A stretch of DNA of 64,000 nucleotides from a virus, in IMG/VR virus record IMGVR_UViG_3300036770_003326, positions 25,530-89,529 of that record; one strand, written 5' to 3'. Below are positions 1 to 64,000 of this stretch, one piece after another; the first letter of the stretch is position 1; every line of letters begins with the position of its first letter. The position numbers and the translations under genes are program-made. Under the pieces are notes generated by a model. That model was not told the DNA's origin and made no database searches. It saw only the letters and a program-made list of their open reading frames with translations.

Positions 1-529
1 TTACAAAAACCCCTCTACCTAACCCAATAGAATTAGTAAATGTTCCTTGAGTAAAACCATCACCAATTATTGTATTTCCATTTCCTTGTAGAATAGCACC
101 ACTTCCTCTACCAATAACAACACAGTTTGAACTTGTTGTTGATAATGAAGCTACATTATAACCCAAAAATATTCCTTGATTTGTATTATTTGTACCTGTT
201 AAATAAGCTGCATGTCTAAATGGTACTGATTGTATCCATTCAGAACCATCTCCTCTAAATGATACTAAATCAGCTGTATCAGCACTGTTTCTAACTCTAA
301 AAGCCACATCTGTTGACAAAGCTCCTTGAGCTCTTACATCAAGTCTAACATTTGAAGCTGGCGTTGCACCTACTCCTAATCTCTTATTAGTGTTATCCCA
401 AAAGAATGCAGAATCTTGCTGAACTACTCCACCTGCTTGAAAGAATACTCTACCATCTGTTCCTGATGTTACAGCTGTTGTTCCTACTGTAATATCTGAT
501 GAAGGTGCTATATTTATTCCTGTACTCAT
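1..529 (-). CDS. Tail fibre-like protein, N-terminal 176 codons (C-terminus beyond window edge)
   Basis: The frame is open from an ATG at 529 down to base 1, so the gene is cut by the left edge. The peptide begins MSTGINIAPSSD and is rich in Gly, Ser, Thr and Asn. It contains the phrase FFWDNTNKRLGVG, which is typical of Bacteroidota phage fibres that end in an intramolecular chaperone domain; that end is not visible here. It is the last visible gene of the leftward virion operon, next to other small beta-rich proteins, so a host-contact fibre is likely. The fibre role is inferred from composition and position. Confidence 0.6.
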   Translation of the reverse strand, partial: MSTGINIAPSSDITVGTTAVTSGTDGRVFFQAGGVVQQDSAFFWDNTNKRLGVGATPASNVRLDVRAQGALSTDVAFRVRNSADTADLVSFRGDGSEWIQSVPFRHAAYLTGTNNTNQGIFLGYNVASLSTTSSNCVVIGRGSGAILQGNGNTIIGDGFTQGTFTNSIGLGRGVFV

Positions 530-530
530 C

Positions 531-1088
531 TTAATATATTTTTGTTAAAATAAATGTTTCACTATAAATGCTATTTCCTAAATCTGCTGTAGCCCATTCT
601 GCTGTTATATCTAATGTGTTGCTTATAGTAGTGTCAAAAGTAGTGTTGTTTACCGTAGTAAATCCAAATCCTTGTAAACTAGCATTACTTGTTTTTAAAT
701 AAGTAAATCTTCCTGATGCTGATATTTCTGCAACACCTGCTGTTCCTATTTGCCTAATAGTAAAATAAATACTTAATGTCCATACATCATTTATTACACT
801 ACTACCTAAGTCTTGTAGTCCGCTATCTAGTAAAACAACTGAACCAGATTTTATCCTTATAGTTATATCCTCATTGTTTACAGCATTCATGATACCACTC
901 ATCTCTGCTTTAAAACTATCTCCTACTTTAAAGAAATTAGCAGGTACAGATAAACCACCTACTCCACCATCTATTAATGTTGTTTCAGTAGTAGTATTGG
1001 TAATAGAAGTACTATTTGCTGTCTGAGCAAATAAACCTCCTATAATAGTGAAAGAGTTAGCATTTAATATGTTTATCTGTGTACTCAT
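531..1088 (-). CDS. Putative tail or fibre accessory protein, 185 aa
   Basis: The protein is Thr/Ser/Asn/Ile-rich and predicted mostly beta-stranded, with no signal peptide or obvious catalytic motif. It starts MSTQINI, close to the MSTGINI start of the next gene, so the two may share an attachment segment. It overlaps the start of the upstream 76-aa gene region by four bases (ATGA-type coupling) and belongs to the tail/fibre group at the left end. No family is recognised; the structural role is inferred from position and composition. Confidence 0.5.
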   Translation of the reverse strand: MSTQINILNANSFTIIGGLFAQTANSTSITNTTTETTLIDGGVGGLSVPANFFKVGDSFKAEMSGIMNAVNNEDITIRIKSGSVVLLDSGLQDLGSSVINDVWTLSIYFTIRQIGTAGVAEISASGRFTYLKTSNASLQGFGFTTVNNTTFDTTISNTLDITAEWATADLGNSIYSETFILTKIY

Positions 1089-1315
1089 TCTTCTGTTGTT
1101 ACTTCAAATTGTGTTGGTTCTCCTAATATTACTCTAATTGACTCATCAAAGACAATATACCAAAATATAGGTGTATCAAGTTCTGCTGTTTCATAGTCAA
1201 CCCAATATTGAGTGACATCATCAGGTTTAACAGGTAAGCCATAATAATCAGCACATTGTTTACGTGCGTTTATTGCCTCTTGTTCATTCGTGTATTTGTA
1301 GCCATCAATAAGCAT
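1085..1315 (-). CDS. Hypothetical protein, 76 aa
   Basis: A small acidic protein rich in Tyr and Trp, with no recognised domain. It overlaps its neighbours on both sides by a few bases, which supports translation within the tail operon. It may be a small assembly or adaptor protein of the adjacent fibre, but nothing in the sequence shows this directly. Confidence 0.5.
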   Translation of the reverse strand: MLIDGYKYTNEQEAINARKQCADYYGLPVKPDDVTQYWVDYETAELDTPIFWYIVFDESIRVILGEPTQFEVTTEE

Positions 1316-2156
1316 CCCAATAAGTATTTATGTTATCTTCTATTCCTGTTCTATTTGCACTTTGTTCTGAATCCCAGTATATGTATTCTTGGTATTGACC
1401 TGAAGTGTATTGATTTGTTGAAACTTGACCAAATGTAGTAAGTGTTACAGCAACAGGTGCTTGTGTTGCTGTATTTGTTAATTGAACCCCATTACGATAA
1501 GCAACTTTTAAATCTGCAGAATCTCTTAATGAAGTCATAATACATCTTCCTGTCGTAGATATATTATCATAACTTAATAAAGTTGACATATAACTAACAA
1601 CTTGATATGAAGCTGCTGAATTTCTCCACCATAAAACACAAGGGGCATTCCCTGTTGAATTACCTAAATGAATCAAATTGTCTGTTGTTGTAGCACCCCT
1701 TCTCCACATTGAAACAGATAAGTATTTTGTGTTTGTACTTATTCCACTTGTTAACGCATATCTATCAGAAGCCCAAGTTGTTGTTATTTTACTTGTATCA
1801 GCATCCAAAATTAAACTACCACTTGAAACAATTTGACATTGGTTAGCTGCTGTTGCCTGTGTTGAATTATTAGCATTACCGCTTTGGTCGTACCAAGTTG
1901 TTATAAATCCATTACCAGCACCACAAAATGTAAGCAAAGATGCCGTATCTAAATTACCACCTACAAAGTTAATATCCTGCTCTGCATTATCACTTGAACG
2001 TCTTACTCTTATTGCTGCCCCTGTGTATGCTGTTCTTAATTGTCTTAATGAATAAGCAACCGCTGCTCCTGTATAGGTGTCAAGTAGTAAAGGACTAGCT
2101 GGAGGAGCTAGTGAAGCTAAATAAATACCAGTATTTCCGCCTAAGATAACAGGCAT
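1305..2156 (-). CDS. Tail protein with AbfB/concanavalin A-like carbohydrate-binding domain, 283 aa
   Basis: Residues from about 30 to 110 carry the pattern AYSLRQLR, IRVRRSSDNAEQDI, GGNLDT and TTWYDQSGNAN. This is characteristic of the arabinofuranosidase B catalytic/ConA-like sandwich found in many phage and Bacteroidota surface proteins. The remainder also looks like a beta-sandwich and ends in a short acidic tail. A role in binding or trimming host surface polysaccharide at the tail tip follows from the family; catalytic activity cannot be judged here. It sits in the leftward tail operon next to likely fibre genes. Confidence 0.65.
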   Translation of the reverse strand: MPVILGGNTGIYLASLAPPASPLLLDTYTGAAVAYSLRQLRTAYTGAAIRVRRSSDNAEQDINFVGGNLDTASLLTFCGAGNGFITTWYDQSGNANNSTQATAANQCQIVSSGSLILDADTSKITTTWASDRYALTSGISTNTKYLSVSMWRRGATTTDNLIHLGNSTGNAPCVLWWRNSAASYQVVSYMSTLLSYDNISTTGRCIMTSLRDSADLKVAYRNGVQLTNTATQAPVAVTLTTFGQVSTNQYTSGQYQEYIYWDSEQSANRTGIEDNINTYWDAY

Positions 2157-2158
2157 GA

Positions 2159-2578
2159 TTAATAAACAAAAATGATTATAAACTCAGTTCCTGTTGCATC
2201 ATAAGCAAAGGAAGTAAAGTAATTGTTTACAGCATCAGCAGAGAAGTTTAATACTTCTCCTGGTTTAATTGTAGTACCACTTAGTACAGTTCCATTAGCA
2301 GCACCTACGTTAGCTACAGATACAGAATAGAAAGTGGCAGCAGAAGAACTAACATTACCAGAAGCAGTAGGTCTAATGATACCAGGAGTTCTAGCTATCC
2401 CTAATTGATCACTAGCCAAAGTAACAGCTACTGAATCTTGCATTAATTGCTGTCCAATAGGAGATACTATATTTGCATCAATTGTATCGTTTACTTTGAC
2501 TAATAATTCTTGTTGTCCTGTAACAAATGCGGAGGTATTATTAGGACCCCCTTTTATAACGACTTCTCTTTGTGACAT
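2159..2578 (-). CDS. Putative virion fibre or decoration protein, 139 aa
   Basis: A beta-rich protein dominated by Ala, Ser, Thr, Val and Asn, without Cys and without charged clusters. Short proteins like this that end in a compact beta domain are common as phage fibre or decoration subunits. It lies two bases from the AbfB-like gene, in the same operon. The family is not recognised. Confidence 0.45.
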   Translation of the reverse strand: MSQREVVIKGGPNNTSAFVTGQQELLVKVNDTIDANIVSPIGQQLMQDSVAVTLASDQLGIARTPGIIRPTASGNVSSSAATFYSVSVANVGAANGTVLSGTTIKPGEVLNFSADAVNNYFTSFAYDATGTEFIIIFVY

Positions 2579-2601
2579 TGTTTTAAATTTTATCTAAATT
2601 A

Positions 2602-3795
2602 CTATTTATTTATTAATTTTTTTATTGTATTATACTCTAAATTATTATATAATACAGTATTTTCTTCTATATCTCTAGAATCGTAGCAGTTTAAAATTTC
2701 TAAAACTCTTCTTTGTAGTTTTAAATTTTCTAAAGCATGACAATCTACGTTACCAAACATTAGCCCATGAATATAATCTAATACACATTTAGAAAACTCA
2801 CATTGTTTTTCCCATACTAATAATTCAAAACAATTATTTTCTACAGGAGGACATATTCTCAAACATAAGTCTCCTGTTATTTCATAAGTTTCTGTACTAT
2901 ATCTAGTAGTTTCTCCTTCAAATTTTGAAAAGAAAGTTCCTGTAGGAACATCAGTAGATGGATCGAAATTAAATCCTTGATAGGTTCCGCTTGCTACATC
3001 TTGTAATATCCAACATGATATTCCAAAAGGAGCTTCTGCAGCTACAGGTGCTGGAGCCCAATAAATAGTAGAAAATGCTCCAATAAAATTATTATAGAAA
3101 GTAAAAGATTTTCTATTATTTACTGTAGTATAATCCCATACTATTTGGTTATCCAAACTTCCTAATACTAAGAAATTTAAACCTTGATATTCTATTATAG
3201 TATTAGTAGCAGCATCTCTAAGTATAACTCCTAAAAAACTTCTATTAGGACCAGGTTGTGTATATAAAGTGCTATTATCGTTAGATATATATACAACTGA
3301 TTGTATAATAGGTTGTTGATATTGAGCTATTGGAAAAGGCGATGTAAGAGAATCTAAATAAATTCCTGGTGCAATGTATTCTTCTATTGCAGGATCTAAT
3401 TTAAAAACATAATTTCCTAAAGTTCCAGGAAGTCCTAAAGTATCTTCATTAGACCAAGGAGAACATACTTGTCCTAAAATAAATTCTCCCGTAGTTAAAT
3501 TTACTATATATTTAGTAGTTAGTTTCCAATCTCCTTCAGGACAAGAACTAGAAATATCTAAAGTTCCTACTTCTTGAGGGTCATAACCAGGAATAGTTTC
3601 AACTAAACTCCAATAAAAAACTTTTCCTTCTATAAAAAGTATTGTATAATCTACAAGTACAGGTTCTCCACCAGGATTAGTATCTATAGAAAAACTATAA
3701 TTATAATTTACTCCGTTAAATACTCCTTCAACTATTATTACAGTTGGACTTTCTGCTCCAGTTAATAAATATGATATTTGTATAGTAGGACACAT
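2602..3795 (-). CDS. Putative tail structural protein, 397 aa
   Basis: The N-terminal about 300 residues are Gly/Pro/Thr/Tyr-rich and beta-predicted. The C-terminal about 80 residues differ sharply: they are charged, helical and hold several cysteines. The protein starts MCPTIQISY, and its stop region touches the start of the Cys-rich 154-aa gene. The two-part build suggests a surface-exposed beta region joined to a helical anchor, which is an inference. No family is recognised; the location points to the tail. Confidence 0.45.
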   Translation of the reverse strand: MCPTIQISYLLTGAESPTVIIVEGVFNGVNYNYSFSIDTNPGGEPVLVDYTILFIEGKVFYWSLVETIPGYDPQEVGTLDISSSCPEGDWKLTTKYIVNLTTGEFILGQVCSPWSNEDTLGLPGTLGNYVFKLDPAIEEYIAPGIYLDSLTSPFPIAQYQQPIIQSVVYISNDNSTLYTQPGPNRSFLGVILRDAATNTIIEYQGLNFLVLGSLDNQIVWDYTTVNNRKSFTFYNNFIGAFSTIYWAPAPVAAEAPFGISCWILQDVASGTYQGFNFDPSTDVPTGTFFSKFEGETTRYSTETYEITGDLCLRICPPVENNCFELLVWEKQCEFSKCVLDYIHGLMFGNVDCHALENLKLQRRVLEILNCYDSRDIEENTVLYNNLEYNTIKKLINK

Positions 3796-4259
3796 TAAGC
3801 TATTATAACAATTCTAACAAAAACGTTTAATCCTGTTCCTCCTAAATTTACTGTTAAATCTCCTGAAATAGTATCTATAGATGTATTAGCATTATTTGCT
3901 AGTATCCAAGAATTTCCTGGAGTAGGAGGTTCATTTGTTCTAAACCAAACTTGTACATGAAAATCTCCAAAAGGTGTTGCACTTGTTTCTCCTAGAAAGC
4001 ATCCTGAAGGCAAAGTTCCGCAAGATGTTAATAGTGCATTACTAATTACAAAATCGGTATCATCTGCTCCACTACTTTCTAATACAGCTTTAAATGTTCC
4101 TTCTCCTGGAGCACCTGTAAAATCAGGTGTAGTAAAAGTAGAACCATTAGTTAAAAATATAGTAAAGGTACCGTCATTATTATTAGTAATAACTTGTATT
4201 CCTACACCGTCACTGCCTTTAAAAAGCGTAACATCTTTGCAATCTTTACATCCACACAT
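3795..4259 (-). CDS. Putative short fibre protein with Cys cluster, 154 aa
   Basis: The N-terminus MCGCKDCKD holds three cysteines in seven residues. A repeat-poor Gly/Thr segment (GAPGEGTF) follows, and then a beta-rich end. The neighbouring 279-aa protein ends in another Cys cluster (CIGCGCGKNC), so the two may contact each other through metal binding or disulphides; this is speculation. It overlaps the preceding gene by one base. Confidence 0.45.
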   Translation of the reverse strand: MCGCKDCKDVTLFKGSDGVGIQVITNNNDGTFTIFLTNGSTFTTPDFTGAPGEGTFKAVLESSGADDTDFVISNALLTSCGTLPSGCFLGETSATPFGDFHVQVWFRTNEPPTPGNSWILANNANTSIDTISGDLTVNLGGTGLNVFVRIVIIA

Positions 4260-4263
4260 AGTA

Positions 4264-5103
4264 TTAACAATTTTTTCCGCAGCCGCATCCTATACAGCCT
4301 AGAATAGTTTCACAAAAAGTTGTTGCTGCTGTTATTATTGCATCTGCTGTATCAAAATCTCCGCAAGCAAATGCTGTTTTAATTCCGTAGATAAACATTT
4401 CCATTTGATCTACTTGTTCTTTTAATTTTTTTGTAGCAATCATATCGCAAGCTTCAACTAGTTTTACTACTAGATTGTCTTTACAATTGCATAAATTGCA
4501 TATAAATAAAACATGTTGTTTTTCATTAGTATATGAATTACCGTCAGTGTCTATAATATTATATACTAATTGATAAATTCCGTCTGGATTAGACCATGAA
4601 GCTTCTGATATTGCTAAAAAACTTCCTGGAGTTGGAGCTGAAACTACGCCAGAATAAACATCTGTAGTTCCATCATACATAATGTAATTAGATGTAAGAA
4701 CTGTTCCATAAATTGTAGTTCCTGCAGGAATTACTTGTGGAATGTTTATTTCGTAAGTTCCTCCATCATTACTTCCTGTACCTGTAATTACATCTGTAAT
4801 TACTGTTCCAGGAGCTATGCCTGTACCTATTAATGTTTGGCCTATAGCAAAAGAACCTGTAAAATGTGTAGTGTCAGTAAATGTTGTGCCTGAAATTTCT
4901 CCTGAACCTGAAGCAAGTATTCCAGGAGTCTGTTCTAAATTATAGAACTGTACATCTGCATAGGCAATTTGCGCTGTATCTATATTACCATTTCCCCATC
5001 CTGTCTCATTAGTGCATTCAACATAAGGACCAGTTTCTTCAGTTAAACTGATTTTGTTACATTTATTATTTAAACTAGCTGATATTTTTGGAAGAAGAGC
5101 CAT
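4264..5103 (-). CDS. Putative virion protein with C-terminal cysteine cluster, 279 aa
   Basis: The protein is beta-rich through about residue 190 and then becomes helical with repeated cysteines, ending CIGCGCGKNC. The C-terminal cluster looks like a metal or disulphide site. It is the first gene after the terminator at 5135-5184 in the leftward direction, so it probably heads the tail sub-operon. Family not recognised. Confidence 0.45.
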   Translation of the reverse strand: MALLPKISASLNNKCNKISLTEETGPYVECTNETGWGNGNIDTAQIAYADVQFYNLEQTPGILASGSGEISGTTFTDTTHFTGSFAIGQTLIGTGIAPGTVITDVITGTGSNDGGTYEINIPQVIPAGTTIYGTVLTSNYIMYDGTTDVYSGVVSAPTPGSFLAISEASWSNPDGIYQLVYNIIDTDGNSYTNEKQHVLFICNLCNCKDNLVVKLVEACDMIATKKLKEQVDQMEMFIYGIKTAFACGDFDTADAIITAATTFCETILGCIGCGCGKNC

Positions 5104-5134
5104 AATTATTTATTTCAAAAATACTTAAAAATAT

Positions 5135-5184
5135 AGTAGCCCGCCATAGAATAGACAGCAAATTTTTTCTATGACGGGACTACT
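5135..5184 (-). terminator. Intrinsic terminator downstream of the 431-aa structural gene
   Basis: Arms AGTAGCCCGCCATAGAA (5135-5151) and TTCTATGACGGGACTACT (5167-5184) pair with two mismatches around a short loop. On the minus strand the stem is followed by a U-rich tract (ATATTTTT). It lies just after the stop at 5197 and separates head from tail genes. Confidence 0.7.
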
Positions 5185-5196
5185 TTGGGCGGAGAA

Positions 5197-6492
5197 TTAC
5201 TCGTTTAAGTCAGATGCAGTAACACCTAATGCCGTAGCAAGAGTTTCACCAGTGTTATCAGGAGTAGTTGCTAAAATTCCTGAACCTGCATTGTCTGCAA
5301 GGTTTAACCAAAGAATAGCACTTCCTTTACCACCAGCCATAGATACTAGACCTGAGATACCTTCTTCCCATGCAAGTGTAATTGCAGAGTACTTAGTAGT
5401 CAATGCTGTATTACCGCCTACACCAGGGATTTTAACTTCTTGATCACGGAAACGTGGAGGAACAGCCAACATATCGTTTTGTCCTTCATAACCGTAGCTC
5501 ATATACTCATCCATTGCAACTTGTTGCCACATACCGTTACCGTTACGTGCACCTTGTACATGTGTAACAAGAGTAGTAGAGTCAGAGAAAGTTACAGTGA
5601 ATCTGTTTGCGTAGTAATCTCTAAATGCATTAACATCAAATGGAGCTTGAGCACCTGTAAGTCTAACACCGAAATTAGCTGTAGCAGCAACAGCAGCTGT
5701 AATTCTTCTAACATTAGCAACAGCAATAGTAGCAGTTCCACCTTGGTAAGCCCAAGCTAATGTAATTGTATTTGGAGAATCTACTGCTTCTACTTTATAA
5801 ACAGCTGTAGTTGTAGAAGTACCACCTAGTTTAATAAAGTCACCTGCAGCTACGTTAGTTACAGTACCATCTAATGTAACTACTTTAGAATTATAAGTAA
5901 CTCCAAAATTAGCTACAGTACCTGTAATTGCAGCATCTGTTCCTGAAGAAATAATTTCAAAACGTAAGTAACCATTAGCTGGCTCGTCAGAGAAATTCTT
6001 AACTCCGTTTGTAGCTAACAATTCTGCTAGTTCTGCTTGAGTACCTGTAGCGTCAGTTTTAACTGGCCCTGCAAATAAACTCATAGGTTGAGAACGGTTA
6101 GCAGCATCGTTATCATTTTTACGGATTTTAATCCAGAAATCTGTGTTGTTAGCTACTGGAAGAGCTCCTGTTGTACCGTTATATCCTACTACAGTAACTT
6201 GTTGTACTGCTGGACGGAATTTAGCGATAGAAATTTTTACTTTTCCTTTAGTTAATACAGGAGTTTTCATTAAAGGATTTCCAACACCTTTACCTTGTAC
6301 AATAAAGAATTGCTCACCATCAGCTAAACCTGAAAGGGCGTTAATTCTTCTTAAACCTACATCAGTAAGTACTACAGCACCGATAGCTAGGTTAGCATCA
6401 GTAACAACTGTACCTACAGCAGGCAATCCAGTAGTTGCTTGATTTACATCACTCAAGATTACTGAAAACACATTGTTTGCTTTACGTAACAT
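5197..6492 (-). CDS. Putative virion structural protein, 431 aa
   Basis: The protein is Ala/Thr/Val/Gly-rich and largely beta-predicted, starting MLRKANNVFSV. It contains no Cys and few Trp, as in shell or tube subunits. It lies three genes after the major capsid gene and ends at a strong terminator. This placement suits a head auxiliary, head-fibre or tail-tube component of crAss-like virions. The specific role is not decided by the sequence. Confidence 0.5.
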   Translation of the reverse strand: MLRKANNVFSVILSDVNQATTGLPAVGTVVTDANLAIGAVVLTDVGLRRINALSGLADGEQFFIVQGKGVGNPLMKTPVLTKGKVKISIAKFRPAVQQVTVVGYNGTTGALPVANNTDFWIKIRKNDNDAANRSQPMSLFAGPVKTDATGTQAELAELLATNGVKNFSDEPANGYLRFEIISSGTDAAITGTVANFGVTYNSKVVTLDGTVTNVAAGDFIKLGGTSTTTAVYKVEAVDSPNTITLAWAYQGGTATIAVANVRRITAAVAATANFGVRLTGAQAPFDVNAFRDYYANRFTVTFSDSTTLVTHVQGARNGNGMWQQVAMDEYMSYGYEGQNDMLAVPPRFRDQEVKIPGVGGNTALTTKYSAITLAWEEGISGLVSMAGGKGSAILWLNLADNAGSGILATTPDNTGETLATALGVTASDLNE

Positions 6493-6524
6493 TTTATTTT
6501 AATTTAAAGTTAATATTTAATAAT

Positions 6525-7289
6525 TTATTCTAAATCTTTAAAGCCTTCTATTATAGGGACTTTTTGATCTTTTGTTCTTTGCATCATTAAATCTGTTGCT
6601 ATATCTACTACTACTACATGAGTGGAAGTATCTAATTCACAGTTTCTCTGATTTGCAGGAGTATCTCTGTCTACTACTATGTCTTGTGGATTTTTAAGAT
6701 AACGCATATAATAATTTGTTATGTTAAAAGTTCCGTCTGTAAATAGTTCGTGGCGTTTTGAAGTAGCTGGGTTACTAGGATTTATTCCTGTAACTTCTCT
6801 TTCATATTCAGAACGCCATACTCTACAATCACCATTCTCTTTATAAAAAGGTCTTTTGTATTTACTCCAATTAAACCTTTGCATTTCGTTATGGGCGATA
6901 GGTACTATATACCCTACAATAAATTTATCTGTTCCACATTCTTTTTTATCTATTACGCATTCTTCATATATAGTATACATATGATCGGATGGTAAATCAA
7001 AGAACTTTCCTACTACATTATTATTCACAATCACGCCTGCTTGTGAAGCTGAAACTGTTAGAGCGTTGGCATTTTTAATTAATGCCGCTAATCCTTGGTT
7101 TCTTATTTCAATTTCTTGGAAGCCTTTTTGTTTTCTATTGTTGACTTCATCAAAAAACTTTTTTACATATAACTGCTGGGCTTCTGTTAATACGGAAGAT
7201 AAATCAAAATCTTCGTATCCTGGGGAACCAAAACTAGAAACTCTATCTAGTTTTTCTTCCAACAAATCTGCCATTTGGTTTGCAGTCAT
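6525..7289 (-). CDS. Conserved crAss-type head/neck protein, 254 aa
   Basis: A mixed alpha/beta protein starting MTANQMADLLEEKLDR. It is encoded one base from the 312-aa gene and downstream of the capsid gene. Head-completion or ring (connector) proteins occupy this place in crAss-like genomes, so a head-tail joining role is likely. Nothing in the sequence names a specific ring subunit. Confidence 0.5.
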   Translation of the reverse strand: MTANQMADLLEEKLDRVSSFGSPGYEDFDLSSVLTEAQQLYVKKFFDEVNNRKQKGFQEIEIRNQGLAALIKNANALTVSASQAGVIVNNNVVGKFFDLPSDHMYTIYEECVIDKKECGTDKFIVGYIVPIAHNEMQRFNWSKYKRPFYKENGDCRVWRSEYEREVTGINPSNPATSKRHELFTDGTFNITNYYMRYLKNPQDIVVDRDTPANQRNCELDTSTHVVVVDIATDLMMQRTKDQKVPIIEGFKDLE

Positions 7290-7290
7290 T

Positions 7291-8229
7291 TTATGCTCGT
7301 TTTGTTAATTCAATTTTAGCTTTAATTCTTAATTTAACTTCTTGGTTTTCAGGATCAGTAAGATAATTAATTGTATCTGTTAAATCACCTAATTCCACTC
7401 CGTTATCTAATACATATCGCTTTTCACCTTTGCGTATAATAGCTCCTGCTTCAATTGCCTCCTGTACAAAAATTCTATCATTGTACTGAGGATGATTAAC
7501 TATTTCTAAGAAATACTTAGGGTTATTATCTACCACATTAAGTACTTCTCCTTTTAGCCAATCTTCTGTAGCTGATGCAGGAATTGTTCTACCTAAAGAT
7601 TTAATAAATCCAATGATTGCTTTTTTGCTGTTTGTAATTTCTGCAAACTTAACAAATGCTTGAGCTTTAATATTTGCTTCTTCTAATTTTTGAGAAGTAA
7701 CTTTAGACTCATCTACAACCATGAATTCATATGTAGCTTTTAAATTACGTTCATCATATGATGGACATATTAAAAGTTTATTTGACATTAATATCAAATA
7801 TTTCAACATATCTAAAGGATGATTTAAATTTAGAGTAGTTCCTTCTTTTGTAAGTATTACTCTACCTCTTCTATCACTTCTCCAGAAATTTTTTTCTGTT
7901 TGAAGTGTAGGATTTAAATCAACTCCTAATTCTTTTTCAAAGAACTCTTTTTGTGTCATCCCGTTAGGGAAGCTCTCCATGTATTTTTGGATTTTAACTC
8001 TACGTTGGTCATCCAAAATTACTTTTACTCCTCCTCCTTTAATTTCGCTATTAAGTGGAACTTGATAGCTACGTTTTGTTTTGTTGTACATGAAAGGATC
8101 TTTTTTTCTATCCTGTCCTGCTACTAATAAAGTACTCCATTTTCCAGAAGATTCTACAGGTTTAATACTGATTATTCTATCTTGTAAAAATGTTCCGTAA
8201 ATTACTTTTTCTTTTTCTTTTGTTTCCAT
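7291..8229 (-). CDS. Conserved structural protein downstream of capsid, 312 aa
   Basis: A lysine-rich mixed protein starting METKEKEKVIYG, with a predicted helical core around residues 170-220. The start codon is preceded by GACAGCAAAATG, the same leader seen before the scaffold-like gene at 11031. It lies between the capsid gene's terminator and the 254-aa neck-type gene. A virion assembly role is inferred from synteny; family name unknown. Confidence 0.5.
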   Translation of the reverse strand: METKEKEKVIYGTFLQDRIISIKPVESSGKWSTLLVAGQDRKKDPFMYNKTKRSYQVPLNSEIKGGGVKVILDDQRRVKIQKYMESFPNGMTQKEFFEKELGVDLNPTLQTEKNFWRSDRRGRVILTKEGTTLNLNHPLDMLKYLILMSNKLLICPSYDERNLKATYEFMVVDESKVTSQKLEEANIKAQAFVKFAEITNSKKAIIGFIKSLGRTIPASATEDWLKGEVLNVVDNNPKYFLEIVNHPQYNDRIFVQEAIEAGAIIRKGEKRYVLDNGVELGDLTDTINYLTDPENQEVKLRIKAKIELTKRA

Positions 8230-8271
8230 TTTGCTGTCTTTAATTTTAATTTTCTCCGTTGTTTACTAAAA

Positions 8272-8306
8272 CGCTCTCCCCAGGCTTTCACCTCTGGGGA
8301 TGAGCG
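8272..8306 (-). terminator. Hairpin terminator after the major capsid gene
   Basis: Stem CGCTC-CCCCAG (8272-8283) pairs with CTGGGG-GAGCG (8294-8306) across a ten-base loop. On the minus strand it is followed by TTTTAG. It lies 17 bases beyond the capsid stop and could cap a dominant capsid transcript while allowing read-through. Confidence 0.7.
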
Positions 8307-8322
8307 ATTCTAGTTTGGTTTA

Positions 8323-9834
8323 TCATCTTTCAACCAAAAGTCGTAAGTCAACAACTTTAGTTGGGTCTTCAATCATCATTCCACCCCATTTTTGGAAATG
8401 TACTTCATAACCATCTACACGAGAAGCTACCATTTTAGGTGAACCTTTTCCTGCAGGAGAGAAAGGATCTCTCATACCTGGGATATAAGCCCAATTGTAT
8501 TCAGGAACTCCTTTTGGTTTAACTCGGTAAATACCTGCGTTATCTCCGTAGTCAAGAGCAAGGATTCTGTGAGATTCTACAATACCTTTTCCATCTGGGT
8601 GTCTTTGTGGAAAGTAAACATCATCATCAAAGAAATCTAGGATTTCTACCATGATAGTTACTCCGTTATACCACTCATAAACATTCCATTGTGGCTCCAT
8701 TAAACCTTTAGTGTTTTTACCACCTAAGTTTCCTGGATTAGTATTAGAAGTCAAGAATTTATCAGAGATAACTGTAAATTTACCTGAACCTGATTTAGCA
8801 TTGATTTGCTTAGAAATCTCGATAGCACCAAATTCACCTGTTAACAAGTGGATAGTACGTTTTCCACGCTCTAATTTACCAACACCCATATCCAACAATA
8901 ATTCTAAATGCCAATCAAGGTCATAAGTATTATAGTAGTGTACGTTAGAAGGAGCGATTTGCTCAAAGAAACCAGAACCAGATTCGATAGCATATTTAGT
9001 CTTATCATCTTTGTTCAAGTACTTGTGGTCAGCTGTCCAGTTTTTCTTACCGTATACAAGCATTCTTGCAAACATTTCTTCACATTGGTGATGAGCAACT
9101 AAATCTTGGTAGTTAATCCAAATAGACTCAGTTTGTCCTTTGTAATTAAATCCAAATTCTAATGGCTCGTTTTTACCTTTGTTAATAGTATTACCTGCTA
9201 CTTCATATTCCATTCTCATAGTTGCAGGACGGTTTTCCATTCTCCAAGGAGAAGTGAAATACGGCTTAGAACCTTGGTAAGAAAGAGTTGAAGGAGAAAG
9301 TGAATAATACTTAGACCAACGAGTACCGATAGCAAGCTCTTCAGATGGTACAGATTTAGTAGCATTGTCTGTTACTAATTCTACTTCGTATTTATAACGA
9401 GAACCAGCATCCATAGCTTTTTTAACTAATAGATGATAATCATCAACTTCTCCACGAAGAACGTTAGTTTCTTCAAATAGAGGTTCGTCAAAGATTAAGT
9501 AAAAACGCTCACCGTTAGCACCTACGTTAGCAGGGAAAGTACCTGCAGAAATAGTAAGGCCGTTGATTGTTTCAGCATCAACTAGAGGTAGGTTTTTGTC
9601 ATGTTGTCCTTGCAACATCCAGTTGTAGAAACCATTTTCTTGTTCTACTTCTTTAACAGGAAAACGATCTACGAATTCACGAAGTTTACCTTGTAGATTA
9701 GTTTTGTAGATTTGTTTAATCACATTGCTAATCAATTGTGGTTTTTGTTGGTACAATGAGTAAAAGTGATTATCAGTCACTAACCCGTTGTAATCTTTAG
9801 CTTCGTACTTTTGTAATGGAAGTAATTGAGCCAT
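8323..9834 (-). CDS. Major capsid protein, 503 aa
   Basis: Length, position after portal and scaffold-like genes, and the N-terminal pattern (MAQLLPLQKY, NHFYSLYQQKP, LREFVDRFPV) match major capsid proteins of crAss-like phages, which are HK97-fold shell proteins of about 490-510 residues. The middle region (about 140-260) carries a beta-rich segment that suits the protruding domain. Codon use is richer in C-ending codons than in neighbouring genes, as expected for a highly expressed gene. A strong hairpin follows immediately. The assignment rests on family resemblance and gene order. Confidence 0.85.
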   Translation of the reverse strand: MAQLLPLQKYEAKDYNGLVTDNHFYSLYQQKPQLISNVIKQIYKTNLQGKLREFVDRFPVKEVEQENGFYNWMLQGQHDKNLPLVDAETINGLTISAGTFPANVGANGERFYLIFDEPLFEETNVLRGEVDDYHLLVKKAMDAGSRYKYEVELVTDNATKSVPSEELAIGTRWSKYYSLSPSTLSYQGSKPYFTSPWRMENRPATMRMEYEVAGNTINKGKNEPLEFGFNYKGQTESIWINYQDLVAHHQCEEMFARMLVYGKKNWTADHKYLNKDDKTKYAIESGSGFFEQIAPSNVHYYNTYDLDWHLELLLDMGVGKLERGKRTIHLLTGEFGAIEISKQINAKSGSGKFTVISDKFLTSNTNPGNLGGKNTKGLMEPQWNVYEWYNGVTIMVEILDFFDDDVYFPQRHPDGKGIVESHRILALDYGDNAGIYRVKPKGVPEYNWAYIPGMRDPFSPAGKGSPKMVASRVDGYEVHFQKWGGMMIEDPTKVVDLRLLVER

Positions 9835-9873
9835 TGTTTTTTAATTTTTAAATTGTTAAACGGTATAAATTAA

Positions 9874-11031
9874 TTATTTTTTAAATGCATTTTCTAGCAT
9901 ATTTAAAATACTATCTGTTTTTTGAGAAGTCTCTACAGATGTATTTCTTCCTACGCCTCTTTGTTCTTCAGCTGCAATGATTTTATCTAAATCATTAATA
10001 GCTGCAGTTTTTGCGACAGTTTTAAGCTTGCTAATATCTGGCTTAAACTTGCCGTCTTTATCTAGATTAAATAAACCTAAAGTATCATAGTAGTTAATCA
10101 ACATTTCAAACTCTACAGGATTTCTTTGTTGCTTATACATTAAAGAGTTAAATTCTCTTCCTGTTTGTGGGTCTTTATAAACTGGATTTAAGATATTACT
10201 TTTTAGTTTATCTCTTGTCGGTTTATTAAGATTTAATCCATCTATGAAACTTTCTCTACTATCTATATGATTTATTAAATTTTCAAATGCTTTTTCTTGC
10301 GCTTTTATCTGTGCTTGAGTCTTTTCTTGTTTTACAGCCTTAGCTTGTTCAACATAACTATTAGCCTCTGCACGTAACTCAGGAATTGCTTTTAACGCTT
10401 TATCTTTTAACTTTCCTACTGATACAGCATCTTCTATAGCATCTATAGCATCTTGATCAGAAAAGTTTTTAGATTTTAATAAATCAAAATAAACTTGTTT
10501 CTGAAGATTTTCATCTTCTGATAAGGTTTGTTCATCTATACTATCAAAGAACTCTAATCGTTGAGCCATCATAATAGCTTGGTCAGTTTCGTCAAATGCA
10601 TCTTCGATTTCTAAGAATCTTTTCTTTGCAGCTGGCATGTTAGCTTTCCAAGCTTTTTCTGCAGATTGAAATTTATGTTTAACTGTTTTATCTACTAAAT
10701 CTTTTATAGTATCTAAATTTCCAGGTAACTTATCAAGTTCTTCTACTTGTGCTGCAGTTAAAATTCCTGCATCTAGAAGTTCTTTCATCAATCCTTTATA
10801 AATAGCTTCGTTTTTTGTAAGGTCTACATTTGGTTTTGTAGGTTCCGTACTAGGGTTTTGGTTAACTCCCTCACCTGTTTCCGTTGAAACAGGCTTAAAT
10901 ATTTCACCATCATCTTCTCCTTGACTAGGTGTTTTATCTTCAGATTCTTCATTGTTGGCTACTGCAGAATTTAATTCTTCAGGAGACATGATTTCTAAAC
11001 CCTCAAATAAGTTTTCATTCTCTGTATTCAT
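9874..11031 (-). CDS. Scaffold-like capsid assembly protein, 385 aa
   Basis: The first about 90 residues are acidic and disordered (Glu/Asp/Asn/Ser/Thr-rich). A long, highly helical, Lys/Glu/Ala/Gln-rich region follows, with predicted coiled coil around residues 200-260. It is encoded between portal and major capsid genes, the usual site for a scaffolding protein. The start shares the GACAGCAAAATG leader with the gene at 8229. There is no recognised protease motif. The scaffold role is inferred from position and composition. Confidence 0.65.
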   Translation of the reverse strand: MNTENENLFEGLEIMSPEELNSAVANNEESEDKTPSQGEDDGEIFKPVSTETGEGVNQNPSTEPTKPNVDLTKNEAIYKGLMKELLDAGILTAAQVEELDKLPGNLDTIKDLVDKTVKHKFQSAEKAWKANMPAAKKRFLEIEDAFDETDQAIMMAQRLEFFDSIDEQTLSEDENLQKQVYFDLLKSKNFSDQDAIDAIEDAVSVGKLKDKALKAIPELRAEANSYVEQAKAVKQEKTQAQIKAQEKAFENLINHIDSRESFIDGLNLNKPTRDKLKSNILNPVYKDPQTGREFNSLMYKQQRNPVEFEMLINYYDTLGLFNLDKDGKFKPDISKLKTVAKTAAINDLDKIIAAEEQRGVGRNTSVETSQKTDSILNMLENAFKK

Positions 11032-11118
11032 TTTGCTGTCGTTATTAAGTTACAATATTAAAATTTTTTTAATAAATTAAATTATTAATTTTTATAAATT
11101 CTCTATAATTCTATAGCT

Positions 11119-13563
11119 TTATCTTTTAGCTACAGGTCTGTTTTTCTGAATCTCTAATGCTTTAGCTTTTAATTCTTCGTTAGCTTTATTAGAACGTTCT
11201 GTCTCTGCCAGTTTATCTCTTTGTAAAGAAATATTTTCGTTTTTATAATTTTCTTCTACTTCAGTGCGTCTTAAATCTAACTCATCTGCAATGCCATTAC
11301 TATCTGAATCTAGTAAGCCAGATTCTGTGCGATAATTATTTCCTTCTTCTCTTAAAGCTGCTATAGCAATGTTTGCTTGTATTTGCTCACGTTTAACTGC
11401 TATTTCATCTTCATGTTTTTTCATTTCAAACTCTTGTTTCATCTTAGCTTGTTGATCAGCAAGTTGCGCAGCTTGTTGTTGTTGCTGTAATTGTTGTTGT
11501 TGCATTTGCTGATTCTCTTCTCTAATTTTTCTAGCAGAGTCTTCTAGTTTTCTAGCAATTTCTTGTACAGATTCTGATTGTGAAATAGTAATTAAATCTG
11601 CAATAGTTGCTTGGCCATTTTGAATAGCTGCTTGTGAAAGAGAACGCAAGTCGTTAAACAATTGCTGGTCAGCAGAAGAGTTAGAAAGATGTAAGTCATA
11701 TTCTGTAGAGCAGAACTCATCAAAGTGGGTAATTAATTGCTGCCCTAAATCGTCTAGTAAATACTGTCCTTTTTTAGGATTAGTCTTATAAGCAAACTTA
11801 CAGCATTCTAAGAATTTAGTAAGAACTCTTTTTCTAAAGTTATTATCTATAGCAAACCATTTTTCTGTAATATGAGATGTTTGTGCTACTTCTCTTTCTA
11901 CATTATTTACTGCTTCTCTATTTTGTATTTGTCCTTCGCGCGCGCCTGATACTCCTGCAAGTTTACCTAATGTGTTTTCTATATCTAACATTAAGTTAGT
12001 ATACATTGATATTTCATTAGGATCACCTACTTGTATTTGTTGTGCTGTTAAAGTATTAAAACTTCCTGCAGATTTACCTTGAGACGGTCCTTTAAGTATT
12101 TCATTAGTAGGGTCTAACCAAGCAAATTTGTTGATAGTCACATATCTCACCCATTCTTTTGGATCCCAGCCTGAAGGAACAAGTGATGCATTGAGTGCAG
12201 TAAAGGACCCCTTATATGTGGCTATTGCAAGTTCCCTTTTATAATAAGCAATATCATAAGAATACGCCAAGGGTTTCATAACATCCATAAGAGATTGGAC
12301 CTTATAATCATTAGTAGAATTAACAGAACCTACATATGGAGGGGTCCCTTTAGATTTATTAACTAAAGATTTACTTGCAAATGGTACAGGACGCATTACA
12401 GTGTAAATATGGTCGGCTATCTTTGTACCTTCCATCCACTCATTGACCCATATCCACCTAACTGTTTCCCCTAAAGTTTTATTAGGTTTGTAATCTTCTG
12501 GCACATAATCTTTTTGTTGATTGCCGTCTTCGTCTATATATGTTAATTCTCCTATTTTACGTCTTGATCTCCAACATACTTTTAAAACTCTTACGTTTCC
12601 ATAAGTATCAAAAGCTCCTGCAAAAGTTCTAACTCCCATCTCATTAGGATGGAAAATATTTAGAGCTCCTTGTTCGCCATAATAATCATATACTGATATA
12701 TCTCTATTAAGCCCTATTCCTCCGCCTGAACCCATAGAAGCATCTACTTTTCCTCTTTCTAGAAAATCTATATCTTCAGGTTTAAGAGTATCCCAATAAT
12801 CATCTATTACTTGTCCAATAGATTTATAACCGTATTCTACAATAATATCTGCGTCTTCAATAAACATTGAGTTTCCACCCATTGTATATAAATTCATAGG
12901 ATTTACTCGACGCATTACTGGATTGCCTCCAAGTACTCCACAGTACATTATTTCTTCGCCTCCAACAAGTAAATCTTCAAAAGTGCGAAGGAAAACAAAA
13001 TCAAAATCTCCTTCTTTATATTCTTTCTTTAGAATTTTATTAGCTACTATTTCTGCAACATCTTGAAATTCATAAGAATTAAATTTTTGTAATTTCTGTA
13101 ATCTCTCTTGTATTTCCTGCTCGCTAACAGAAGTGCCCATAACTATCTGAGCCATTTCTGATTTAATACTTTGCATTATTTGCTGTTCTTTGCGAGATAT
13201 ACCATCAGGATCATTAGAGGAAATATAAGCTCTGAACTCTTTACGTCTCTTAGCATATTCTCCTAGTAATAAATTTACTTTAGAGTTTTCTATGCCGACA
13301 TGTTGGAAACTAGCAGGTAAAGATTCTAAATCTAGATTATCAGGATTAATAAATTTTTCAAAATCTTTAGAGCTTATAATATTAGCTCGTAGATTATAAT
13401 TAACCTTTTTGTTTTTAAAATTAGAGCGAAGATTTACATCAGAGGTAAGCAAATGCTCTGCAAAGTCTATGTTTTTCTTATACCAGTGGTCAGTTTTTTC
13501 AGAGTCTGATAGTTTTTGTCTAGGGAAACTTATATATCCTTGAATCTTTACAGGCTGGCTCAT
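11119..13563 (-). CDS. Portal protein, 814 aa
   Basis: A large helical protein immediately downstream of the terminase gene, with the crAss-type portal N-terminus (MSQPVKIQGYISFPRQKL) and a conserved central region (ENTLGKLAGVSGAREGQIQ near residue 540). The C-terminal about 130 residues form a Gln-rich, charged coiled coil (QQQQLQQQQQ), suited to the portal barrel or tail-facing extension. It would form the dodecameric DNA gate at the capsid vertex and dock the terminase. Gene order terminase-portal-scaffold-capsid supports the call. Confidence 0.85.
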   Translation of the reverse strand: MSQPVKIQGYISFPRQKLSDSEKTDHWYKKNIDFAEHLLTSDVNLRSNFKNKKVNYNLRANIISSKDFEKFINPDNLDLESLPASFQHVGIENSKVNLLLGEYAKRRKEFRAYISSNDPDGISRKEQQIMQSIKSEMAQIVMGTSVSEQEIQERLQKLQKFNSYEFQDVAEIVANKILKKEYKEGDFDFVFLRTFEDLLVGGEEIMYCGVLGGNPVMRRVNPMNLYTMGGNSMFIEDADIIVEYGYKSIGQVIDDYWDTLKPEDIDFLERGKVDASMGSGGGIGLNRDISVYDYYGEQGALNIFHPNEMGVRTFAGAFDTYGNVRVLKVCWRSRRKIGELTYIDEDGNQQKDYVPEDYKPNKTLGETVRWIWVNEWMEGTKIADHIYTVMRPVPFASKSLVNKSKGTPPYVGSVNSTNDYKVQSLMDVMKPLAYSYDIAYYKRELAIATYKGSFTALNASLVPSGWDPKEWVRYVTINKFAWLDPTNEILKGPSQGKSAGSFNTLTAQQIQVGDPNEISMYTNLMLDIENTLGKLAGVSGAREGQIQNREAVNNVEREVAQTSHITEKWFAIDNNFRKRVLTKFLECCKFAYKTNPKKGQYLLDDLGQQLITHFDEFCSTEYDLHLSNSSADQQLFNDLRSLSQAAIQNGQATIADLITISQSESVQEIARKLEDSARKIREENQQMQQQQLQQQQQAAQLADQQAKMKQEFEMKKHEDEIAVKREQIQANIAIAALREEGNNYRTESGLLDSDSNGIADELDLRRTEVEENYKNENISLQRDKLAETERSNKANEELKAKALEIQKNRPVAKR

Positions 13564-13589
13564 AATAAATATTTATTTAAAAAACAAAT

Positions 13590-15761
13590 CTATGAATAAA
13601 AATTAGAATCTAAAGTATTTGGTACTCTCTTTTTTAAAACTCCCATTTCTTCAAAATAAGGGTTATCTAAAAATGTTTTTATTTTAGTTACTTCTTGTGT
13701 TATTTGTTTATACATAGTAGAGTCTAGCCATAACAGCATAATTAGCGCACTAACCCTATCAAAGTTTCCATCAGGATTCCACATAATTAATTCTGTTAAT
13801 AAAGCAGGAGAATAAATAGTTTCATAAACTCTTAGCTCTGAATTCAAAGATATTTTTTCTTGTAACCAGGATTTTACCATATTTCTTCCTTCTGCATTAA
13901 CTGCATTAGAAGCGTTAATACCTTTAGCTGTATTAGTTCCAGATTTATAAGTATCAGAAGATCTTAGCTGATAAGGCGTTTCTGCTAATAAATAAGTACA
14001 CTTGTTTTGATCAAAGTAATTATATAAACCAATAAGGTTTTTCTCATACATACCTATGGCGTTGTAGTATAATAACAATTTTCTACATATCTCATAAAAA
14101 TCTTTAGCTTCAGAGGTTCTTCCTGTATATTCAGCAACTAACTGTCTAGTTAGTCTATTCATTATAAATATACTAGGCAGTGAGTCAGTAGTAGATTTGT
14201 CCTTATCTACGACGTCGATTCCAGCTATGTAAACTCCTTTAGGAATTACTCCTTCAGGATTTTTTTGAGGCTTAACCCATATTTCTATACAGCCTTGCTT
14301 CTCATCATTTTTATTTAATGGAAATTTCCTTATAGGTCTCAAATCTTGTATAGTAACAAAATCTAATGTATTATCTTGATTAAATACTAAATGCCCTTTA
14401 AAAGAAGCATCTGTGTATTTTACATATTTTCCTCCTTCTACTTCAGCTAGTTGTTCTTTTAATTGTAGAGTAGGAAAGAATGCACCTTCAAGAACTAGAA
14501 AAGCTTCTGAAGGAACCATAGGACCGTTAATAATTTCTGTCTGGTATACAGTAGGATCTGGTGATTTTTTAGCTTCTTGTCGTTTATTTTCTATAAACAT
14601 TTTTGCTAATATCTCATCTGTGTCTTTATTTACCCCTGTTTTAAATTCATTAAGAGTTTTAGAATACGGCACAAAATATCCTATCTTGCCTCTATGCTCA
14701 AATATATCTTCAAACTCTATGCAGTTATAATCTTGTGGATTTCTGAAAATACTTTCTGCATATAAAGCTGCTCTACCCGATACTAGTCCGCCTGTTCCTA
14801 GGGCCCATATAACCAAACTTTTCTTTGCTTTAGATGCTTGAGTGGCTTCAATGGCTCCCCATGATTCTTTTATATTATACATGAAGCCAACTTCATCAAG
14901 TGCAACTAAGTTAGGTCTAGTACCGTTAGCTGCTAGTGGATTATCTTTAAAAGTTCTATGTCTTACTACAGATCCTGATTTACTAGTAGCCTCTCTGTTA
15001 GGCGCAAGAGTTCCTGAATAATTAATCATTAATGGAGATGGATAATATTCTTCTCCTAACTGATAAGCTCCTGCAAGTAATTCTAAAGCAGTAGTAGATT
15101 TTTTTAATAACGGTATAGTGTATTTAGTATCAATTGCTCCTACAACAGTATCTGATGCTAAGTATTGTTTTAATTTACGTCTTTCTAAATAATCATCATA
15201 ATCTGTGGCTCCGTCAAATAAAAAATTATGATTAATAATAGCAGAGGTAGAGTAACTCTTACCTGATCCCCTAGCTTGAATACTCATAAAATGTTTAGCA
15301 GAGTTTTTATATAAAGGTTTGCCTAATGATTTACCGTGGTTTTTGCGTAGATACTCTCTAGCAGGTATGTAAGTAAACTTTTTTAAATCATCTTCTGTGA
15401 TACGTTTAAGTTTTAAACTTAATTCTTTTTCAGGTCCGTATTTTCTATCACAAGTATATTGTTTATCTAGTTCAAATCCTGAAAAGCCTCGACACTCTTC
15501 ATATAATAAAAACAATTCCCAATCTATGTCTCGCAAAAATGGCAAGCCAAAAGCTTGTGCAACTGACGAATCATCTTCAAACTGTATATTATGAAAATTA
15601 GTATAGTAATATAGCGGCCCTGGCATCCATTTTCCTGAAGACCAGTAGCCTTCTATACACTTTCGTTTTTCTTCTTTCCAAAAATTTACTCTTTCATAGT
15701 GCTCTAATACAGGATGAAAGTTAGGAATAGAAGTTAATTTAAAATTAGCGTTATTAACCAT
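13590..15761 (-). CDS. terL: Terminase large subunit, 723 aa
   Basis: This is the DNA-packaging ATPase and nuclease. Walker A is QARGSGKSYS (residues about 162-171), Walker B is LVALDEVGFM (about 290-299), and the RNase H-fold nuclease begins at GIDVVDKDKS (about residue 510), where the first aspartate would bind metal. Length is in the range for crAss-like terminases. It lies directly upstream of the portal gene and overlaps the stop of the small Cys-rich gene by eight bases. No small terminase is recognised nearby, although one of the short upstream genes could fill that role. Confidence 0.92.
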   Translation of the reverse strand: MVNNANFKLTSIPNFHPVLEHYERVNFWKEEKRKCIEGYWSSGKWMPGPLYYYTNFHNIQFEDDSSVAQAFGLPFLRDIDWELFLLYEECRGFSGFELDKQYTCDRKYGPEKELSLKLKRITEDDLKKFTYIPAREYLRKNHGKSLGKPLYKNSAKHFMSIQARGSGKSYSTSAIINHNFLFDGATDYDDYLERRKLKQYLASDTVVGAIDTKYTIPLLKKSTTALELLAGAYQLGEEYYPSPLMINYSGTLAPNREATSKSGSVVRHRTFKDNPLAANGTRPNLVALDEVGFMYNIKESWGAIEATQASKAKKSLVIWALGTGGLVSGRAALYAESIFRNPQDYNCIEFEDIFEHRGKIGYFVPYSKTLNEFKTGVNKDTDEILAKMFIENKRQEAKKSPDPTVYQTEIINGPMVPSEAFLVLEGAFFPTLQLKEQLAEVEGGKYVKYTDASFKGHLVFNQDNTLDFVTIQDLRPIRKFPLNKNDEKQGCIEIWVKPQKNPEGVIPKGVYIAGIDVVDKDKSTTDSLPSIFIMNRLTRQLVAEYTGRTSEAKDFYEICRKLLLYYNAIGMYEKNLIGLYNYFDQNKCTYLLAETPYQLRSSDTYKSGTNTAKGINASNAVNAEGRNMVKSWLQEKISLNSELRVYETIYSPALLTELIMWNPDGNFDRVSALIMLLWLDSTMYKQITQEVTKIKTFLDNPYFEEMGVLKKRVPNTLDSNFYS

Positions 15762-16005
15762 TTTTTATACTAGGCCATTTATTTATTGGACATGAGGAAC
15801 TTAGTGATTTGGTTTTAAAACTTAAAGAACATCCACAGATTTTACAACAAGTACTAACTAATGCTACACAATTTGTAGAATAATTACTACAAGCTTTGCA
15901 TATCTTTAATCTATCTGCTGCAATAGAATCTACATAAGAGTTTTTAACTAGACTATTCTTAATGCCTTCAAGAATCTTTTCTTTATTTTTCCAAATACTA
16001 TCCAT
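15754..16005 (-). CDS. Zinc-ribbon-like small protein, 83 aa
   Basis: The second half holds two knuckles, CKAC and CKICGC, with further cysteines between (STNC, STCC), so one or two zinc sites are likely. The first 35 residues are helical and basic. It overlaps terL by eight bases and abuts the upstream gene, so it is co-translated with packaging genes. A DNA- or terminase-binding helper is possible but unproven. Confidence 0.6.
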   Translation of the reverse strand: MDSIWKNKEKILEGIKNSLVKNSYVDSIAADRLKICKACSNYSTNCVALVSTCCKICGCSLSFKTKSLSSSCPINKWPSIKNG

Positions 16006-16526
16006 TATATTTCTCCTGATTCAGTTAAAGAATTTATATGTTTACCTTTTTTAGTTACTTTTTCTTCTTCGTAATCTTTTTTGATTTTTTTATAATCTTC
16101 AAATAATTTAGGTGTGTTACTTAACATTTTATCTAGTTTTACTAACTCATCTGTGTCTTTAGCTTGTATAGCTTGTTTATAAAGTAACTTAATAGATTCA
16201 TCACGCATTGTAATTATTTCTCCCCAAGTAACTAATGCTCTTTCTGCGTCAGTTAGAACAGAGTTTTTATAAATATCTATTATATTTTTTATACTAGCAA
16301 ATTTAAATTTAGGATCTTTAATAAAATCTCTTGTAAGTATATCTAGTTTATCAGGTATATTATAAAACCTAGACTCAGGATTATATGCAAAATATACTGC
16401 CCAAAGTATTTTAGAACTGTATTGTTTGTCCTTACTAGTATCTTTAGTATAATAATCTTTAAACTCTGTAATTAATAAATACTCAGGATGTACTTCCCAA
16501 AAGTTTTTATCATATAGATTTTTCAT
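16005..16526 (-). CDS. Hypothetical protein, 173 aa
   Basis: A helical, charged protein ending in a Lys/Glu-rich coil (residues about 140-165). Placement just upstream of terL, end-to-start overlap with the zinc-ribbon gene and helical composition would suit a small-terminase-like factor, but no helix-turn-helix is evident. Family not recognised. Confidence 0.5.
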   Translation of the reverse strand: MKNLYDKNFWEVHPEYLLITEFKDYYTKDTSKDKQYSSKILWAVYFAYNPESRFYNIPDKLDILTRDFIKDPKFKFASIKNIIDIYKNSVLTDAERALVTWGEIITMRDESIKLLYKQAIQAKDTDELVKLDKMLSNTPKLFEDYKKIKKDYEEEKVTKKGKHINSLTESGEI

Positions 16527-16728
16527 AATGTTTTAATTTATCCCAAACTTCTTCAAAACTTAATGTGCATAAATACTGGGTTCCGTTAGTATGTATAAAG
16601 CATTGATTATTATATGCAGGGGATAGTGCATATATCTTATAAAAAGTAATAAATTCAGGATCATGATTTTCGTTTACTTTAATGGGCAGTGTGATATTCA
16701 TTTGTCTATGTTTTTCTTTGTTAAACAA
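16510..16728 (-). CDS. Hypothetical protein, 72 aa
   Basis: A small protein rich in aromatic residues, starting MFNKEKHRQMNITLPIKV; an internal Met at residue 10 is a possible alternative start. It overlaps both neighbours (16 and 31 bases), which suggests translational coupling. No motif recognised. Confidence 0.45.
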   Translation of the reverse strand: MFNKEKHRQMNITLPIKVNENHDPEFITFYKIYALSPAYNNQCFIHTNGTQYLCTLSFEEVWDKLKHYEKSI

Positions 16729-16952
16729 TAATTAGCGTGACGTATTTTGCGTTGATTAGGAATAAACTTGCCAAAATTATCTATATGTATAGTTCTAAAT
16801 TTTTCTGGATTAAATAAGTTTCCTTCTTTTTTATCACTAGATATTTCTTCTTGTATAAAAGTATTAAATAATCTAAATACTTCTTCTGCTTGAGCAATAG
16901 TTAAGCTATGTTTTCTAGCTAAAGAAATTAATATATCTCTTTGATTATTCAT
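16698..16952 (-). CDS. HU/IHF-like DNA-bending protein, 84 aa
   Basis: The length and layout match HU/IHF subunits. An N-terminal helical pair (residues about 5-40, SLTIAQAEEVFRLFNTF) is followed by a beta region with the IDNFGKF signature (about residue 57) and a basic arm (RKIRHANY). HU-family proteins bend DNA as dimers and help in replication, packaging or transcription. crAss-like genomes commonly encode IHF-like subunits beside the packaging genes, which agrees with this location. The arm is shorter than in bacterial HU, so it is a divergent member. Confidence 0.65.
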   Translation of the reverse strand: MNNQRDILISLARKHSLTIAQAEEVFRLFNTFIQEEISSDKKEGNLFNPEKFRTIHIDNFGKFIPNQRKIRHANYCLTKKNIDK

Positions 16953-17505
16953 CAGGTAAGTTTATTTCTATATCAAATTCTTCTTCCTCAAGTATAGGAG
17001 CCTTAGATGCATCGTGTTTATACTCTACAGGAGGTTCTGGAATAGTAGTAGTAGTATTTAAATATTCTTGCGGTTCTTGTGGTTCTTGCGGTTCTGAAAT
17101 AACAGTACTCACAACACTAGGCTTACTAGTCATAACTAGATTAACTTCTATTTTAAATCCATCTGAATCAGGTAAATAACATAATTCAGGATGTAAAAAA
17201 TTATTGTCGTCCAGTAATGGCTTATTAAATAATAGTTTCTTTTTTAATCTAGATATAATAACATTAAATTGTTTCTCTTCTATCTTAACCAACTCTCTTA
17301 TTTCTTTTCTCATATCTTTAGATAAAATAAACTTAGCGCGCTTTTCTAACGGCAGTGCTGAGTATTCATTATTTAATCTAATAATCTCTGCTAATACATC
17401 TCTCTCTTGTGGAGTTATGTTTAACATGAAATTCATAAAAGCAAGAATTTGTCTATATATCTTACTCTGGTTGGTCGGAAGTGAAATTACTTTGCGCTGT
17501 CTCAT
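16945..17505 (-). CDS. Hypothetical protein with acidic, Pro-rich tail, 186 aa
   Basis: Residues 1-115 are helical and basic and begin MRQRKVISLPTNQSK. Residues about 130-186 form a Pro/Glu/Gln-rich disordered tail with a PQEPQEPQE repeat and a strongly acidic end. The bipartite layout suggests a nucleic-acid-binding core with a protein-interaction tail. The region around residues 30-100 may be a winged-helix or replication-regulator fold, but this is not certain. Overlaps neighbours at both ends. Confidence 0.5.
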   Translation of the reverse strand: MRQRKVISLPTNQSKIYRQILAFMNFMLNITPQERDVLAEIIRLNNEYSALPLEKRAKFILSKDMRKEIRELVKIEEKQFNVIISRLKKKLLFNKPLLDDNNFLHPELCYLPDSDGFKIEVNLVMTSKPSVVSTVISEPQEPQEPQEYLNTTTTIPEPPVEYKHDASKAPILEEEEFDIEINLPDE

Positions 17506-17875
17506 GTATAATTTCTTTTTGCATTTCTTTATCTGTATTTAGAATCTTAGCTACCTCATAATAAGTAAGTAATGATGTTTGTGTTAAGCTAGCTATAACT
17601 TCTATTAACACATGGTACTCCATATGTTTTGCGTCTATGTTGTTAGGCCTAGGAAATTTAAACTGTTGTACAGTGTGTTCACCGTAGCCTAGTTCCTTAA
17701 CTATAATATCAAAATGCCAAGCTTTAAATTCAGGGTTATTTTCACTAGCTGGTACGTCTACTGGGTAAGACTTGTAAGTAAAACTAATTCCGCTGCCCAT
17801 AGATTTTTCTGTAGCTAACATAAAGCTAGTGGCTATTATCTCTTTTAATACATTAACTCTTTCTGTTGTTGTCAT
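17462..17875 (-). CDS. Hypothetical protein, 137 aa
   Basis: A mixed alpha/beta protein (MTTTERVNVLKEI) with a central aromatic beta region and a helical C-terminus; no catalytic motif is visible. Overlaps the next gene by 44 bases, typical of a compact early operon. Confidence 0.45.
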   Translation of the reverse strand: MTTTERVNVLKEIIATSFMLATEKSMGSGISFTYKSYPVDVPASENNPEFKAWHFDIIVKELGYGEHTVQQFKFPRPNNIDAKHMEYHVLIEVIASLTQTSLLTYYEVAKILNTDKEMQKEIIHETAQSNFTSDQPE

Positions 17876-18050
17876 TTTGTGTTATTTTAAACTTTAATAT
17901 AAATACTAATTTATTTTTTGCACTAACCTCATAAGACGTAGTAAGAACCTTACTGTGCTGTCTGCAGTAAGGCTCAAACCTTGTCTTGACTATCTCTTCT
18001 CTAGTAAATAATTCTTCTAGTTCTGTTGATATAAATTCTCCAATAATCAC
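17853..18050 (-). CDS. Hypothetical protein, 65 aa
   Basis: A short, basic, mixed protein in the compact early operon, with its end overlapping the next gene by 23 bases. No motif or membrane segment is visible. Translation is supported only by operon spacing. Confidence 0.4.
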   Translation of the reverse strand: MIIGEFISTELEELFTREEIVKTRFEPYCRQHSKVLTTSYEVSAKNKLVFILKFKITQNDNNRKS

Positions 18051-18051
18051 C

Positions 18052-18327
18052 CTAGTAGTCCTGAGTTAATGTTTCTGATATTTTATACTTACCTCTTGCT
18101 GCAGATATAATTAACTCTCTTGTTTTTAGAGAATAAATTATTTTTTCTAAACTAGAACTGGTTAAGTTTAGCTTATCGCAAATATGTTTTTTATTAATCT
18201 TATCTGCATGCCATATATTATTTTCTCTATCTACCTGTAATAAAATATAATACAATGCATTAAATCCTGTATCGGTAGATTTTAGTAAAATACTATCTGA
18301 AACATCTAAGCTTGTGTAAAATACCAT
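18052..18327 (-). CDS. Winged helix-turn-helix-like protein, 91 aa
   Basis: The pattern KKHICDKLNLTSSSLEKIIYSLKTRELII at about residues 44-72 looks like a helix-turn-helix with a recognition helix. It is followed by a two-strand wing (AARGKYKIS). Small proteins of this kind act as transcription regulators. It is the second gene of the leftward operon after the RepL-like gene and probably helps set the early-to-late switch; that role is inferred. Confidence 0.55.
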   Translation of the reverse strand: MVFYTSLDVSDSILLKSTDTGFNALYYILLQVDRENNIWHADKINKKHICDKLNLTSSSLEKIIYSLKTRELIISAARGKYKISETLTQDY

Positions 18328-18376
18328 AGGGCAAATATAATAATTTTACAATAACTAACTAATTATTATAATATAT

Positions 18377-18892
18377 TTATAATAAAAAAGGTTGAAATAC
18401 TTCAAATACTTCCTTATCTATGGTTTTTCTTTTACGAGCTATATAAGGATTTAACATATATATAACTCTAACCTCATTAGATATCCTGCCTTTAATCTGA
18501 TATAATACTCCTAACTCTATAAGCCTTTTTAATAACTTTAAAAACATAGCCTTAGAAGAATAGCCTAAAAATTTTTGCAGTGTGTCGTTGGTGTGTGGCC
18601 TAGGGCCATTATAAACTAAATTAAGTGGAGTTTTTAAATCAGTAGTCATCATAAGTAAGTTATGCATTTCTGTTCTAGATAACTCTGTAGATAAATACCT
18701 AACAGTCTTAGAATCTAATACTACAAAATCATCAGAAGTAATAATAACATAATTACCTTCTGAAGTAATTTTATAATTTAATTCTTGTTTAATCTCTGAA
18801 GATAGTAACTCACCAGTATCTGTGTTTACATATCTTTCTAAATCTAGTTTTATATTCTTACTAGATTTAATATTTTTTATACTATTCCCCAT
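18377..18892 (-). CDS. RepL-like winged-helix protein (replication initiator or regulator), 171 aa
   Basis: Residues about 70-155 resemble the RepL/plasmid initiator winged helix: a T-rich loop, TNDTLQKFLGYSSKAM as the likely recognition helix, LIELGVLYQIKG as the following helix, and the closing phrase VIYMLNPYIARKRKT. RepL-like genes occur in crAss-like phages. It is the first gene of the leftward module. A 27-base inverted repeat and two identical palindromes lie directly upstream, so it probably binds them and represses or activates its own promoter. Confidence 0.6.
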   Translation of the reverse strand: MGNSIKNIKSSKNIKLDLERYVNTDTGELLSSEIKQELNYKITSEGNYVIITSDDFVVLDSKTVRYLSTELSRTEMHNLLMMTTDLKTPLNLVYNGPRPHTNDTLQKFLGYSSKAMFLKLLKRLIELGVLYQIKGRISNEVRVIYMLNPYIARKRKTIDKEVFEVFQPFLL

Positions 18893-18900
18893 AACTACAA

Positions 18901-18927
18901 AGTTATTGTAAAAATATTACAATAACT
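18901..18927. promoter_or_regulatory. Perfect 11-bp inverted repeat upstream of the RepL-like gene
   Basis: AGTTATTGTAA (18901-18911) and TTACAATAACT (18917-18927) are exact reverse complements around five bases. A half copy, TTACAATAACTAA, recurs at 18346-18358 just upstream of the 91-aa winged-helix gene. The two sites sit 9-20 bases before start codons, as operators would. Confidence 0.6.
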
Positions 18928-18934
18928 AATCTCC

Positions 18935-18986
18935 AGGTACTAAAAATAGTACCTATAACGCCTGTGAGGTACTAAAAATAGTACCT
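18935..18986. promoter_or_regulatory. Two identical tandem palindromic operators
   Basis: The same 20-bp palindrome (GGTACTA-N4-TAGTACC core with flanking A and T) occurs at 18935-18954 and 18967-18986. The starts are 32 bp apart, about three helical turns, so two dimers would sit on the same face of the DNA. The pair lies 43-94 bases upstream of the RepL-like start codon. Confidence 0.75.
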
Positions 18987-19163
18987 GACTAAAAGCTCTG
19001 TAAGTCAATAGTAGTATGGTCTAGACTATGATTTTTTGTCATTTCACGCTTTATTATAATTATTTGGGAATTTTTTTTGACCTAAAATATACTACCCTAT
19101 ATAAACTATCCCCCCTGTTTTCTCTGCTTAAATAGTAGTCCCCCCTAACAAAACTACCTATGG

Positions 19164-19204
19164 AAAATATTTCTAAAATATAAAATACAAAATATTTCTA
19201 AAAT
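19164..19204. repeat. Two copies of a 16-bp AT-rich direct repeat
   Basis: AAAATATTTCTAAAAT occurs at 19164-19179 and exactly again at 19189-19204, 25 bp apart. It lies in the gene-free stretch 18987-19287, which otherwise holds C-tracts (CCCCCC at about 19110 and 19140) and no coding signal. Iteron or promoter function is possible. Confidence 0.5.
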
Positions 19205-19287
19205 GTATAGAAGTGGGTACCAGCACCGTCACCGACCCCTTCTATGTTTGGGGTGGGAAGGAATCCGCCCCGTAAAAATTGTAAGAT

Positions 19288-19536
19288 ATGAAATATACTG
19301 TAGAATTTAGCAAGGAAGTAACCAAGGATTGGGGTACTAGTTTTATTAGCAAGCTCGTGTTGCCTGTAGTTGATAACGTATTAGGATGCGGTCGCAAGAC
19401 TACATACTACGTATGGGGCACCAAACAGCTCGAGGGTACCGTAGAACTCAACATCGACGAGTGGAATGTCGTGGAGAAGGAAGCGGTGATCAACGGAGAG
19501 ACGATGATGCTGAAGTACATCACGGGGCCACGGTAG
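19288..19536 (+). CDS. Orphan 82-aa protein in a G+C-rich island
   Basis: An intact frame from ATG to TAG (MKYTVEFSKEV) encoding a small, beta-predicted protein with one Cys. Its second half has about 50 percent G+C and uses codons such as CTC, GTC, GAG and CAC that are rare in neighbouring genes, so recent transfer or strong selection on the RNA is likely. A hairpin before the start (ACCCC/GGGGT, 19235-19254) and a C5-TTC-G5 hairpin after the stop frame it as a one-gene unit. No family is recognised. Confidence 0.55.
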   Translation: MKYTVEFSKEVTKDWGTSFISKLVLPVVDNVLGCGRKTTYYVWGTKQLEGTVELNIDEWNVVEKEAVINGETMMLKYITGPR

Positions 19537-19540
19537 TGGT

Positions 19541-19553
19541 CCCCCTTCGGGGG
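19541..19553 (+). terminator. G+C hairpin after the 82-aa gene
   Basis: CCCCC (19541-19545), TTC loop, GGGGG (19549-19553), four bases after the TAG stop. An alternative fold closes a stable UUCG tetraloop. The downstream U-tract is weak, so it may instead be a processing or structural hairpin at the front of the RNA region that follows. Confidence 0.5.
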
Positions 19554-19556
19554 TCG

Positions 19557-20350
19557 ATCTCAATGAGTAAAGCTATAAAGTCCTGTATAAAGAGGCCGTG
19601 ATACTGCGTAAACGTACAACAAAGTGAACAACGTAAAGTATTGACAATGAGATACATAGTCATATATGGTGTGGTTACTAACTCATCCTGGGCCGTAAAC
19701 CCTAACGCATAACTATGCGTGATTAGCCTATCATTATATATGTTATGGCTAAATGTATAATAAACAATTGTAGTAATAGAAGATACATCGTTTGTGTTGA
19801 GTATATCTCATGTAAATCTACCTATCTTTAAAAACCCCATGCTGAAATATAAGAACCAGTTGAATGTGGCTTTATTACAATTGTTTATATACTCTCATCC
19901 AATTGCAGGTAATGTGAGACTACCAGAAATGGGGTCCTGCTATAAATGTATCACATACTTCAAGGGTTGCAACCTTGTGAGAGTACAATATTGCAGGACA
20001 CAGCACTTTACAGGTGGGCAGTGTCCAACAAGAACTAATCAATTCTTGTATGGAAAAACTCTGTATTTGGTGAGTTATATTACTGTAAATAGTATAACAA
20101 ATCCAATATTTAAGCTTGATAAGCTACACAGTATATTGTGGTTTGAGTAAAAAGACAATAAGCCCTTTGTGGTGAACAGTATAACAAGGACTCTGAACAA
20201 ACCCTTGTAATCCTACTAATATACTAGTAGGTAGTAATGCACCATTCCTGATTCCCAAGGTCAGGCAGTTGTAAGAACAAGATAGACCTATTTATAGGTA
20301 GAAGAGCTACAGTGATGTGGCAAGAATTAACTCTTAAGTCTTACAACTGA
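19557..20350 (+). ncRNA. Candidate large structured RNA (hairpin-dense, non-coding)
   Basis: About 800 bases without a convincing gene hold an unusual series of exact complementary segments. These are ATCTCA/TGAGAT (19557, 19648), ACGCAT/ATGCGT (19705, 19715), TTAGCC/GGCTAA (19723, 19747), a 12-bp TAAACAATTGTA pair (19761, 19876), GTCCTGC/GCAGGAC (19934, 19993) enclosing CAAGG/CCTTG, GGACAC/GTGTCC (19996, 20021), CAAGAA/TTCTTG (20029, 20043), ACAAGG/CCTTGT (20184, 20203), CCTACTA/TAGTAGG (20212, 20225) and CCTGA/TCAGG (20247, 20261). An 11-bp pair CAGTTGTAAGA/TCTTACAACTG (20266, 20339) encloses two more stems. Size and style recall ornate phage RNAs such as GOLLD or ROOL, but no family is proven. 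An origin region is the alternative. Confidence 0.55.
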
Positions 20351-20406
20351 GTGCAGAGGGGTATTTAACTTATAGAAACTTTACTTATTTATTTAAACAT
20401 AAACTT

Positions 20407-20631
20407 ATGACAAGAGCAGAAGCACTTAAAAAAACTAGAGAAAAATTTACTAATCTATTAGACGGTAAAGTTCTTCCTAATGCTACTATTACAGAAATTA
20501 TTTTATACTATGAAACATTAGTAGTAAAGAATATTGCACCAATAGTTAAATCAAACTCTGGTATAATAGATAATTTCCGTGAAGCAGAAATTCAACAATA
20601 TCAAGAAGATAACGATGAGTGGTATCATTAA
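20407..20631 (+). CDS. Hypothetical early protein, 74 aa
   Basis: A small helical, acidic-tailed protein (MTRAEALKKTREKF) that opens the rightward module after the structured intergenic region. Its AT-rich leader TTATTTATTTAAAC and lack of a Shine-Dalgarno sequence are normal for Bacteroidota. Host takeover is a reasonable guess for a first gene, with no direct evidence. Confidence 0.5.
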   Translation: MTRAEALKKTREKFTNLLDGKVLPNATITEIILYYETLVVKNIAPIVKSNSGIIDNFREAEIQQYQEDNDEWYH

Positions 20632-20660
20632 AATACCACTCTATTAAAACTATATAACTT

Positions 20661-20840
20661 ATGAAATACTCTAAACTATTTATGTACATTACTATACTAG
20701 GTATAGTATCAGGATTATTATCAGCTTATCTAATGCTAGTAAAAAACAACCCTTCAATAAGTGCTTTACTAGCTACAACATCTTTTACTTTATTATTCAC
20801 AGGATCTATGCTAGACAATAAATCTAAATATAAAAATTAA
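20661..20840 (+). CDS. Small membrane protein, 59 aa
   Basis: Reads MKYSKLFMYITILGIVSG onward to TAA at 20838-20840. Two hydrophobic segments (residues about 7-26 and 33-50) are separated by LVKNNPS, giving a predicted two-helix inner-membrane protein with a basic C-terminus. It lies 29 bases after the preceding gene on the same strand. Confidence 0.55.
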   Translation: MKYSKLFMYITILGIVSGLLSAYLMLVKNNPSISALLATTSFTLLFTGSMLDNKSKYKN

Positions 20841-20859
20841 TTTACTAAATCTTATCTAA

Positions 20860-21051
20860 ATGAAAACTTTAATTGAATTTTGTATAGTACTAGTAATCAC
20901 ACTATTAACTTTTGGTATAGCTAGTTACACTAGTTTTAAATTTTCTAATAATCTCTTTATAATACTTTTTATTTCTTTTACAGTATCCTTTATAACTTCT
21001 ATAATATCTACTGAAATAATTATTAACTTAAAATATATAAATCATGATTAG
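20860..21051 (+). CDS. Small membrane protein, 63 aa
   Basis: Two strongly hydrophobic segments (residues about 5-24 and 31-55) predict a two-helix membrane protein. It follows another two-helix protein, so a small membrane-acting pair is likely, for example in superinfection exclusion; this is inferred only from layout. It overlaps the next gene by eight bases. Confidence 0.55.
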   Translation: MKTLIEFCIVLVITLLTFGIASYTSFKFSNNLFIILFISFTVSFITSIISTEIIINLKYINHD

Positions 21052-21301
21052 TACTTTAAATCAAAACTCAACAGCAAAATCAAATGCTAACTTATTATTT
21101 CCTGAGCATATAGAAATCTCAGAGCGTGAGTTTTCTGATTATTATAATGCATTCTTATGCATGGACAGTAAATTTATTAGAGATAACATGTCTGTAATAA
21201 ATGAATCTGTATGGACTTTTAACTTTCATTATACTTTTTTCTGCGTTATACTAAATCCTGGATTATATAACGAAGAACTTTACATGGGTGTAATAAAATA
21301 A
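21044..21301 (+). CDS. Hypothetical protein, 85 aa
   Basis: A soluble, aromatic-rich protein (MISTLNQNSTAKSN) with no recognised motif. Its start overlaps the stop of the upstream membrane protein gene, and a clear terminator follows seven bases after its stop, so it ends the first rightward transcription unit. Confidence 0.5.
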   Translation: MISTLNQNSTAKSNANLLFPEHIEISEREFSDYYNAFLCMDSKFIRDNMSVINESVWTFNFHYTFFCVILNPGLYNEELYMGVIK

Positions 21302-21307
21302 GTCAGA

Positions 21308-21334
21308 AGAGCCCTGTAACAAGGGCTCTATTTG
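21308..21334 (+). terminator. Intrinsic terminator
   Basis: Exact 8-bp stem AGAGCCCT (21308-21315) / AGGGCTCT (21322-21329) with a six-base loop, followed by ATTTG, directly after the stop at 21301. Confidence 0.75.
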
Positions 21335-21397
21335 ATTAAGCTATAATAGGCTTAAAATAAATATATATTATATCATTTAATTTATTATATTTATATC

Positions 21398-21646
21398 ATG
21401 TTTGAAACTGTTAATATATTTACAATAAATATTAGTATAACTAAAACTAAGAATATACTATTAATAATATTTGCCGAGAATCTTACATCAATAGATGAAG
21501 TTAAAAGCTTTTATTTCAATAAATACAAACACTTACAAAAAGATCCTGATAAATTTAGTTTTATTCACAAAGGCAAATACTCTACTGACAGTAAGTATTT
21601 TGATCTAGCATGTGAAGGATTAAATTATTCCTGTACATTTTCTTAA
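21398..21646 (+). CDS. Hypothetical protein, 82 aa
   Basis: A small soluble protein (MFETVNIFTINIS) with mixed composition and no recognised domain. It is flanked by terminators on both sides, so it is a single-gene unit with its own promoter somewhere in the AT-rich 21335-21397 leader. Confidence 0.5.
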   Translation: MFETVNIFTINISITKTKNILLIIFAENLTSIDEVKSFYFNKYKHLQKDPDKFSFIHKGKYSTDSKYFDLACEGLNYSCTFS

Positions 21647-21651
21647 TCTTT

Positions 21652-21720
21652 GGTTTCTTAGTAAACTATTCTTTTTACTTACAATTTTTAGGATAGTTTA
21701 TTAAGAAACCTTTCTTTTTT
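21652..21720 (+). terminator. Strong intrinsic terminator
   Basis: An 18-base arm GGTTTCTTAGTAAACTAT (21652-21669) pairs with ATAGTTTATTAAGAAACC (21693-21710), one mismatch, followed by TTTCTTTTTT. It is placed five bases after a stop codon. Confidence 0.8.
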
Positions 21721-21734
21721 ATTTACACGCTAAT

Positions 21735-21820
21735 ATTATTCTGCATCGTCGCAAAAAGAATAATGGGCACTGGATATAATATGCTTTAGTTATATCTAGT
21801 ATAGACTTTATAAGTCTGAT
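21735..21820 (+). promoter_or_regulatory. Structured 5' leader of the 171-aa early gene
   Basis: Three successive exact stems lie in the 154-base gap before the start at 21875: ATTATTCT/AGAATAAT (21735, 21757), GATATAA/TTATATC (21773, 21790) and AGACTT/AAGTCT (21803, 21812). The rest of the leader is AT-rich. A cis-acting RNA that controls stability or translation is possible. Confidence 0.45.
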
Positions 21821-21874
21821 CTATAAAGCACCTTAATTAATTTAATTTATAAACTTTTAAAAAATTTAAAAATC

Positions 21875-22390
21875 ATGGAAAAAAGAATCATTTTAGAATC
21901 AGCAAAAGGTGTTAAGAATAACAAAGTTCAATTGTGTTTTTCTCAAATAGTAGAAAGCTCTAAAACAAACACTAATGTATTAGGACTATTAAACGCATCT
22001 GATGAGCGTTTTACACAGTCTAAACCTCGTTATGCTTGGGTTACAGCAGAACCTAAAGATGTTAAAGCACAATTTGGTATTGATGTAGATAGTCTTAAAC
22101 AAGGTGATGTATTGGAAATAGGAGCTGTAGATCCAAGAATGGCATCATTCCCAGAAACAGCACTTAACATTCAAATTACCGAGACAACAGAAGGTAGTGA
22201 CTATGATGTACAAAACTTCGAGACTCGTGCTAAGAGAGCAGGTAAAGATGGTGATTTCATTATGAAAGACGGTTTGTATATCTATGTGAATACTACTGTT
22301 GTACCAGGTGAGCCTAAGCATGTTATCATTACTGATACTGAACGAGTATCTGCTAATGGATCTTCTTTGGCAAACTCTTTAGGAGTATAA
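21875..22390 (+). CDS. Probably abundant early protein of unknown function, 171 aa
   Basis: A soluble mixed alpha/beta protein (MEKRIILESAKGV) without Cys. It has a private structured leader and terminators on both sides (21652-21720 and 22402-22436). Its codons are richer in G/C-ending triplets than those of the neighbouring genes. These are features of a highly expressed single gene. A nucleic-acid-binding or host-shutoff role would suit the position, but no family is recognised. Confidence 0.6.
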   Translation: MEKRIILESAKGVKNNKVQLCFSQIVESSKTNTNVLGLLNASDERFTQSKPRYAWVTAEPKDVKAQFGIDVDSLKQGDVLEIGAVDPRMASFPETALNIQITETTEGSDYDVQNFETRAKRAGKDGDFIMKDGLYIYVNTTVVPGEPKHVIITDTERVSANGSSLANSLGV

Positions 22391-22401
22391 TCTAACTATA
22401 A

Positions 22402-22436
22402 AACCAGGGTAAGTTGATTCTTGCCCTGGTTTCTAA
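22402..22436 (+). terminator. Intrinsic terminator
   Basis: AACCAGGGTAAG (22402-22413) pairs with CTTGCCCTGGTT (22420-22431), with one G-T wobble, followed by TTCTAATTAT. It is located 12 bases after the stop of the 171-aa gene. Confidence 0.8.
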
Positions 22437-22462
22437 TTATCTAACCTTTAAATCAGAATAAA

Positions 22463-22729
22463 ATGGAACAGAAACAGACAGCAGTAGAATGGTTGGTCCA
22501 ACAACTAAGAAATGGTAAGGAATTTAATGATGAATTAATCCAACAAGCCAAAGCAATGGAGAAAGAAGAAATAATGTATAGTGAGGAAGAAGTTTTAGAA
22601 ATACTACAAAAATGGTCAATGTATCAAGTTGACATAGAGTTGAATAAATTAAATATAAAAGAACTAAATGATGTGTTGAAAAAAACATTGTCATATAAAG
22701 AATGGTTTGGTCAAATCAAAAAGAAGTAA
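22463..22729 (+). CDS. AVEWLV-family small protein, 88 aa
   Basis: It carries the family N-terminus QTAVEWLVQQL, followed by the QAKAMEKEE segment (residues about 30-40), and then a unique helical tail ending IKKK in place of the usual TFKSE. The family is common as small acidic helical proteins in Bacteroidota phages, with no known function. First cassette after the terminator; start set by the repeat immediately before ATG. Confidence 0.6.
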   Translation: MEQKQTAVEWLVQQLRNGKEFNDELIQQAKAMEKEEIMYSEEEVLEILQKWSMYQVDIELNKLNIKELNDVLKKTLSYKEWFGQIKKK

Positions 22730-22730
22730 T

Positions 22731-22793
22731 ATGGGAAAAGGATTAGACGTAGAAAAGTTTATGAAAGAAAAAGAAACCTTTAAATCAGAATAA
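22731..22793 (+). CDS. Micro-gene, 20 aa, ending in the repeat-encoded TFKSE
   Basis: Reads MGKGLDVEKFMKEKE then TFKSE and TAA. Seventeen of its 63 bases belong to the boundary repeat. It starts one base after the previous stop. Either a real micro-protein or the remains of a cassette deleted by recombination between repeats; the latter is the simpler view. Confidence 0.35.
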   Translation: MGKGLDVEKFMKEKETFKSE

Positions 22794-22794
22794 A

Positions 22795-23019
22795 ATGAAA
22801 ACAGCAGTAGAATGGTTGGTTGAAGAAATAAATAAACTAACTGGATTAACGATTCAAATGGATGAGCCAATAATTGAACAAGCTAAAGAAATGGAAAAAG
22901 AGCAGATAAAAAGTGCATTCACACAAGGTGATTTATTTGCAGAAGATTATTTTAACCCTGAAAAATCTAACATCGATTGTTCAGAAAATTACTACAACAA
23001 AACCTTTAAATCAGAATAA
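22795..23019 (+). CDS. AVEWLV-family small protein, 74 aa
   Basis: KTAVEWLVEEI at the start, QAKEMEKEQI around residue 30, and YYNKTFKSE at the end: the complete family pattern, strongly helical and acidic. Its last codons and stop form copy three of the boundary repeat, and the same bases (AATAAC, 23015-23020) form the first core box of the attC-like site that follows. Confidence 0.65.
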   Translation: MKTAVEWLVEEINKLTGLTIQMDEPIIEQAKEMEKEQIKSAFTQGDLFAEDYFNPEKSNIDCSENYYNKTFKSE

Positions 23020-23109
23020 CGGTTTGCGGCTTTGCAATAGCCGCCAAAGAAGAATTTAATTATTAACCGAGAATTGTCAGGCGGCTATTGCAAAACCGCT
23101 GTTAGCCGC
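23015..23109 (+). other. attC-like integron recombination site 1
   Basis: Left box AATAAC (23015-23020) and right box GTTAGCC (23101-23107) bracket a long imperfect hairpin. GCGG-C-TTTGCAATAGCCGCC (23026-23045) pairs with GGCGGCTATTGCAAAACCGC across about 35 bases, 19 of 20 positions matching. A short unpaired spacer on one arm agrees with attC geometry. Length about 95 bases is within the known attC range. Confidence 0.75.
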
Positions 23110-23134
23110 TGGCCTTTCTCACAACTTTAAAACA

Positions 23135-23365
23135 ATGACAGCAAAAGAACAAGCAAGTAGTTTAGTTGAGTATTTTTGGACAGATGTTGAAGAGTTTAAA
23201 CAATACGAAACTATTAAAATGACAAAAGAAATGGCTAAAGATTGTGCCATAAAAGTAGCTGAAGAAGCTAAAATAGAAATAGGAAATTTTGATAGAACTG
23301 ATGGATTTGTCAAAACTCGTGAAGATTTTTGGGATGCTGTCATTGTCGAAATACGGTCTATGTAG
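23135..23365 (+). CDS. Integron cassette A product: MTAKE-family small protein, 76 aa
   Basis: A soluble helical protein (MTAKEQASSLVEYFW; KEMAKDCAIKVAEEA; FWDAVIVEI). It is a distant paralogue of the 69-aa protein at 25584, which shows the same order MTAKEKAN, KEMAKQCA, FWEQVKQEI; such proteins are frequent in Bacteroidota genomes and phages, function unknown. It is the only gene between attC-like sites 1 and 2, 26 bases after the recombination point, which is the standard one-gene cassette layout. Confidence 0.65.
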   Translation: MTAKEQASSLVEYFWTDVEEFKQYETIKMTKEMAKDCAIKVAEEAKIEIGNFDRTDGFVKTREDFWDAVIVEIRSM

Positions 23366-23369
23366 GCTT

Positions 23370-23497
23370 GCGGCTAACGTTCCGAGTATTTGCGTAGTGC
23401 CTATACTGAACTATATTGTAAAATACAAAACTTAAAAATATGCAGAAAAGATTATTAGAATTACGAAAGGCATTACGCAAATACTGTGTTATGTGCC
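23370..23497 (+). other. attC-like integron recombination site 2
   Basis: Left box GCGGCTAAC (23370-23378) is the exact reverse complement of GTTAGCCGC (23101-23109) at the start of the same cassette. Inner arms AGTATTTGCGTAGTGCC (23385-23401) and GGCATTACGCAAATACT (23469-23485) match at 16 of 17 positions. Right box is GTTATGTGCC (23488-23497). The 67-base loop is AT-rich. Total 128 bases, large but within attC range. Confidence 0.85.
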
Positions 23498-23512
23498 GTT
23501 TTTATTCAGATT

Positions 23513-23854
23513 ATGACAACGAAAGAGAAGATAATAAATCAAAGCATTGAGCAAGTTGAAAAGCAACTCAAAGAAATCAATTTGATACTTGAAGCTAATC
23601 CTTTAAGCGAGATATGTAAAATTAGACAAGAAGCACAAAAATTGCTCGATGAAAACAAAACTGTTGAGCAAAGAACGAGTGATGATTTTATTGCTAAAAT
23701 AGAAGCATTGTCTAAACGTGAAAAAGAGCAATTTGCATTAGCTGAAAAAGGCAAGGATAGTATAAAATTGATTGACGAAAAAGTCAAATTAGAGTTTGAG
23801 TTGTCAGACTTGCGAAATGAACTGTATCATATTGAACGTAGGCGCGTGTCTTAA
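23513..23854 (+). CDS. Integron cassette B product: coiled-coil protein, 113 aa
   Basis: The ATG at 23513 is chosen; a longer GTG frame from 23486 would read through the attC core and is unlikely. The protein is Glu/Lys-rich and almost wholly helical with heptad character (EKIINQSIEQVEKQLKEI), so a coiled coil is predicted over most of its length. No family is recognised. The gene fills the space between attC-like sites 2 and 3 and ends four bases before the latter. Confidence 0.6.
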   Translation: MTTKEKIINQSIEQVEKQLKEINLILEANPLSEICKIRQEAQKLLDENKTVEQRTSDDFIAKIEALSKREKEQFALAEKGKDSIKLIDEKVKLEFELSDLRNELYHIERRRVS

Positions 23855-23857
23855 AAT

Positions 23858-23914
23858 GGCACATAACACCAAAGCAGGTGAAGTTTTAATTTCACTTGCT
23901 GACTGTTATCCGCA
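23858..23914 (+). other. attC-like integron recombination site 3
   Basis: Left box GGCACATAAC (23858-23867) is the exact reverse complement of GTTATGTGCC (23488-23497), the start of cassette B. Arms AGCAGGTGAA (23873-23882) and TTCACTTGCT (23892-23901) match at 9 of 10 positions with a nine-base loop. Right box GTTATCC (23906-23912). A further GTTATT at 23931-23936 complements the left box of site 1. Confidence 0.8.
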
Positions 23915-23955
23915 GTTTTAATTGCGAAAGTTATTAACCTTTAAATCAGAATAAA

Positions 23956-24177
23956 ATGAAACAGACAGCCGTAGAATGGTTAGTTGAAAAATTTTCAACT
24001 CAAGGAACATTACATAGTTCAGATATATCACAAGCCAAAGCAATGGAGAAGGAGCAGATAATGGATGCAAGAGAAGATGGTCATTTATCTACATATGCAG
24101 AATATGGTTCAACTCCTAAATGTTACTTAGACGGAGGACATGAACAATACTACAACGAAACATTTAAATCAGAATAA
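23956..24177 (+). CDS. AVEWLV-family small protein, 73 aa
   Basis: KQTAVEWLVEKF at the start, QAKAMEKEQI at about residue 30 and YYNETFKSE at the end. The middle (residues 40-62) is a variable part unique to this copy. It follows the integron-like insertion, and its leader GTTATTAACC plus the repeat looks like an ancestral cassette start. Confidence 0.65.
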   Translation: MKQTAVEWLVEKFSTQGTLHSSDISQAKAMEKEQIMDAREDGHLSTYAEYGSTPKCYLDGGHEQYYNETFKSE

Positions 24178-24178
24178 G

Positions 24179-24376
24179 ATGGAACTATTTAAAAGTAAAT
24201 GGGGTCAATGGACAGACCTATCAACTACGGGGTATATGGGGTATAAATATTTACTTCAAGCAAGAAGGCATAAAGACGGAAGAATACAATACAGAGTAGA
24301 AAAAAGTAAGGATTGCTATACTTGCAACATTCCAACACTTGAACAATTAGAAAAAGTAACCTTTAAATCAGAATAA
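24179..24376 (+). CDS. Small basic protein, 65 aa
   Basis: Start at ATG 24179, inside the repeat-derived leader. MELFKSKWGQWTDL opens a Lys/Tyr/Trp-rich protein, probably a small beta domain, that ends in repeat-encoded TFKSE. A similar compact fold occurs in many Bacteroidota accessory proteins, but no family is named. It overlaps the previous stop by two bases or less. Confidence 0.55.
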   Translation: MELFKSKWGQWTDLSTTGYMGYKYLLQARRHKDGRIQYRVEKSKDCYTCNIPTLEQLEKVTFKSE

Positions 24377-24377
24377 G

Positions 24378-24563
24378 ATGAAAACAATAAATGACTTTAT
24401 TAAAGAACTTCAAATGATTAGTGAAGAAAAAAGAAAATTACCATTGGTTGTTCAATGTCCAAATGGGGAAATAACATCACCAACAATTAAGATGATGTGG
24501 GATGAACCATTAATGATGTTTGAAAAAGAACCTGATAAAATGATTATTAGTTGGAGAGATTAA
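24378..24563 (+). CDS. Small hypothetical protein, 61 aa
   Basis: A soluble protein (MKTINDFIKELQMISEEKRKLP, VVQCPNGE, MIISWRD) that ends before the next repeat copy, so here the repeat is spacer and not coding. The pattern is like small Bacteroidota accessory proteins of unknown function. Confidence 0.55.
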   Translation: MKTINDFIKELQMISEEKRKLPLVVQCPNGEITSPTIKMMWDEPLMMFEKEPDKMIISWRD

Positions 24564-24581
24564 CCTTTAAATCAGAATAGA

Positions 24582-24980
24582 ATGATAATACAAACAAGAA
24601 GGACTTATGATTTTATTGAAATAAAAGTTGATGAAATTAAAACTACAATTTTTAAAAGTGACATTAAGGAAATAAATGACACAATTGAAAATTTATTACA
24701 AGTAGTTGATGAATTAAAAACACTAAAAGAAAGACAAAAAAACAGAACTATGAAACAAACAGCAGTAGAATGGTTGGTTAACGAACTTAAAAACAATCAC
24801 GGTATAGATTTAAAATTATACAATGAGTTTGACAAAGCCAAAGAAATGGAGAAAAAGCAGAGAAAAAAAGACTTTGTTAATGGCTATAAATCAAGAGCCA
24901 AAGAAAGCAATTTAATTTTTGATGAAACCTCTGAAATGTATGCAATTAAATTATTTAACGAAACCTTTAAATCAGAATAG
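24582..24980 (+). CDS. In-frame fusion of a coiled-coil segment to an AVEWLV-family protein, 132 aa
   Basis: Residues 1-56 are a Lys/Glu/Ile-rich helical segment ending KNRT. Residue 57 is Met, and from there the reading is a complete family member: KQTAVEWLVNEL, KAKEMEKKQ, LFNETFKSE. The junction AACAGAACTATGAAACAAAC resembles a degraded boundary element without its stop. Either a fused gene or two translated units sharing one frame. Confidence 0.6.
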   Translation: MIIQTRRTYDFIEIKVDEIKTTIFKSDIKEINDTIENLLQVVDELKTLKERQKNRTMKQTAVEWLVNELKNNHGIDLKLYNEFDKAKEMEKKQRKKDFVNGYKSRAKESNLIFDETSEMYAIKLFNETFKSE

Positions 24981-24981
24981 A

Positions 24982-25368
24982 ATGAAAGCAAATGAATTAA
25001 GAATAGGAAATTATGTTTATGATACTTTAGGTAAAGTAAATACCTATATTGTAAAAGAACCACATAATCAAGTTAAACCAATCCCGCTAACAGAAGAATG
25101 GTTGTTGAAGTTTGGATTTAAAAAATACCCTGACATTAGAGATACATTTCAACAAGTATATTATGATTCCTATCAACTTGAAATTGATAGATTTACTATT
25201 ATTTCATTTTCTATCCAACAAAACAATAAAAATTTGATTAAGTGTAATTATGATAGAGGTTATAGGTCAGAAGATAATAAAAAAAATTATTACATCAAAT
25301 ATCTTCATCAACTTCAAAACCTATACTTTGCACTTACAGGAGAAGAATTAACCTTTAAATCAGAATAG
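24982..25368 (+). CDS. MKANELRIGN-family small protein, 128 aa
   Basis: This matches a small-protein type very common in Bacteroidota genomes and phages: MKANELRIGNYV, PIPLTEEWLLKFGF, HQLQNLYFALTGEEL. Its function is unknown, and it is probably a compact beta-rich domain with a helical end. The normal C-terminus is here extended by repeat-encoded TFKSE. Start set by the repeat leader. Confidence 0.7.
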   Translation: MKANELRIGNYVYDTLGKVNTYIVKEPHNQVKPIPLTEEWLLKFGFKKYPDIRDTFQQVYYDSYQLEIDRFTIISFSIQQNNKNLIKCNYDRGYRSEDNKKNYYIKYLHQLQNLYFALTGEELTFKSE

Positions 25369-25369
25369 A

Positions 25370-25582
25370 ATGAAAACAATAACAAAATCAGTAATTAAGT
25401 TGTCGGATATTCCACAGCATTTACAACAAAATGTAGCATTACAAGGACATAAAATACATACTTATGCAGAGTTTCACATTGATAATTCAGAACAAGATGA
25501 TTTAACATTGTGGCTATTAAATAAACATCCTACATTAAAAAGGAAAATAAGTTTTTTAATTCATATTGATAAATCAGAATAG
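25370..25582 (+). CDS. Small hypothetical protein, 70 aa
   Basis: MKTITKSVIKLSDIP begins a soluble mixed protein ending HIDKSE. The last residues and stop come from the 5'-truncated boundary repeat at 25569, which shows how the repeat can donate a new C-terminus. No domain recognised. Confidence 0.55.
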   Translation: MKTITKSVIKLSDIPQHLQQNVALQGHKIHTYAEFHIDNSEQDDLTLWLLNKHPTLKRKISFLIHIDKSE

Positions 25583-25583
25583 A

Positions 25584-25793
25584 ATGACAGCAAAAGAAAA
25601 AGCAAATAGATTGTGCATTGATTTTTTAATGAACATTGATACAGATGATTGTGATTTTGGAATGAATAAAGAAATGGCAAAACAATGTGCATTGGTTGCA
25701 GTGAATGAAATACTTGAAAGTTTTATAATAACTATCCCTAAACATCAAACTGAGTTTTGGGAGCAAGTTAAACAAGAAATAATTAACCTTTAA
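25584..25793 (+). CDS. MTAKE-family small protein, 69 aa
   Basis: MTAKEKANRLCIDF, NKEMAKQCALVAVNEIL and FWEQVKQEIINL give the order typical of this small helical family. It is a distant paralogue of the integron cassette A product at 23135. The ATG at 25584 directly after the repeat is preferred over the in-frame upstream frame. Confidence 0.65.
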   Translation: MTAKEKANRLCIDFLMNIDTDDCDFGMNKEMAKQCALVAVNEILESFIITIPKHQTEFWEQVKQEIINL

Positions 25794-25804
25794 ATTAGAA
25801 TAAG

Positions 25805-26047
25805 ATGACAGCAGTAGAAGAATTAATACATTTTATTAAAAATGATAGAATGCAAAGTACATACACAAAAGAACAAATATTGGAACTACTTAAATTTAAG
25901 TTAGAAAAAGAGAAAGAGCAGATGATTGAATTTGCTAAGTACACAGAATTTATTGATACAGATAAAAGTGATATGAACAAAGTAATAGACTTTTACTTAA
26001 CACTTGACGGAGAAGAATTTGTTGAAGAAACCTTTAAATCAGAATAA
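25805..26047 (+). CDS. AVEWLV-related small protein, 80 aa
   Basis: MTAVEELIHFIKN is a diverged family N-terminus. KLEKEKEQMIEFAK replaces the EMEKEQ segment, and EETFKSE ends the protein. Helical and acidic throughout. Bounded by repeat copies at 25785 and 26029. Confidence 0.6.
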   Translation: MTAVEELIHFIKNDRMQSTYTKEQILELLKFKLEKEKEQMIEFAKYTEFIDTDKSDMNKVIDFYLTLDGEEFVEETFKSE

Positions 26048-26048
26048 G

Positions 26049-26250
26049 ATGGAAAACAGCAGTAGAATGGTTTCAAGAACAGTTTAATAAGTATTATGCT
26101 TTTTCAAAGGAAGAAATGCAAACATTTGATTGGATGTTTAACAAAGCCAAAGAAATGGAGAAAGAGCAGATAATAGATGCTTGTAAACAATGTTCTTATA
26201 GTTATGAAGAAGCAGAACAATACTACAACGAAACCTTTAAATCAGAATAA
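26049..26250 (+). pseudogene. AVEWLV-family copy disabled by a one-base shift at the start
   Basis: After ATGG at 26049 the frame of AAA ACA GCA GTA (from 26053) reads KTAVEWFQEQF, AKEMEKEQI and YYNETFKSE to TAA at 26248-26250, a complete family member. The ATG is out of that frame by one extra G; its own frame stops after 12 codons at 26087. Either a genuine inactivating insertion or a sequencing error beside the GG-AAAA run. Confidence 0.7.
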
Positions 26251-26251
26251 G

Positions 26252-26329
26252 ATGATGATTGCAATTGTATTTTTCTTAATAGGAATAGTTGTTGGACTTA
26301 TAATGGGTTACAACATAATGAAAAAATAA
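26252..26329 (+). CDS. Single-pass membrane micro-protein, 25 aa
   Basis: MMIAIVFFLIGIVVGL begins a 25-residue peptide ending MKK. It is almost entirely one hydrophobic helix with a basic tail. It starts at the repeat-linked ATG and ends just before a truncated repeat copy. Similar micro-proteins are common in phage accessory regions. Confidence 0.5.
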   Translation: MMIAIVFFLIGIVVGLIMGYNIMKK

Positions 26330-26344
26330 TTAAATCAGAATAAG

Positions 26345-26395
26345 ATGAAAGTAACATATAAATTTTCTTATTATACTTTAAACGCTTTAAACTAA
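26345..26395 (+). CDS. Micro-frame, 16 aa, doubtful
   Basis: MKVTYKFSYYTLNALN follows the last, truncated repeat copy at 26331. It may be the start of a cassette whose body was lost. Coding potential cannot be judged at this length. Confidence 0.25.
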   Translation: MKVTYKFSYYTLNALN

Positions 26396-26401
26396 AATAA
26401 A

Positions 26402-26596
26402 ATGAAACAATTTCTTTTATATACACTCTCCTGGATAAGCCAAAACTTGGCTGTACCATTTTGGGTAGTAGGACACGTTCATTTGAGTATTAATGTATAT
26501 GAAGATATTTACGAACTGCTAGCGTCATTTGGCATGAACGCAATTGTCCTAGCAGGATTTATTTACGATTATTTAAAACAAATAAAAAAATTATAG
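26402..26596 (+). CDS. Small membrane protein, 64 aa
   Basis: MKQFLLYTLSWISQN starts a protein with two hydrophobic stretches (residues about 4-24 and 38-55) and a basic end (KQIKKL), as in a small two-helix inner-membrane protein. It is the first gene after the repeat array; its leader AAACTAAAATAAAATG keeps only the 3' part of the boundary element. Confidence 0.55.
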   Translation: MKQFLLYTLSWISQNLAVPFWVVGHVHLSINVYEDIYELLASFGMNAIVLAGFIYDYLKQIKKL

Positions 26597-26599
26597 CAT

Positions 26600-26740
26600 A
26601 TGAAATATGAATTTAGAATAATAAAATGGGATACACATTTTATGTTAATACCCACAATAGCAATAGTAAGAGAAGAAAATGGTGGTATAGGGATATCTTT
26701 AGTATGGTTTAATAGGGCAATAGAATTTATTGTGGGATGA
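26600..26740 (+). CDS. Hypothetical protein, 46 aa
   Basis: MKYEFRIIKWDTHFML opens a short aromatic, beta-predicted protein. Its TGA overlaps the next ATG (ATGA), which supports coupled translation. Not recognised. Confidence 0.5.
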   Translation: MKYEFRIIKWDTHFMLIPTIAIVREENGGIGISLVWFNRAIEFIVG

Positions 26741-26976
26741 CAGAAGAATTTGTAAATAGAGCCATTGATAAATTATTTATTATAAATAATAATTCTTTAG
26801 TCATACAAGAATTTAGTATTTATTTAGAATATAAGACTTGGTTTATAAAAACCCTTAAAAAACATAATAGTACTTATACTAAAAGAGATTTACTAAGAAT
26901 TTGGAGTGAATTTGAAGAAAAATATATTATAATCCTTAAAATTAAAAATCATGAATATACCTATGAACAAGAATAG
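26737..26976 (+). CDS. Hypothetical protein, 79 aa
   Basis: A helical, charged protein (MTEEFVNRAIDKLF) with no known motif. It is coupled to the upstream gene by an ATGA overlap and overlaps the next by 26 bases. Confidence 0.5.
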   Translation: MTEEFVNRAIDKLFIINNNSLVIQEFSIYLEYKTWFIKTLKKHNSTYTKRDLLRIWSEFEEKYIIILKIKNHEYTYEQE

Positions 26977-27103
26977 TTCCCCTAAAACCTTACCTGAAAT
27001 AATATCCTATTGGAAAGGATTTAAAGGGAATAGTTTTAATATTGATTTATACATAAAAATATGCTTGGCTAAAGCTAAATTAATAAATCATGAAAAAAAC
27101 TGA
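26951..27103 (+). CDS. Hypothetical protein, 50 aa
   Basis: MNIPMNKNSSPKTLP onward to TGA at 27101. Lys/Asn-rich, soluble. An alternative start is the Met at residue 5. It overlaps both neighbours, so it is probably translated in the same operon. Confidence 0.45.
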   Translation: MNIPMNKNSSPKTLPEIISYWKGFKGNSFNIDLYIKICLAKAKLINHEKN

Positions 27104-27356
27104 ACAGCTTACTAGAGTAAGATTAGACGAACTAAGTTTATATCTACAAACAATATATCAGCAGTATGGCAAAAAAACTAATCAAGAATATGCTGATTTA
27201 GTGCAGCATCATTTTAAAGTAGAATGTAGTACTCAAGATATAGAATTTATAGAAGACTTAGAGCACCACAAAAAACAATTAGATTATGAACTAATATCCA
27301 GAAGAGAAGAATATTTTAGATCTCAAGGATTATCAAACTTTTTAGATTATGAGTAA
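27090..27356 (+). CDS. Hypothetical helical protein, 88 aa
   Basis: Strongly helical and charged (MKKTEQLTRVRLDELS), with Tyr/Gln-rich turns and a predicted helix-turn-helix-like arrangement around residues 25-50 (NQEYADLVQHHFKVECS). DNA binding is possible but unproven. Overlaps the next gene by eight bases. Confidence 0.5.
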   Translation: MKKTEQLTRVRLDELSLYLQTIYQQYGKKTNQEYADLVQHHFKVECSTQDIEFIEDLEHHKKQLDYELISRREEYFRSQGLSNFLDYE

Positions 27357-27597
27357 TAGTGTAATACAAGAAATTATCACAAGATTAGAAACAGAGTATG
27401 ATAAAGCTCACAGTGTTGAATCTAAAAGTATATTAGCATATCTAACAGGGCTGTTAAAAAATAATTATGTTATTAAAGAAAAAAATCTTTTAGAAAAATT
27501 TTACATTAAAGGCATAATGCAGAGTATAGATAGTTTTGAAAATGATACTATTTTAAAATCTTTTGACGATCTTTATAATCAAGAAAACTTAACATGA
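27349..27597 (+). CDS. Hypothetical protein, 82 aa
   Basis: A soluble helical protein (MSNSVIQEIITRLETEYD). Its phrase SILAYLTGLL and length fit small Bacteroidota phage proteins of unknown role. ATGA-type overlap with the following gene. Confidence 0.5.
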   Translation: MSNSVIQEIITRLETEYDKAHSVESKSILAYLTGLLKNNYVIKEKNLLEKFYIKGIMQSIDSFENDTILKSFDDLYNQENLT

Positions 27598-27809
27598 TGA
27601 AAGATAGTTTATTATTATTAGCAGCCGTAGCTATATGGACATACATGGGTATGTATGGCTATATTTATTGGACACAAAAAACCAATGATTATTTACACAG
27701 AAAATGGAGAAGGGATGAGATAAAATTAATACCTATAATGGGAATTTTAGGTATTTTTTCTTATGTAGTGGGGCATATTATTTTTAATAACAACAAATAT
27801 AAAAACTAA
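27594..27809 (+). CDS. Small membrane protein, 71 aa
   Basis: Two hydrophobic helices (residues about 5-24 and 47-65) flank a basic loop (LHRKWRRDEIK), which should lie in the cytoplasm. Start MM at 27594; the second Met is equally possible. Confidence 0.55.
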   Translation: MMKDSLLLLAAVAIWTYMGMYGYIYWTQKTNDYLHRKWRRDEIKLIPIMGILGIFSYVVGHIIFNNNKYKN

Positions 27810-27820
27810 AAAAAAAAATT

Positions 27821-27991
27821 ATGGAGAATTACAAAATAGTAGAAAATGCACATGGTTCTTTTAACATTAAAAAAAGAACATTATTATTCTTTTGGAAATA
27901 TTTACCGCATCCAAAATATTCTAACGTAATATGGCATAGTAAGACTCGTAGAGGCGCACAAGCTTATATTAACTTACTAGTTAAAAAATAG
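27821..27991 (+). CDS. Small basic protein, 56 aa
   Basis: MENYKIVENAHGSFN leads into an aromatic, Lys/Arg-rich protein (KTRRGAQAYINLL) that could bind nucleic acid. It is the last small accessory gene before the polymerase gene, 31 bases upstream of it. Confidence 0.5.
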   Translation: MENYKIVENAHGSFNIKKRTLLFFWKYLPHPKYSNVIWHSKTRRGAQAYINLLVKK

Positions 27992-28022
27992 ATAATTATT
28001 ATCTGTAAAATCTTAAATTAAT

Positions 28023-29777
28023 ATGATTTATTTAGTAACTAACCAACGGAGTTTATTTAATTCCGTTGGTTATATTATATGTGATGTAGAAGAATCTTTA
28101 AAATATTTAAATAACCTTGATATAATAGCAGTCGATACAGAAACTATGGGTATGGATCCCTATACTTGTAATTTAGTTTCTTTGCAATTAGGCGATAACG
28201 ACAAGCAATATGTAATAGATGTTAATACAGTAGATATCAAAGTATATAAAGAATTACTTGAGAGTAAAACACTAATATTTCATAATGCAAAATTTGATTT
28301 AAGGTTTTTATATCATCATAATATAGTACCAAAGAAAATATTTGATACTTTTTTAGTAGAAAGAATATTGTTTACGGGCATAGACTCTGCAAGAAAATCT
28401 TTAGATGCTGTAGTGCATAAATACTGCAAAATAGAACTTGATAAAACTGTTCGCGGTGCCATTCACAGAGAAGGTTTGAGTACAAGAGTAATAAAATATG
28501 CTGCTTACGATGTAAAGTTTCTTCATGAAGTAATGAGAAAACAACAAGTATTTCTACAAGAACATAACTTAACTCGTACTGCTAGTTTAGACAATGAATT
28601 TGTTAAAGTTCTAGCTTATATAGAGTATTGTGGTTTTTATCTAAATCCTAAAGATTGGCAAAAAAAGTGCGAAGAAGACTTGAAAGATCTAAACGTCATA
28701 AAAGCACAATTGGATCAATTTATTCTAGATAATCCTGAAAAATATAGCAAGTATATAGACAATCAATTAAGTTTATTTGACGAAGGAACAAAATGTAAAT
28801 TAAACTGGGCTTCTTCTCATCAAGTAATTCCTTTTATGCAAAGTCTAGGTGTTGATACTCTTACTAAAGATAAACAAACAGGCTTATCTAAACATTCTGT
28901 AGATAAAAAAGTAATAGGGCCACAAAAGAAAAAACATCCTATTATTAAAACTTATATAGAATTTACTGAGCATCAAAAAGTTGTAAGTACTTATGGTGAA
29001 AATTGGTTTAATTATATTAATCCTGTTACTAAACGTGTACATAGCAATTATCAGCAAATTATGAATACTGGTAGATTATCTAGTGGTCAAAAAGGAGATA
29101 GAAAGAAAAACTTACCACAATTGCCTAATATGCAAAATATACCTAGTGATTCTAGAACTAGATCATGTTTTCAAGCACAAAAAGGTAACAAACTTATAGT
29201 GAGTGACTATTCTGGCCAAGAACAAATAGTATTGGCTAATAAGAGTTTGGATCCTGACTTGTTATATTTTTATTCTCAAGGTCTTGGAGATATGCATAGT
29301 TTTGTTGCAAGTAAAATATTTCCTGAGCTTAGTAATTTAACTCTTGATGAGATTAAAAACAACCACAAAGACAAACGACAGATTGCTAAAGGTGCTGGTT
29401 TTGCGATAAATTATGGTGGTACTGGAATTACTATTTCTCAAAATCTTTCTATTTCTATGGAAGAAGGCGAAAAAGTATATCAAGAATATTTTAAAGCATT
29501 TCCTGGATTAGCTAATTATTTTAAACAAGAAAAACAAAAGGCTTTAAAACTAGGCTATATAGAGTTTAATAATATTAGCAACCGTAAATGTTTTATAGAT
29601 TATTTTCAAGACTTTACTAGATTGCACAATGATATTTATAATACAGAAGGTTTTTGGGAAAATTACAAACACGAAAAAGAAAATAATACTGAAAAATTTA
29701 AATTGTTCTATAAACCCAAAGTACGTGAATATTTTATGAAAAAAGGTGATATTGAACGTATGTCACTTAATTATCCT
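28023..29777 (+). CDS. polA: DNA polymerase I (family A), exon 1 (585 codons)
   Basis: Replicative DNA polymerase with 3'-5' proofreading. Exo motifs: DTE at residues 38-40, HNAKFDLRF at 87-95 and YAAYDVKF at 159-166. Polymerase motif A: VSDYSGQEQ at 393-401 (catalytic Asp395). Motif B: KRQIAKGAGFAINYGG at 451-466. The exon ends at ...SLNYP; translation into the intron adds one Lys and stops. Joined to exon 2 (30620-30874) it gives a 669-aa enzyme with motif B and motif C regions complete. No 5'-3' exonuclease domain is present, as is usual for phage enzymes. Confidence 0.95.
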
Positions 29778-30619
29778 AAATGAATGGGACCTTACTCAGT
29801 GATGAGTATTGCAAACTCCGTGAATTGCTGGAAGGCTAAGGGCACGTCCGCCTATGCTAATCAGCAGCCAAGACTACTAGGAATAGTAGTAAGGTTCAGA
29901 GACTAGGTTATGGAGACCAGAACGGTCGGTAAAAACCCACGAGTGCGGAGCATCTTTAATTAATTATCCAAATAAACTATTAGGATAATTAAAACAATTT
30001 AAGTATTTTTGCTAAAATATTAAAACTATGATAGCAAAAAAATGTAGTAAATGCCAAAAAGTACTTCCTATAGAAGAATTTTATAAATATGCCAAAAGTA
30101 AAGACGGGTTAACACATCATTGTCAGCATTGTTATAGAAAATATAGGAAAGAAAAACAAGAACATTATCGTCAATATATGGAAAATCGTAGAAAAACTGA
30201 TAATGAACGTGTCAAACAAATGAAAAATAAGTCTTGGCAAAATTTAGATCCTAGGAAAAAAATGTTACAACAAGTTAAAAATCGTTGTAATAGAAAAAAC
30301 TTAGAATTTAATTTAGAATTAGAAGATATTATTTTACCGCCAGTATGTCCATTATTAGAAATACCTTTTGTTGTAGGTACTAGAGATAATTATGAACACA
30401 CATATAGTTTAGATAGGATAGACTCTTCTAAAGGATATATTAAAGGTAATGTTTGGGTAATTACAAAGTTGGCAAATTCTATGAAAAACTCTGCTTCTAA
30501 AGAAGAGTTAGTAGTTTTTGCTAAAAACATATTTAAATATTTTAAAGATGATGATATAGTCCGAACTGTATAGAAATATACAGAAATATGAGATAAAGAG
30601 CTCATATAGTAACAAATTG
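29778..30619 (+). ncRNA. Group I self-splicing intron in the polymerase gene
   Basis: The 842-base insert interrupts the motif NYP/IQG. The exon ends ...TCCT, which pairs with GGGA at 29786-29789 (P1 with the required U-G wobble at the splice site). TGAAT at 29781-29785 pairs exactly with ATTCA at the start of exon 2 (P10). The intron ends in G at 30619. Core segments typical of group I introns are present: AATCAGCAGCCAAG (about 29860), GTTCAGAGACTA (about 29893) as one P7 strand and ATATAGTCC (about 30555) as the other. The nuclease gene lies between the P7 strands. Confidence 0.92.
30028..30573 (+). CDS. HNH homing endonuclease within the intron, 181 aa
   Basis: Residues 1-40 form a zinc-finger-like segment (KKCSKCQKVLP...HHCQHCYRKY, four cysteines in two CxxC pairs). 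A basic linker follows (about 45-95). The C-terminal HNH-type core contains CPLLEIPF, YSLDRIDSSKGYIKGNVWVIT and LANSMKN. Such nucleases cut intron-lacking alleles to drive intron spread. The last codons overlap the intron's P7 strand, so the protein end is constrained by RNA structure. Confidence 0.85.
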   Translation: MIAKKCSKCQKVLPIEEFYKYAKSKDGLTHHCQHCYRKYRKEKQEHYRQYMENRRKTDNERVKQMKNKSWQNLDPRKKMLQQVKNRCNRKNLEFNLELEDIILPPVCPLLEIPFVVGTRDNYEHTYSLDRIDSSKGYIKGNVWVITKLANSMKNSASKEELVVFAKNIFKYFKDDDIVRTV

Positions 30620-30874
30620 ATTCAAGGATCTTCTGCTGACATTACAAAACTTGCAGGTATATATTTCTTTAGGTATTTAGAAGAAAATAATTTAGTATTT
30701 AAAGTGCTTATGCCTAATGTAGTTCATGACGAATGGATTGTAGAAAGTCCTGAAAACATGGCTGAAGAAATAAGTAAAGTCTTAAAACAATGTATGGAAG
30801 ATGCTGGTAAATTATTTTGCCCTGTTGTAAAATTATCTGCTGATCCACATATCACTGATTATTGGGAGCATTAA
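30620..30874 (+). CDS. polA: DNA polymerase I (family A), exon 2 (84 codons)
   Basis: Begins IQGSSADITKLAG, the second half of the conserved NYPIQGSSAD helix, and contains motif C VVHDEWIVE with the second catalytic aspartate. It ends at TAA 30872-30874. There is no natural start codon of its own; a TTG three bases upstream belongs to the intron end. It is expressed after splicing to exon 1. Confidence 0.93.
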   Translation: MQGSSADITKLAGIYFFRYLEENNLVFKVLMPNVVHDEWIVESPENMAEEISKVLKQCMEDAGKLFCPVVKLSADPHITDYWEH

Positions 30875-30884
30875 AAAATAAAAT

Positions 30885-31277
30885 ATGGAAAAAGATATAA
30901 ATTTTAACGAGTTTGATGTATTAATAAATAACTACGAGAAGAAAATAGAAATATTGAAAAAATGTAAATACTATTACAATTATTTTAAAAAAGTAAAAAA
31001 TTCTAAAAATAGTTACTTAGTAGAATTGCGCACTAAAATAGGTAAAGAATTATATGATATGGGTGCTAGTCTTACTGAAGTAGGCAAAGCAATTGGAAGA
31101 AATCATTGTACTGTAATACATAATAGAAAAACAAGTGCTCATAGGTATATAGAAGATATAGTAGAAGAAAATGCTCATTACTGGATAGAAAATAATTTGT
31201 ATCCAAGTACTTTAAGTGTGAAAAAATACAATCAACCTTATAAAGTAACTTTTAAATTAGTAAAAAAAGATGACTAG
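30885..31277 (+). CDS. DnaA domain IV-like DNA-binding protein, 130 aa
   Basis: Residues about 40-95 match the C-terminal DnaA helix-turn-helix: LRTKIGKELYDMGASLTEV, then GRNHCTVIHNRKTS, which parallels the DnaA signature GRDHTTVLHA. The AAA+ ATPase part of DnaA is absent. The protein could recognise DnaA-box-like sites at the phage origin or interfere with host initiation. Ten bases after polA and overlapping the helicase gene by eight, so clearly part of the replication operon. Confidence 0.75.
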   Translation: MEKDINFNEFDVLINNYEKKIEILKKCKYYYNYFKKVKNSKNSYLVELRTKIGKELYDMGASLTEVGKAIGRNHCTVIHNRKTSAHRYIEDIVEENAHYWIENNLYPSTLSVKKYNQPYKVTFKLVKKDD

Positions 31278-32523
31278 AACAGAAAGACAAATAGAAGTTC
31301 TAAAGCGTTGGCGATTAAATAATTATAGTGGCATATTTCAAGCAGCTACAGGTTTTGGTAAAACTTATACTGCTATTATGGCTATAAAAGGCATGGTGCC
31401 AAGAGCTGGAATACAATCATGTTTGATTGTAGTTCCTACAATTGCCTTAAAAAATCAATGGGAAAAAGAATTAGAGGTTCATAAAGTAAATTTTGCTGAA
31501 GTATTAGTAATTAATACTGCTATCAAACAAAATAGAAATTATGATTTTTTAATTCTTGACGAGTGCCATAGATACGCTGCAGAAAGCTTCAGAAAAATAT
31601 TTGAATTAGTAGAATTTAAATATATTTTAGGCCTAACTGCTACTTTAGAACGTGAAGATAACCTTCATGAAATAATTTTAGAGTATCTACAAGTAATAGA
31701 TAAAATTACTGTTGATGAAGCATTAGAAAATAATTGGATATCTCCTTACACAGTTTATAATATTGCTGTGCCTCTTAGTGCTGCTGAACAAATAGATTAT
31801 AATAAATCTGACAATGCTTTTAAACATTTTGCTGCTAAACTTGGCTATGGTGGTCAAGCTTTTAAAAATGCAGGAGCATTCTTAAAATCTAGTGATAAAG
31901 CTTTACAAGGCCAAGCAGGTGCTTATTATAATGCAATGAGAAAGCGCAAAAATATTTGTTTAAATAACTCAAATAAAATAGACGCAGTAGACAAGATTAT
32001 AAAGAATACGGGAAAACGTAATGGCTTGATATTTAGTGCGACTACAGAATTTGCAGAAAGTTTGCAAGATAAACTTGGGGATATTTGTATGACTTTTCAT
32101 AGCAAAATAACAAAAAAGGTGCAAAAAGAAATAGTAGCGAGGTTCAAAGACAAAAGGACTAAAGTACGCTATTTAAGTACTGTACAAGCTCTAAACGAGG
32201 GCTTTAATGTGCCTGATTGTTCTTTGGCTATTATTGCGGGCAGTAACTCAACAAAACGCACATTTATACAGCAATTAGGGCGGGTAGTTCGTATGCAACC
32301 AGACAAACAAGCAGTTATCATAAACCTTTATAGTCCAGGTACTCAAGATGAAGTTTGGATGAGAAAAAGGCTAGATGGAATTGATAAAAATCGAGTATTT
32401 TTTTGTAACTTAGATGAGTTTTTAAATCAATTTATTTATGGAGATAACCTTGAGTTTGGCGCTGATGAAGCGGTCCAACCTAACCCCGAATCAATTGGTG
32501 TTACTGAAATTACTATATCATAA
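31270..32523 (+). CDS. SF2 DNA helicase (UvsW/XPB-like), 417 aa
   Basis: Motif I QAATGFGKTYT (residues 24-34), motif Ia IVVPTIALKNQW, motif II LDECH (96-100), motif III GLTATLERED, motif V-VI region ALNEGFNVPD and QQLGRVVRMQ. This is a complete RecA-like tandem of the DEAD/DEAH superfamily, closest in build to phage UvsW and XPB-type helicases that unwind branched DNA and R-loops in recombination-dependent replication. The C-terminus is acidic. Confidence 0.9.
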   Translation: MTRTERQIEVLKRWRLNNYSGIFQAATGFGKTYTAIMAIKGMVPRAGIQSCLIVVPTIALKNQWEKELEVHKVNFAEVLVINTAIKQNRNYDFLILDECHRYAAESFRKIFELVEFKYILGLTATLEREDNLHEIILEYLQVIDKITVDEALENNWISPYTVYNIAVPLSAAEQIDYNKSDNAFKHFAAKLGYGGQAFKNAGAFLKSSDKALQGQAGAYYNAMRKRKNICLNNSNKIDAVDKIIKNTGKRNGLIFSATTEFAESLQDKLGDICMTFHSKITKKVQKEIVARFKDKRTKVRYLSTVQALNEGFNVPDCSLAIIAGSNSTKRTFIQQLGRVVRMQPDKQAVIINLYSPGTQDEVWMRKRLDGIDKNRVFFCNLDEFLNQFIYGDNLEFGADEAVQPNPESIGVTEITIS

Positions 32524-32998
32524 TGATATAGAAAGTATAGTAGCAATATTTGGTAAATCTGAAGCGCTAATTATTAGAAATAGTTTAATTGGATCTAATT
32601 ATATTTTATCAGGAAATACAAAATTTACTGATACTATATTAAGCAAGAAAAATATTGAAAAATTACTTGATATAAGATCTGATGAAATTAATTTTTGGGA
32701 GTTTTATAATTGCTATCCTATTAAAGTGGGTCCTAGAGTATTAAGAGCTGCGGGACCTACTTCACAAATAGCATTAAAACACGAAAAAAAGTATTTAGCG
32801 AGAGTTAGAACTATTGAAGCACACCAACAAGCTGTAAGTGCTATACAATCTTTTGTAGCTAAACAAAAACAAGCTGGAAAATTAAATTTTCTTCCTAACA
32901 TGGAAACTGTTTTAAATAATTCTATGTGGGAACAGTGGTTTATATTTATTCAAGAGACGGGTATAGAAGAACAAGAATGGAATAATGATCAAATATAG
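32465..32998 (+). CDS. Hypothetical replication-operon protein, 177 aa
   Basis: The start at 32465 is chosen to limit overlap with the helicase gene; an in-frame ATG at 32438 is also possible (186 aa). The N-terminal about 80 residues look like a winged helix (TPNQLVLLKLLYHND, FGKSEALIIRNSLI). The rest is helical. It lies between two helicase genes with three bases to the next, so it may be a helicase loader or partner, an inference from position. Confidence 0.55.
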   Translation: MKRSNLTPNQLVLLKLLYHNDIESIVAIFGKSEALIIRNSLIGSNYILSGNTKFTDTILSKKNIEKLLDIRSDEINFWEFYNCYPIKVGPRVLRAAGPTSQIALKHEKKYLARVRTIEAHQQAVSAIQSFVAKQKQAGKLNFLPNMETVLNNSMWEQWFIFIQETGIEEQEWNNDQI

Positions 32999-33001
32999 TA
33001 T

Positions 33002-34081
33002 ATGGCAAAAATTAAATATTGGGACAAGTTAAAAAATAATATAGAAAGAGGCAAACAGGGATTAAATAAAGGCATCCCGTTTCAAGGCTTTACTACTTTA
33101 AGTAATCACATTAAAAATATTCAACCAGGTCGTTATGATTTAATTTTTGCAGGTACTAGTGTAGGTAAGACAGCTTTTGTTAATAGTACCTATGTGTATG
33201 GAGCTATAGATTTTATTCAAGCAAACCCTAATTATGTACATGATGTAGAGATTATTTACTATTCTCTAGAAATTCCTCCTGAGCATCAAATTGCCAAGCA
33301 TATTGCTAATTTAATTTGGAGAGAACATGGCATATTAACAAGTTTAAATGAAATACTATCTATAGGTGGGGAGATATTAAGACCAGAAGTAGAAGAGTTG
33401 ATTCCTTTATATGAATCTAGGATGCAAGAAATACAAGATAAATATTTACATTATCGAAGTACTTTGAGTCCTGAGTATTTATATAAAGATGTGATGGGGT
33501 ATGCTGAGAGCAGGGGTGAGATTATAAGAAATGAAGATGGTTTAATAGTAAACTATATTCCTAAAAATCCAGGGTTAATTACTCTTATTGTGATAGATCA
33601 TATTGGTTTGATTAATTATAACAATCATAAAGATCTTAAAGAAGCAATAGACAAAGTATCAAGAACTTTAGTGTTTTTTAGAAATATGTTTAATTACAGC
33701 CCTGTAGTAATTTCTCAAATTAATCGTGGGTCTGAAAATATGGAACGTAGAGAAAATGACAACTGGATGCCTATGTTAAGCGATATAAAAAACACTGGTA
33801 ATATTGCAGAGGATGCTAATACCGTTATAGGTATAGCAAGTCCATTTTATTATGGAGTGGATAAGTGTTTGGGGTATGATATTACTAAATATAAAAATCG
33901 CTACAGGCTAGCAAAAATTTGCAAGAACCGTGATGGTGATGTAAATAAAATAGCTAGTTTTTTATTTATTGGAGAAATCGGTGGTTATTACCAATTACCG
34001 AAAGCAGAAGAACTTCAGGGAAATAAACCTGAAGAATTAGCAAAAATTGATAAATACTATTTTAATCAAAAAACAAAGTAA
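33002..34081 (+). CDS. DnaB-like replicative helicase (RecA fold), 359 aa
   Basis: Walker A is FAGTSVGKTAFV (residues 49-60). The Walker B region is LIVIDHIGLI (about 200). VISQINR (about 240) is the SF4 H3/H4-type motif, and YYSLEIPPEH resembles the DnaB LEM loop. It lacks the DnaB N-terminal domain, so it is nearer to single-domain phage helicases. Expected role: hexameric 5'-3' unwinding at the fork together with the primase at 36848. Confidence 0.82.
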   Translation: MAKIKYWDKLKNNIERGKQGLNKGIPFQGFTTLSNHIKNIQPGRYDLIFAGTSVGKTAFVNSTYVYGAIDFIQANPNYVHDVEIIYYSLEIPPEHQIAKHIANLIWREHGILTSLNEILSIGGEILRPEVEELIPLYESRMQEIQDKYLHYRSTLSPEYLYKDVMGYAESRGEIIRNEDGLIVNYIPKNPGLITLIVIDHIGLINYNNHKDLKEAIDKVSRTLVFFRNMFNYSPVVISQINRGSENMERRENDNWMPMLSDIKNTGNIAEDANTVIGIASPFYYGVDKCLGYDITKYKNRYRLAKICKNRDGDVNKIASFLFIGEIGGYYQLPKAEELQGNKPEELAKIDKYYFNQKTK

Positions 34082-34082
34082 A

Positions 34083-34526
34083 ATGCCTATTGTAAAAAGA
34101 GTAAAAAGTAGTAATGTTTTAGAAACATTGCAACAAAATGGAAGTATTAAACTTCTAGCATTAAATTTAAATTGTGTAAAAAGCCAGGAGGCTCATCAAG
34201 AATTGTTTACTCAATTTCCTGAATTAAAATATATAGATGATAACTTTGAGTTACCAGCATTATATAGATTAGGAGATTATAGTGTAGCTACAACAGAATC
34301 TGGATTAGCATTTTTATTGTTTTATACACAACTAGACAAAACTGGGGAAATGGAAATTTCAGCTTTAAAATCTTGTCTAAAAAAATTAAGTGGCGAAGCT
34401 ATTAATAGTGGTAATTATATTTCATTTGCTATGATAAAACCTAGCGATGCAAAAACATGGGATATAGTACAAAAACTATTAAGTTTTCAGGAATATTTAC
34501 TAATAACTATTATTGAAAATGATTAA
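34083..34526 (+). CDS. Hypothetical protein, 147 aa
   Basis: ATG at 34083, one base after the previous stop, is preferred. A mixed protein (MPIVKRVKSSNVL) without catalytic motifs; it ends IIEND. It lies between the DnaB-like helicase and Sak4-like ATPase genes in a tight operon, so it is presumably involved in replication. Confidence 0.5.
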   Translation: MPIVKRVKSSNVLETLQQNGSIKLLALNLNCVKSQEAHQELFTQFPELKYIDDNFELPALYRLGDYSVATTESGLAFLLFYTQLDKTGEMEISALKSCLKKLSGEAINSGNYISFAMIKPSDAKTWDIVQKLLSFQEYLLITIIEND

Positions 34527-34809
34527 AGATAAGTATGATTGGGTAAAAGATAAGCTTACTCTTTATCCTGTACTTAGAGATTCTACTGAAAGATTGTATT
34601 ACATATATCTTCTGGAAATAGATTACGATGTGAACAAACCTTTTAAACAAGTTCTAAAAGATATGGAAGCTAGGATAATTCCTTATATAGATTCTTTTGG
34701 TAGAGCTTCTCGTAAAGTACAAGAAGAGCATCCTCATCTTAGAGGTAAATTGTACAATAAACGCAAAAGAAAGCAAGAAGAAGTAAAGCAAGAAATTAAA
34801 GATATTTAA
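34519..34809 (+). CDS. Hypothetical basic helical protein, 96 aa
   Basis: Starts at ATG 34519, overlapping the upstream stop. Lys/Arg/Glu-rich and helical, with a charged tail (YNKRKRKQEEVKQEIK). A small DNA-binding or scaffold factor of the replication complex is possible; not recognised. Confidence 0.5.
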   Translation: MIKDKYDWVKDKLTLYPVLRDSTERLYYIYLLEIDYDVNKPFKQVLKDMEARIIPYIDSFGRASRKVQEEHPHLRGKLYNKRKRKQEEVKQEIKDI

Positions 34810-34874
34810 GCTCTAAAAGCCTTGTGTATTCTAGAAAAAATTCGTAAATTTATTAAATAATCTAAAACAATTTT

Positions 34875-35549
34875 ATGGCACAATTAGTATTCCTGGTTGG
34901 AAAATCGGGTATGGGTAAATCTACCTCATTGAGAAACCTAAACCCTGATGAAACTGTAATTATCAACACTGATCAAAAAGCGTTGCCTTTCAAACAGTTT
35001 AATCTAAAATATAATGAGGAAAGAAAGAATTACAAAAAGACTTCTGATGCTGTAGAAGTCTATAAAGTACTGAACAAAGTAAACAGCATGGAAAATGTTA
35101 AAACTGTTGTAATAGATACTTGGTCAAGAATTATGACTGACGCTATTATGTCACAAAGTTTTCGTGCAGAAAAAGGCTTTGATAAATGGTCTAAGATGGC
35201 CGCTAATCAATATGATTTAATTAATTATATTAACGACGGTATGAGAGATGATATAATAGTATATCTAATGGCTCATCCTGAAACTCATTTTGATGAAAAC
35301 GGCTTTTCTACTGAACGTATTGGCGTACAAGGTAAAATGCTTGAGCGTTTTGTGCCAGAAAGTTTTAGTACCATAGTACTTTATGCAGAAATTATCAAAC
35401 AGCCTGGACAAGCTAACAAACATGTATTTAGAACTGTATCTTCAGGTTCTGATACTTGTAAAACGCCTTTAGAAATGTTTGAAACAGACAGTGTAGAAAA
35501 TGATTTATTACTTGTAAATCAAAAAATTAGAGAATATTATTCAATTTAA
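34875..35549 (+). CDS. Sak4-like RecA-fold ATPase, 224 aa
   Basis: Walker A FLVGKSGMGKST (residues 6-17), an Asp-containing Walker B at TVVIDTWSRI (about 77-86) and MAHPET (about 136) after a beta strand match the AAA_24/Sak4 group of phage single-strand annealing or recombination ATPases. These short RecA relatives work with an SSB, and two SSB-like genes follow directly. A 65-base AT-rich leader precedes it, so it may have its own promoter. Confidence 0.8.
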   Translation: MAQLVFLVGKSGMGKSTSLRNLNPDETVIINTDQKALPFKQFNLKYNEERKNYKKTSDAVEVYKVLNKVNSMENVKTVVIDTWSRIMTDAIMSQSFRAEKGFDKWSKMAANQYDLINYINDGMRDDIIVYLMAHPETHFDENGFSTERIGVQGKMLERFVPESFSTIVLYAEIIKQPGQANKHVFRTVSSGSDTCKTPLEMFETDSVENDLLLVNQKIREYYSI

Positions 35550-35566
35550 AAATAAAATAAAAACAA

Positions 35567-36160
35567 ATGGAAGATTTAATTTGGGACGGAGTACCCGCAC
35601 AAAGAAAGAAAAGAGAAGAGAAATTTTCATTTCCTGTAATAACATTGGCAGCATTGGATAAGCCAGGAGCGGGGAGAAAATTTATATTTAATAAGGCTGC
35701 ACAAGAATTATTAAATATTCAAGGTGAAGAAAGAGTTTCTTTTGGATTTAGCGCTGATAGAAGTATTATTGCGGTTCGTAAAGCTACTGATATAAATTCT
35801 GGTATTCAGCTTACTAAAACTTGTACTATTAGTGATAAGAAAACTTATGAGTTTATTGCTAAAATTCTTAATCTAGATACTAGTGTAGAAAATAATTTTG
35901 AAATAGTATCTAACGGGTCTTTAAATACTTTAAAATTGCACACAAATATTGGTGTAATAGACGAAGTTGTAATAGAAGAATCTCAAGATAATTTTGAAGT
36001 AACTCAAGAGCAAGCAGTAATGCCTGAGCCTGAAGCTATTGAAGAAGAAGAAATAGAAGAAGATTTTTCTGATGTAGAAGTAAATATAGACGATATGCCA
36101 TTTGCTTTAGATCCAGAGTTTTCTAAAGGAACAGAAGATAATACAGAAGAAGGTTGGTAA
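35567..36160 (+). CDS. Acidic-tailed replication protein, 197 aa
   Basis: Residues 1-130 are a mixed beta/alpha domain (FSFPVITLAALDKPG). Residues about 140-197 are a long Glu/Asp-rich tail ending EDNTEEGW. Acidic tails closed by an aromatic residue are typical of phage single-strand DNA-binding proteins such as T7 gp2.5, where they contact other replisome parts. Placed between the Sak4-like and SSB-like genes. The exact role is unresolved. Confidence 0.5.
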   Translation: MEDLIWDGVPAQRKKREEKFSFPVITLAALDKPGAGRKFIFNKAAQELLNIQGEERVSFGFSADRSIIAVRKATDINSGIQLTKTCTISDKKTYEFIAKILNLDTSVENNFEIVSNGSLNTLKLHTNIGVIDEVVIEESQDNFEVTQEQAVMPEPEAIEEEEIEEDFSDVEVNIDDMPFALDPEFSKGTEDNTEEGW

Positions 36161-36181
36161 TTAATAATTAAATAAATAAAT

Positions 36182-36790
36182 ATGTATAATTTAAATGATT
36201 CGAGTTTTGACTCAAAAGGTAGTGTAATTATTTTTAACGATGGTAAAGCAGGTCTAGTAGAAAATGTAACTATGACTGTTTCTAAAAAGAAACCTGAAGA
36301 TAAAGAAAACGCTCCTGATTACAAAGTAATATTTACTGACGCAAACGGTGGCGAATGTTCTACTTCTTATTGGTATGTTACTAAAGCTACTGAGTATGCT
36401 ACTATTGAAGACCAAGTTAAAAAACAAGGTACAGCAATGAAGCATATTATTCATGCTATTTACGGAAAAGATTTTCAAATTCCTGTAAATGCTACAACTC
36501 CGCAACAGTTACTTGATCAGTCTATGAAAGTTATTCGTGACGGTCTTGCATCTGGTGCTAAGTTTAGAATATTTGCTACTTATGGTACTCTAAATTCTAC
36601 AAAAAATTATATTCAACCTCGTAGTTGGGTTCCTTTTGTAGAAAATATGAGCCATCCTGTTACAGAGACAGCGTTGAAATTATCTTCTAATGTTGACGCA
36701 ATGGAGCGTCTTACAGAAGATAATGTAGCTCCTACAAAATCTAATGAGAGTCTTGCTAATAGCATTATCTCTGATGGAGACGATTGGTAA
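36182..36790 (+). CDS. Probable single-stranded DNA-binding protein, 202 aa
   Basis: A beta-rich N-terminal half (SSFDSKGSVIIFNDG, MTVSKKKP, YKVIFTDANGGECSTSYWYV) suits an OB-fold, and the C-terminus ends ISDGDDW, an acidic tip with a terminal aromatic residue as in SSBs. It is followed at once by a strong terminator, typical of highly expressed SSB genes. The genes on both sides act on single-stranded DNA. The name is given from fold-like pattern and context. Confidence 0.6.
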   Translation: MYNLNDSSFDSKGSVIIFNDGKAGLVENVTMTVSKKKPEDKENAPDYKVIFTDANGGECSTSYWYVTKATEYATIEDQVKKQGTAMKHIIHAIYGKDFQIPVNATTPQQLLDQSMKVIRDGLASGAKFRIFATYGTLNSTKNYIQPRSWVPFVENMSHPVTETALKLSSNVDAMERLTEDNVAPTKSNESLANSIISDGDDW

Positions 36791-36810
36791 AAAGTGGTTT
36801 AATTAAAATA

Positions 36811-36842
36811 AAGGGAAGTAGGAATTAACTACTTCCCTTTTC
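36811..36842 (+). terminator. Intrinsic terminator after the SSB-like gene
   Basis: Exact 11-bp stem AAGGGAAGTAG (36811-36821) / CTACTTCCCTT (36829-36839), loop seven bases, followed by TTCTTG. It is five bases before the primase start, so primase expression would need read-through or its own promoter. Confidence 0.8.
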
Positions 36843-36847
36843 TTGTT

Positions 36848-37849
36848 ATGGAAAAGATAGACTTAAATTCATTAATGTTTAATGCTCTTATTACAAGAGA
36901 AGATATTCTTAAACATGTAACACAAGAAGAAATATATGGGTTTTATATGGGTGAAAATATTAAGAATTTAGGTGTGTATCATAGTCCGTTACGGGAAGAT
37001 AATATACCTTCTTTTGCTTTGTATTTTCATAAAATACATCATAATACTCTTATGTTCAAAGATTTTGCAACTAATGATTGCGGTGATTTTGTTGTATTAG
37101 TTATGAAGTTATTTAATCTAAATTATTCTAATGCATTATTTAAGATAGCATATGATTTTGGGCTATCTAGTTTAAATATTTCTAGCAATAAGGTTAATAT
37201 AAATTATACTAAGTTAGAACACAAAGAACGTGTAAATCTAGCTGTAAAGCTTAGACAATGGGAAAAACATGATAAAGATTATTGGACTAGCTTTAATATT
37301 AGAAAGAGCACTCTACATAAATTTAGTGTATTTCCAATTAGTCATGTGTTTTATAATTCTAATGCTGTCAAAACTCATAAATATGCTTATGTATATGTAG
37401 AAGAAAAAGATGGAATAGTAACTTATAAAATATACCAACCTTTTGAAAACAAGCAGAAAAAGTGGATTAATAACGCTAATTATACTGTACACCAGGGTTA
37501 TAAACAACTGCCAAATACAGGAGAATTATTGATAATAACTAAATCTTTAAAAGATGTTATGAGTATTCACGATACTTTAAACATTGCTGCTATAGGTTTA
37601 CAATCTGAATCTGTGATGATGAAGGAAAGTGTAATGGAAGAATATAAATCTAGATTTAAAAGAGTAGTATGTCTATTTGACAATGATGAAGCAGGTAGAA
37701 AGTTATCTGTAGGTTTTACAGAAAGGTACGATGTTCCACACATATTTGTACCTGAGTTACCTAAAGTAACAGACTTTAGTGACTTAGTAAAAGTAGTAGG
37801 ACAGCAAGAAGCTGTTGAAATTTTAAAAAAATTAATTAAAGAAATATGA
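36848..37849 (+). CDS. DNA primase with TOPRIM domain, 333 aa
   Basis: The N-terminal part has SPLREDNIPSF, FKDFATNDCGDFV and a helical segment as in CHC2-type primase zinc domains, although the cysteine set is incomplete. TOPRIM motifs follow: ELLIITKSLKDVMS (about 225-240) and CLFDNDEAGRKLS (about 277-289) with the DxD-like acidic pair. It makes RNA primers for the DnaB-like helicase. The next gene overlaps by four bases. Confidence 0.82.
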   Translation: MEKIDLNSLMFNALITREDILKHVTQEEIYGFYMGENIKNLGVYHSPLREDNIPSFALYFHKIHHNTLMFKDFATNDCGDFVVLVMKLFNLNYSNALFKIAYDFGLSSLNISSNKVNINYTKLEHKERVNLAVKLRQWEKHDKDYWTSFNIRKSTLHKFSVFPISHVFYNSNAVKTHKYAYVYVEEKDGIVTYKIYQPFENKQKKWINNANYTVHQGYKQLPNTGELLIITKSLKDVMSIHDTLNIAAIGLQSESVMMKESVMEEYKSRFKRVVCLFDNDEAGRKLSVGFTERYDVPHIFVPELPKVTDFSDLVKVVGQQEAVEILKKLIKEI

Positions 37850-40239
37850 AATTAGAAACAAAAAAACAAATTGATTTTACTTCTAATGCTTCTTTTGAGG
37901 GTTACGATGCTACTATTAGCAAACATGACATGCATAAACTGTGGGATATGCTACAAAATCCTTACAAAAATCCTATCGGTGCAGTTGTAAGAGAATATGT
38001 TAGTAATAGTTTTGACAGTCATGCAGAAGCTAAATTTATTAAAGAGCACTCGATAGAAGAAATTAAAAACGAATATTCTATTTATCAAACTGCTCCAATG
38101 GAAGAGTTAGTAGCTTTAAAACAAGCTGTAGAAATCTTTAATGATGATGCTGTAATTGTTACTATTGACAAAGACGATACAGGTTGGTTTTGGGCAACTG
38201 AAGATTTTGGTGTAGGTTTATCTCCTAGTAGAATTAAAGATGTATTTGTAAATTATTTGAAATCTACTAAGGAAACAAGTAATACGATGATAGGTGCGTT
38301 TGGTATGGGCTCAAAAAGCGGTTTAAGTTATGCTGATGTAGTTTTTATTCGTACTAGATATAATAGCATAGAGTATAGTTATATGCTAAGAAAAGGTGAG
38401 AATGGTCCTAGACTAGATATTATTGGAGAAGCAGCAACAACAGAAAGAAACGGCACGGAGATTAAAGTTTATATAGAAATAGAAGATGTAGCAAAGTTCA
38501 GAAGCAGTTGTAAAGAACAGTTAGCTTATTTTGACAATGTTTACTTTTCTTATTACTGTGAGATTCCTAATAACTTTCAGATTATTAAAGGCAATACGTG
38601 GATAGCTACTACTGGAGAAACTCCTCAAAACGACTTACATATTTGTTTAGGTAAAGTATCTTATCCAATAGATTGGAAGATACTTGAAATACCTAGAATA
38701 GATTTTCCTGTAGCACTTCAATTTGAAATAGGTGAACTAGATGTTATTCAAACAAGAGAAGATGTTAAGTATACTCCTAGAACTAAAGAAGCTATTTACA
38801 AAAAGCTAATAGAATTTGAAACAGAGTTAAGAAAAAGATGGGCAGAAAGTTCTAAAGAATGTAGTACAATTGAAGAGTTTTATGCAAAAAGAAATGAAGT
38901 TCCTACTTTATACTTTGCTCAAAATCAAATTGAGTTAAACTTAAAACAGAATGGATTATTTTGTATTGAAGAGAATGGCTATTATTATAAACCTTTTCAA
39001 GATGCAGGCTTAGCAGTATTTATGTTGCCTAAAGATTACACCAGTTTATTCTTTGACTATTATACTAGCGGTCAGTTTTCTGCTAGATTTCAAAAGTATA
39101 ATGCTGATGCAGGTGCGTTGTTAACAAAAGCAAATAGGAATCCTTATCAACTAATAATGAGAATTTCTCAAGAACACGAACCTCGTAAAAGTAAGTTTAT
39201 TAAACACACTTTTAAGAAAGATGTTTTGTTTTTTATTAGAAAAAAAACTAGGTTATACTTAAAGTATTATGTAAGCACGTTAAAACTTAAAACTGTATCA
39301 AAAGACAAGTGGAGAGGTATTATTACTGCTTATCAAAAAATAATACAGAAAGAAGTTATTGATAAGACTACTAGTTATGATAAAGTAGTACCTACTAAAG
39401 AATGGTTAGAATCTCAAAAAAAGACAAAAGCAAAAAGAGATACTACAGAAATTCAAGTAAAAACTTCTACGTTTTATTTTAATACTTCAGATTCTAAAAA
39501 TACAGAAAAAAGAAAAGTATCTGATTTTTTAGGTAATAATAGAACCTTATTTTTCCTTAACTCTAATGATGCTACGCCTGAAGTTGATAGAAATATGAGG
39601 CTTGTATATCTTACTTATAAAACTTTTACAAAAACTCCAGATAAGTTTATGCAGTATTGTGAAGTAGCTCCTACTAATTTAAAAAAGTTAAAAAATGTAA
39701 AAAATCAAGTTACAATGGAAAGTTTCTTATCAGAAGAAAATAAAGTTTTTCGCAGAATGGTTAGTATGGTTAAACTATACAAAAATCATGCAGACGCATT
39801 TAGTAAATTAAAAAGAATGCTAGCAGATGTTAATAAAATAAAGTTGCTTAAAGTATTAAGTCCTACTGTTTCTTCAGACTTAACAATATTAACAAATACT
39901 TTTTTAAATTTTACTAAACTAATAGAAGCAGAAAATAGACTATATGGGAGTGAAAAGTTTTTACAAGACACTTGTTATAAACTAGCTGTACAAAATAATA
40001 GTTTTGATAAAAAGTTAGAAGAAGATTTCTTTAAAATATTAAAATATTCTGAGCAGTTAGATATTATAGATTTTATTGACACTTCTACATACAGGTTTAA
40101 CAAAAACATAGGAAGTATTGTAGAATTTATTGCAGAGGCTATTTATTTACAAAACAAGTTTAAAACTAAACATAAGTTTCCTTTAAACATTCATTATAAA
40201 ATCTATTTCAATAGTAAATTTAAACACTATAAATGCTAA
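37846..40239 (+). CDS. rIIA-like protein with GHKL ATPase domain, 797 aa
   Basis: GHKL (gyrase/Hsp90-type) ATP-binding motifs occur in order: N-box VVREYVSNSFDSH (residues about 47-59), EDFGVGLSPS (about 118-127) and GAFGMGSKSGLSY (about 148-160). Domain order and length are like T4 rIIA and crAss-like homologues, and an rIIB-like gene lies two genes on. The rII proteins counter exclusion by other prophages in T4, with the mechanism still open. The C-terminal 400 residues are Lys-rich and helical. Confidence 0.75.
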   Translation: MKLETKKQIDFTSNASFEGYDATISKHDMHKLWDMLQNPYKNPIGAVVREYVSNSFDSHAEAKFIKEHSIEEIKNEYSIYQTAPMEELVALKQAVEIFNDDAVIVTIDKDDTGWFWATEDFGVGLSPSRIKDVFVNYLKSTKETSNTMIGAFGMGSKSGLSYADVVFIRTRYNSIEYSYMLRKGENGPRLDIIGEAATTERNGTEIKVYIEIEDVAKFRSSCKEQLAYFDNVYFSYYCEIPNNFQIIKGNTWIATTGETPQNDLHICLGKVSYPIDWKILEIPRIDFPVALQFEIGELDVIQTREDVKYTPRTKEAIYKKLIEFETELRKRWAESSKECSTIEEFYAKRNEVPTLYFAQNQIELNLKQNGLFCIEENGYYYKPFQDAGLAVFMLPKDYTSLFFDYYTSGQFSARFQKYNADAGALLTKANRNPYQLIMRISQEHEPRKSKFIKHTFKKDVLFFIRKKTRLYLKYYVSTLKLKTVSKDKWRGIITAYQKIIQKEVIDKTTSYDKVVPTKEWLESQKKTKAKRDTTEIQVKTSTFYFNTSDSKNTEKRKVSDFLGNNRTLFFLNSNDATPEVDRNMRLVYLTYKTFTKTPDKFMQYCEVAPTNLKKLKNVKNQVTMESFLSEENKVFRRMVSMVKLYKNHADAFSKLKRMLADVNKIKLLKVLSPTVSSDLTILTNTFLNFTKLIEAENRLYGSEKFLQDTCYKLAVQNNSFDKKLEEDFFKILKYSEQLDIIDFIDTSTYRFNKNIGSIVEFIAEAIYLQNKFKTKHKFPLNIHYKIYFNSKFKHYKC

Positions 40240-40243
40240 AAAT

Positions 40244-40483
40244 ATGAATGTAGAACATTATGAAGAAGTAGGCGACACTATTCTTAGACCTATATGGACA
40301 AGATTGCGAGAAGAAAAGGTAGTAAAGATAACAGAAAAAGGTATTTATGTAGATGCTTGGCAATATGTGTATAATCACTCATTAAAAAAAGTAGAAACAT
40401 TGCCTCACGTAAAAAGAATATGTGCAGAGAGTTATTTACCAAAAGAGAACTTTATTAATGTAACAAAACTAAACAATAATTAA
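40244..40483 (+). CDS. Hypothetical protein, 79 aa
   Basis: A small mixed protein (MNVEHYEEVGDTILR) placed between the rIIA- and rIIB-like genes with tight spacing (4 and 10 bases). It may be a small partner of the pair. Not recognised. Confidence 0.5.
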   Translation: MNVEHYEEVGDTILRPIWTRLREEKVVKITEKGIYVDAWQYVYNHSLKKVETLPHVKRICAESYLPKENFINVTKLNNN

Positions 40484-40493
40484 AACAAAAAGT

Positions 40494-41822
40494 ATGATTA
40501 AAGCAATGAGAGTAGGTAACACTATAGTTTGTACTATAGGCTCTAAAATGTACCAAAAAGTTTGTAACAGCAATGAAGACATTCTTAATCTGTATGAGAA
40601 AGCGTTAAACACTAATGAATCAGATTATGACGAAGTAAAAAGTTTAATAGCTTGTTTTGAAGTTTCTAAAACTAAAGACGAAGAAAGATTAGAAGAGCAA
40701 GAAAAAGATGCTCTTAATCAAAAAAGTCTTATTGACTGGATGGATAGTATTAGGAATTTAGGAGATGAGCATTTTGAAGTAATAGGCATTAAGTTGTATA
40801 TGAAAGGCATCAATATTACTGTGCCTGAGTTCTTAGCATTAGAGTTTGCAAAGCGTAGAGATAACCAAGAAGATTTATCAGCTATGATGAATTTTTGGAG
40901 ACTATGTGCGTTAAACCCTGATCCAAAATGTAGAGAAGATTTGTATAAATTCTTAATTAACAACGATTTGACTTTAACTCCTAGCGGTTACTTTGTAGCT
41001 TATAGAAATGTTAATGTTAAAAACGAAGGTTTACGAGAAAGAAACGAATTTGTTGCAGAACAATGGTTAAAAATTAAAACTCAGAAAAGAGGTCCTAAAA
41101 ACTTTGTAGTAGTATGGAATAACGAAGACAAAGAATTTGAGTTAATGCACGAAGATAAATGGGAAGTTCTTAAAGACAAAACTTACGAAATAGACAACGG
41201 TTACGAAGACGAAGATGGTGAATGGATAGAAGAATGGGAAGAAGAAAATTTGTATAAGTATCAAGGCAACTTACAAGAGTTGTACGTAGAGTTTGTAAAC
41301 TTAGAAGCAAGTGAACAAACTGTTTACACAGATGGCTATACAGGTCGTATGGAAATTATTTTAGGACAGCCTGTTAAGATTGACCGTAAACAATGTGATG
41401 CAAACCCAGATAGAACTTGTTCTAGAGGTTTACACGCAGCCAATAGTAGTTGGTTAACATCAGGGTATTTTGGCTCGGTAGGCTTAGCAGTATTAATTAA
41501 TCCAATGCATGTAATTGCCGTTCCTTATACAGACGGAGGCAAACTAAGATGTTGTGAGTATTTACCAATTGCTACTATTGAGTACGATAGTGAAGGCAAA
41601 GTAATTCCTATTGATACTAATACTTTTGAGTTAGAGTATGCAGAGTATACACAAGAAGAGTTGGAAGACTTAATTGAAAATACTCCACTAGAATCTTTAA
41701 AAGAACACGAAATTATTCCTAAAGAAATTAGTTTGTATGCTTTTAGAAAAACTATTCAAGATTTAAGAAATACTTTATGTCAATTGACAGAAGTAGTATC
41801 TAACAGAGTTAAAAACGTATAA
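40494..41822 (+). CDS. rIIB-like protein, 442 aa
   Basis: The region around residues 100-175 (EFLALEFAKRRDNQ, WRLCALNPDPKCREDLYKFL, LTPSGYFVAYRNV) parallels T4 rIIB and related lysis-inhibition proteins. The middle is strongly acidic (DEDGEWIEEWEEENL), and a conserved Cys/His-bearing patch follows (CSRGLHAAN, about residue 305). The N-terminal small domain may bind a partner. It is paired with the rIIA-like gene, as in T4-like and crAss-like genomes. Confidence 0.72.
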   Translation: MIKAMRVGNTIVCTIGSKMYQKVCNSNEDILNLYEKALNTNESDYDEVKSLIACFEVSKTKDEERLEEQEKDALNQKSLIDWMDSIRNLGDEHFEVIGIKLYMKGINITVPEFLALEFAKRRDNQEDLSAMMNFWRLCALNPDPKCREDLYKFLINNDLTLTPSGYFVAYRNVNVKNEGLRERNEFVAEQWLKIKTQKRGPKNFVVVWNNEDKEFELMHEDKWEVLKDKTYEIDNGYEDEDGEWIEEWEEENLYKYQGNLQELYVEFVNLEASEQTVYTDGYTGRMEIILGQPVKIDRKQCDANPDRTCSRGLHAANSSWLTSGYFGSVGLAVLINPMHVIAVPYTDGGKLRCCEYLPIATIEYDSEGKVIPIDTNTFELEYAEYTQEELEDLIENTPLESLKEHEIIPKEISLYAFRKTIQDLRNTLCQLTEVVSNRVKNV

Positions 41823-41824
41823 CA

Positions 41825-42319
41825 ATGGTGAGTGAGATAAAACTAGAGTTTCCCGAATTTATCACGCATATACCACAAAGTAAAAACGTATGGGTTAAAA
41901 TAGGTTATAATAAAATTCATGCTTCTGTGCATTATACAACTAGAGCGGCTCTTGTGGCCGCTATGCACGGTTATATTGAAAAAAATATTCCTGAAAATCT
42001 TAGTATTCAAGCACCAATTGAAACTAAGCTAACTGTATATGCGCCTATAAACTTTGGTAGTATGAAAATGGTAAAAGATAAAACTACTGGTAAGAGAAGA
42101 ACGAGTTGGACTCCTGCAGCTCCTGGGTATAAACCTAATTGGGATATAGGAAATTTAGCATTAATATGGATTAAAGCTTTAGACGACGTATTAATTAAAA
42201 AAGGAATACTTCCAGATGATACTGTTGAATTTCTAAGAAGAACTACTTATGAGTTTATTCCTGTAAGTAATTTTAAAGATAGAAAATTAGTCTACAAATT
42301 AAAAAGTATAAAAAGATGA
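41825..42319 (+). CDS. RusA-like Holliday junction resolvase, 164 aa
   Basis: The segment NWDIGNLALIWIKALDDVLIKKGILPDDT (about residues 98-127) matches the RusA active-site region, where aspartates in DIxN and in PDDT bind metal and a Lys lies close by. The N-terminal beta part and total length agree with RusA. It would cut four-way junctions arising in recombination-dependent replication before packaging. Overlaps the nuclease gene by four bases. Confidence 0.75.
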   Translation: MVSEIKLEFPEFITHIPQSKNVWVKIGYNKIHASVHYTTRAALVAAMHGYIEKNIPENLSIQAPIETKLTVYAPINFGSMKMVKDKTTGKRRTSWTPAAPGYKPNWDIGNLALIWIKALDDVLIKKGILPDDTVEFLRRTTYEFIPVSNFKDRKLVYKLKSIKR

Positions 42320-43353
42320 GTAATTATAAAGACATACAAGCGCTCAATCAGAGTATCTTAAAGAAAATATTATACAGTCCTGCAGAATTTAAAAAAGCTC
42401 AAGAACGACAAAACAACGAAGAATCTAGCCAAGATCATTTTGTATTTGGTACAATGGTAGATATAATGTTAACAGGTACTCGAGCAGAATTTGATGAAAA
42501 ATTTATTAAAATATCCGAAGATTCTTATCCTAGTGAAACTATTGAAAAAATAGTAAGAGGTGTTTTTGATGAAATTCTAACAGAGCATCAAGAAGATATT
42601 AATTTTTTTCCTTTTAGTGCTTATACTGATAAGATTTTACAGCATTGCAAATATCAAAATTATTATAATAATTATAAAGATGAGACTAGAGTAAGCAAGA
42701 TACTTACTACTGGCACAGATTATTTTGAGTTATTACAAAATTCTGTAGGTAAAACTATAGTTACTGATATTGAGTATGCTAAAGCTGTAAATTGTGTAAT
42801 GGCCTTAAAATCTGATGATTTTACTAAAAAATATTCTGATAAAAATTATCCAAAACATTCTCCAGATGATTTAGAGTATTTAGATAAAGTAGTCATTATG
42901 TTTGAATATGAAGGCTTGCAATTTAAAGGTGAGTTAGATAGAGTTATGTTAGACCATGATAGAAAAGTAATTACTCCAATAGACTTTAAAACTACTAGTA
43001 AAAGTATTATTAGTTTTAAACATGAGTTTTGGAAATATCGTTATGATTTTCAAGCAGCAGTATATCGTTACGGGCTTACAAAACAAGATTTTATAGTGGA
43101 ACTAATGAAAAAAGGTTATGTAATGGATAATTTTCTATATATTGTAGTAGAAAAAGAATTGACTAACCCGCCAATGTGTTTTGAGGTAACTAAAGATATT
43201 ATTCATATAGGTCTTGCAGGTGGCAAAATAGAAAATACTTTTTATGAAGGATTTACACAAGCAGTAGAGAGATATATTTATGCTGAAAATAACAACAAAT
43301 GGCAGTATCCAAAAGAATATTATGTAAATAACGGCAGAATGAGTTTATTATGA
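42316..43353 (+). CDS. PD-(D/E)XK exonuclease (RecE/Cas4-like), 345 aa
   Basis: Active-site motifs are in order: FGTMVDIMLTG (44-54), GELDRV (205-210), PIDFKTTSKS (221-230) and the QAAVYRYGL helix (245-253). This is the PDDEXK_8/RecE-type nuclease arrangement used for end resection in phage recombination. It pairs naturally with the Sak4-like ATPase and the SSB-like protein. The start overlaps the resolvase stop (ATGA). Confidence 0.8.
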   Translation: MSNYKDIQALNQSILKKILYSPAEFKKAQERQNNEESSQDHFVFGTMVDIMLTGTRAEFDEKFIKISEDSYPSETIEKIVRGVFDEILTEHQEDINFFPFSAYTDKILQHCKYQNYYNNYKDETRVSKILTTGTDYFELLQNSVGKTIVTDIEYAKAVNCVMALKSDDFTKKYSDKNYPKHSPDDLEYLDKVVIMFEYEGLQFKGELDRVMLDHDRKVITPIDFKTTSKSIISFKHEFWKYRYDFQAAVYRYGLTKQDFIVELMKKGYVMDNFLYIVVEKELTNPPMCFEVTKDIIHIGLAGGKIENTFYEGFTQAVERYIYAENNNKWQYPKEYYVNNGRMSLL

Positions 43354-43970
43354 GAGAGATAAAATTTACTAAAACTGCTACTTTTATATTTCCTTTATTA
43401 AACATTAGTAAAAACTTATTTGATTGTAATATACTAGACCCTTGGGGCAGGATAAAATTTAATTCTAGATTTTTAAATGCTTATTTACAAGATCAAAATA
43501 TTGAAAAATATAATAATCAAAACTATGTATTTATTCTTGTTAGAGGTTATAGAGATGCAGAATTTGATAAATTTTATTCTACTATCCAAGCTTTTCCAAA
43601 TTATGTAGATGATTATGAAATACAAGACTGTATAGTATTAGTATTTAGTATTCCTACTAATTATCAAAAAGATTATGAGCTAATACTTAACGGTATTTAT
43701 TCTGAAATTAGCCCTGAAGCAAAAAAATTGATCCTAACAAATAATTATTTTTCTGGCAAGATATTTACTTTGCCTTTAATTTTAACTAAAGCTACTGTGC
43801 TTAAACAGAGTTGGGAAGAAAGATTGAGCAATCCTGGGTCTATTGCAGATTTAAAAGATCAAGAAGTATGGCCTATAATTACTTTTGAGAAAGAAATTTT
43901 GGATAAAAATATTATTTCTAGATATTCTGCAAACAACAAACATTTTGAACCATCAGGGGAGTTTTTCTAG
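43350..43970 (+). CDS. Hypothetical protein, 206 aa
   Basis: A mixed alpha/beta protein (MREIKFTKTATFIFP) overlapping the nuclease stop by four bases and ending in a hairpin terminator. No recognised motif. It closes the main replication operon. Confidence 0.5.
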   Translation: MREIKFTKTATFIFPLLNISKNLFDCNILDPWGRIKFNSRFLNAYLQDQNIEKYNNQNYVFILVRGYRDAEFDKFYSTIQAFPNYVDDYEIQDCIVLVFSIPTNYQKDYELILNGIYSEISPEAKKLILTNNYFSGKIFTLPLILTKATVLKQSWEERLSNPGSIADLKDQEVWPIITFEKEILDKNIISRYSANNKHFEPSGEFF

Positions 43971-43977
43971 CTCCCCT
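43955..43977 (+). terminator. Hairpin overlapping the stop of the 206-aa gene
   Basis: AGGGGAG (43955-43961) / CTCCCCT (43971-43977), exact seven base pairs, nine-base loop including the TAG stop, followed by TAAATTATT. It probably ends the replication operon before the sigma-factor gene. Confidence 0.6.
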
Positions 43978-43991
43978 TAAATTATTAACAA

Positions 43992-44471
43992 ATGGATTTT
44001 GATAATTTTTATAAATCCGATAAACTAAGATTTTATAAATTTTTTTTGAAAAGAGTTTTTGATAATGTAATAGCTGAAGATTTAACTCAAGATTTTTTTA
44101 TAAAAGTCTATTTAAATCTAGATAAATTTGATGATAATAAAGCTTTATGGGATGCCTGGTTATTTGTTATTGCTAGAAATATTTTAATAGATTACTATAG
44201 AAAAAATAAGTATTTATATAATTCTGTAAAAATAGATATAACTAGTATAGACTATCCTGTAGAGAATCATTTTAATGAAATGCTCGATGTATATAATAAA
44301 GAAATTAATAAAATAAGTAAGAAAAAAATAGATTGTTTTATTATGTTGTACGAAGGCTATAGTATAAAAGAAATTCAAAAAGCTTTTAATATATCAGAAG
44401 GAACTGTAAAAAGTAGAATATTTAAGTCTAGAGAAATTTTAAAAGAAAAACTAAAAGAATTTATAATATGA
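43992..44471 (+). CDS. ECF-type RNA polymerase sigma factor, 159 aa
   Basis: Region 2: FKRVFDNVIAEDLTQDFFIKVYLNLDKF, then WLFVIARNILIDYYRK (residues about 57-72), as in sigma-70 region 2. Region 4: FIMLYEGYSIKEIQKAFNISEGTVKSRIFKSREIL (about 115-150), a textbook region-4 helix-turn-helix. Two-domain build and length are those of ECF sigma factors. It could redirect host RNA polymerase to phage middle or late promoters. The next micro-gene overlaps its stop. Confidence 0.88.
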   Translation: MDFDNFYKSDKLRFYKFFLKRVFDNVIAEDLTQDFFIKVYLNLDKFDDNKALWDAWLFVIARNILIDYYRKNKYLYNSVKIDITSIDYPVENHFNEMLDVYNKEINKISKKKIDCFIMLYEGYSIKEIQKAFNISEGTVKSRIFKSREILKEKLKEFII

Positions 44472-44554
44472 AAGATTGTGGAAAAACTTTTATTAAAGCA
44501 AGCATAATAGGTATTCTTGCAGGTATTGCAATTGGCTATTTTATGTTTTGTTAA
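44468..44554 (+). CDS. Single-pass membrane micro-protein, 28 aa
   Basis: MKDCGKTFIKASIIGILAG begins a 28-residue peptide with one hydrophobic helix (residues 11-27) ending MFC. Its ATG overlaps the sigma-factor TGA. Its place directly after an ECF sigma recalls membrane anti-sigma genes, though this one is far too short to hold a known anti-sigma domain. Confidence 0.5.
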   Translation: MKDCGKTFIKASIIGILAGIAIGYFMFC

Positions 44555-44564
44555 AAAAATTAAC

Positions 44565-45464
44565 ATGAAAAAAATAAAAACATTTTATTCACCAAAACAA
44601 GTATGTCATAAAATGGACTCATCATTTTCTAAAAGTCCATTAAAACCATATCTTTTGATGAAAAAAATTAAAGAAAAAAATTATGATAAATATTTTGATC
44701 TACAAGAAAATTTTGAGCCTATAAAAAAAGAAGATTTTTTAATTGCACATACAGAAGAGTATGTAGATAATGTATTTAATAAAAAAGGTAATTATAGTAA
44801 TAATGGATTGCCTTGGAGTAACGAGTTAGTTAAAAGTTTACATTATACTACAGGATCATTATTAGCAGCTAAAAGATGGGCAATAGAATATCCTGAAGAA
44901 TTATGTTTTGCTCCTGTATCAGGTATGCATCATGCAAAGCCTCATACAGGATCAGGATATTGTACATTTTCAGGACAAGTTATATCTGCTATAAAGATTT
45001 ATCAAGAAACAGGTTTATCAGGAGCATATCTTGATTTAGATTGTCATTTTGGAAATAGTATTGAAGATACTTATGATTTTAATCCTTTACTAGAAAAAGC
45101 AATACCAAAAGGTTTTAATATAAATCCAGAAGGTTATAATGAAACTTACATTAAAAATTTTAAATCTAAGCTTGAATTATTAAAAAAAGAAATTTTAAAA
45201 AATAAAATACATTATGTAGTATTTGCTCATGGTGCAGATAGTCATACTGAAGATGATTTAGGAGGAAGATTAGATACTGAACATTGGATAAAAGCGGCAG
45301 AAGTTTTTGCTAATTGGGTAAATGATATATCAAAAGATTTAGGTAAGTCTTTGCCAGTAGTAATGTGTTTATTTGGGGGATATAGAAGAAATAATTATGA
45401 TTTTGTACTAGACTTACATATTATATCTTTATTAACTTGTAGAAGAATAATTTATAACTTATAA
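44565..45464 (+). CDS. Histone deacetylase-superfamily (AcuC/acetylpolyamine amidohydrolase-like) protein, 299 aa
   Basis: All catalytic elements of the arginase/deacetylase fold are present: SGMHHAKPHTGSGYC with the His pair at 122-123, YLDLDCHFG with zinc ligands Asp159 and His161, GADSHTEDDLG with zinc ligand Asp225, and FGGY with the transition-state Tyr273. The family removes acetyl groups from lysines or polyamines. The start at ATG 44565 avoids an upstream extension that would overlap the micro-gene. The substrate is unknown; acetylated host proteins or polyamines are candidates. Confidence 0.85.
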   Translation: MKKIKTFYSPKQVCHKMDSSFSKSPLKPYLLMKKIKEKNYDKYFDLQENFEPIKKEDFLIAHTEEYVDNVFNKKGNYSNNGLPWSNELVKSLHYTTGSLLAAKRWAIEYPEELCFAPVSGMHHAKPHTGSGYCTFSGQVISAIKIYQETGLSGAYLDLDCHFGNSIEDTYDFNPLLEKAIPKGFNINPEGYNETYIKNFKSKLELLKKEILKNKIHYVVFAHGADSHTEDDLGGRLDTEHWIKAAEVFANWVNDISKDLGKSLPVVMCLFGGYRRNNYDFVLDLHIISLLTCRRIIYNL

Positions 45465-45473
45465 TATTAAAAA

Positions 45474-45578
45474 ATGAGTAAAGAAGAACTAATAGAATGG
45501 ATATATAGTTTATATACCCAAACTCTAACCGATGAATTAAAAGATAGTATTGTAGAAAAAATTCAAGAATTAGATTAA
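45474..45578 (+). CDS. Small acidic helical protein, 34 aa
   Basis: MSKEELIEWIYSLYT onward to TAA at 45576. Amphipathic helical pair, acidic. One base from the next gene's ATG, so probably translated with it. Confidence 0.45.
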   Translation: MSKEELIEWIYSLYTQTLTDELKDSIVEKIQELD

Positions 45579-45579
45579 A

Positions 45580-46452
45580 ATGAGTTTAGTAAAAGTATTA
45601 AATAGAAAAAGTATGTTGATCAGACCTTCAGGTAGAAGTACTGATTTTATTAGTCCAAGTTTTGGTTTTGGCTGTTTGTATGACTGTTCTTACTGCTATA
45701 TGAAACGCCATAAACCTACTGGTTTAGACATAGCTACTAATACTGGAGATATTCTAACAGCTATAAATAATCATGCTTATTTTACTCCTGTAGATAAGCC
45801 TAATCAAACTCATGAGGTACTTACTACTTATGATATTTCTTGTAATGAAGATTTTGCTTTACATGCTAAACATCATGATTGGGAAAGAATTTTTGAATTT
45901 TTCAAAAAACATCCTCTTGCTATGGGTACCTTTGCTACTAAGTATGTAAATAAAAATCTTTTAAATTATAATCCTGAGCAAAAGATAAGAATTAGATTTA
46001 GTCTAATGCCTCAATCTTATGCAGATTTATTAGAACCAAATACTAGTAAAATAAATGAAAGATTAAAAGCAGTAAAAATGTTTCAAGCTGCTGGTTATGA
46101 AGTGCACTTAAATTTTAGCCCTGTAATTGTATGTTTTAATTGGTTACAAGAATATGAACAATTGTTTAAAGATGTCAGAGAGTACGCTATAACATATGAT
46201 TGGGATAATGATAGTGTCAAAGCTGAGGTAATATTTCTTACCCATAATAAATCTAAACATGAATATAATTTAGATAATAATATCTCAGGTGAAGAATTAA
46301 TATGGCGCCCTGACATTCAGGAAAATAAAACATCTCAGTATGGCGGAGAAAATCTTAGGTATGAACATAATTTAAAATCTCAGTATATAAAAGAATTTAC
46401 TGCACTTCATGATAAGATAATACCTTGGAATACAATTAGATATATATTTTAA
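45580..46452 (+). CDS. Radical SAM protein, spore photoproduct lyase-like, 290 aa
   Basis: The 4Fe-4S motif CLYDCSYC (Cys32, Cys36, Cys39) lies in GFGCLYDCSYCYMKRH, as in SplB-related enzymes. Downstream strands (ISCNEDFALH, FATKYVN, IRFSLMPQ, HLNFSPVIV) fit the partial TIM barrel. Family members repair spore-type thymine dimers or act on other nucleic acids. It stands among DNA-maintenance genes (UDG-like, MazG-like), so DNA repair or base modification is likely. Confidence 0.8.
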   Translation: MSLVKVLNRKSMLIRPSGRSTDFISPSFGFGCLYDCSYCYMKRHKPTGLDIATNTGDILTAINNHAYFTPVDKPNQTHEVLTTYDISCNEDFALHAKHHDWERIFEFFKKHPLAMGTFATKYVNKNLLNYNPEQKIRIRFSLMPQSYADLLEPNTSKINERLKAVKMFQAAGYEVHLNFSPVIVCFNWLQEYEQLFKDVREYAITYDWDNDSVKAEVIFLTHNKSKHEYNLDNNISGEELIWRPDIQENKTSQYGGENLRYEHNLKSQYIKEFTALHDKIIPWNTIRYIF

Positions 46453-46462
46453 ATTAAATATT

Positions 46463-46687
46463 ATGGACAAAAAATTATATATACTTAGTAAAATATTAAT
46501 AGACAATGGAAATAAAGTAAATGATGTAGTATTTGAATCATACCCTTATGATGTTCAATTTCATATGTTGCCTTATTTATGGCGCCATTTTGAATATTGT
46601 GGACTTTATAATAATAATGAAGAAGAACTACAAAATGATTTATTATCCTGGGTATATAAATATGAAAATATAACTATTAAGTTTTAA
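46463..46687 (+). CDS. Hypothetical protein, 74 aa
   Basis: A small helical, acidic protein (MDKKLYILSKILIDN) with clustered aromatic residues. Its stop overlaps the ATG of the UDG-like gene by one base. Not recognised. Confidence 0.45.
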   Translation: MDKKLYILSKILIDNGNKVNDVVFESYPYDVQFHMLPYLWRHFEYCGLYNNNEEELQNDLLSWVYKYENITIKF

Positions 46688-47385
46688 TGAGAAACAAACA
46701 ATATTGGGTAAATGAGCTCGGTTTTGGCTGGGCTCTTGCTTTAAAAGAAACTTTAAAATCTGATTACATAGAAAAACTGTTTAATTATTTAACAGTGCAA
46801 AAGGCTTTTAATACTGTAAGCCCTAGTGAAAAAGATATATTTAGGTATTTTAAACTTACTCCTAGAGAAAATCTTAAAGCAGTAGTAATTATAAAAGAAT
46901 ACGGCATAGACATAAATATGTATCCTGTAAAAGATGCTTGTAATTATATAAATTCTTCTTATGATGTAGGCTTAGAAAAAATATCTGAATGTATTTACAG
47001 AGAATATTATTTAGATAATCCTAGTAAAGTTTTATATACTAAATTATTTGATTTTGATGATTGGGCCAAACAAGGCATATTAATATTGCCGCTAGCATTA
47101 ACTATCAGTAGTAAAGGATCTGGAGAGCATATTAAACCTTGGCGTAAATTTGTAGAAGCAGTATTACAAGATATTGTGAAGTATTCTCCAGGGACTATAT
47201 TTTTGTTGCTAGACGAACAAGCTAAACAATATAGTGAATTTTTATCTCAAAATCAACATGTATTTTCATGTGGTAGCCCTGCAATTGCAGCAAAAGAATC
47301 TAAAGATTGGCATTGCAAAATGTTTAAGCAAATTGATTTACTTACAGATAATATTTATGGACCAGGATATAGATTTGCGTGGTAG
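46687..47385 (+). CDS. Uracil-DNA glycosylase-fold protein lacking catalytic residues, 232 aa
   Basis: It aligns by eye to family 1 UDG through three blocks. EKDIFRYF...LKAVVIIKEYGID (residues 48-75) stands where UDG has VVILGQDPYHG. DDWAKQGILILPLALTI (124-140) stands for WARQGVLLLNTVLTV. GTIFLLLDEQAKQY...HVFSCGSPA (169-199) stands for VVFLLWGSHAQ...HPSPLS. The water-activating Asp, the base-binding Asn and the active His are all replaced. UDG-like genes are a known part of crAss-like genomes. This version may be structural, like the UDG-fold polymerase factor of poxviruses. Confidence 0.68.
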   Translation: MRNKQYWVNELGFGWALALKETLKSDYIEKLFNYLTVQKAFNTVSPSEKDIFRYFKLTPRENLKAVVIIKEYGIDINMYPVKDACNYINSSYDVGLEKISECIYREYYLDNPSKVLYTKLFDFDDWAKQGILILPLALTISSKGSGEHIKPWRKFVEAVLQDIVKYSPGTIFLLLDEQAKQYSEFLSQNQHVFSCGSPAIAAKESKDWHCKMFKQIDLLTDNIYGPGYRFAW

Positions 47386-47728
47386 TGCTTATTTTAATAA
47401 TAAGACTAAATATAAATTTACTGCAGAGGAAGTGCTAAATATAAAAAAAGATATTTTAGCAGGCATTCCTGTAGAAGTACTTGCTAAAAAATATAATCTT
47501 TCAGAGCCTAGAATATCTACTTTAATTAATAAATTTATATTTAAAAACTATGATAATAATAAAATATTAGGTAGAAAAATAGAACCTTATTATAATTCTG
47601 AAAAAGAATTATTTAATATAGGAAATAATAATTATACTTGGGAAAGTTTAACTGAACATGAAAAAAAATTTTATTTAGAATATGAAGCAAAAGAGCGCAA
47701 TAGTAAAATTAATAGAGCACTGGAGTAG
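47357..47728 (+). CDS. Helix-turn-helix protein, 123 aa
   Basis: Start ATG 47357 is preferred over a longer frame lying inside the UDG-like gene. Residues about 20-55 (FTAEEVLNIKKDILAGIPVEV, AKKYNLSEPRISTLIN) form a helix-turn-helix typical of resolvase- or homing-nuclease-type DNA binding. The remaining part is Tyr/Glu-rich. A regulator or DNA-binding accessory is likely. It overlaps the MazG-like gene by 47 bases. Confidence 0.55.
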   Translation: MDQDIDLRGSAYFNNKTKYKFTAEEVLNIKKDILAGIPVEVLAKKYNLSEPRISTLINKFIFKNYDNNKILGRKIEPYYNSEKELFNIGNNNYTWESLTEHEKKFYLEYEAKERNSKINRALE

Positions 47729-48128
47729 TACTTTTAATTTGCCTGTAAATACTGAGGAAAAATTTCCTGCAAAAGAGAGAATAGATTTAGCATTAAAATT
47801 AATTAGAGAAGAATTAACAGAAACAGAAGAAGCTATAGATAATAAAAACTTTTTAGAAACAAAAGATGGTTTAGGAGATTTACTATGGGTAGTAATTAGA
47901 GCTATGATGGAATTAGGAATAGATCCTGATGAAACTATAGAAGCTATATTTATTTCAAATATGTCTAAAGCTGACGATAATGAAGAAGATGCTGGAGTAA
48001 CTTATAACTATTATAAAGAAAAAGGTATAATTACCTACTGCAAAGTAGTAAACAACTTATTTATAACTTATAATGTTTCTGACCATAAAGTATTAAAAAG
48101 TCATAAATTTCAAAAACCAAACTTATGA
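47682..48128 (+). CDS. MazG-like nucleotide pyrophosphohydrolase, 148 aa
   Basis: The metal-binding pattern of the all-alpha NTP-PPase family is clear: LIREELTETEEAI (residues 40-52, EExxE) followed by ETKDGLGDLLWVV (59-71, ExxD). Such phage enzymes hydrolyse non-canonical nucleotides or lower (p)ppGpp. The C-terminal 50 residues (CKVVNNLFITYNVSD) go beyond the catalytic helices. It lies near other nucleotide and DNA-care genes. Confidence 0.8.
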   Translation: MKQKSAIVKLIEHWSSTFNLPVNTEEKFPAKERIDLALKLIREELTETEEAIDNKNFLETKDGLGDLLWVVIRAMMELGIDPDETIEAIFISNMSKADDNEEDAGVTYNYYKEKGIITYCKVVNNLFITYNVSDHKVLKSHKFQKPNL

Positions 48129-48451
48129 AAGTAGGAGATAGGGTAATATGTGTAGATGATAGTGTAAAAACTGGATTATTAGAATTTGTAGGGTATGCTT
48201 ACCCTAATTGGATTAAGAAAGATGAAATATATACAGTGCGTGAAATATTACCTAATGATGATATAGTGCCAGGTATTTTACTAGAAGAAGTAAGCAATCC
48301 TGAGATATATATACATTTGTTAGGCAAAGAACAAGAACCTGCATTTAGGTTAAGTAGATTTGCTCCTATAAATTACCAAGAAAAATCTATAGAAAATGAA
48401 ATAGAAGAGGTATTAGAGGAGCTCGAAATATTTGACCCTTTAGCATTTTAA
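48125..48451 (+). CDS. SH3-like small protein, 108 aa
   Basis: KVGDRVICVDDSVKTGLL and DEIYTVREI give the layout of small SH3/Tudor-like barrels often seen in Bacteroidota phages; RLSRFAPI precedes a helical acidic tail. It is the last gene of the rightward module, overlaps MazG by four bases and is followed by the convergent terminator. Confidence 0.5.
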   Translation: MKVGDRVICVDDSVKTGLLEFVGYAYPNWIKKDEIYTVREILPNDDIVPGILLEEVSNPEIYIHLLGKEQEPAFRLSRFAPINYQEKSIENEIEEVLEELEIFDPLAF

Positions 48452-48455
48452 CAAG

Positions 48456-48480
48456 AACCCCCTTGATTAGGGGGTTTCTT
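48456..48480. terminator. Terminator between converging modules
   Basis: Exact 7-bp stem AACCCCC (48456-48462) / GGGGGTT (48470-48476), followed by TCTTTA on the plus strand and preceded by T-rich DNA for the minus strand. It probably stops transcription from both directions between 48451 and 48504. Confidence 0.8.
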
Positions 48481-48503
48481 TAAAAAAAAATTTGGCGGTT
48501 TCT

Positions 48504-51500
48504 TTACTCGTTATAATTTTCTGAAAAATCGTAATTTATTTCACTTGCAGTCTTTTTTTCAGATTCACTTCCATAACCTCCTAAAATATTACTAGGCAAT
48601 AACCAATCAAAAATCCACCTAGTTGCTGTCAAAGATTCTTTTTCAGGATCTTCAGGCTTCATAGTTTCGTAGTAAGTAGAATTTACTGTAGTTTTTACGT
48701 ATTGATTTTTTAGTTCTGGATAACGAAGCTCATAAATATTTTTAAATCCTGGTATTTTTCTCATTCTCCATCTTTGAGCATGAGTATATCCTTCATACAT
48801 ACCTGATTCATATACATCACCATTAAATATTTCCTTTATATCAGTAAGTTCTTGTAAAAATCTAGCACCTACTACAGGCTCTTTAATCATTTGAATTAAT
48901 TCTGCTGGGCTAAATCCTGCTCCTTGTTCTAATAATAAACGATTTAATTGATATGCAGTATATTGTGTTGTAAAATCATCATCGTCATCATCGTCTGCTC
49001 TAATATTTGCAAGAGCTGCTAGAATAGCTATAATATTTAAATACACTAAATCTAATGCTGTACGTAATACACCTTTTTGCTGTACAGGATCTAAAGAGTT
49101 ATATACTGCTAACGCAGAACGAGTATATTCTTTGCCTCTTAATTGCAAAAATACTTTAGATAAATAATCTGCAGTAGCATTAAAGTTACCCCACTCTTCT
49201 TCTTCTGTTACATAATTAACTCCTCTTTTTTTCAGCCTTGTGTCTACTAGATTTAAAAACCATCCACGGTGAATTAATAGAAAATCTCCCATCCAACTTC
49301 TAGATAATTTACCTTTATCTGTAGGTGCCATAGTACCATCAACATAATGAGTAACATAATCTATTTTATGTTTAGCGGCTGCTAGAACTCCAGGAGTCAC
49401 ATCTTTACTAAATTCTGGTTTTATTTTTAAATTTCCGTCTACAACTTCATGGGCGTTATATAAACTTTTTTCTCTCAAACTTTCCCATTTTTCTTGCATA
49501 GCTTTTTTATGGGCTTTATTATTTTGAGTATTATTTTCTTTGGCAGTTTTTTCTAAAAATTTAGATTTAGTAAGGAACTGGCCGTTATAAAATCTAATAT
49601 TATCTAGTACTGCTAAAGTAATTCTGCCTTTTAATGCAAAATCTGCTTGAGTATATCCTGTATACCATATATCAGAACTTGTTAAAGATCTTGTAGCTCT
49701 ATCACCAGTAGTTTGAAAAAGTATTTTTTGTAAATCAATAATGCCATTTTCTTGCATTATTAAATGCATCTTATTAGTTTTTTTGGCTTTACCTGCTTGT
49801 CCTAAAATCTCTCCCATATTTTTCATAAACTCAATACGGGACCAATTTTTACTTTCAGTAGTAGTATATTGGCCTAAAGTATCTTCTATAATACTATCAC
49901 CTGAACCTTTTAAATATCCTGATACAATAGTAGCATAGTTACCCGCTAAGTTTAGCTTTCTTACTGCTCCTGCAAGATTTCTAGATATTTTATCAAAAGA
50001 AAGTTCTTTGCCTTGCATTTTCTCAGGTAAAATAGCTCCTAAAAACTGTCCCATAAGACTATCTTTATTTCCTATAGTTACTCCAAGAGATGATTTTCTT
50101 TCTATATTATATACATAAGAATCCACTAAAGTTTCTAATGCTTGATATTCATTAGATTCTAGTCTTGATTTTCTTTTTTTACTGTCTAAATATTCTCCTG
50201 CAGCTAAAGTTCTTTGAATATTTCCTAACGGGCCCGCTATCTTATTCATTTCTTTAAAATTATCTGCCATTTCCGCAAAAATTGTAAAGGTTTTAGCTAC
50301 ATCTAAAGAAATTTGAGACATGTCTGTAGCAGTTTTTGTAAAATAAATAGGTACCATTTTATTATTCAAACTACTTACTTCTCCATATTCTGTATCATCT
50401 GGATCAAGAAATAACATATCGTGACCGACATCAGATACTCTACCAAAAAAACTTTTATCTCTATTTACTAGTTTTTCTATGTTGTTTTTTCTGATGTTTG
50501 GTAAAGAATAAATTAATCTTTCTGTTCGATATTGTACAGGAAGTTTATTAACTGCTTCTTTTTTAGTCTCTACTAGTTTATTATAATACTGAGCAAATGT
50601 AGGATTGCTCATAAGTTTTTCAAACTGTGGGTTTATATATTTATCTGCAGGAACAGAAATAGTATTACCGTCTTCATCAGTAGTTTGTTTAGTATTCTCT
50701 GCTCTAAATTTTTTCCAAGCATTATAGTAAACCTTTCTATCTTCTTCGTTTAATAATTCTACGCTTATTAGCGCATAACTTTCATATCCTAAATCTTTTG
50801 CCATTTGAGCTTTAGCAGCTTCCATAGCTTGGTAGTATTTATAATAATTATGCTTGCGAATTAAAAATCCAGTATTATTATTTTTATCATCTTTCTCAAA
50901 TAAATCATCTATTTTATGGTTAGATTTTAAAAATATTTCTTGAGAAGTTAAAATATTATTAGCTGTTTGAACAGAGAATTTTAATACTTTATCTTTGGCA
51001 TCTACTATTATTTTATGTGCAGCTTTTAATAATTTAGAACTAGCGTTTTTATAGTTACCTACCCAAAGCCTCCAACCACTTGTAACATCTTCTTGAATAG
51101 ATTCAAATTCTTTTTCAGCATTAAAATCAGGATCTATAACTTCACCATATTCGTTTCTATTAGTATCTTCTAAAAATTTAATTCCTATTACTTTACTAAT
51201 GGCATTATTAATTGCACGAGCTTCGCTAAGTAAACTTAGACTAGAATTTATTATTTCATAGTATTCTTTTTTATTTTCTGTTTCTAGTCCAGAAATTAGA
51301 ATATCTTCTTTAAACTTAGCAAATAAATCTTCGTACATTTTTACGAAGTCATTAATCATATTAGCATTATGAGCATCGTAGTTTTTATCTTTTTGTACTT
51401 TATTTAAATACTTAATAATACTTTCTATTTCTCCATTTGCTAGATTAGTAAAAGAAGCTATGCCTAGATCAAATTGGCCATTTTTTACCGTGTTTCTAAT

Positions 51501-52802
51501 TTTATTTAAATCTGTTCTAAGTCTAGTAATATCTGATTGAGATTTAGCAGAACGTTTAAATATTTCTATTCTATCTTCTAAAGTTTTAATAGCATTTTCT
51601 AAAAATTTTGCTTTTTGTTTCTCACTTTCAGGGACTGCTCTTGTTTCTTCATCATGCTCATCTATTTGCATCATGATGGCATTTTTATCTAATGCTTCAT
51701 AAGGAGTAGTATTCATTACTCCTAATGTTTCTTCATTTAAAATACTATTAGCTAATGGAATAATAGTTTTTTCTAGATCTATTCTTGCCGCACTATTTTT
51801 TCTAAAGTTACTAGCTACCCAATTAAAAAACTTAGCTCCTAAATCATATAGTTGGGTCCAAATATTTTTACCGTCTCTATTTTTTTGAGAGTTTTTAAAC
51901 TGCGTTACTATTTCCATAGCAAGCATTTTTGCTAATGCTTCTTTTCTAAAATCTATTTCTTCGTCGTAAATATCTTTATACTCTTGCTTTACTTTAGCAT
52001 AAATGTCAGTAGTAGCTATGTTCTGTAAGGCTCTTGCTACAGAAGGATCTGACTCTAGCATTTCGATAGCAAAGTGAGAAACTTCTTCTGCTAATGTATC
52101 TATACGGGCTCCATCTGCAATAGCAATTAAATTTTTTGCAAAGTCAGCAATACCTAAAGCACTTTCATCATAACGATCTGGAAATTTTTCCATTACAGTT
52201 TTTAGAGCTTGTACAGATATTCCATGTTTTCTTGCCCAAGACATTAATTTTTTATCTAACTCTTCTACTCTTGACTCTAATGTTTGTGGATTTTTTTGTC
52301 GAAACATTCCTCCTGCATAAGGAGAATAATAATTGTCTAATGTTACAGGAGCATTTTTATATCCTGCTACATAATAATTTCCAGTATTATTACTTTTACG
52401 TAATTCCCAAGTAGCGTCTCCAATTTCATCAGAAAGTTTTCGCAATTCTTTATTTATATTAGATATGTCTTCAGCAGAAAGATTCTTACCTGCTACTTTT
52501 TTAAAGAAAATATCTCTAGCTTTTTGTTGGTATAATTTAGCTTGTTCTCTTTGATAAAAAATAGTGCTAGTAGCTTGCTCTTTTTTTATTTCTACTTCAT
52601 TCCAAGTATTACCGTATTCATCTTTTAAAGTTGCATTGATGGTACCTGGAGCAATATTTAATTGTTCTAGAGTAGGAAAATCAGTGGTATTGTTTTCTTC
52701 CATCCATACAGACATTTTTGCTTTTAAAATAGCAGGTTTTAAATCTGATTGTTGTAATAGATTTAAGTATTCAGGATGGTTAATATTTATACAATAAGAC
52801 AT
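48504..52802 (-). CDS. Giant crAss-type virion protein, 1432 aa
   Basis: Starts at ATG 52802 (MSYCININHPEYLNLL); the frame runs seven codons farther upstream, but that would overlap the next gene's stop. Mainly helical and charged, with long coiled-coil segments (about 390-560). Near residue 238 the phrase AEEVSHFAIEML resembles a zincin helix whose first His is Glu. Near the C-terminus a hydrophobic helix (VYLNIIAILAALANI) is followed by a run of seven Asp. In crAss-like phages a giant protein next to the RNA polymerase is packaged with it in the capsid; that role is inferred. Confidence 0.72.
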   Translation of the reverse strand: MSYCININHPEYLNLLQQSDLKPAILKAKMSVWMEENNTTDFPTLEQLNIAPGTINATLKDEYGNTWNEVEIKKEQATSTIFYQREQAKLYQQKARDIFFKKVAGKNLSAEDISNINKELRKLSDEIGDATWELRKSNNTGNYYVAGYKNAPVTLDNYYSPYAGGMFRQKNPQTLESRVEELDKKLMSWARKHGISVQALKTVMEKFPDRYDESALGIADFAKNLIAIADGARIDTLAEEVSHFAIEMLESDPSVARALQNIATTDIYAKVKQEYKDIYDEEIDFRKEALAKMLAMEIVTQFKNSQKNRDGKNIWTQLYDLGAKFFNWVASNFRKNSAARIDLEKTIIPLANSILNEETLGVMNTTPYEALDKNAIMMQIDEHDEETRAVPESEKQKAKFLENAIKTLEDRIEIFKRSAKSQSDITRLRTDLNKIRNTVKNGQFDLGIASFTNLANGEIESIIKYLNKVQKDKNYDAHNANMINDFVKMYEDLFAKFKEDILISGLETENKKEYYEIINSSLSLLSEARAINNAISKVIGIKFLEDTNRNEYGEVIDPDFNAEKEFESIQEDVTSGWRLWVGNYKNASSKLLKAAHKIIVDAKDKVLKFSVQTANNILTSQEIFLKSNHKIDDLFEKDDKNNNTGFLIRKHNYYKYYQAMEAAKAQMAKDLGYESYALISVELLNEEDRKVYYNAWKKFRAENTKQTTDEDGNTISVPADKYINPQFEKLMSNPTFAQYYNKLVETKKEAVNKLPVQYRTERLIYSLPNIRKNNIEKLVNRDKSFFGRVSDVGHDMLFLDPDDTEYGEVSSLNNKMVPIYFTKTATDMSQISLDVAKTFTIFAEMADNFKEMNKIAGPLGNIQRTLAAGEYLDSKKRKSRLESNEYQALETLVDSYVYNIERKSSLGVTIGNKDSLMGQFLGAILPEKMQGKELSFDKISRNLAGAVRKLNLAGNYATIVSGYLKGSGDSIIEDTLGQYTTTESKNWSRIEFMKNMGEILGQAGKAKKTNKMHLIMQENGIIDLQKILFQTTGDRATRSLTSSDIWYTGYTQADFALKGRITLAVLDNIRFYNGQFLTKSKFLEKTAKENNTQNNKAHKKAMQEKWESLREKSLYNAHEVVDGNLKIKPEFSKDVTPGVLAAAKHKIDYVTHYVDGTMAPTDKGKLSRSWMGDFLLIHRGWFLNLVDTRLKKRGVNYVTEEEEWGNFNATADYLSKVFLQLRGKEYTRSALAVYNSLDPVQQKGVLRTALDLVYLNIIAILAALANIRADDDDDDDFTTQYTAYQLNRLLLEQGAGFSPAELIQMIKEPVVGARFLQELTDIKEIFNGDVYESGMYEGYTHAQRWRMRKIPGFKNIYELRYPELKNQYVKTTVNSTYYETMKPEDPEKESLTATRWIFDWLLPSNILGGYGSESEKKTASEINYDFSENYNE

Positions 52803-52813
52803 AATTATAAACT

Positions 52814-55800
52814 TTAATAACAATTTTTAGCTTGCCAAATAGCAGCTTTTTGTTCTTTCTCTGATAAAGATAAAAATTCTTCTTGAGAAAGTAATCCTAA
52901 TTCTATAGCACCTTCTTTATTAATTTTCATAAGGTCATTCATAGCTTTTCTATAATCTTCCCAATTATTTGTAGCACTACCTTGTTGTTGAGATGTAGTA
53001 GGTTGAATAGATAAATAAGCATCATTAAGAGCTTCAATAAACCAATTCTGGCCACCAGTTTCCCAAACTGTATTTGCTTTAGTAGGTTGGTGAGTAGAAG
53101 CTAGTATCCAAGCAGAACCTCCTTGTTTAGTTATTTCTGAAACTAATCCAGGATGCTGTTGTAGTTTAGCTGTTATCAAATCTACCATTAGTTTATAGTT
53201 TTTGCTATTTTCTTTAGTAGGTTTTGTTTGAGATTCAGATTTATCTTTTAATGATTGGTAAGCTGATTCAACATCTTTATAAGTTTTACCATTAAATTCT
53301 ATAGGATAAGATTGAGTAAGATTATCCTTAGATTTAGCTAACTCTGTTGGGTTAGTAAGTGCTGCTGCTAAACCTTTAGCATTAGAACTTATTTCTATTC
53401 CTCTTAGTGCAGCAGCTCCAGACATTAAATCAGCAAGATTTTGACTAGGCATTTCATTAGGATCTAGTATAACTCCAAATGGATTTTCTTTTTCTGTTTT
53501 AATAGACTCAACATTTTTTGTTATTTCTTCTATATCTACAGGTAAGCTAGGCATTCCTGAAAGTCCTAGAATATCTCCTTTATCAGTTTTTGGATCATTT
53601 GGATCTTTTTTAACAGGAGCTACAGTAGTAGGCATAAATTCCATAGCGCCTTCTATAGCCATTAAGTCCATTAAATCAGGTGCAGATTCTATTAGAGCAT
53701 TTTCTACTGCTAACATTTGGTCTCCTAATTTTTTAGGGGCTCCTTTTACAGCATCATTATAATCAAAGGCTATGTCAATAACAACTGGTTTAATTATATC
53801 ATTATAATAATCATATTCTAAAATAAAATTAGTGTATCCAGAAGTATTTACAGGTTGATAAACTACTACATCAGGAGCAGAAAAAGTTCCATATTCTAAA
53901 GGATTTTGGAATCTTCTTTCTACATATTTATATAGTTTAACTTCTCCTTTTTTGTTTGTTTCTTTTATATAAGGAACTGGTGGATTATTTTCACCAAATG
54001 GAAAATACTCTTTGTTAGAGTTAATCAACATTACTATAGCACCTTTAGAAGTTTTTACACTACCTTTTTCTCTAGCTAATTTTACAATAGCAGTTTCTCT
54101 ATCTTCATCAGTAAGTAATTCTTTTTCTTGATTCTTATCTAAATACTTACCTATTTCAATAGTAGGTACAAAAGTCTCTCTACCTGCATTATTTTTAATA
54201 AATTGATCAATAAACCTATTTGTTATTATTCCTTCGTCAGCTATTAATTTTTCATTAGGTACATTAGATTTTTTAGGCGCAATTGTATTACTATCTAAGA
54301 AAGATCTTAAAAATCTATTAAAAGTTGTTCCTTCTTTAGATAAAATATTATTTTCTCTTTGAAATTTATCAGTCCAAAATTCTAACGGAATTAATTTAGC
54401 AAATGAATAAGGACTAAATCCAAAACCTTGAGCAAAATAAGTATATTTTATTAAATCTAATCCTAGAGTTTTTACATCTGGATCAGAGTCTTTAATCATT
54501 CTTTCCCACAAGTATTTAATAGCTTCGATCTCTGCAGGAGTTTTACCTGTATTATAAAATTCTATGCGCTTTAATTTAAAAGTATTGTCAGCTTCTTTTA
54601 TATATAACTGATCCACAAAATCTCTTAATGGACTATCAGCAGGTAAACTTTTCTTAAATGCTTGTAGTCTTTCAGGAACTTTTTGTAAAATATCTTTAGC
54701 TTGAGAATAATTAAAAAATGGAAACGCACTAGCTATAAAATCTAAAAATTGAGTGTCTACCATCTTAGCCTCTTTTTCTGTTAAGCCAGATTTAAGTTTG
54801 TTGTTTCCTATAATTCTTTTAATATTTCCTAAAACACTATAAATTAGTTTTTTATTACTTTCATTATATACTCCGATAGACGGAAATATTTGATTCATAA
54901 TATTTATAGGCTTAATAATACCATATAAATTACTAGCAGGATTCATTAATTGATTGCTTTTTGTTTCAAGCATTTCATCTAATCCTTCTATTAAATTATC
55001 TCCACTACTAATTTTATCATAAATAGCCTGTTGTTTCTGTATAAGTACAAAGTTTGCTGAAGAATTTATTCCTAGTCCTGTTACATCTATTTTAGATGCC
55101 ATAATTCCTTCATTAAGTTCTAGAGCTATTTTATTAATAGCATCAAAAGCATTTAACATTTGTAGCTGAAACTCATAATATTCTTTAGTATTTTGTGGAG
55201 TAATATTTTTTTCTAAGTCTTCTAGATTTAAAGTACTATCCCATGCAGTTTTTAATTCCCCTCCATATCTTTTTTTAGCAGCAGTTGTCCATCTTTTTCT
55301 GATCTCTGCCATCATATTTTTTTCTGACATTGACCCTTTATTTATATAGTACAATTTGGTCAATGCTATTATAGAAGGTTGGTTTATAAATGCAAATACT
55401 GTGTCTTCATCTATTCCCAAACGTTCTAGTAATGCAATAGTATTAGCAGTATAAGTGTTCATGTTTAAGAAAGATGCAATAGGATCCTTTGCGTTATCTA
55501 CAACAGCTGCTAAATCTGTTGCTAAAATTCTAGAAATCCTTTTGCCATCTACATAAGCATTGTTAAGTGCTTGGTAGTTTTTATTATTAACTTTTAAAGG
55601 ATTTTTCAATCTTAAATTAGTATATTGAGCCTTAGCATGATGCACATTATGATTAGCAAAAATACCAATAAGCTTTTTACCCATCATATTACGATTAAAT
55701 AATTCTAATTGAGTACTTGGGTAATTAAAATCTAAGTCTTGAGTAACATCTAATTTTTCTGCAGCTTGTCTTAAAGCATCTCCTTTTAATCTAGCCTCTT

Positions 55801-58800
55801 CTATTTTTCCTGCTTTTAATAACCTAATTTTTGCTGCTCTATCTTTTAAGCTTTCAAAATTACCAGGGTTTAAAATAGCTGTTGCAGTATTTTTATTTGA
55901 TAGAATACTTTGAATAATATCTATTTTTAAATTATCTCTAGATTTTTTAGTGCTGTATTCAGTAGCATTAAATTCTTTACTTTCTAAAATATCTGCTATT
56001 AATTCTAAATTTGGTTTAGATAGTTTAAGAATATTTCCTTTAGTTAAATCAAAAGAAGCAACTTCTTCATTAAAATATTCATAAAGATCATCTATTATTT
56101 CTTGTTGCTGTTGGTATAAATAATTATCAGCTAAATCAGTTTTAAGTTTTTTAATTTCATCTCTAACTTCTTTAGCTTTAGAAATGTCTTGTTTGATTCC
56201 TTCTATTTCTTTACTAGTTTTTTCATTATTTATTTGAGCTTCAGTTGCTTGTCTTCTGCTGTCAAGAATTTTTTCTATAGTTTTTTTGTCTTTTACATAT
56301 AATTCTAAAAATCTTTTTAAGTCTTTAAAACTAGAGTAAATATTTTCTGCATAAGATAAAGCTTCTTCTCTATTACTAGGTTTTTTAACGTATTCAATTA
56401 CTTTAGGAATTCCCTTAGAGTTTACATAAAACTCCCTAGCCATAAAATATAATTTGTCAATGTCAAAGTCAAGTCCTGCAATAGTAGTAATCTCTCTAGG
56501 CAAAATTACTGTACCTCCCATAGATGGAGGAGTAAACCCTACTATTTCTATATTAAACATAGAGTATTTATCTTCTGTAGGAATTCTATAGCCTATTATT
56601 CTTAAAAGATCTGGAGCTTTTTCCTTAATAAATTCTATATCTACTTTACCATCTGGGGTTAGAGGAAAATATTTTTTAGAACTATGAGGCAATAAAGCTT
56701 GATAAGTAACAGTTCCTGTAACAGGGTCTACTATTGTTTTTAGTTTATTACTAACTCCAAATGAAGTAGTGTTAATTAAGTTACCTCCTTTAATCTTTTG
56801 TTTAGTAATTCTATTTCTAAATATAGAATTCATTAAAGATTCTACTGTATATAATAACATAGGGTGATACAAAGGCATTTTTGTTTCATATCCTATTTGT
56901 TCACCATTTGCTAGTACAGGAATTGCCTGTATAGCATCTAAATAATCTTGTCCTAATTCTCTTGCAATTACTTCTCTGCGGAGTTCTGCTGTAATTTTTG
57001 GCCAGTTTAATTTATTGTCACTATCTAGAAATATTTTTTCTACTTCTTTATAACTTTCTTTTAAGTCTTGTACTATAGTATTTTGATATATTCTAGCAAT
57101 ATCTCTTCCTTTATAAGTTTTTCCTAAAAGATTATAATCACCATCTAGATTTAAATCTCCTAAAATTAATTGTTTAATTTGAGTACCAAATCCAGCACGC
57201 TCATCTATATAGTGAGAAGGAGTCTCTTGTTGTAATCTCCAATCTTCTGTAGGTAATTCGTGAATATAAGTATTGTCTGATAAAACATATTTATCATCTT
57301 TTAAATTATATTCTCCAAATCTTACTTTGCCTTTAGCGTTTACAGAGTTACCTACTCCACCTACTTTTACTGCAGACTCAAACATTGCTACAGTAAACTT
57401 ACCTGCTTCCATGTCGTTATATAAAGCCATTAATTCAGGGGAAGTTTCTGCAAATGATCTTGTTAATACAGTCTCTGCGTTTTTAATTTGGATAGGTATT
57501 TGTTTTCCTGCTACAGTAATTTGAGTATATATAAAAGGTTTTTCTGGCTTAAATGGAGGATTAATTAGCATTAAATCTTCTATAGTTTCTTTTCCTGCTA
57601 AAATTCTTTGATGAGCAAGCTCATGTTCAGGTGTCCATCTATTTAACGATTCTAGCTGTTCTTTTCTCCTATTTGGGTGAATATAAGTAGCACCGTCTGT
57701 TTCGTTGTTACCGTCGCTTTTTTCAGTCTTAGCTGTCCAAAATACAGACAACTCTTTCTTTTCCTGCGGAGTTAAATTAGTACTAGAATTTATAATACTC
57801 AAAATATGATCTGCAGTTTGTTTTTCTGTAGGCTGAATACTATCGTTTAGTATTATTGCTTTATAATAAGTAGGCAAATTACTAGTATCTCCGTAGGTTC
57901 CTGGTGAAACTACTTGAGCAAAACGTTTTTGAATATCTCCTAAATTTTTATAGAAACTAGGATCACCAGCAAGTAAAGTACTTAGCTGAGTGTTCATATA
58001 ATAAGTGTTTACTAGATAGTCTTTAAAGAAAGTAGTCCTGTCATCTTTTTTAATATTAGTATCTATAAATCTTTCTACAAAACTAAACTCACCAGTTGCC
58101 TCGTTTATTCCAGTTATTATACCTGCATCTTTATATTTTTCAATTTGTTTAGCAAGGAAGCCATTTGTATTTACATCATAAGATAAAAACTCATCTATGA
58201 TAGCCCTTACTTCATTACGATTAAAAGCAGCAGTTGTGCTTACTTTGCCATTTAAAAATCCTAATATCTTAAATTCAGTACTGTTTTTAAAATAATTTGG
58301 AATTAATCTTAATAAAGAAGACTTGTTTAGTTTTTTATTAGTAATTATTCTGTTAAATTCTAATGCTGCAACATCAGTAAGTTTATCTACTACTTCTTCT
58401 CTTGTATATTTTTTGGCTTTAACATATGGCAAAGTAGATTTATCTGCAGGTATAGGAAGTTTATAGTAAGCAGATTCTCTAGCATTACTATTTGAGTACA
58501 TTGCTAAATTACATGTTTCTAATTCAATGTCACTCATATCTGTATACCCTGCAGATTTTCTTTTTCCTTTTCTAGTAAACCCATCTAAAATAACTACATC
58601 TAAATCTTTTTGTAAATTATTAGTAGTATCTTGAAGATCTTTTATAAATGGCATTTCTGACATTAATTGGTCAGCTCCTATTTTTTCTAAGTAAGCATTT
58701 AATTTATCAGAATCTTTATAAGTTTCAAAGTGTTTATTAATAAAACCAGAAGCAATTAAGTTATGTACAGTCTCGTTATCAATATTTCTAAAACTAGAAA

Positions 58801-61800
58801 CTACTTCTTTTTCTGCTGCAGGTTGTAGAATATTAGCTAATTTTTCTACTAAAGATTTTGCATTTTCTTTATCTCTTAAATTAGTTCCAATTACTTCATC
58901 ACTGCTAGGTTTTAAGAAAGTAAATGGATTAGAATTTTGTGTAAGTGCAATTGCTATATTTTCTACAGCTGTTAAAAATTGACCTATGTTTCTCCAATTT
59001 CCAGTTTCTCCTCTTGGTATCCAAATATTATGTAACTGATCTTCTGTAATAGAAATATTGTAATCACTTAAAACTTTTTCTATGTCTTTAAATAACTCCT
59101 CTTTCTTACCTGGAGTTTGCCATAAACCTGAATTTTGAGAAGCCGTTCTCATTGCTGCGACATCTTGATAAAATTTATTAGCCTCTTCTAAATTTATTAT
59201 TTCAGGATTGTATTTACCATCAGTTACAAATATTTTATTACTTGGATCCAAAAATTCACTAATTAAAACGTCACGAATCATACTATCAAGAGTACGTCTG
59301 TTGGATCTAAATACTTTCATAACTCCATTATCTTCTTGGATAGTCATAAAAGTTGCGTAATTTTTCTGCCCCATTGCTACCCAAAAGTCAGTAGCTAATT
59401 TTGGATTTTGATCTATTGCTGCTAAAATATCTTTTATGTAAGGACGGTTAAGTTCTTTTAACTTATCCATCATATCTTTCATAGTATAGCTATTAGAAAG
59501 CTTAGAGATCAAATAACTATATACTACATTAGCTTTTTCGTATTCTTCTACTCCTAAGCTGTTAATAACCTTACTTGCATTTTTTCTATTAGACTTATAT
59601 TTAGGCAATCTAGAAAGCAAGTTTTTTAATTGATGGCTAAGACTTTCTCTTGCATTTACTGTTATATAAGATTTATCATAAGATTGTTCTTCAGTAGTAG
59701 TACCTTCATTTAAGTCATCAAAAATGGTAGTATTTTCTTCTTCTCTTGTTTTAGAAATGCCATTATAATTTTTGGCTTCATTGTCAAGAGTAATGTAAAT
59801 ATTTCTTTCTCTTAAAGTATTATTAAATAATTCTAACAGTATAGTATTTCCTGTAAAAGCATAAAAAGTAGTGTCCCCTTCTTTGATCTTAGTGCTTTTG
59901 CTACCACCCTCTGTTAATATTTGATATAGTTTATATAATCTTTTTGCTATATCAGGTTTAGTACTTTGTGTTTTAGCAATTGTACCAGCAAGTCTTGTTA
60001 ATAATAAACTATAAAATTTATCTACACCAATTTTATTAATAATTTCTGCTTCACTCATTATGCTATCTGGATCTATTTTAGATCTTTCATTATCTAAAAT
60101 TTTTTCCATTGAACGTTTTAAATAAGTAAATGCATGTTCTCTTTCTATAGGATTTTCATATCTATAAATATTTTCTGCATCTTTTAAAGATGTTCTTGCT
60201 TTAAAACTAGTATTTTTAAATTTAATCTTATTGGCATAAGTACCTAGATTTATATTCTCAAATAAATCATCTATGTTAGGACTGTTTTTAGTATAAAAGC
60301 CTTTTAACATTTTATACATACCAACAAATTGTTTAGCTATTGCATCTTTAGATTTTACAGTGCCTTTAGTTATTCCTACTAAAATATCTAGAGGAGTTAC
60401 CATACTTTTTTGTACTTCACTTCTAAAATCTAAATACCCATAACTTTTTTGTTTTCCTTCTAATTCTTTAGCAGCTATAGTAAAGTCTACAAATTTATCT
60501 GCGAGTAATTCTTCTACAACTTTATAATTAGCTAATTGTTTATACTCTTTGCCATTTTTAACTATTGTTTCTAATGGCAATTCATCTTTATATTTTTCGT
60601 ATGCCTCATTAATTAATTGCATACGAGTTTTTAAAGGCAATGCTAAATTAAACACAACGTGAAAAGCTTCGTGGTAAGTAGTGCCTTCTTCAGTATTTTC
60701 CCATAAATACATTGCTGCTTCAGTAAATAGTCCATGAAGAACTTTACCCTGGCGCCTAGCTTCTACAAGCATTTCCCAAGTTTCTTTAGGTAAATAGTTT
60801 TTAAGATTTTCAAAATCTCTAAACATTCTTACATTTCCTTTTACTCTATCTGTCTTTTCAGTTTTATTTTTTCTTCGAGTATAGTTTTCTCCAAATACTT
60901 TTTTCAAGTATTCTACAGCTTTTTCTTTATCTAATTTTATTTCTTCTGGAGTATCTCTAGGCTCTGCTAGTTTTGTTCTTATATTGTCATCTTGAAATGA
61001 ATCAGCATCATCTCCAAACTCATCTACATCATCAAATAAACCTGTAGGTACATCTTCTTCATTAGCAATAATGTCTCCAGAAACTGCCATTAAATCTTCT
61101 AAAGTTTGACCACTTGGTATTCCTAAAATATTGTCTACAGTTTCTTCTACTTCTGATTCTGCAGTTTGAGTTAAATATTCTTCTGCAGCTGCTGTAATAA
61201 TACTAGTTTTAGGTTTAGCTGATGATATTTCAAAAGTATTTTTAATATCTTCTAATTGAGATTCTATATCTGCTCTTAGTTCTTCTGTTAAATCTGCTGA
61301 TAAATCAAATTCATAATTACCTACTACTGAATTATATTCTTCTATAGTAGGATTAGGATTATTTAAAAGAGCTTGCGCATCTTTAGAAAAATCTGTAATA
61401 GGATTTTTTAATTTAATTCTTTTTTTAGTAATAGTTTTATTTATAGTAGAACTAGTAGTTGGAGTACCTTCTAAAGCAGCTAGTTCTGCATTAACATTCT
61501 TTATTTTGTTATCAAAGAATGATGTATCATTACTAGTAAAAGTACCTGTAGATGGGTCAAATTTTCCTTTAAACTTATCATACAAGTCAAGCTGTTGTTG
61601 CTTCTTCGTCTGATAAGATTTTTTTAGATTCTCTAAATCCTCTTTGGTTACATTACTCCAAAACTTATCAAAATCAACATTTTCTATTGTATCTCTTGTC
61701 CCAACTATAGAGTCTGCATTTGTTATTCCTTGTTTAGCTAATCTATCCCAAACAATGTCAATAACCTCTTGACCTAGAGCTATCTTAGCTTCTACATCAG

Positions 61801-63121
61801 AAACAGGAGTTGCTGAAACTGTTATACCTTCTAATTCTGCTTGTTTTTTCTTTACATCAGAATCGTTAAAAAAATTATTGATAGCTTCTTGCCCTACCGT
61901 ACTACTAGTAGTATGAGTAGCGAAAACTATTTCCGCATCTTTTCCTTGTATTACTTGCTTAATAGATTGTATTTCTAAAGTAGGTTTGCCTTTAAAATCA
62001 ACTACTTTAGCAATTATTCTAATTTTATGACTAGAATCTTTAGGAAAATTTTTTGATGTAAAATATTTTACTATAGTATTAGGGTCACTTAAACTTTCAT
62101 TTAGTTCGTTAATAGGAGTATTGAAGATAGGGTTTTCATCCGTCTTATCTGCAGTATTTGTTATAGGACTATTGCCTGTAGTTTTACTAGCAGTAGTGTC
62201 AGGAATTTTTACTGTTAGTATATTATTTATTGCTTGTTTTTCTGCAGGGCTTAATTTATAAGCTTCTAATACAAACGAACTAGAATTAAATAAATTTCCA
62301 TCTTCTGCAAATAAATCTGTTGTTACTGCGCCTGCATTAGATATAAAAGTATTATAGTCTTCTTTATTAATTTTTAAATAGTCTACTCTAAATACTTGTT
62401 CTCCTAAAAATTCTAAGACATCAGCATAATTATCATAAGTTGCCGTAATGTTTTCAGCTATTTCAGGACTGTATTTAGAAACTATATATTTATTGTTTTT
62501 AAACTCTACAGTAATTCTATAAAAATTAGACTCTATTCTTTTACGTATTTCTTTTATCTTATCTACGTTAGTCTCATTTCTTAAATTATCTAATTCAGTT
62601 CCTAAAGCATTAATTATACTAGTATTTTTAACTAAGTTATTAAATAACCTAACTGGATATAAACCATAAGCAGAAGGTACTAACATGTACGGGATACCTT
62701 CAGTAAGATTTTCTTTTACTTTAATTCCTAATTCAGAATTTAATAAATCTTCTTTTATTTTTTGGTTTTCAGTTCCTTGTCCTGTATAAAGTTCTCCGTT
62801 TACTTTAATTACTAGTTTAAAAGGTTGACCTATTCTTTGTAATAATGTTTGCGGATTTTGTTTTAAAGCTATTTCAGGTTGTCCTGGTTGTTTGCCATTA
62901 TTTAAATTCCTTTGAATTTTTTGTAGAATTCTTACAGTAACAGGAGATTTTTGTATAGTTTGTTTATTAAAACTGGCTAGTTTTTCTTGGGATATTTCAA
63001 ACTTATCTTTAAGATTAATATTATTTTTAGAAAGTAATTCATCTAGTAAACCATTTTCTAATATTTGTTTGAATTCTTCTTCTGTACGAAATTTTCCATC
63101 GTACCAATACTGACAAGCCAT
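52814..63121 (-). CDS. Giant virion RNA polymerase-type polyprotein, 3435 aa
   Basis: The catalytic two-barrel RNA polymerase motif DFDID lies at about residues 2218-2222 (AGLDFDIDKLYFMA), as in the crAss-like virion polymerase that is injected to transcribe early genes. An HEAFH zincin motif sits at about 817-821 (GTTYHEAFHVVF). Long helical and acidic linkers occupy 300-770. The last about 160 residues (from IEFNGKTYKDVESAYQ near 3273 to WFIEALNDAY) look like a NADAR-type ADP-ribose domain, tentatively. At 3435 residues it exceeds the best-known relatives of about 2200, so it is probably a fusion of several crAss giant proteins. Confidence 0.85.
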   Translation of the reverse strand: MACQYWYDGKFRTEEEFKQILENGLLDELLSKNNINLKDKFEISQEKLASFNKQTIQKSPVTVRILQKIQRNLNNGKQPGQPEIALKQNPQTLLQRIGQPFKLVIKVNGELYTGQGTENQKIKEDLLNSELGIKVKENLTEGIPYMLVPSAYGLYPVRLFNNLVKNTSIINALGTELDNLRNETNVDKIKEIRKRIESNFYRITVEFKNNKYIVSKYSPEIAENITATYDNYADVLEFLGEQVFRVDYLKINKEDYNTFISNAGAVTTDLFAEDGNLFNSSSFVLEAYKLSPAEKQAINNILTVKIPDTTASKTTGNSPITNTADKTDENPIFNTPINELNESLSDPNTIVKYFTSKNFPKDSSHKIRIIAKVVDFKGKPTLEIQSIKQVIQGKDAEIVFATHTTSSTVGQEAINNFFNDSDVKKKQAELEGITVSATPVSDVEAKIALGQEVIDIVWDRLAKQGITNADSIVGTRDTIENVDFDKFWSNVTKEDLENLKKSYQTKKQQQLDLYDKFKGKFDPSTGTFTSNDTSFFDNKIKNVNAELAALEGTPTTSSTINKTITKKRIKLKNPITDFSKDAQALLNNPNPTIEEYNSVVGNYEFDLSADLTEELRADIESQLEDIKNTFEISSAKPKTSIITAAAEEYLTQTAESEVEETVDNILGIPSGQTLEDLMAVSGDIIANEEDVPTGLFDDVDEFGDDADSFQDDNIRTKLAEPRDTPEEIKLDKEKAVEYLKKVFGENYTRRKNKTEKTDRVKGNVRMFRDFENLKNYLPKETWEMLVEARRQGKVLHGLFTEAAMYLWENTEEGTTYHEAFHVVFNLALPLKTRMQLINEAYEKYKDELPLETIVKNGKEYKQLANYKVVEELLADKFVDFTIAAKELEGKQKSYGYLDFRSEVQKSMVTPLDILVGITKGTVKSKDAIAKQFVGMYKMLKGFYTKNSPNIDDLFENINLGTYANKIKFKNTSFKARTSLKDAENIYRYENPIEREHAFTYLKRSMEKILDNERSKIDPDSIMSEAEIINKIGVDKFYSLLLTRLAGTIAKTQSTKPDIAKRLYKLYQILTEGGSKSTKIKEGDTTFYAFTGNTILLELFNNTLRERNIYITLDNEAKNYNGISKTREEENTTIFDDLNEGTTTEEQSYDKSYITVNARESLSHQLKNLLSRLPKYKSNRKNASKVINSLGVEEYEKANVVYSYLISKLSNSYTMKDMMDKLKELNRPYIKDILAAIDQNPKLATDFWVAMGQKNYATFMTIQEDNGVMKVFRSNRRTLDSMIRDVLISEFLDPSNKIFVTDGKYNPEIINLEEANKFYQDVAAMRTASQNSGLWQTPGKKEELFKDIEKVLSDYNISITEDQLHNIWIPRGETGNWRNIGQFLTAVENIAIALTQNSNPFTFLKPSSDEVIGTNLRDKENAKSLVEKLANILQPAAEKEVVSSFRNIDNETVHNLIASGFINKHFETYKDSDKLNAYLEKIGADQLMSEMPFIKDLQDTTNNLQKDLDVVILDGFTRKGKRKSAGYTDMSDIELETCNLAMYSNSNARESAYYKLPIPADKSTLPYVKAKKYTREEVVDKLTDVAALEFNRIITNKKLNKSSLLRLIPNYFKNSTEFKILGFLNGKVSTTAAFNRNEVRAIIDEFLSYDVNTNGFLAKQIEKYKDAGIITGINEATGEFSFVERFIDTNIKKDDRTTFFKDYLVNTYYMNTQLSTLLAGDPSFYKNLGDIQKRFAQVVSPGTYGDTSNLPTYYKAIILNDSIQPTEKQTADHILSIINSSTNLTPQEKKELSVFWTAKTEKSDGNNETDGATYIHPNRRKEQLESLNRWTPEHELAHQRILAGKETIEDLMLINPPFKPEKPFIYTQITVAGKQIPIQIKNAETVLTRSFAETSPELMALYNDMEAGKFTVAMFESAVKVGGVGNSVNAKGKVRFGEYNLKDDKYVLSDNTYIHELPTEDWRLQQETPSHYIDERAGFGTQIKQLILGDLNLDGDYNLLGKTYKGRDIARIYQNTIVQDLKESYKEVEKIFLDSDNKLNWPKITAELRREVIARELGQDYLDAIQAIPVLANGEQIGYETKMPLYHPMLLYTVESLMNSIFRNRITKQKIKGGNLINTTSFGVSNKLKTIVDPVTGTVTYQALLPHSSKKYFPLTPDGKVDIEFIKEKAPDLLRIIGYRIPTEDKYSMFNIEIVGFTPPSMGGTVILPREITTIAGLDFDIDKLYFMAREFYVNSKGIPKVIEYVKKPSNREEALSYAENIYSSFKDLKRFLELYVKDKKTIEKILDSRRQATEAQINNEKTSKEIEGIKQDISKAKEVRDEIKKLKTDLADNYLYQQQQEIIDDLYEYFNEEVASFDLTKGNILKLSKPNLELIADILESKEFNATEYSTKKSRDNLKIDIIQSILSNKNTATAILNPGNFESLKDRAAKIRLLKAGKIEEARLKGDALRQAAEKLDVTQDLDFNYPSTQLELFNRNMMGKKLIGIFANHNVHHAKAQYTNLRLKNPLKVNNKNYQALNNAYVDGKRISRILATDLAAVVDNAKDPIASFLNMNTYTANTIALLERLGIDEDTVFAFINQPSIIALTKLYYINKGSMSEKNMMAEIRKRWTTAAKKRYGGELKTAWDSTLNLEDLEKNITPQNTKEYYEFQLQMLNAFDAINKIALELNEGIMASKIDVTGLGINSSANFVLIQKQQAIYDKISSGDNLIEGLDEMLETKSNQLMNPASNLYGIIKPINIMNQIFPSIGVYNESNKKLIYSVLGNIKRIIGNNKLKSGLTEKEAKMVDTQFLDFIASAFPFFNYSQAKDILQKVPERLQAFKKSLPADSPLRDFVDQLYIKEADNTFKLKRIEFYNTGKTPAEIEAIKYLWERMIKDSDPDVKTLGLDLIKYTYFAQGFGFSPYSFAKLIPLEFWTDKFQRENNILSKEGTTFNRFLRSFLDSNTIAPKKSNVPNEKLIADEGIITNRFIDQFIKNNAGRETFVPTIEIGKYLDKNQEKELLTDEDRETAIVKLAREKGSVKTSKGAIVMLINSNKEYFPFGENNPPVPYIKETNKKGEVKLYKYVERRFQNPLEYGTFSAPDVVVYQPVNTSGYTNFILEYDYYNDIIKPVVIDIAFDYNDAVKGAPKKLGDQMLAVENALIESAPDLMDLMAIEGAMEFMPTTVAPVKKDPNDPKTDKGDILGLSGMPSLPVDIEEITKNVESIKTEKENPFGVILDPNEMPSQNLADLMSGAAALRGIEISSNAKGLAAALTNPTELAKSKDNLTQSYPIEFNGKTYKDVESAYQSLKDKSESQTKPTKENSKNYKLMVDLITAKLQQHPGLVSEITKQGGSAWILASTHQPTKANTVWETGGQNWFIEALNDAYLSIQPTTSQQQGSATNNWEDYRKAMNDLMKINKEGAIELGLLSQEEFLSLSEKEQKAAIWQAKNCY

Positions 63122-63128
63122 AACTAAA

Positions 63129-63602
63129 TTATTTACCTAGTTCTTGATCGAACAATAACATATTATCTGTAAGAGCTAACCTAGCAATAAGATCTAAATA
63201 CTCTCCAACTGCACCTACTTGATGCGTAGTAAACTCTTGTAACAAAAGTACCACTTTTAAAGATAAATCTTCTCTTTTTGCACTAGTTTCGTAAGCAATC
63301 ATTAAATCTTTTTCCATTTGGTAAGCCATTTCTAAAGCAGATTTAATGTCTTGACAATCACAATCTGGAGCTCCAAGAGGTTCTACAGAAATTTCACAAT
63401 TTAAATCATTCATGAATTTTCCAATTTTTCTATAATGATCTCTTTCTCCATTAGACTCATTCATAAAAAAACTTTCTGCACCAAAATAACCCAACATTTT
63501 CATTCTATTTGCTAGCTTTAAATAAGCTTGGGAAGCAGTAAGTTCTAGTTTTCCAAACTTATTTAACTCTTTACATTCTATATCGGTAAGTAATTTTTCC
63601 AT
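63129..63602 (-). CDS. Ferritin-like protein, 157 aa
   Basis: Start at ATG 63602, directly after the upstream stop; a GTG start nine bases earlier is less likely. A four-helix ferritin pattern is visible: ELTASQAYLKLANRMK, GYFGAESFFMNESNGERDHYRKIGKF with the ExxH iron pair, SALEMAYQMEKDLMIAYE, and VVLLLQEFTTHQVGAVGEYLDLI. First, second and third helices keep iron-site Glu/His residues; in helix four the usual Glu before Gln is His. Iron storage, oxidative protection or an iron-dependent virion role are possible. It lies beside the virion polymerase genes. Confidence 0.72.
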   Translation of the reverse strand: MEKLLTDIECKELNKFGKLELTASQAYLKLANRMKMLGYFGAESFFMNESNGERDHYRKIGKFMNDLNCEISVEPLGAPDCDCQDIKSALEMAYQMEKDLMIAYETSAKREDLSLKVVLLLQEFTTHQVGAVGEYLDLIARLALTDNMLLFDQELGK

Positions 63603-63604
63603 TA

Positions 63605-64000
63605 TTAACACTTTTTAAATACATTATCTTCATTAGTAAACATTTCAAAATCTGGATTTCCAGGAATTGTAGTTGCTGCTACTAATTCTCCTACAATATT
63701 ATCAAAATTTTCTTGAATAAACTGATTTCTAGATACAAAGTTTTCTGGAAGTATTGCTTCTTTAATTATAGTTGTAATCTCTTCTTTTGTCAATTTATCT
63801 ATAATAGAATTTTTATAACCCATTTGATTTAGTTGAGTTCTTAATTCTGGATTAATTACTGCCCCAACACTTATAGTAGTTGTTTCTACTTCAGTATCTA
63901 CTTCTGATTTTACAATAGCATTTCTTAGTTCACGTAAATGATTAGGCATTCCTGGTTTCCATGACGGGAGTCTTCCTATAAATACATCATTATGATAAAC
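63605..64000 (-). CDS. C-terminal part of an unidentified protein (start beyond window)
   Basis: An ATG at 63949 would give 114 aa, but the frame stays open through 17 more codons to the window edge (VYHNDVFIGRLPSWKPG before the Met), so the true gene is probably longer. The visible part is soluble, Thr/Ile/Glu-rich and ends NVFKKC. No domain is recognised. It is immediately upstream of the ferritin-like gene in the virion operon. Confidence 0.5.
   Translation of the reverse strand, partial: VYHNDVFIGRLPSWKPGMPNHLRELRNAIVKSEVDTEVETTTISVGAVINPELRTQLNQMGYKNSIIDKLTKEEITTIIKEAILPENFVSRNQFIQENFDNIVGELVAATTIPGNPDFEMFTNEDNVFKKC

Follow-up and report, generated by a model that had tools for sequence, protein, structure and literature searches.

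This locus raises the question of why one short sequence recurs at nearly every junction in an array of very small phage genes. The array carried 14 copies, hereafter seam copies, at positions 22443-26347 of the window (the whole stretch of 64,000 nucleotides that was analysed, taken from an 89.5-kb record of a crAss-like phage). The repeated unit was AACCTTTAAATCAGAATA followed by RR and ATG, about 23 letters, and was common to this phage and many other uncultured phages. A scan with CCTTTAAATCAGAATAR as query, with up to 3 mismatches tolerated, showed 13 copies at 22445-26343, all on the plus strand, compared with 1.8 expected across the whole window. The copy at 25570-25586, truncated on its 5' side, was the fourteenth, which bears out the count of fourteen in an earlier note made from the sequence alone. 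Ten copies were exact, two had 1 mismatch (24161 and 25787) and two lacked the 5' part (25570 and 26330; placed by that note at 25569 and 26331). A search for exact matches showed 0 copies elsewhere in the 89.5-kb record. The C-terminus TFKSE-stop, which the note had assigned to about half of the copies, was encoded by 8 of the 14, and DKSE-stop by the copy at 25570. The copies at 22445 and 23938 lay in non-coding DNA, those at 24564 and 26330 came after a TAA and a stop, respectively, and the copy at 25787 was translated in a different frame, ending INL-stop. The core that the note had described was real, but the conserved unit was slightly longer, extending to AACC at the left end and RRATG at the right end.

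Upstream of the array was a single-copy anchor gene (21875-22390). Seam copy 1 (AACCTTTAAATCAGAATAAAATG, 22443-22465, on the plus strand as are all features below) was untranslated, between the anchor gene and the first TAVEWL-family gene (22463-22729, 88 aa, C-terminus EWFGQIKKK), for which neither Pfam nor PHROGs gave a family. At 22700-22733 lay a copy of another type of shared C-terminal junction, family D (TGGTTTGAACAATTTAAAAAGAARTARNATG, WFEQFKKK-stop). The 20-aa ORF MGKGLDVEKFMKEKETFKSE (22731-22793) had aptly been called a remnant, as its 3' part matched the C-terminal end ..NKDFDFEKFMKEKETFKSE of a full-length TAVEWL-family gene in locus L250. Seam copies 2 (22775-22797) and 3 (23001-23019), both TFKSE-stop, were found at the start and at the end, respectively, of a 74-aa TAVEWL-family gene (22795-23019). 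Copy 3 abutted an attC-like hairpin (..AATAACGG) without an ATG, and the earlier statement that the repeat joins to a start codon does not hold for this copy.

The untranslated seam copy 4 (23936-23958) was directly 3' of the third attC-like hairpin. It was followed by a 73-aa TAVEWL-family gene without a cultured-phage match (23956-24177), seam copy 5 (24159-24181, TFKSE-stop), an AACATTT variant present in identical form with its flanks in L150, a 65-aa gene beginning MELFKSKWGQW (24179-24376) with a homologous cassette in L166, and seam copy 6 (24358-24380, TFKSE-stop). The stop of the next gene (24378-24563, 61 aa, C-terminus ..WRD) was the TAA within TTAACC, and the TAACC of seam copy 7 (24562-24584) thereby stopped its upstream gene. 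Next came a 132-aa ORF (24582-24980), apparently a short gene fused to a TAVEWL gene starting near 24750, seam copy 8 (24962-24984, TFKSE-stop), a 128-aa gene of PHROG 10066 (24982-25368, E = 7e-23) whose relatives were also obtained by an element-blind search, seam copy 9 (25350-25372, TFKSE-stop) and a 70-aa gene ending ..IDKSE-stop (25370-25582). Seam copy 10 (TAAATCAGAATAGAATG, 25570-25586, 5' part absent) preceded a 69-aa gene of PHROG 21441 (25584-25793, E = 2e-11, ending ..INL), whose stop was the TAA inside TTTAAA, the frame in which seam copy 11 (25785-25807, TTTAAATTAG variant) stopped it as NL-stop. An 80-aa gene (25805-26047), seam copies 12 (26029-26051) and 13 (26232-26254), both TFKSE-stop, and seam copy 14 (TTAAATCAGAATAAGATG, 26330-26347, 5' part absent) completed the array. 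The left flank of copy 13 matched L156, L020, L233 and L289, and the gene on the right side differed in each. In an element-blind search, 14 copies lay between the anchor gene and the DNA polymerase at 28023 in the window, versus 0-3 between the same anchors in relatives.

The element supplied the stop of the upstream gene in all three frames (288, 74 and 45 cases). Frame 0 read LTFKSE-stop, the second frame used the TAA of TAACC and the third the TAA of TTTAAA. The next ATG sat 1-2 bases past the element end, and of the 603 copies with at most 2 mismatches, 581 had an ATG no more than 5 nt downstream. Since a stop in every frame and a start are supplied, joining any pair of cassettes at the element leaves the stop and the start intact. 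The cassettes were single promoterless-looking genes in one orientation, with a median unit of 216 bp. The TAVEWL family was the biggest cassette family (74 of 258 distinct proteins); beyond it, the same element DNA was borne by 115 other families, one tRNA gene (L118, 9255-9349) and non-coding DNA. The tRNA-like GTCAGGTGGCGG.. cassettes are not claimed as tRNAs, as neither ARAGORN nor Rfam made a call. A search of ten cassette proteins against Pfam and PHROGs matched only PHROG 10066 and 21441, neither with a known function, and Rfam gave nothing reliable on the array.

The exact element was found in well over 200 IMG/VR stretches, in a single orientation per contig. In 37 long records the orientation was also one per record, with 0 reversed-control matches. 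In bacterial and archaeal genomes totalling 257 Gb, only 4 contigs carried it; these matches were rejected as chance, since each contig had just one copy, placed as at an ordinary start. For cultured phages, a DNA search with the array and a 61-bp consensus and a protein search with a TAVEWL protein showed no seam-bearing record.

Comparison of homologous pairs at 495 copies showed that element junctions were two-sided in 25 cases and one-sided in 491 (234 left-only and 257 right-only), versus 1010 two-sided and 1353 one-sided at control junctions without the element on the same contigs, in a set of metagenomic contigs whose loci were mostly retrieved via the element itself and whose compared pairs were not independent. 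Synteny was approximately nine times commoner at the neighbouring junctions without the element. Flank clusters with at least two unrelated partners amounted to 76 of 84 on the left and 52 of 66 on the right, with 106 of 290 and 123 of 308 for the controls. The identity profile was approximately 0.95 on the homologous side and 0.9-1.0 from -4 to +13, and fell to background at both element edges, beyond -5 and +19. The RR bases tracked the downstream gene (0.84/0.89) over the upstream gene (0.67/0.60), so most crossovers would have occurred to the left of RR, and the exchange points were scattered across the element.

Whole cassettes with at least 90% nucleotide identity and unrelated neighbours on both sides were found in 62 pairs. 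Between L064 and L244, with flanks of approximately 99% identity, a 279 bp cassette indel had both breakpoints in the element, and L158/L191 and L183/L227 showed whole-cassette differences with both breakpoints in the element as well. L133 and L134 had a nearly clean difference of approximately 770 bp, whose left border in L134 carried a weak copy of the element. Indels away from the element made up 110 of 152 pairwise cases in the same phages. Assembly chimaera was rejected as the main cause, as the ITNYLKKEIK-element-GTCAGGTGG joint recurred across samples (L053, L285, L299, L315 and L331) and the controls on the same contigs behaved differently. At the level of sequence, these comparisons showed exchange breakpoints inside the element, with whole cassettes gained, lost and moved between phages. 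The earlier proposal of a recombination seam for the exchange, gain or loss of genes was supported by the one-sided pairs, the identity breaks at the edges, the 62 cassette pairs and the indels between close relatives. The comparison of relatives for breakpoints inside the repeat, which the note had proposed as a check, thus came out in its favour, and the opposite outcome, gene order kept with diverged repeats, was not seen.

Judged from these alignments, the repeat is likely a shared seam of 18-23 bp where phages exchange single-gene cassettes. The exchange would take place by homologous (annealing) recombination between seam copies, in co-infecting phages or within one genome. The enzymes would probably be those of the phage, here a Sak4-like AAA_24 protein (34875-35546, E = 1.9e-10) as candidate annealing recombinase and an ExoVIII-like/DUF3799 PDDEXK exonuclease (42316-43350) as its candidate partner, or those of the host. 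AAA_24 was above the cut-off in only 13 of the 37 records, and hence no one enzyme was common to all. The shared tract was often just 18-23 bp, which is short for general recombination; the Red-beta minimum is approximately 30 bp, as cited by De Paepe et al. (PMC3945230). Clean stop-start junctions would be favoured by selection, and the seam would be maintained because junctions there are free of cost and its A-rich 3' half fits Bacteroidota translation starts. The element may also have a role in expression, possibly the chief reason for its conservation. A broader reading, put forward only tentatively, is that the seam is a socket common to many unrelated Bacteroidota-type phages, an integron-like cassette platform without hairpins or integrase, whose identity would be kept across lineages because any small gene could be plugged in behind any other.

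Breakpoints would also appear at the element, without the element promoting exchange, if recombination occurred anywhere and the surviving joints were those that keep a signal, a stop and a start. The element would then be a cis-acting start-associated signal of early small genes, such as a translation enhancer, an RNA-processing site or a regulator-binding site. Its position just before the ATG and its constant orientation agree with such a signal, as do the A at -3, -6, -12 and -13 from the ATG, positions at which A promotes translation initiation in Flavobacterium (Baez et al., PMC6847099), and the similar placement of the SAS repeats of cluster K mycobacteriophages, for which a translation role has been proposed (PMC3203893). 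We nevertheless consider this account rather unlikely, since the left half AACCTTTAAA, usually coding, was conserved equally with the right, the tRNA gene and attC-like hairpins also occurred directly after the element, relatives of a cassette gene below approximately 45% identity, plus two at 57%, were without the element, and an identity tract of constant extent is not expected from selection alone.

A site-specific recombinase dedicated to cutting the element and moving the cassettes, whether of the integron type or of an unknown one, could be suspected from the small single genes arranged in one orientation as in integrons, the sharp breakpoints and the attC-like hairpins within the same array. 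It is improbable given that no tyrosine recombinase was over the cut-off in the window phage (an incomplete record) and 37 long element-bearing records, that serine resolvase and Y1 transposase were not found in the 38 records, that the element had no inverted repeat or hairpin (z about 0 to +1) and that exchange points were spread through it instead of falling at one base. A host enzyme could conceivably supply integron integrase activity. It is hardly credible that the repeat has no function itself and is merely the C-terminal sequence conserved within one duplicated family of small genes (TAVEWL..EQYYNETFKSE). The prominence of this family among the cassettes and the upstream stretch GAACAATACTACAACGA common to many copies fit such an origin, but the same DNA accompanied the 115 further families, the tRNA and non-coding DNA, while 119 copies were in other frames and 73 had no reading ORF of at least 30 codons. 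The element may still have arisen historically from the TAVEWL C-terminus.

Boundary sequences of lambdoid phages are specific to a given border, whereas here one identical sequence occurs up to 14 times per genome, in many phages and with more than 100 gene families, and differs further in forming a three-frame stop and a start. Such short conserved boundary (linker) sequences have been proposed for lambdoid mosaicism, in work cited in PMC3029335, and the likeness lies in short shared DNA at gene borders, exchange at borders and homologous recombination as explanation. The seam was likewise located at gene borders, with breakpoints inside it more often than at other borders. T4-type mobile regulatory cassettes are early promoters with stem-loops; the seam had no stem-loop, and by eye the Bacteroidota promoter consensus TAHHTTTG was not present in it. 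These promoter stem-loops (Arbiol et al. 2010, cited in PMC4177764) resemble the seam as repeated intergenic elements linked to small-gene shuffling in a plastic part of the genome.

The SAS/ESAS of cluster K mycobacteriophages, as described in the relevant sections of PMC3203893, are short non-palindromic repeats with 11-19 copies in one orientation, just before the starts of small non-structural genes and absent from the host. The seam shared the SAS placement, many copies in one orientation a few bases upstream of a start codon. In contrast, SAS has a 13 bp GGGATAGGAGCCC consensus with a Shine-Dalgarno-like core, whereas the seam is different and has no Shine-Dalgarno motif; ESAS shows a conserved association with its gene family, and those sections of PMC3203893 report no exchange breakpoints and describe no three-frame stop for SAS. 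Integron gene cassettes and phage CALINs (Qi et al. 2023, PMC9892861) are similar in that single-gene cassettes form arrays with a common orientation and are exchanged whole, and differ in that the seam lacked attC structure and no integrase was found in the 37 records and the window phage. The attC-like hairpins were confined to the insert 23016-23910, and two seam copies tested folded no better than shuffles. The attC-like scan gave 44 matches versus 34 in the reversed control and was unspecific, so only the strongest were read. The attC-like insert and the three-frame stop design had both been missed by the earlier note.

For decades it has been debated whether phage mosaicism results from short shared boundary sequences or from random joining together with selection. 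The present case, an invariant sequence with hundreds of copies and sharp breakpoints that occurs in crAss-like and other phages, makes this question directly testable. In addition, the element offers a sequence handle for cassettes of small accessory genes, almost none of which has a known function, and a naturally occurring design of a frame-independent gene joint. Motif C (CAAAAACACGAATA), obtained from a k-mer search, was rejected as a seam as it mostly precedes one gene family. Finally, a second seam, B (AACCTTTAAACAACAAGAACAATG), had also been overlooked before; in the broader reading it would be a second socket in parallel to the first.

The window was taken from an IMG/VR virus record of 89,529 bases, of which it covers bases 25530-89529. 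Its proteins included a Crassvirus capsid protein, three crAss ring proteins, a family A DNA polymerase and DnaB and SNF2 helicases, and this combination of capsid, ring protein, polymerase and helicases identified the source as a crAss-like phage. A run of tiny genes was bordered upstream by an anchor gene of 171 aa (21875-22390) and downstream by the DNA polymerase gene (28023). Between these borders the genes were joined, on the + strand throughout, by 14 copies of a short repeat (the seam). The core was exact in ten copies, had one mismatch in two and was truncated on the 5' side in two; a search that tolerates three mismatches would find 1.8 copies by chance in the entire window. Just beyond the array, GCTTTAAACTAAAATAAAATG at 26384-26404, ahead of an ATG at 26402, resembled a strongly diverged seam copy.

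The consensus of 174 distinct copies, aligned from public viral contigs, was AACCTTTAAATCAGAATA plus two purines and ATG, with the core set by the search pattern and the edges free. Of 603 copies that differed from the 18-mer at no more than two positions, 581 had an ATG at most 5 bases downstream; the reversed-sequence control gave 0. Copies before ATG were bimodal by mismatch (490 exact; 68, 23 and 38 with one, two and three mismatches), which partly reflects the fetching of loci by exact match. Among 495 flanked copies, 288 had an upstream ORF read in frame 0 to ..TFKSE*; the ORF stopped at the TAA inside TTTAAA in another 74 and at that of TAACC in 45, and an upstream ORF of 30 codons was absent at 73. 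Judged from its sequence, the seam is a translation stop in all three frames followed by a start on offer, which explains its use by genes in any frame. The element did not fold, two seam copies being no more stable than shuffled sequence.

Exact matches in the viral collection occurred in at least 120 stretches for each of two disjoint patterns and in 105 for a third. All copies within each of 37 long records had a single orientation and the backwards control gave 0. A recognisable crAss-type capsid was found in 8 of these 37 records and not in the others (30 to 224 kb). The bacterial and archaeal genomes (257 Gb) gave only four exact matches, each single and in an ordinary start context, and no seam-bearing record was found among the cultured phages searched.

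The earlier note had suggested that the repeat may be a recombination seam, and flanks were compared between copies over 100 bases per side, a side counting as homologous at ≥80% identity over 80 bases. Element copies showed homology on both sides in 25 pairs and on one side only in 491. For element-free stop-to-start junctions of the same contigs the figures were 1010 and 1353, or 767 and 1136 when restricted to junctions at most 3 kb from an element. Synteny was kept in 5% of pairs at the element versus about 40% at junctions without it. Because flank pairs are not independent, the test was redone on clusters; at the element, at least two unrelated partners were seen for 76 of 84 clusters on the left and 52 of 66 on the right, and in the controls for 106 of 290 and 123 of 308. 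The averaged identity profile reached background level at -5 and +19 on its two sides, exactly where the element ends. Overall, the flank comparisons show the exchange breakpoints to fall inside the element, and since the two purines tracked the gene downstream of it more closely than the one upstream, most crossovers would be placed in the 18-base core.

Element-to-element units (cassettes) had a median length of 216 bases, and most contained a single ORF that began 20 bases downstream of the element's first base. They encoded 258 distinct proteins in 116 families, including TAVEWL with 74 members, and a tRNA gene also formed such a unit in contig L118. For units shared at ≥90% over their length, both neighbours were unrelated in 62 pairs, both related in 60 and one related in 13. 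Contigs L064 and L244 differed by a single 279-base cassette between flanks about 99% identical, and clean cassette indels of the same kind separated L158 from L191 and L183 from L227. L133 and L134 (98.9% identity outside) differed by about 770 bases, with one element in L133 and three in L134, where a weak copy lay at the left border of the difference. Among the contigs used for indel comparison, 110 of 152 pairwise indels were away from the element. These alignments show cassettes moving as whole units between phages.

Relatives were also fetched through the anchor gene 21875-22390, ignoring the element; in the interval bounded by the same anchors, these relatives had zero to three element copies and mostly other tiny genes. 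Among protein-fetched relatives of the cassette gene 24982-25368, an exact element preceded the start in five at 48-58% identity, two at 57% carried another seam, and none below 45% had the element before the start. With its presence so mixed among relatives, the element is a property of the array rather than of the cassette gene.

Seam copies would recombine with each other by annealing or strand exchange. Candidate recombination genes in the window phage encoded a Sak4-like AAA_24 protein and an ExoVIII-like exonuclease, and 13 of the 37 other records also had AAA_24 above the cut-off. No tyrosine recombinase exceeded the cut-off in the window phage and the 37 long element-bearing records, and serine resolvases and Y1 transposases were absent from these 38. 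The short seam tract is a weakness of the recombination model, because the minimum homology for Red-beta is cited as about 30 bp (PMC3945230). Many TAVEWL gene ends extended the shared bases upstream of the seam. A regulatory role is plausible too, since Flavobacterium starts translation more readily with A at -3, -6, -12 and -13 (PMC6847099), and it would likewise account for seam conservation; recombination and regulation may act together. The closest known kinds are the boundary sequences of lambdoid phages (PMC3029335) and, in mycobacteriophages, the SAS repeats (PMC3203893). No report among the open-licence papers searched combined one invariant multi-copy sequence, a three-frame stop plus start and demonstrated whole-cassette exchange among distinct phages.

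Three attC-like imperfect hairpins lay inside the array (23016-23103, 23374-23490 and 23862-23910), flanking small genes at 23135-23365 and 23513-23854. Hairpins 1 and 2 folded far better than shuffles (z -4.2 and -3.3). The right boxes of the three (GTTAGCC, GTTATGT and GTTATCC) do not match GTTRRRY, and the hairpins are therefore termed attC-like only; clusters of attC sites are known from virulent phages (PMC9892861). Contigs L299 (2857) and L285 (3880-4689) had flanks 99.9-100% identical and differed by about 812 bases running between hairpin TAAC boxes, from ..GAGTAAC|GG.. to ..CTAAC|ACC.., beside a seam copy. This difference suggests that a hairpin-bounded cassette was gained or lost. 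Several further contigs also carried the tail of the third hairpin ahead of the seam.

A second seam family, AACCTTTAAACAACAAGAACAATG, has the same 5' ten bases as the main element and recurred ahead of many genes (contigs L336, L337, L052, L065, L171 and others); its core gave 46 matches at one mismatch, some away from gene starts. As read, its frame 0 reaches a TGA overlapping ATGA, so that it closes all frames too, provided that the next codon starts with A. A third shared end, WFEQFKKK* (TGGTTTGAACAATTTAAAAAGAARTARNATG, window copy at 22700-22733), was coding sequence only and ended different genes in other contigs. Elsewhere in the window, cargo unusual for a phage was found, namely a histone-deacetylase-domain protein (44565-45461) and a spore-photoproduct-lyase-like radical SAM protein (45580-46449).

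Follow-up and report, generated by a model that had tools for sequence, protein, structure and literature searches.

Integrons are known as a bacterial gene-capture system, with phages regarded as rare and accidental carriers. The 64,000 nucleotides of viral DNA analysed here (hereafter the window), part of an 89.5-kb metagenomic record, raise the question of whether a phage may carry an integron-type array, and if so, which recombinase would act on it. Between positions 23018 and 23912, two one-gene cassettes and three hairpins, both genes being on the + strand, break up a series of small phage genes which have in common the motif TTTAAATCAGAATAA.

Organization of the locus

attC site 1 (23014–23107, + strand) is composed of an AAC (23018–23020), a hairpin (23021–23100) and a GTT (23101). 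Its left R'' box, GAATAAC, is provided by the end (23005–23020, + strand) of phage gene 22795–23019, which carries the repeated TTTAAATCAGAATAA motif. The arms of hairpin 1 (23026–23045 and 23080–23099), read directly, are 20 nt long and pair at 95%. attC site 2 (23372–23494, + strand) has its AAC at 23376–23378 and its GTT at 23488, on either side of a hairpin whose arms (23385–23402 and 23468–23485), also read directly, are 18 nt long and pair at 94%. This hairpin is 93–96% identical to hairpins of viral contigs L012 and L015, in which the left-hand genes differ from that of the window. The third, attC-like site (23858–23911, + strand) is short, with a 37-nt hairpin, a GTTTTAAT loop and GTTATCC at 23905. 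A second small hairpin, again with a GTTTTAAT loop (23905–23934, + strand), is a possible remnant, read from sequence alone.

A simple AAC-stem-stem-GTT search (structural scan) recovered all three sites, with AAC/GTT at 23018/23101, 23376/23488 and 23865/23905. Hairpins 1 and 2 had a stem score of 16.5, compared to a maximum of 13 after the 64 kb had been shuffled 100 times (order-2 Markov), and none of the shuffled sequences gave a linked cassette. Site 3 had a score of 10, and hairpin 3 (23865–23905) taken on its own lies within chance expectation. An Rfam scan of the region returned chance matches only, far under gathering scores.

Cassette A (23101–23487, + strand) runs from the R' box GTTAGCCGC to the R'' box GCGGCTAAC (23370–23378, + strand, read directly) plus the attC 2 hairpin. 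GTTAGCCGC at 23101 is complementary to GCGGCTAAC over 9 nt, and complementarity extends to 15-nt arms at 87%, a 2-nt mismatch included. Cassette B (23488–23904, + strand) similarly runs from R' GTTATGTGCC to R'' GGCACATAAC (23858–23867, + strand, read directly) plus the terminal hairpin. Here, GTTATGTGCC at 23488 and GGCACATAAC are complementary over 10 nt and, past a small mismatch, over 17-nt arms at 94%. By virtue of this left box, complementary to the start of cassette B, site 3 is likely to be a real, if short and weak, terminal attC-like site.

The initial annotation had proposed three hairpin sites with the box logic of attC, a start of cassettes A and B exactly complementary to their own left boxes, and one co-directional gene per cassette. 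These claims held (9 and 10 nt exact, respectively; two + strand genes), the third site being weak. It had also paired GTTATT at 23931 with AATAAC at 23015. This boundary is not supported, the match being only 6 nt with the fixed GTT/AAC included, and the third boundary is corrected to GTTATCC at 23905.

Conserved hairpin structure and box complementarity

We built a covariance model, R1, from 34 hairpins found in viral contigs other than L012; the window itself was also excluded. Of the 21 consensus pairs in this alignment, 16 show compensatory changes. With filters off, R1 matched attC 2 with 82.1 bits (E 1.2e-18) and attC 1 with 53.2 bits (E 2.6e-11); the next-best site in the window had an E value of 0.009, and site 3 was not matched. 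Since the training site from L015 is ~93% identical to hairpin 2, hairpin 1 provides the cleaner and more independent test. Both sites were missed when the faster default filters were applied to the whole window, and filtered genome counts are therefore lower bounds. The structural features of attC are thus met: an imperfect hairpin, unpaired spacers between R and L boxes, and conservation of structure, not of sequence.

If the sites were plain palindromes, the boxes flanking one hairpin would be expected to match, whereas an integron cassette should have a start that matches the end of the same cassette. We compared 140 homologous cassettes: start and end of the same cassette matched over at least 9 nt in 56/100 viral and 30/40 bacterial ones (56–75%). 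Matches of this length across one hairpin were found in 1/174 viral and 2/78 bacterial cases (1–3%), and with one site skipped in 0/60 and 0/27 (0/87 together), random matches amounting to 1–2%. Box complementarity therefore follows the integron logic: it is the ends of a cassette that pair, not the flanks of a hairpin. In the window also, R' is complementary to the R'' of its own cassette, with GTT/AAC outermost.

Alternatively, the hairpins could be transcription terminators or signals for mRNA processing or stability, with box complementarity reflecting larger RNA structures. Long stems that fold well between co-directional genes are compatible with this. However, no T-run follows the stems, and other intergenic spaces of the same operon are devoid of such hairpins. 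In addition, the conserved pairing links the ends of one gene unit instead of the flanks of a hairpin, which terminators do not predict. We consider this explanation very unlikely and favour attC sites.

Genes carried by the two cassettes

The cassette A gene (23135–23365, + strand) encodes 76 aa and belongs to the phrog_21441 family, of unknown function; it is a paralogue of a non-cassette gene of the same phage (25584–25793). The supporting E values are 2.6e-4 and 3e-11. Homologues of cassette A with ~40% identity occur in L009 and L010, with boxes GTTAGTGGC/GCCACTAAC and GTTATAGGT/ACCTATAAC. These box sequences differ and yet remain self-complementary, so pairing was kept while sequence changed, that is, by compensatory changes. 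The cassette B gene (23513–23854, + strand; 113 aa, unknown function) has a relative in viral contig L011 (49% identity), where no attC adjoins it. A relative of gene A outside a cassette and one of gene B without attC imply that these families enter or leave cassettes.

The closest homologues of the window cassettes are found in viral contigs. No cassette protein scored above a cut-off in Pfam, and cassette A had no match among named phages. A pattern scan of 84,980 genomes with the exact attC 2 arm gave just two chance matches, both inside genes; one of the genomes concerned, of Algoriphagus, has R1-type sites elsewhere.

Some further observations concern cassette structure. Cassette B (23488–23867) and the MQKRLLEL cassette of L012 and L015 have ~17 nt in common at both ends, but their genes are unrelated; one possibility is an exchange of cargo within a shared cassette shell. 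One cassette gene (..KCA[KQ]GWHDGSCCC..) is found behind two different attC hairpins (L033:10406-10761 and L034:2640-3009), each giving an in-frame start and a leader, with self-complementary boxes that differ. Finally, positions 22463–26250 of the window hold a series of small related genes (TAVEWL..KAMEKEQI..TFKSE) separated by a repeat, AACCTTTAAATCAGAATAAAATG, which could possibly be an expression signal or a recombination substrate.

The phage carrier and its crAss-like relatives

The terminase, portal and major capsid genes of the record are crAss-like and its relatives are found among crAss-like phages, supporting a crAss-like phage of Bacteroidota as the carrier of the array; its particular host is unknown. 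No tyrosine recombinase or integrase was found in the whole 89.5-kb record. The window thus satisfies the definition of a CALIN (at least two attC sites, no intI nearby) and not that of a complete integron, with intI and attI beside the array.

R1 matches occurred in 2 of 30 related records (28 without), one of the two being marginal (G441, a single match with E 8e-4). The other, the related crAss-like phage G426, carries a six-site R1 array with genes different from those of the window, which starts ~0.6 kb from a homologue of the conserved window gene 21875–22390. No R1 site was found in the near-full-length relatives G422 and G423. A recombinase profile gave no match in the crAss-like relatives, although this search lacked a positive control. 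Cassettes are therefore an occasional feature of these phages and sit in a hot spot. Just past the final attC of the G426 array (L311, ~4120-3480, minus strand), we noted a non-coding, structured-looking stretch, group II intron-like by eye, for which Rfam gave no match.

The segment might also be chimeric, with phage and integron-array sequences wrongly joined in assembly, the record being metagenomic and cassette arrays being hard to assemble. Against this, the array is located mid-contig with the same repeated phage motif on both flanks, a paralogue of cassette A exists elsewhere in this phage genome, and an independent array occupies the same region of G426. A chimera is thus very unlikely, and we treat the array as part of the phage genome.

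Distribution in Bacteroidota and the associated recombinase

Within the genomes sampled, sequence comparison shows this attC type to be specific to Bacteroidota, with R1 matches in 182 of 395 genomes (46%) versus 1 of 299 in Pseudomonadota. R1 did not find the attC sites of a Vibrio integron and, conversely, a model made from Vibrio attC only gave no significant match to this type, window included. Activity with a classical IntI is uncertain because the two models do not cross-detect.

We examined the arrays of 24 Bacteroidota genomes, picked for strong attC matches and not at random. A tyrosine recombinase adjoins the array in at least 14 of the 24. These proteins match IntI in two pieces (split at profile positions 180/238), the middle part 181–237 being absent, and fall below the cut-off of the IntI model TIGR02249 (265 bits), so that they do not qualify as classical IntI. 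Their best NCBIfam model is NF040815, 'site-specific tyrosine recombinase/integron integrase', with some above its cut-off. The link between array and recombinase is an association only, no recombination having been shown. A separate clade apart from IntI is not claimed for the array recombinases, node support being 0.06.

Classical IntI genes are present in 3 of the 24 genomes. A search of their neighbourhoods in Bacteroidota detected no array; classical IntI genes without detectable cassettes were noted in G028:C5, G038:C32 and G060:C10 (L138-L140).

Chromosomal arrays of this attC type are seen in L126:4527-14800 (G295), L124 and L125 (G397), L122 and L123 (G079) and L132 (G311), in all of which a XerA/IntI-like recombinase lies upstream of the genes and co-directional with them. 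We considered and rejected the idea that the recombinase is always located 3' of the arrayed genes: bacterial genes run the other way, and the recombinase is therefore upstream of, and co-directional with, the bacterial cassette genes.

Viral arrays with their own recombinase

In viral contig L041 (976–5826), an array, a recombinase and a terminase follow in succession. A scan with the recombinase alignment yielded 80 viral loci, 52 of which include at least 3 kb upstream. In 36 of these 52, R1 attC sites lie upstream of the recombinase on the same strand, and several loci lacking R1 sites have candidates by the simple AAC-stem-stem-GTT scan. Genes near these arrays include those for terminase, DnaB, primase-helicase, DNA polymerase and head protease, and viral contigs of 50–76 kb carry 3–18 attC sites apiece. 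In the tree, the phage recombinases cluster with one another, but their placement relative to bacterial ones and to IntI is unresolved (support 0.06). Only distant recombinase relatives (34% or less across most of their length) occur in isolated phages of the reference set. The succession of attC array, recombinase and phage genes is also seen in L147, L149, L157, L159 and L161, while L200 and L175 have an additional, separate integrase-like gene directly downstream.

The polarity of attC is set by its spacers (~6 nt left, 2 nt right). Genes are co-oriented with attC in 82 of 94 viral cassettes compared to 3 of 39 bacterial cassettes, in 35 of which they are opposed. The median cassette length is 343 nt in viral and 872 nt in bacterial arrays. 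The genes of the window have the viral orientation.

Two cassettes of a bacterial chromosome could have been acquired in a single accidental event, illegitimate or homologous, and persist as dead passengers. The absence of a recombinase from the phage and of attC from most relatives (28/30), and the degraded appearance of the terminal hairpin, speak for this possibility. However, gene orientation relative to attC is of the phage type, the nearest cassette homologues are viral, other cassettes occupy the same region of G426, and the R boxes of cassettes A and B are intact. We therefore regard dead passengers as unlikely and retain an array of phage type.

Viral hairpins also contribute to reading frames. 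An ATG opening a frame of at least 40 codons into the next cassette was found in 37% of viral-array hairpins versus 8% when the arm was shuffled; for ATG-opened frames in bacterial-array hairpins, the values were 14% and 9%. In the window, a leader frame of 36 aa (23440–23550, + strand) begins in the attC 2 loop and continues through the right arm until it overlaps the first part of gene B.

Interpretation and proposed mechanism

Taken together, these results indicate that this crAss-like phage likely carries a CALIN, a small cassette array of integron type that lacks an integrase, within a variable region of small genes. Cassette anatomy, covariation, distribution and association with a recombinase are shown at the sequence level; recombination is inferred. 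The attC and cassette families of the window type recur in other viral contigs with other neighbours.

The initial annotation had seen no integrase, which held for the entire 89.5-kb record. Its reading of the locus as an integrase-less attC cluster in a crAss-like Bacteroidota phage is supported by the R1 matches, the end complementarity, the compensatory R-box changes and the crAss-like terminase, portal and capsid genes. It would have been refuted by the absence of an attC-model match at any site, or by relatives with non-complementary boxes and unrelated hairpins; instead, R1 matched two of the three sites and the boxes of relatives are complementary. Two further corrections are required. 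The attC sites are of a type other than that of Vibrio, and, for the suggestion of a vehicle for movement between Bacteroidota, exchange from phage to phage is at least as likely, because the cassettes are closer to a phage pool (opposite orientation, phage homologues) than to arrays of bacteria.

In the mechanism that we propose, single strands, arising for example in phage replication, would fold into attC hairpins. By analogy, cassettes would be joined at G^TT of R', with cutting as in IntI. As the window phage has no recombinase, cassette movement would need one in trans, and an enzyme from another phage or from the host may act on its array. The phage would gain or lose small genes by cassette joining, with exchange mainly among phages. 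Ribosomes starting in the attC loop (leader 23440–23550) may open the hairpin and aid expression of the next cassette.

A bolder reading joins several claims: Bacteroidota phages would own an integron class, with arrays of small cassettes reverse-oriented relative to bacterial ones; the cassettes would be moved by XerA/IntI-like recombinases that form a phage clade and lack the IntI insertion; attC loops would double as translation starts; and crAss-like phages without recombinase would draw from a shared cassette pool. For this joint claim, we judge the balance to tip only slightly in favour. If phages of a major phylum do run their own cassette exchange, the rapid turnover that small unknown genes undergo in crAss-like phages and other phages of Bacteroidota would be explained by a site-specific process, and an overlooked recombinase-attC system would exist in almost half of Bacteroidota species. 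How cassettes form and become expressed would be a testable question, since gene families that are found in cassettes are also present elsewhere.

Comparison with known systems

As in classical integrons (IntI, attI and attC; Vibrio superintegron, class 1), R' is complementary to its own R'', with a hairpin between and one gene per cassette, and in the Vibrio cassettes that we measured, the ends match in the same way as in the window type. In contrast, the spacers between R and L boxes are mostly ~6 and 2 nt here and ~5–6 nt on both sides in classical integrons, the stem is long and perfect, the recombinase lacks the IntI insertion and the models do not cross-detect. Classical IntI scores above the IntI model cut-off, unlike the array-associated recombinases. 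XerA/NF040815 (NCBIfam) is the best-scoring model for the latter, but this family model is silent on attC arrays. A class 1 attC sequence used as a query had no match in plasmids.

Almost no complete integrons were reported in Bacteroidota with IntegronFinder 2.0 (PMC9024848). The In0 elements of Bacteroidota and the Salinibacter integron described there come from the same phylum, and classical IntI without an array was also seen here in 3/24 genomes; by comparison, we find arrays of a different attC type in 46% of sampled Bacteroidota species.

CALINs and integrons in phages, such as Polaribacter phage P12002L and Pseudoalteromonas phage H101, were described by Qi et al. 2023 (PMC9892861), and five of six tested sites recombined with IntI1. 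Like these virulent phages, the window phage carries attC sites and cassettes without integrase. In P12002L (L054, 14499–14628), we noted a single weak R1-type attC (E 4e-5), at a distance from the methyltransferase genes assigned to its CALIN in the 2023 paper. The text of that paper mentions neither crAss-like phages nor Bacteroidota; here, the attC type is Bacteroidota-specific, and some phage contigs carry a recombinase of their own adjoining the array. In the open-access literature searched (subscription papers and preprints were outside), we found no description of this attC type with a XerA-like recombinase, nor of phage arrays accompanied by a recombinase of the phage. Phage CALINs as such had been reported before; while priority is not established, novelty seems to lie in the attC class, in the recombinase that goes with it and in the orientation of the phage cassettes.

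Follow-up and report, generated by a model that had tools for sequence, protein, structure and literature searches.

Bacteroidota phages probably acquired, several times over, the gene for an active Zn-dependent deacylase that is predicted to retain the chemistry of the host enzyme family. One copy lies in the 64,000-nt stretch of DNA analysed here (the window), which belongs to an 89,529-bp virus record (Table 1). Its reading frame starts with ATG at 44565, runs for 299 codons and stops at 45462-45464; an in-frame TTG at 44517 is a possible alternative start that is not conserved. The protein matches the Pfam family Hist_deacetyl (PF00850) with E=6e-21 and 75.5 bits (cut-off 27.9), which together with the fold match of its AF2 model bears out the initial annotation as an HDAC-superfamily enzyme. 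No model for the protein was found in PHROGs, NCBIfam or PADLOC. The deacylase of the near-identical phage L001 is 100% identical over residues 2-299, and this copy together with the purifying selection in related phage lineages shows that the gene is real. From its sequence, the gene is apparently intact in a crAss-like phage.

Table 1. Positions of the deacylase gene, its active-site codons and neighbouring genes (window coordinates unless a locus is named)
Feature	Position	Strand	Evidence
HDAC-superfamily Zn-dependent deacylase gene, 299 aa	44565..45464	+	PF00850, alignment, AF2 model, PDB matches
Catalytic double His codons H122-H123	44928..44933	+	conserved 77/77
Codons 157-164, DLDCHFGN	45033..45056	+	D157, D159, H161, N164 conserved 77/77
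Zinc ligand D225 codon, in HGADSH	45237..45239	+	conserved 77/77
Codons 270-274, FGGYR: catalytic Y273, family-invariant F270 and R274	45372..45386	+	77/77
ECF-type sigma factor, upstream	43992..44471	+	Sigma70_r2 E=1.7e-12; phrog_1740
28-codon hydrophobic ORF, start overlaps sigma stop (ATGA)	44468..44554	+	identical in L001
Spore-photoproduct-lyase-family radical SAM protein, downstream	45580..46452	+	Pfam SPL E=1.3e-21; TIGR03886
vWA / 380-aa neighbours, freshwater Bacteroidota	L043:3023-4162, L044:4177-4839, about 18 other loci	- (L043, L044); varying elsewhere	

Alignment to solved HDACs and 52 relatives assigned the catalytic set as H122, H123, D157, D159, H161, N164, D225 and Y273. Within the DLDCHFGN stretch, D157 and N164 make up the charge relay, and D159 and H161 are zinc ligands. 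Asn164 as the second relay residue is normal, since Graf et al. list Asn at this position for clusters 1, 3 and 4 (PMC11532494). No catalytic residue varies among the 32 full-length phage and 45 bacterial representatives; these residues include the two histidines, three zinc ligands and catalytic tyrosine first read from the window protein. The window protein is very probably catalytically active, judging from these residues.

The AF2 model, built from 52 sequences, has a mean pLDDT of 93.5 and matches solved deacylases over ~278 residues. Structural comparison with VIA-align 2 gave Z scores of 31.9 and 31.8 to V. cholerae HdaH (VcHdaH) and of 31.5 to Leptospira HDAC11. These top three matches are tied and are separated by a gap of ~4 Z units from the next ones, other bacterial and eukaryotic HDACs with Z scores of 27.7 and lower. 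Both VcHdaH and Leptospira HDAC11 belong to cluster 5/class IV in the published classifications (PMC11532494, PMC13325672). The best fold match, VcHdaH of cluster 5b (PDB 9gkv/9gky; PMC11532494; 278 residues, rmsd 2.3, 19% identity), has in common with the window protein the L2 PWS stretch, GGYR at the catalytic Tyr, the lack of an RPP motif and a length near 300 residues. However, the two are only 16-19% identical, and FGGYR, SGMHH and CTFSGQ in the window protein stand in place of GGGYR, GGYHH and CLFNDL. The best PDB sequence match is the class IV clade B enzyme HDAC11 of Leptospira interrogans (PDB 9gz5; PMC13325672; E=1.7e-10, or 8.9e-16 with a profile), and a bulky gatekeeper precedes the double His in both proteins. 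Whereas the Leptospira enzyme has the HPFD motif of HDAC11 and the clade B L2 glutamate (Glu84), the alignment places SPLKP and Gly81 at these sites in the window protein. Thus, although close to cluster 5, the window protein does not qualify as HDAC11 proper. By its predicted fold and its PDB sequence matches, the enzyme is cluster 5/class IV-like.

What is said here about pocket geometry, loop L2 and the foot pocket is based on the sequence alignment. The RPP triplet that robust deacetylases and polyamine deacetylases have before the double His is replaced (VSGMHH in the window protein, SGFHH or SGMHH in the family), and the XGGY motif reads FGGY. The absence of RPP, as in long-chain deacylases, a bulky Met/Phe gatekeeper that precedes the double His as it does in class IV clade B enzymes, and the ligands of the nearest structures (decanoic acid in VcHdaH, dodecenoic acid in Leptospira HDAC11) are consistent with a long- or medium-chain deacylase of the HDAC11/VcHdaH type, with fatty-acylated lysine or lipid-like amines as its substrates. 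However, the Phe of FGGY is bulky at a position that Graf et al. linked to the size of the foot pocket, and short acyl chains are favoured by basal class IV enzymes, that of Leptospira among them (PMC13325672). VcHdaH itself has only weak de-decanoylase activity (PMC11532494). A long-chain substrate is therefore possible but rather doubtful.

The predicted structure does not support AcuC and ApaH, which had been suggested as the enzymes for comparison: the nearest folds among the matches listed are of cluster 5/class IV, and the RPP motif is absent. Neither fold is among the 50 VIA-align matches listed, which by itself excludes nothing, and Foldseek lists ApaH from rank 10. The window protein has 299 residues vs. 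about 341-348 in ApaH chains, and no acu genes were found near the phage deacylase gene. An acetylpolyamine amidohydrolase (APAH) would free spermidine or putrescine from their acetylated reserves to neutralise packaged DNA or to support translation. Giant viruses encode an active APAH of the same superfamily (PMC9992855), and the family to which the window protein belongs is without the acidic L2 residue that grips peptides. The viral enzymes of that survey, which named ten APAH homologues, all from Imitervirales, are HDAC-fold proteins with demonstrated activity; however, they come from giant viruses of eukaryotes and are of the ApaH type with the RPP motif and dimer loops, unlike the window deacylase. 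Moreover, the RPPGHH motif is VSGMHH in the window protein, and polyamine deacetylases were confined to cluster 4 in the work of Graf et al., whereas the window protein is nearest to cluster 5. We consider a polyamine substrate distinctly unlikely.

Sequence comparisons of the 77 phage and bacterial representatives showed ~36 strictly invariant positions, many of them non-catalytic; besides the catalytic residues, these include S24, P25, K27, W84, G137, Q138, H222, F270, R274 and H285. The dN/dS ratio is 0.07-0.12 between related phage copies for the pairs below saturation, the two widest phage pairs in the set being near saturation at synonymous sites. The deacylase is under strong purifying selection in the phage lineages. 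This selection, together with the fixed gene order in phage lineages and the retention of the catalytic residues in 32 of 32 phage copies, makes it highly improbable that the gene is a neutral passenger from a recent host gene capture with no function for the phage, even though the gene content nearby is mosaic (window vs. L001 upstream of 41.8 kb).

Among bacterial and archaeal genomes, 83 relatives were detected, the closest of them in freshwater Bacteroidota assemblies (68-71% identity), followed by Flavobacteriales, Pontibacter, Rufibacter, Saprospiraceae, Myxococcales, Planctomycetes and Leptospiraceae. A single strong deacylase match is present in 12 of the 13 host genomes checked and two are present in the other. 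In both a careful tree of 58 rows and a quick tree of 77 rows, each with several long branches, the phage copies nest among the bacterial copies at several places. Well-supported branches force at least five (58-row tree) and at least six (77-row tree) changes of the phage label, which may represent gains, losses or phage-to-bacterium transfers. The window copy clusters with phages L009-L013 and the bacterial loci L016-L018 with support 100/99 in the 58-row tree. A contig in a bacterial assembly, L056, falls inside the large-phage clade; this contig, like some other copies recorded as 'bacterial', may be phage DNA that was binned wrongly. The nesting points to Bacteroidota hosts as the probable source of the gene.

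The terminase large subunit encoded by the window phage matches best that of Cellulophaga phage phi14:2 (Crassvirales, Steigviridae; 35% over 95%) and also those of many crAss-like phages, as does the capsid protein. The terminase and capsid matches identify the window as part of a crAss-like phage, which is from freshwater and presumably infects a Bacteroidota host. Between the sigma factor and the deacylase gene sits the 28-codon ORF, a possible membrane microprotein. The downstream radical SAM protein matches TIGR03886 with E=3.7e-91, a score below the model cut-off, and is followed by a uracil-DNA-glycosylase-similar protein (E=3e-20, far below the model cut-off) and a MazG-like protein. 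No PADLOC defence or anti-defence annotation matches the deacylase or its neighbours, and no match to the GNAT family PF00583, the one acetyltransferase family searched, was found in the 89.5-kb record. Comparison with L001 showed a recombination boundary at ~41825 of the window (L001:5254), from which the two phages are near-identical rightwards, starting at a RusA-like gene, and carry different genes leftwards. A specific linkage between the spore-photoproduct-lyase (SPL) gene and the deacylase was considered and rejected: SPL-like genes occur widely in phages from freshwater (255 loci), and among the best 80 of these loci a deacylase lies nearby only in the near-twin phage. SPL genes or fragments occur in a few other deacylase phages (L102/L010, L099, L145).

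The gene does follow a phage sigma factor of the ECF type, as the initial annotation had stated, and from this arrangement a role in transcription takeover had been proposed. However, relatives of the sigma factor were found only in the near-twin phage (L001/L098), where alone the adjacency recurs, and dozens of phages carry the deacylase without it. A sigma-deacylase linkage was thus rejected, and the takeover role is left unsupported. In a wider form, the enzyme would be a protein lysine deacetylase that removes acetyl groups from RNA polymerase, nucleoid proteins or metabolic enzymes of the host, together with the neighbouring sigma factor. Acetyl-lysine substrates have precedent in the superfamily, the sigma factor is encoded a short way upstream in the same orientation, and a comparable action has been suggested for phage sirtuins (PMC5107563). 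Besides the private adjacency, the acidic L2 residue with which class IV enzymes bind peptides is absent, and bacterial hosts carry the same enzyme, which is thus not phage-specific. Host takeover by this enzyme therefore appears unlikely. The targets put forward initially (RNA polymerase, HU-like proteins and polyamines) are conjectural.

The statement that such an enzyme is not a standard phage gene holds for catalogued phages, as there is no PHROG and only 7 of 50,697 GenBank phage records match. The gene is nevertheless not an isolated case: the family is carried by at least 34 groups at 95% identity (51 IMG/VR loci from a profile-guided scan of viral contigs and the GenBank huge phages). 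The best GenBank matches are uncultured huge phages of 735 kb and 636 kb (46-47% identity); the match is remote for Rhodococcus phage E3 and Microbacterium phage Magritte. E3 gp202 (HM114277), annotated as 'putative histone deacetylase', belongs to the same superfamily (hhalign probability 99.3), but this actinophage protein, at 25-27% identity, is outside the deacylase family defined here. The carriers range from crAss-like phages to phages of 250-735 kb, a few of which rank with the largest phages known. Of 20 deacylase contigs checked, 19 also encode a terminase, one being like that of the window, 4 Terminase_6C and 14 Terminase_6N. Thus, the carriers are genuine tailed phages that belong to several unrelated types and differ in size, up to 735 kb. 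The sheath family PF04984 is absent from the deacylase phage records searched, which says little, and no carriage on plasmids was found.

Fourteen large-phage lineages have one fixed gene order around the deacylase. In two of the large-phage lineages, DnaK-like and small-heat-shock-like genes (L137:4049-5917; L131:5503-5919) lie, by eye, immediately upstream of it. Other neighbours in the large-phage group (L111:8854-9051, L119:9913-10548, L131:7145-8203) start with short F..F..E-like leaders that by eye resemble T4-type capsid-targeting peptides, and a small GNAT-acetyltransferase-like protein (by eye) is encoded ~5.5 kb from the deacylase (L111:62-409, L113:119-466). A ClpS-like adaptor (L012:10744-11022; PF02617, E=1.5e-15) has homologues in the deacylase phages L002, L009-L011, L013 and L099. 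In the 595-kb phage LR756511, the coding sequence of a distant HDAC homologue (L005:5953-6863) changes frame near the zinc motif, which would reflect a sequencing error or a pseudogene.

The preferred reading, an active deacylase with host-family chemistry, may be set out as follows. A crAss-like phage would acquire the gene of a cluster 5/class IV-like Zn2+-dependent amide hydrolase from its freshwater Bacteroidota host. By analogy with the superfamily, D159, H161 and D225 would hold the metal, H122/H123 with D157/N164 would activate water, and Y273 would polarise the amide carbonyl, upon which the acyl group leaves the amine. Made in the infected cell, the phage enzyme would supply the deacylase activity of the host enzyme in extra amount or with different timing. 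That it does the job of the host enzyme is suggested by the invariant residues, both catalytic and non-catalytic, which are identical in the phage and bacterial copies. From these identities we infer that the phage enzyme is active on a host-like substrate, and they would not argue for a new phage-specific target. The substrate need not be a protein, because the L2 residue that contacts the peptide backbone (Glu84 in Leptospira) is Gly81 here; acyl-lysine in proteins and a small acylated amine are both candidates. Phages seem to use the deacylase repeatedly. A further suggestion, which we regard as speculative and unlikely, is that Bacteroidota phages captured this one narrowly conserved family again and again because infection of these hosts is restricted by an acyl mark on proteins or on a small molecule; the phage enzyme might, for example, undo a regulatory or defence system of the host that works by acylation. 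If true, the infection-limiting acyl mark would be a previously undescribed site of phage-host conflict.

The new element is a classical zinc-dependent deacylase family spread across unrelated tailed phages (crAss-like, Terminase_6-type, 250-735 kb). No report of this phage family was found in the open-licence literature, an absence that is not proof. The nearest published precedents are the giant-virus APAHs (PMC9992855) and the phage sirtuins (PMC5107563). The Sir2/CobB sirtuins of Vibrio schizoT4-like phages, T5 and others are also phage-encoded deacetylases, and were proposed to modify host proteins; however, their NAD+-dependent fold and chemistry are unrelated to those of the window deacylase. 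It becomes testable which acyl mark a phage gains from removing, and the enzyme can be compared in its phage and bacterial forms.

In 20 of the 43 nearer bacterial loci (L016-L058), a 380-aa protein is encoded within a few kb of the deacylase in varying orientations, and in nearly all 20 it is accompanied by a vWA-domain protein. Both partners are absent from the phage loci, and their association with the deacylase may be the key to its role in bacteria. No Pfam family matched the 380-aa protein. In its model (mean pLDDT 84), residues 1-224 resemble archaemetzincins (Z 13.6); an HExxH motif was not seen in the alignment, in which several Cys and His are kept. The C-terminal part shows a weak match to response-regulator-type DNA-binding domains. 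At one bacterial locus, a SIR2/CobB sirtuin-like gene (L018:5948-6655, by eye) lies directly 3' of the deacylase, so that two deacylase types adjoin.
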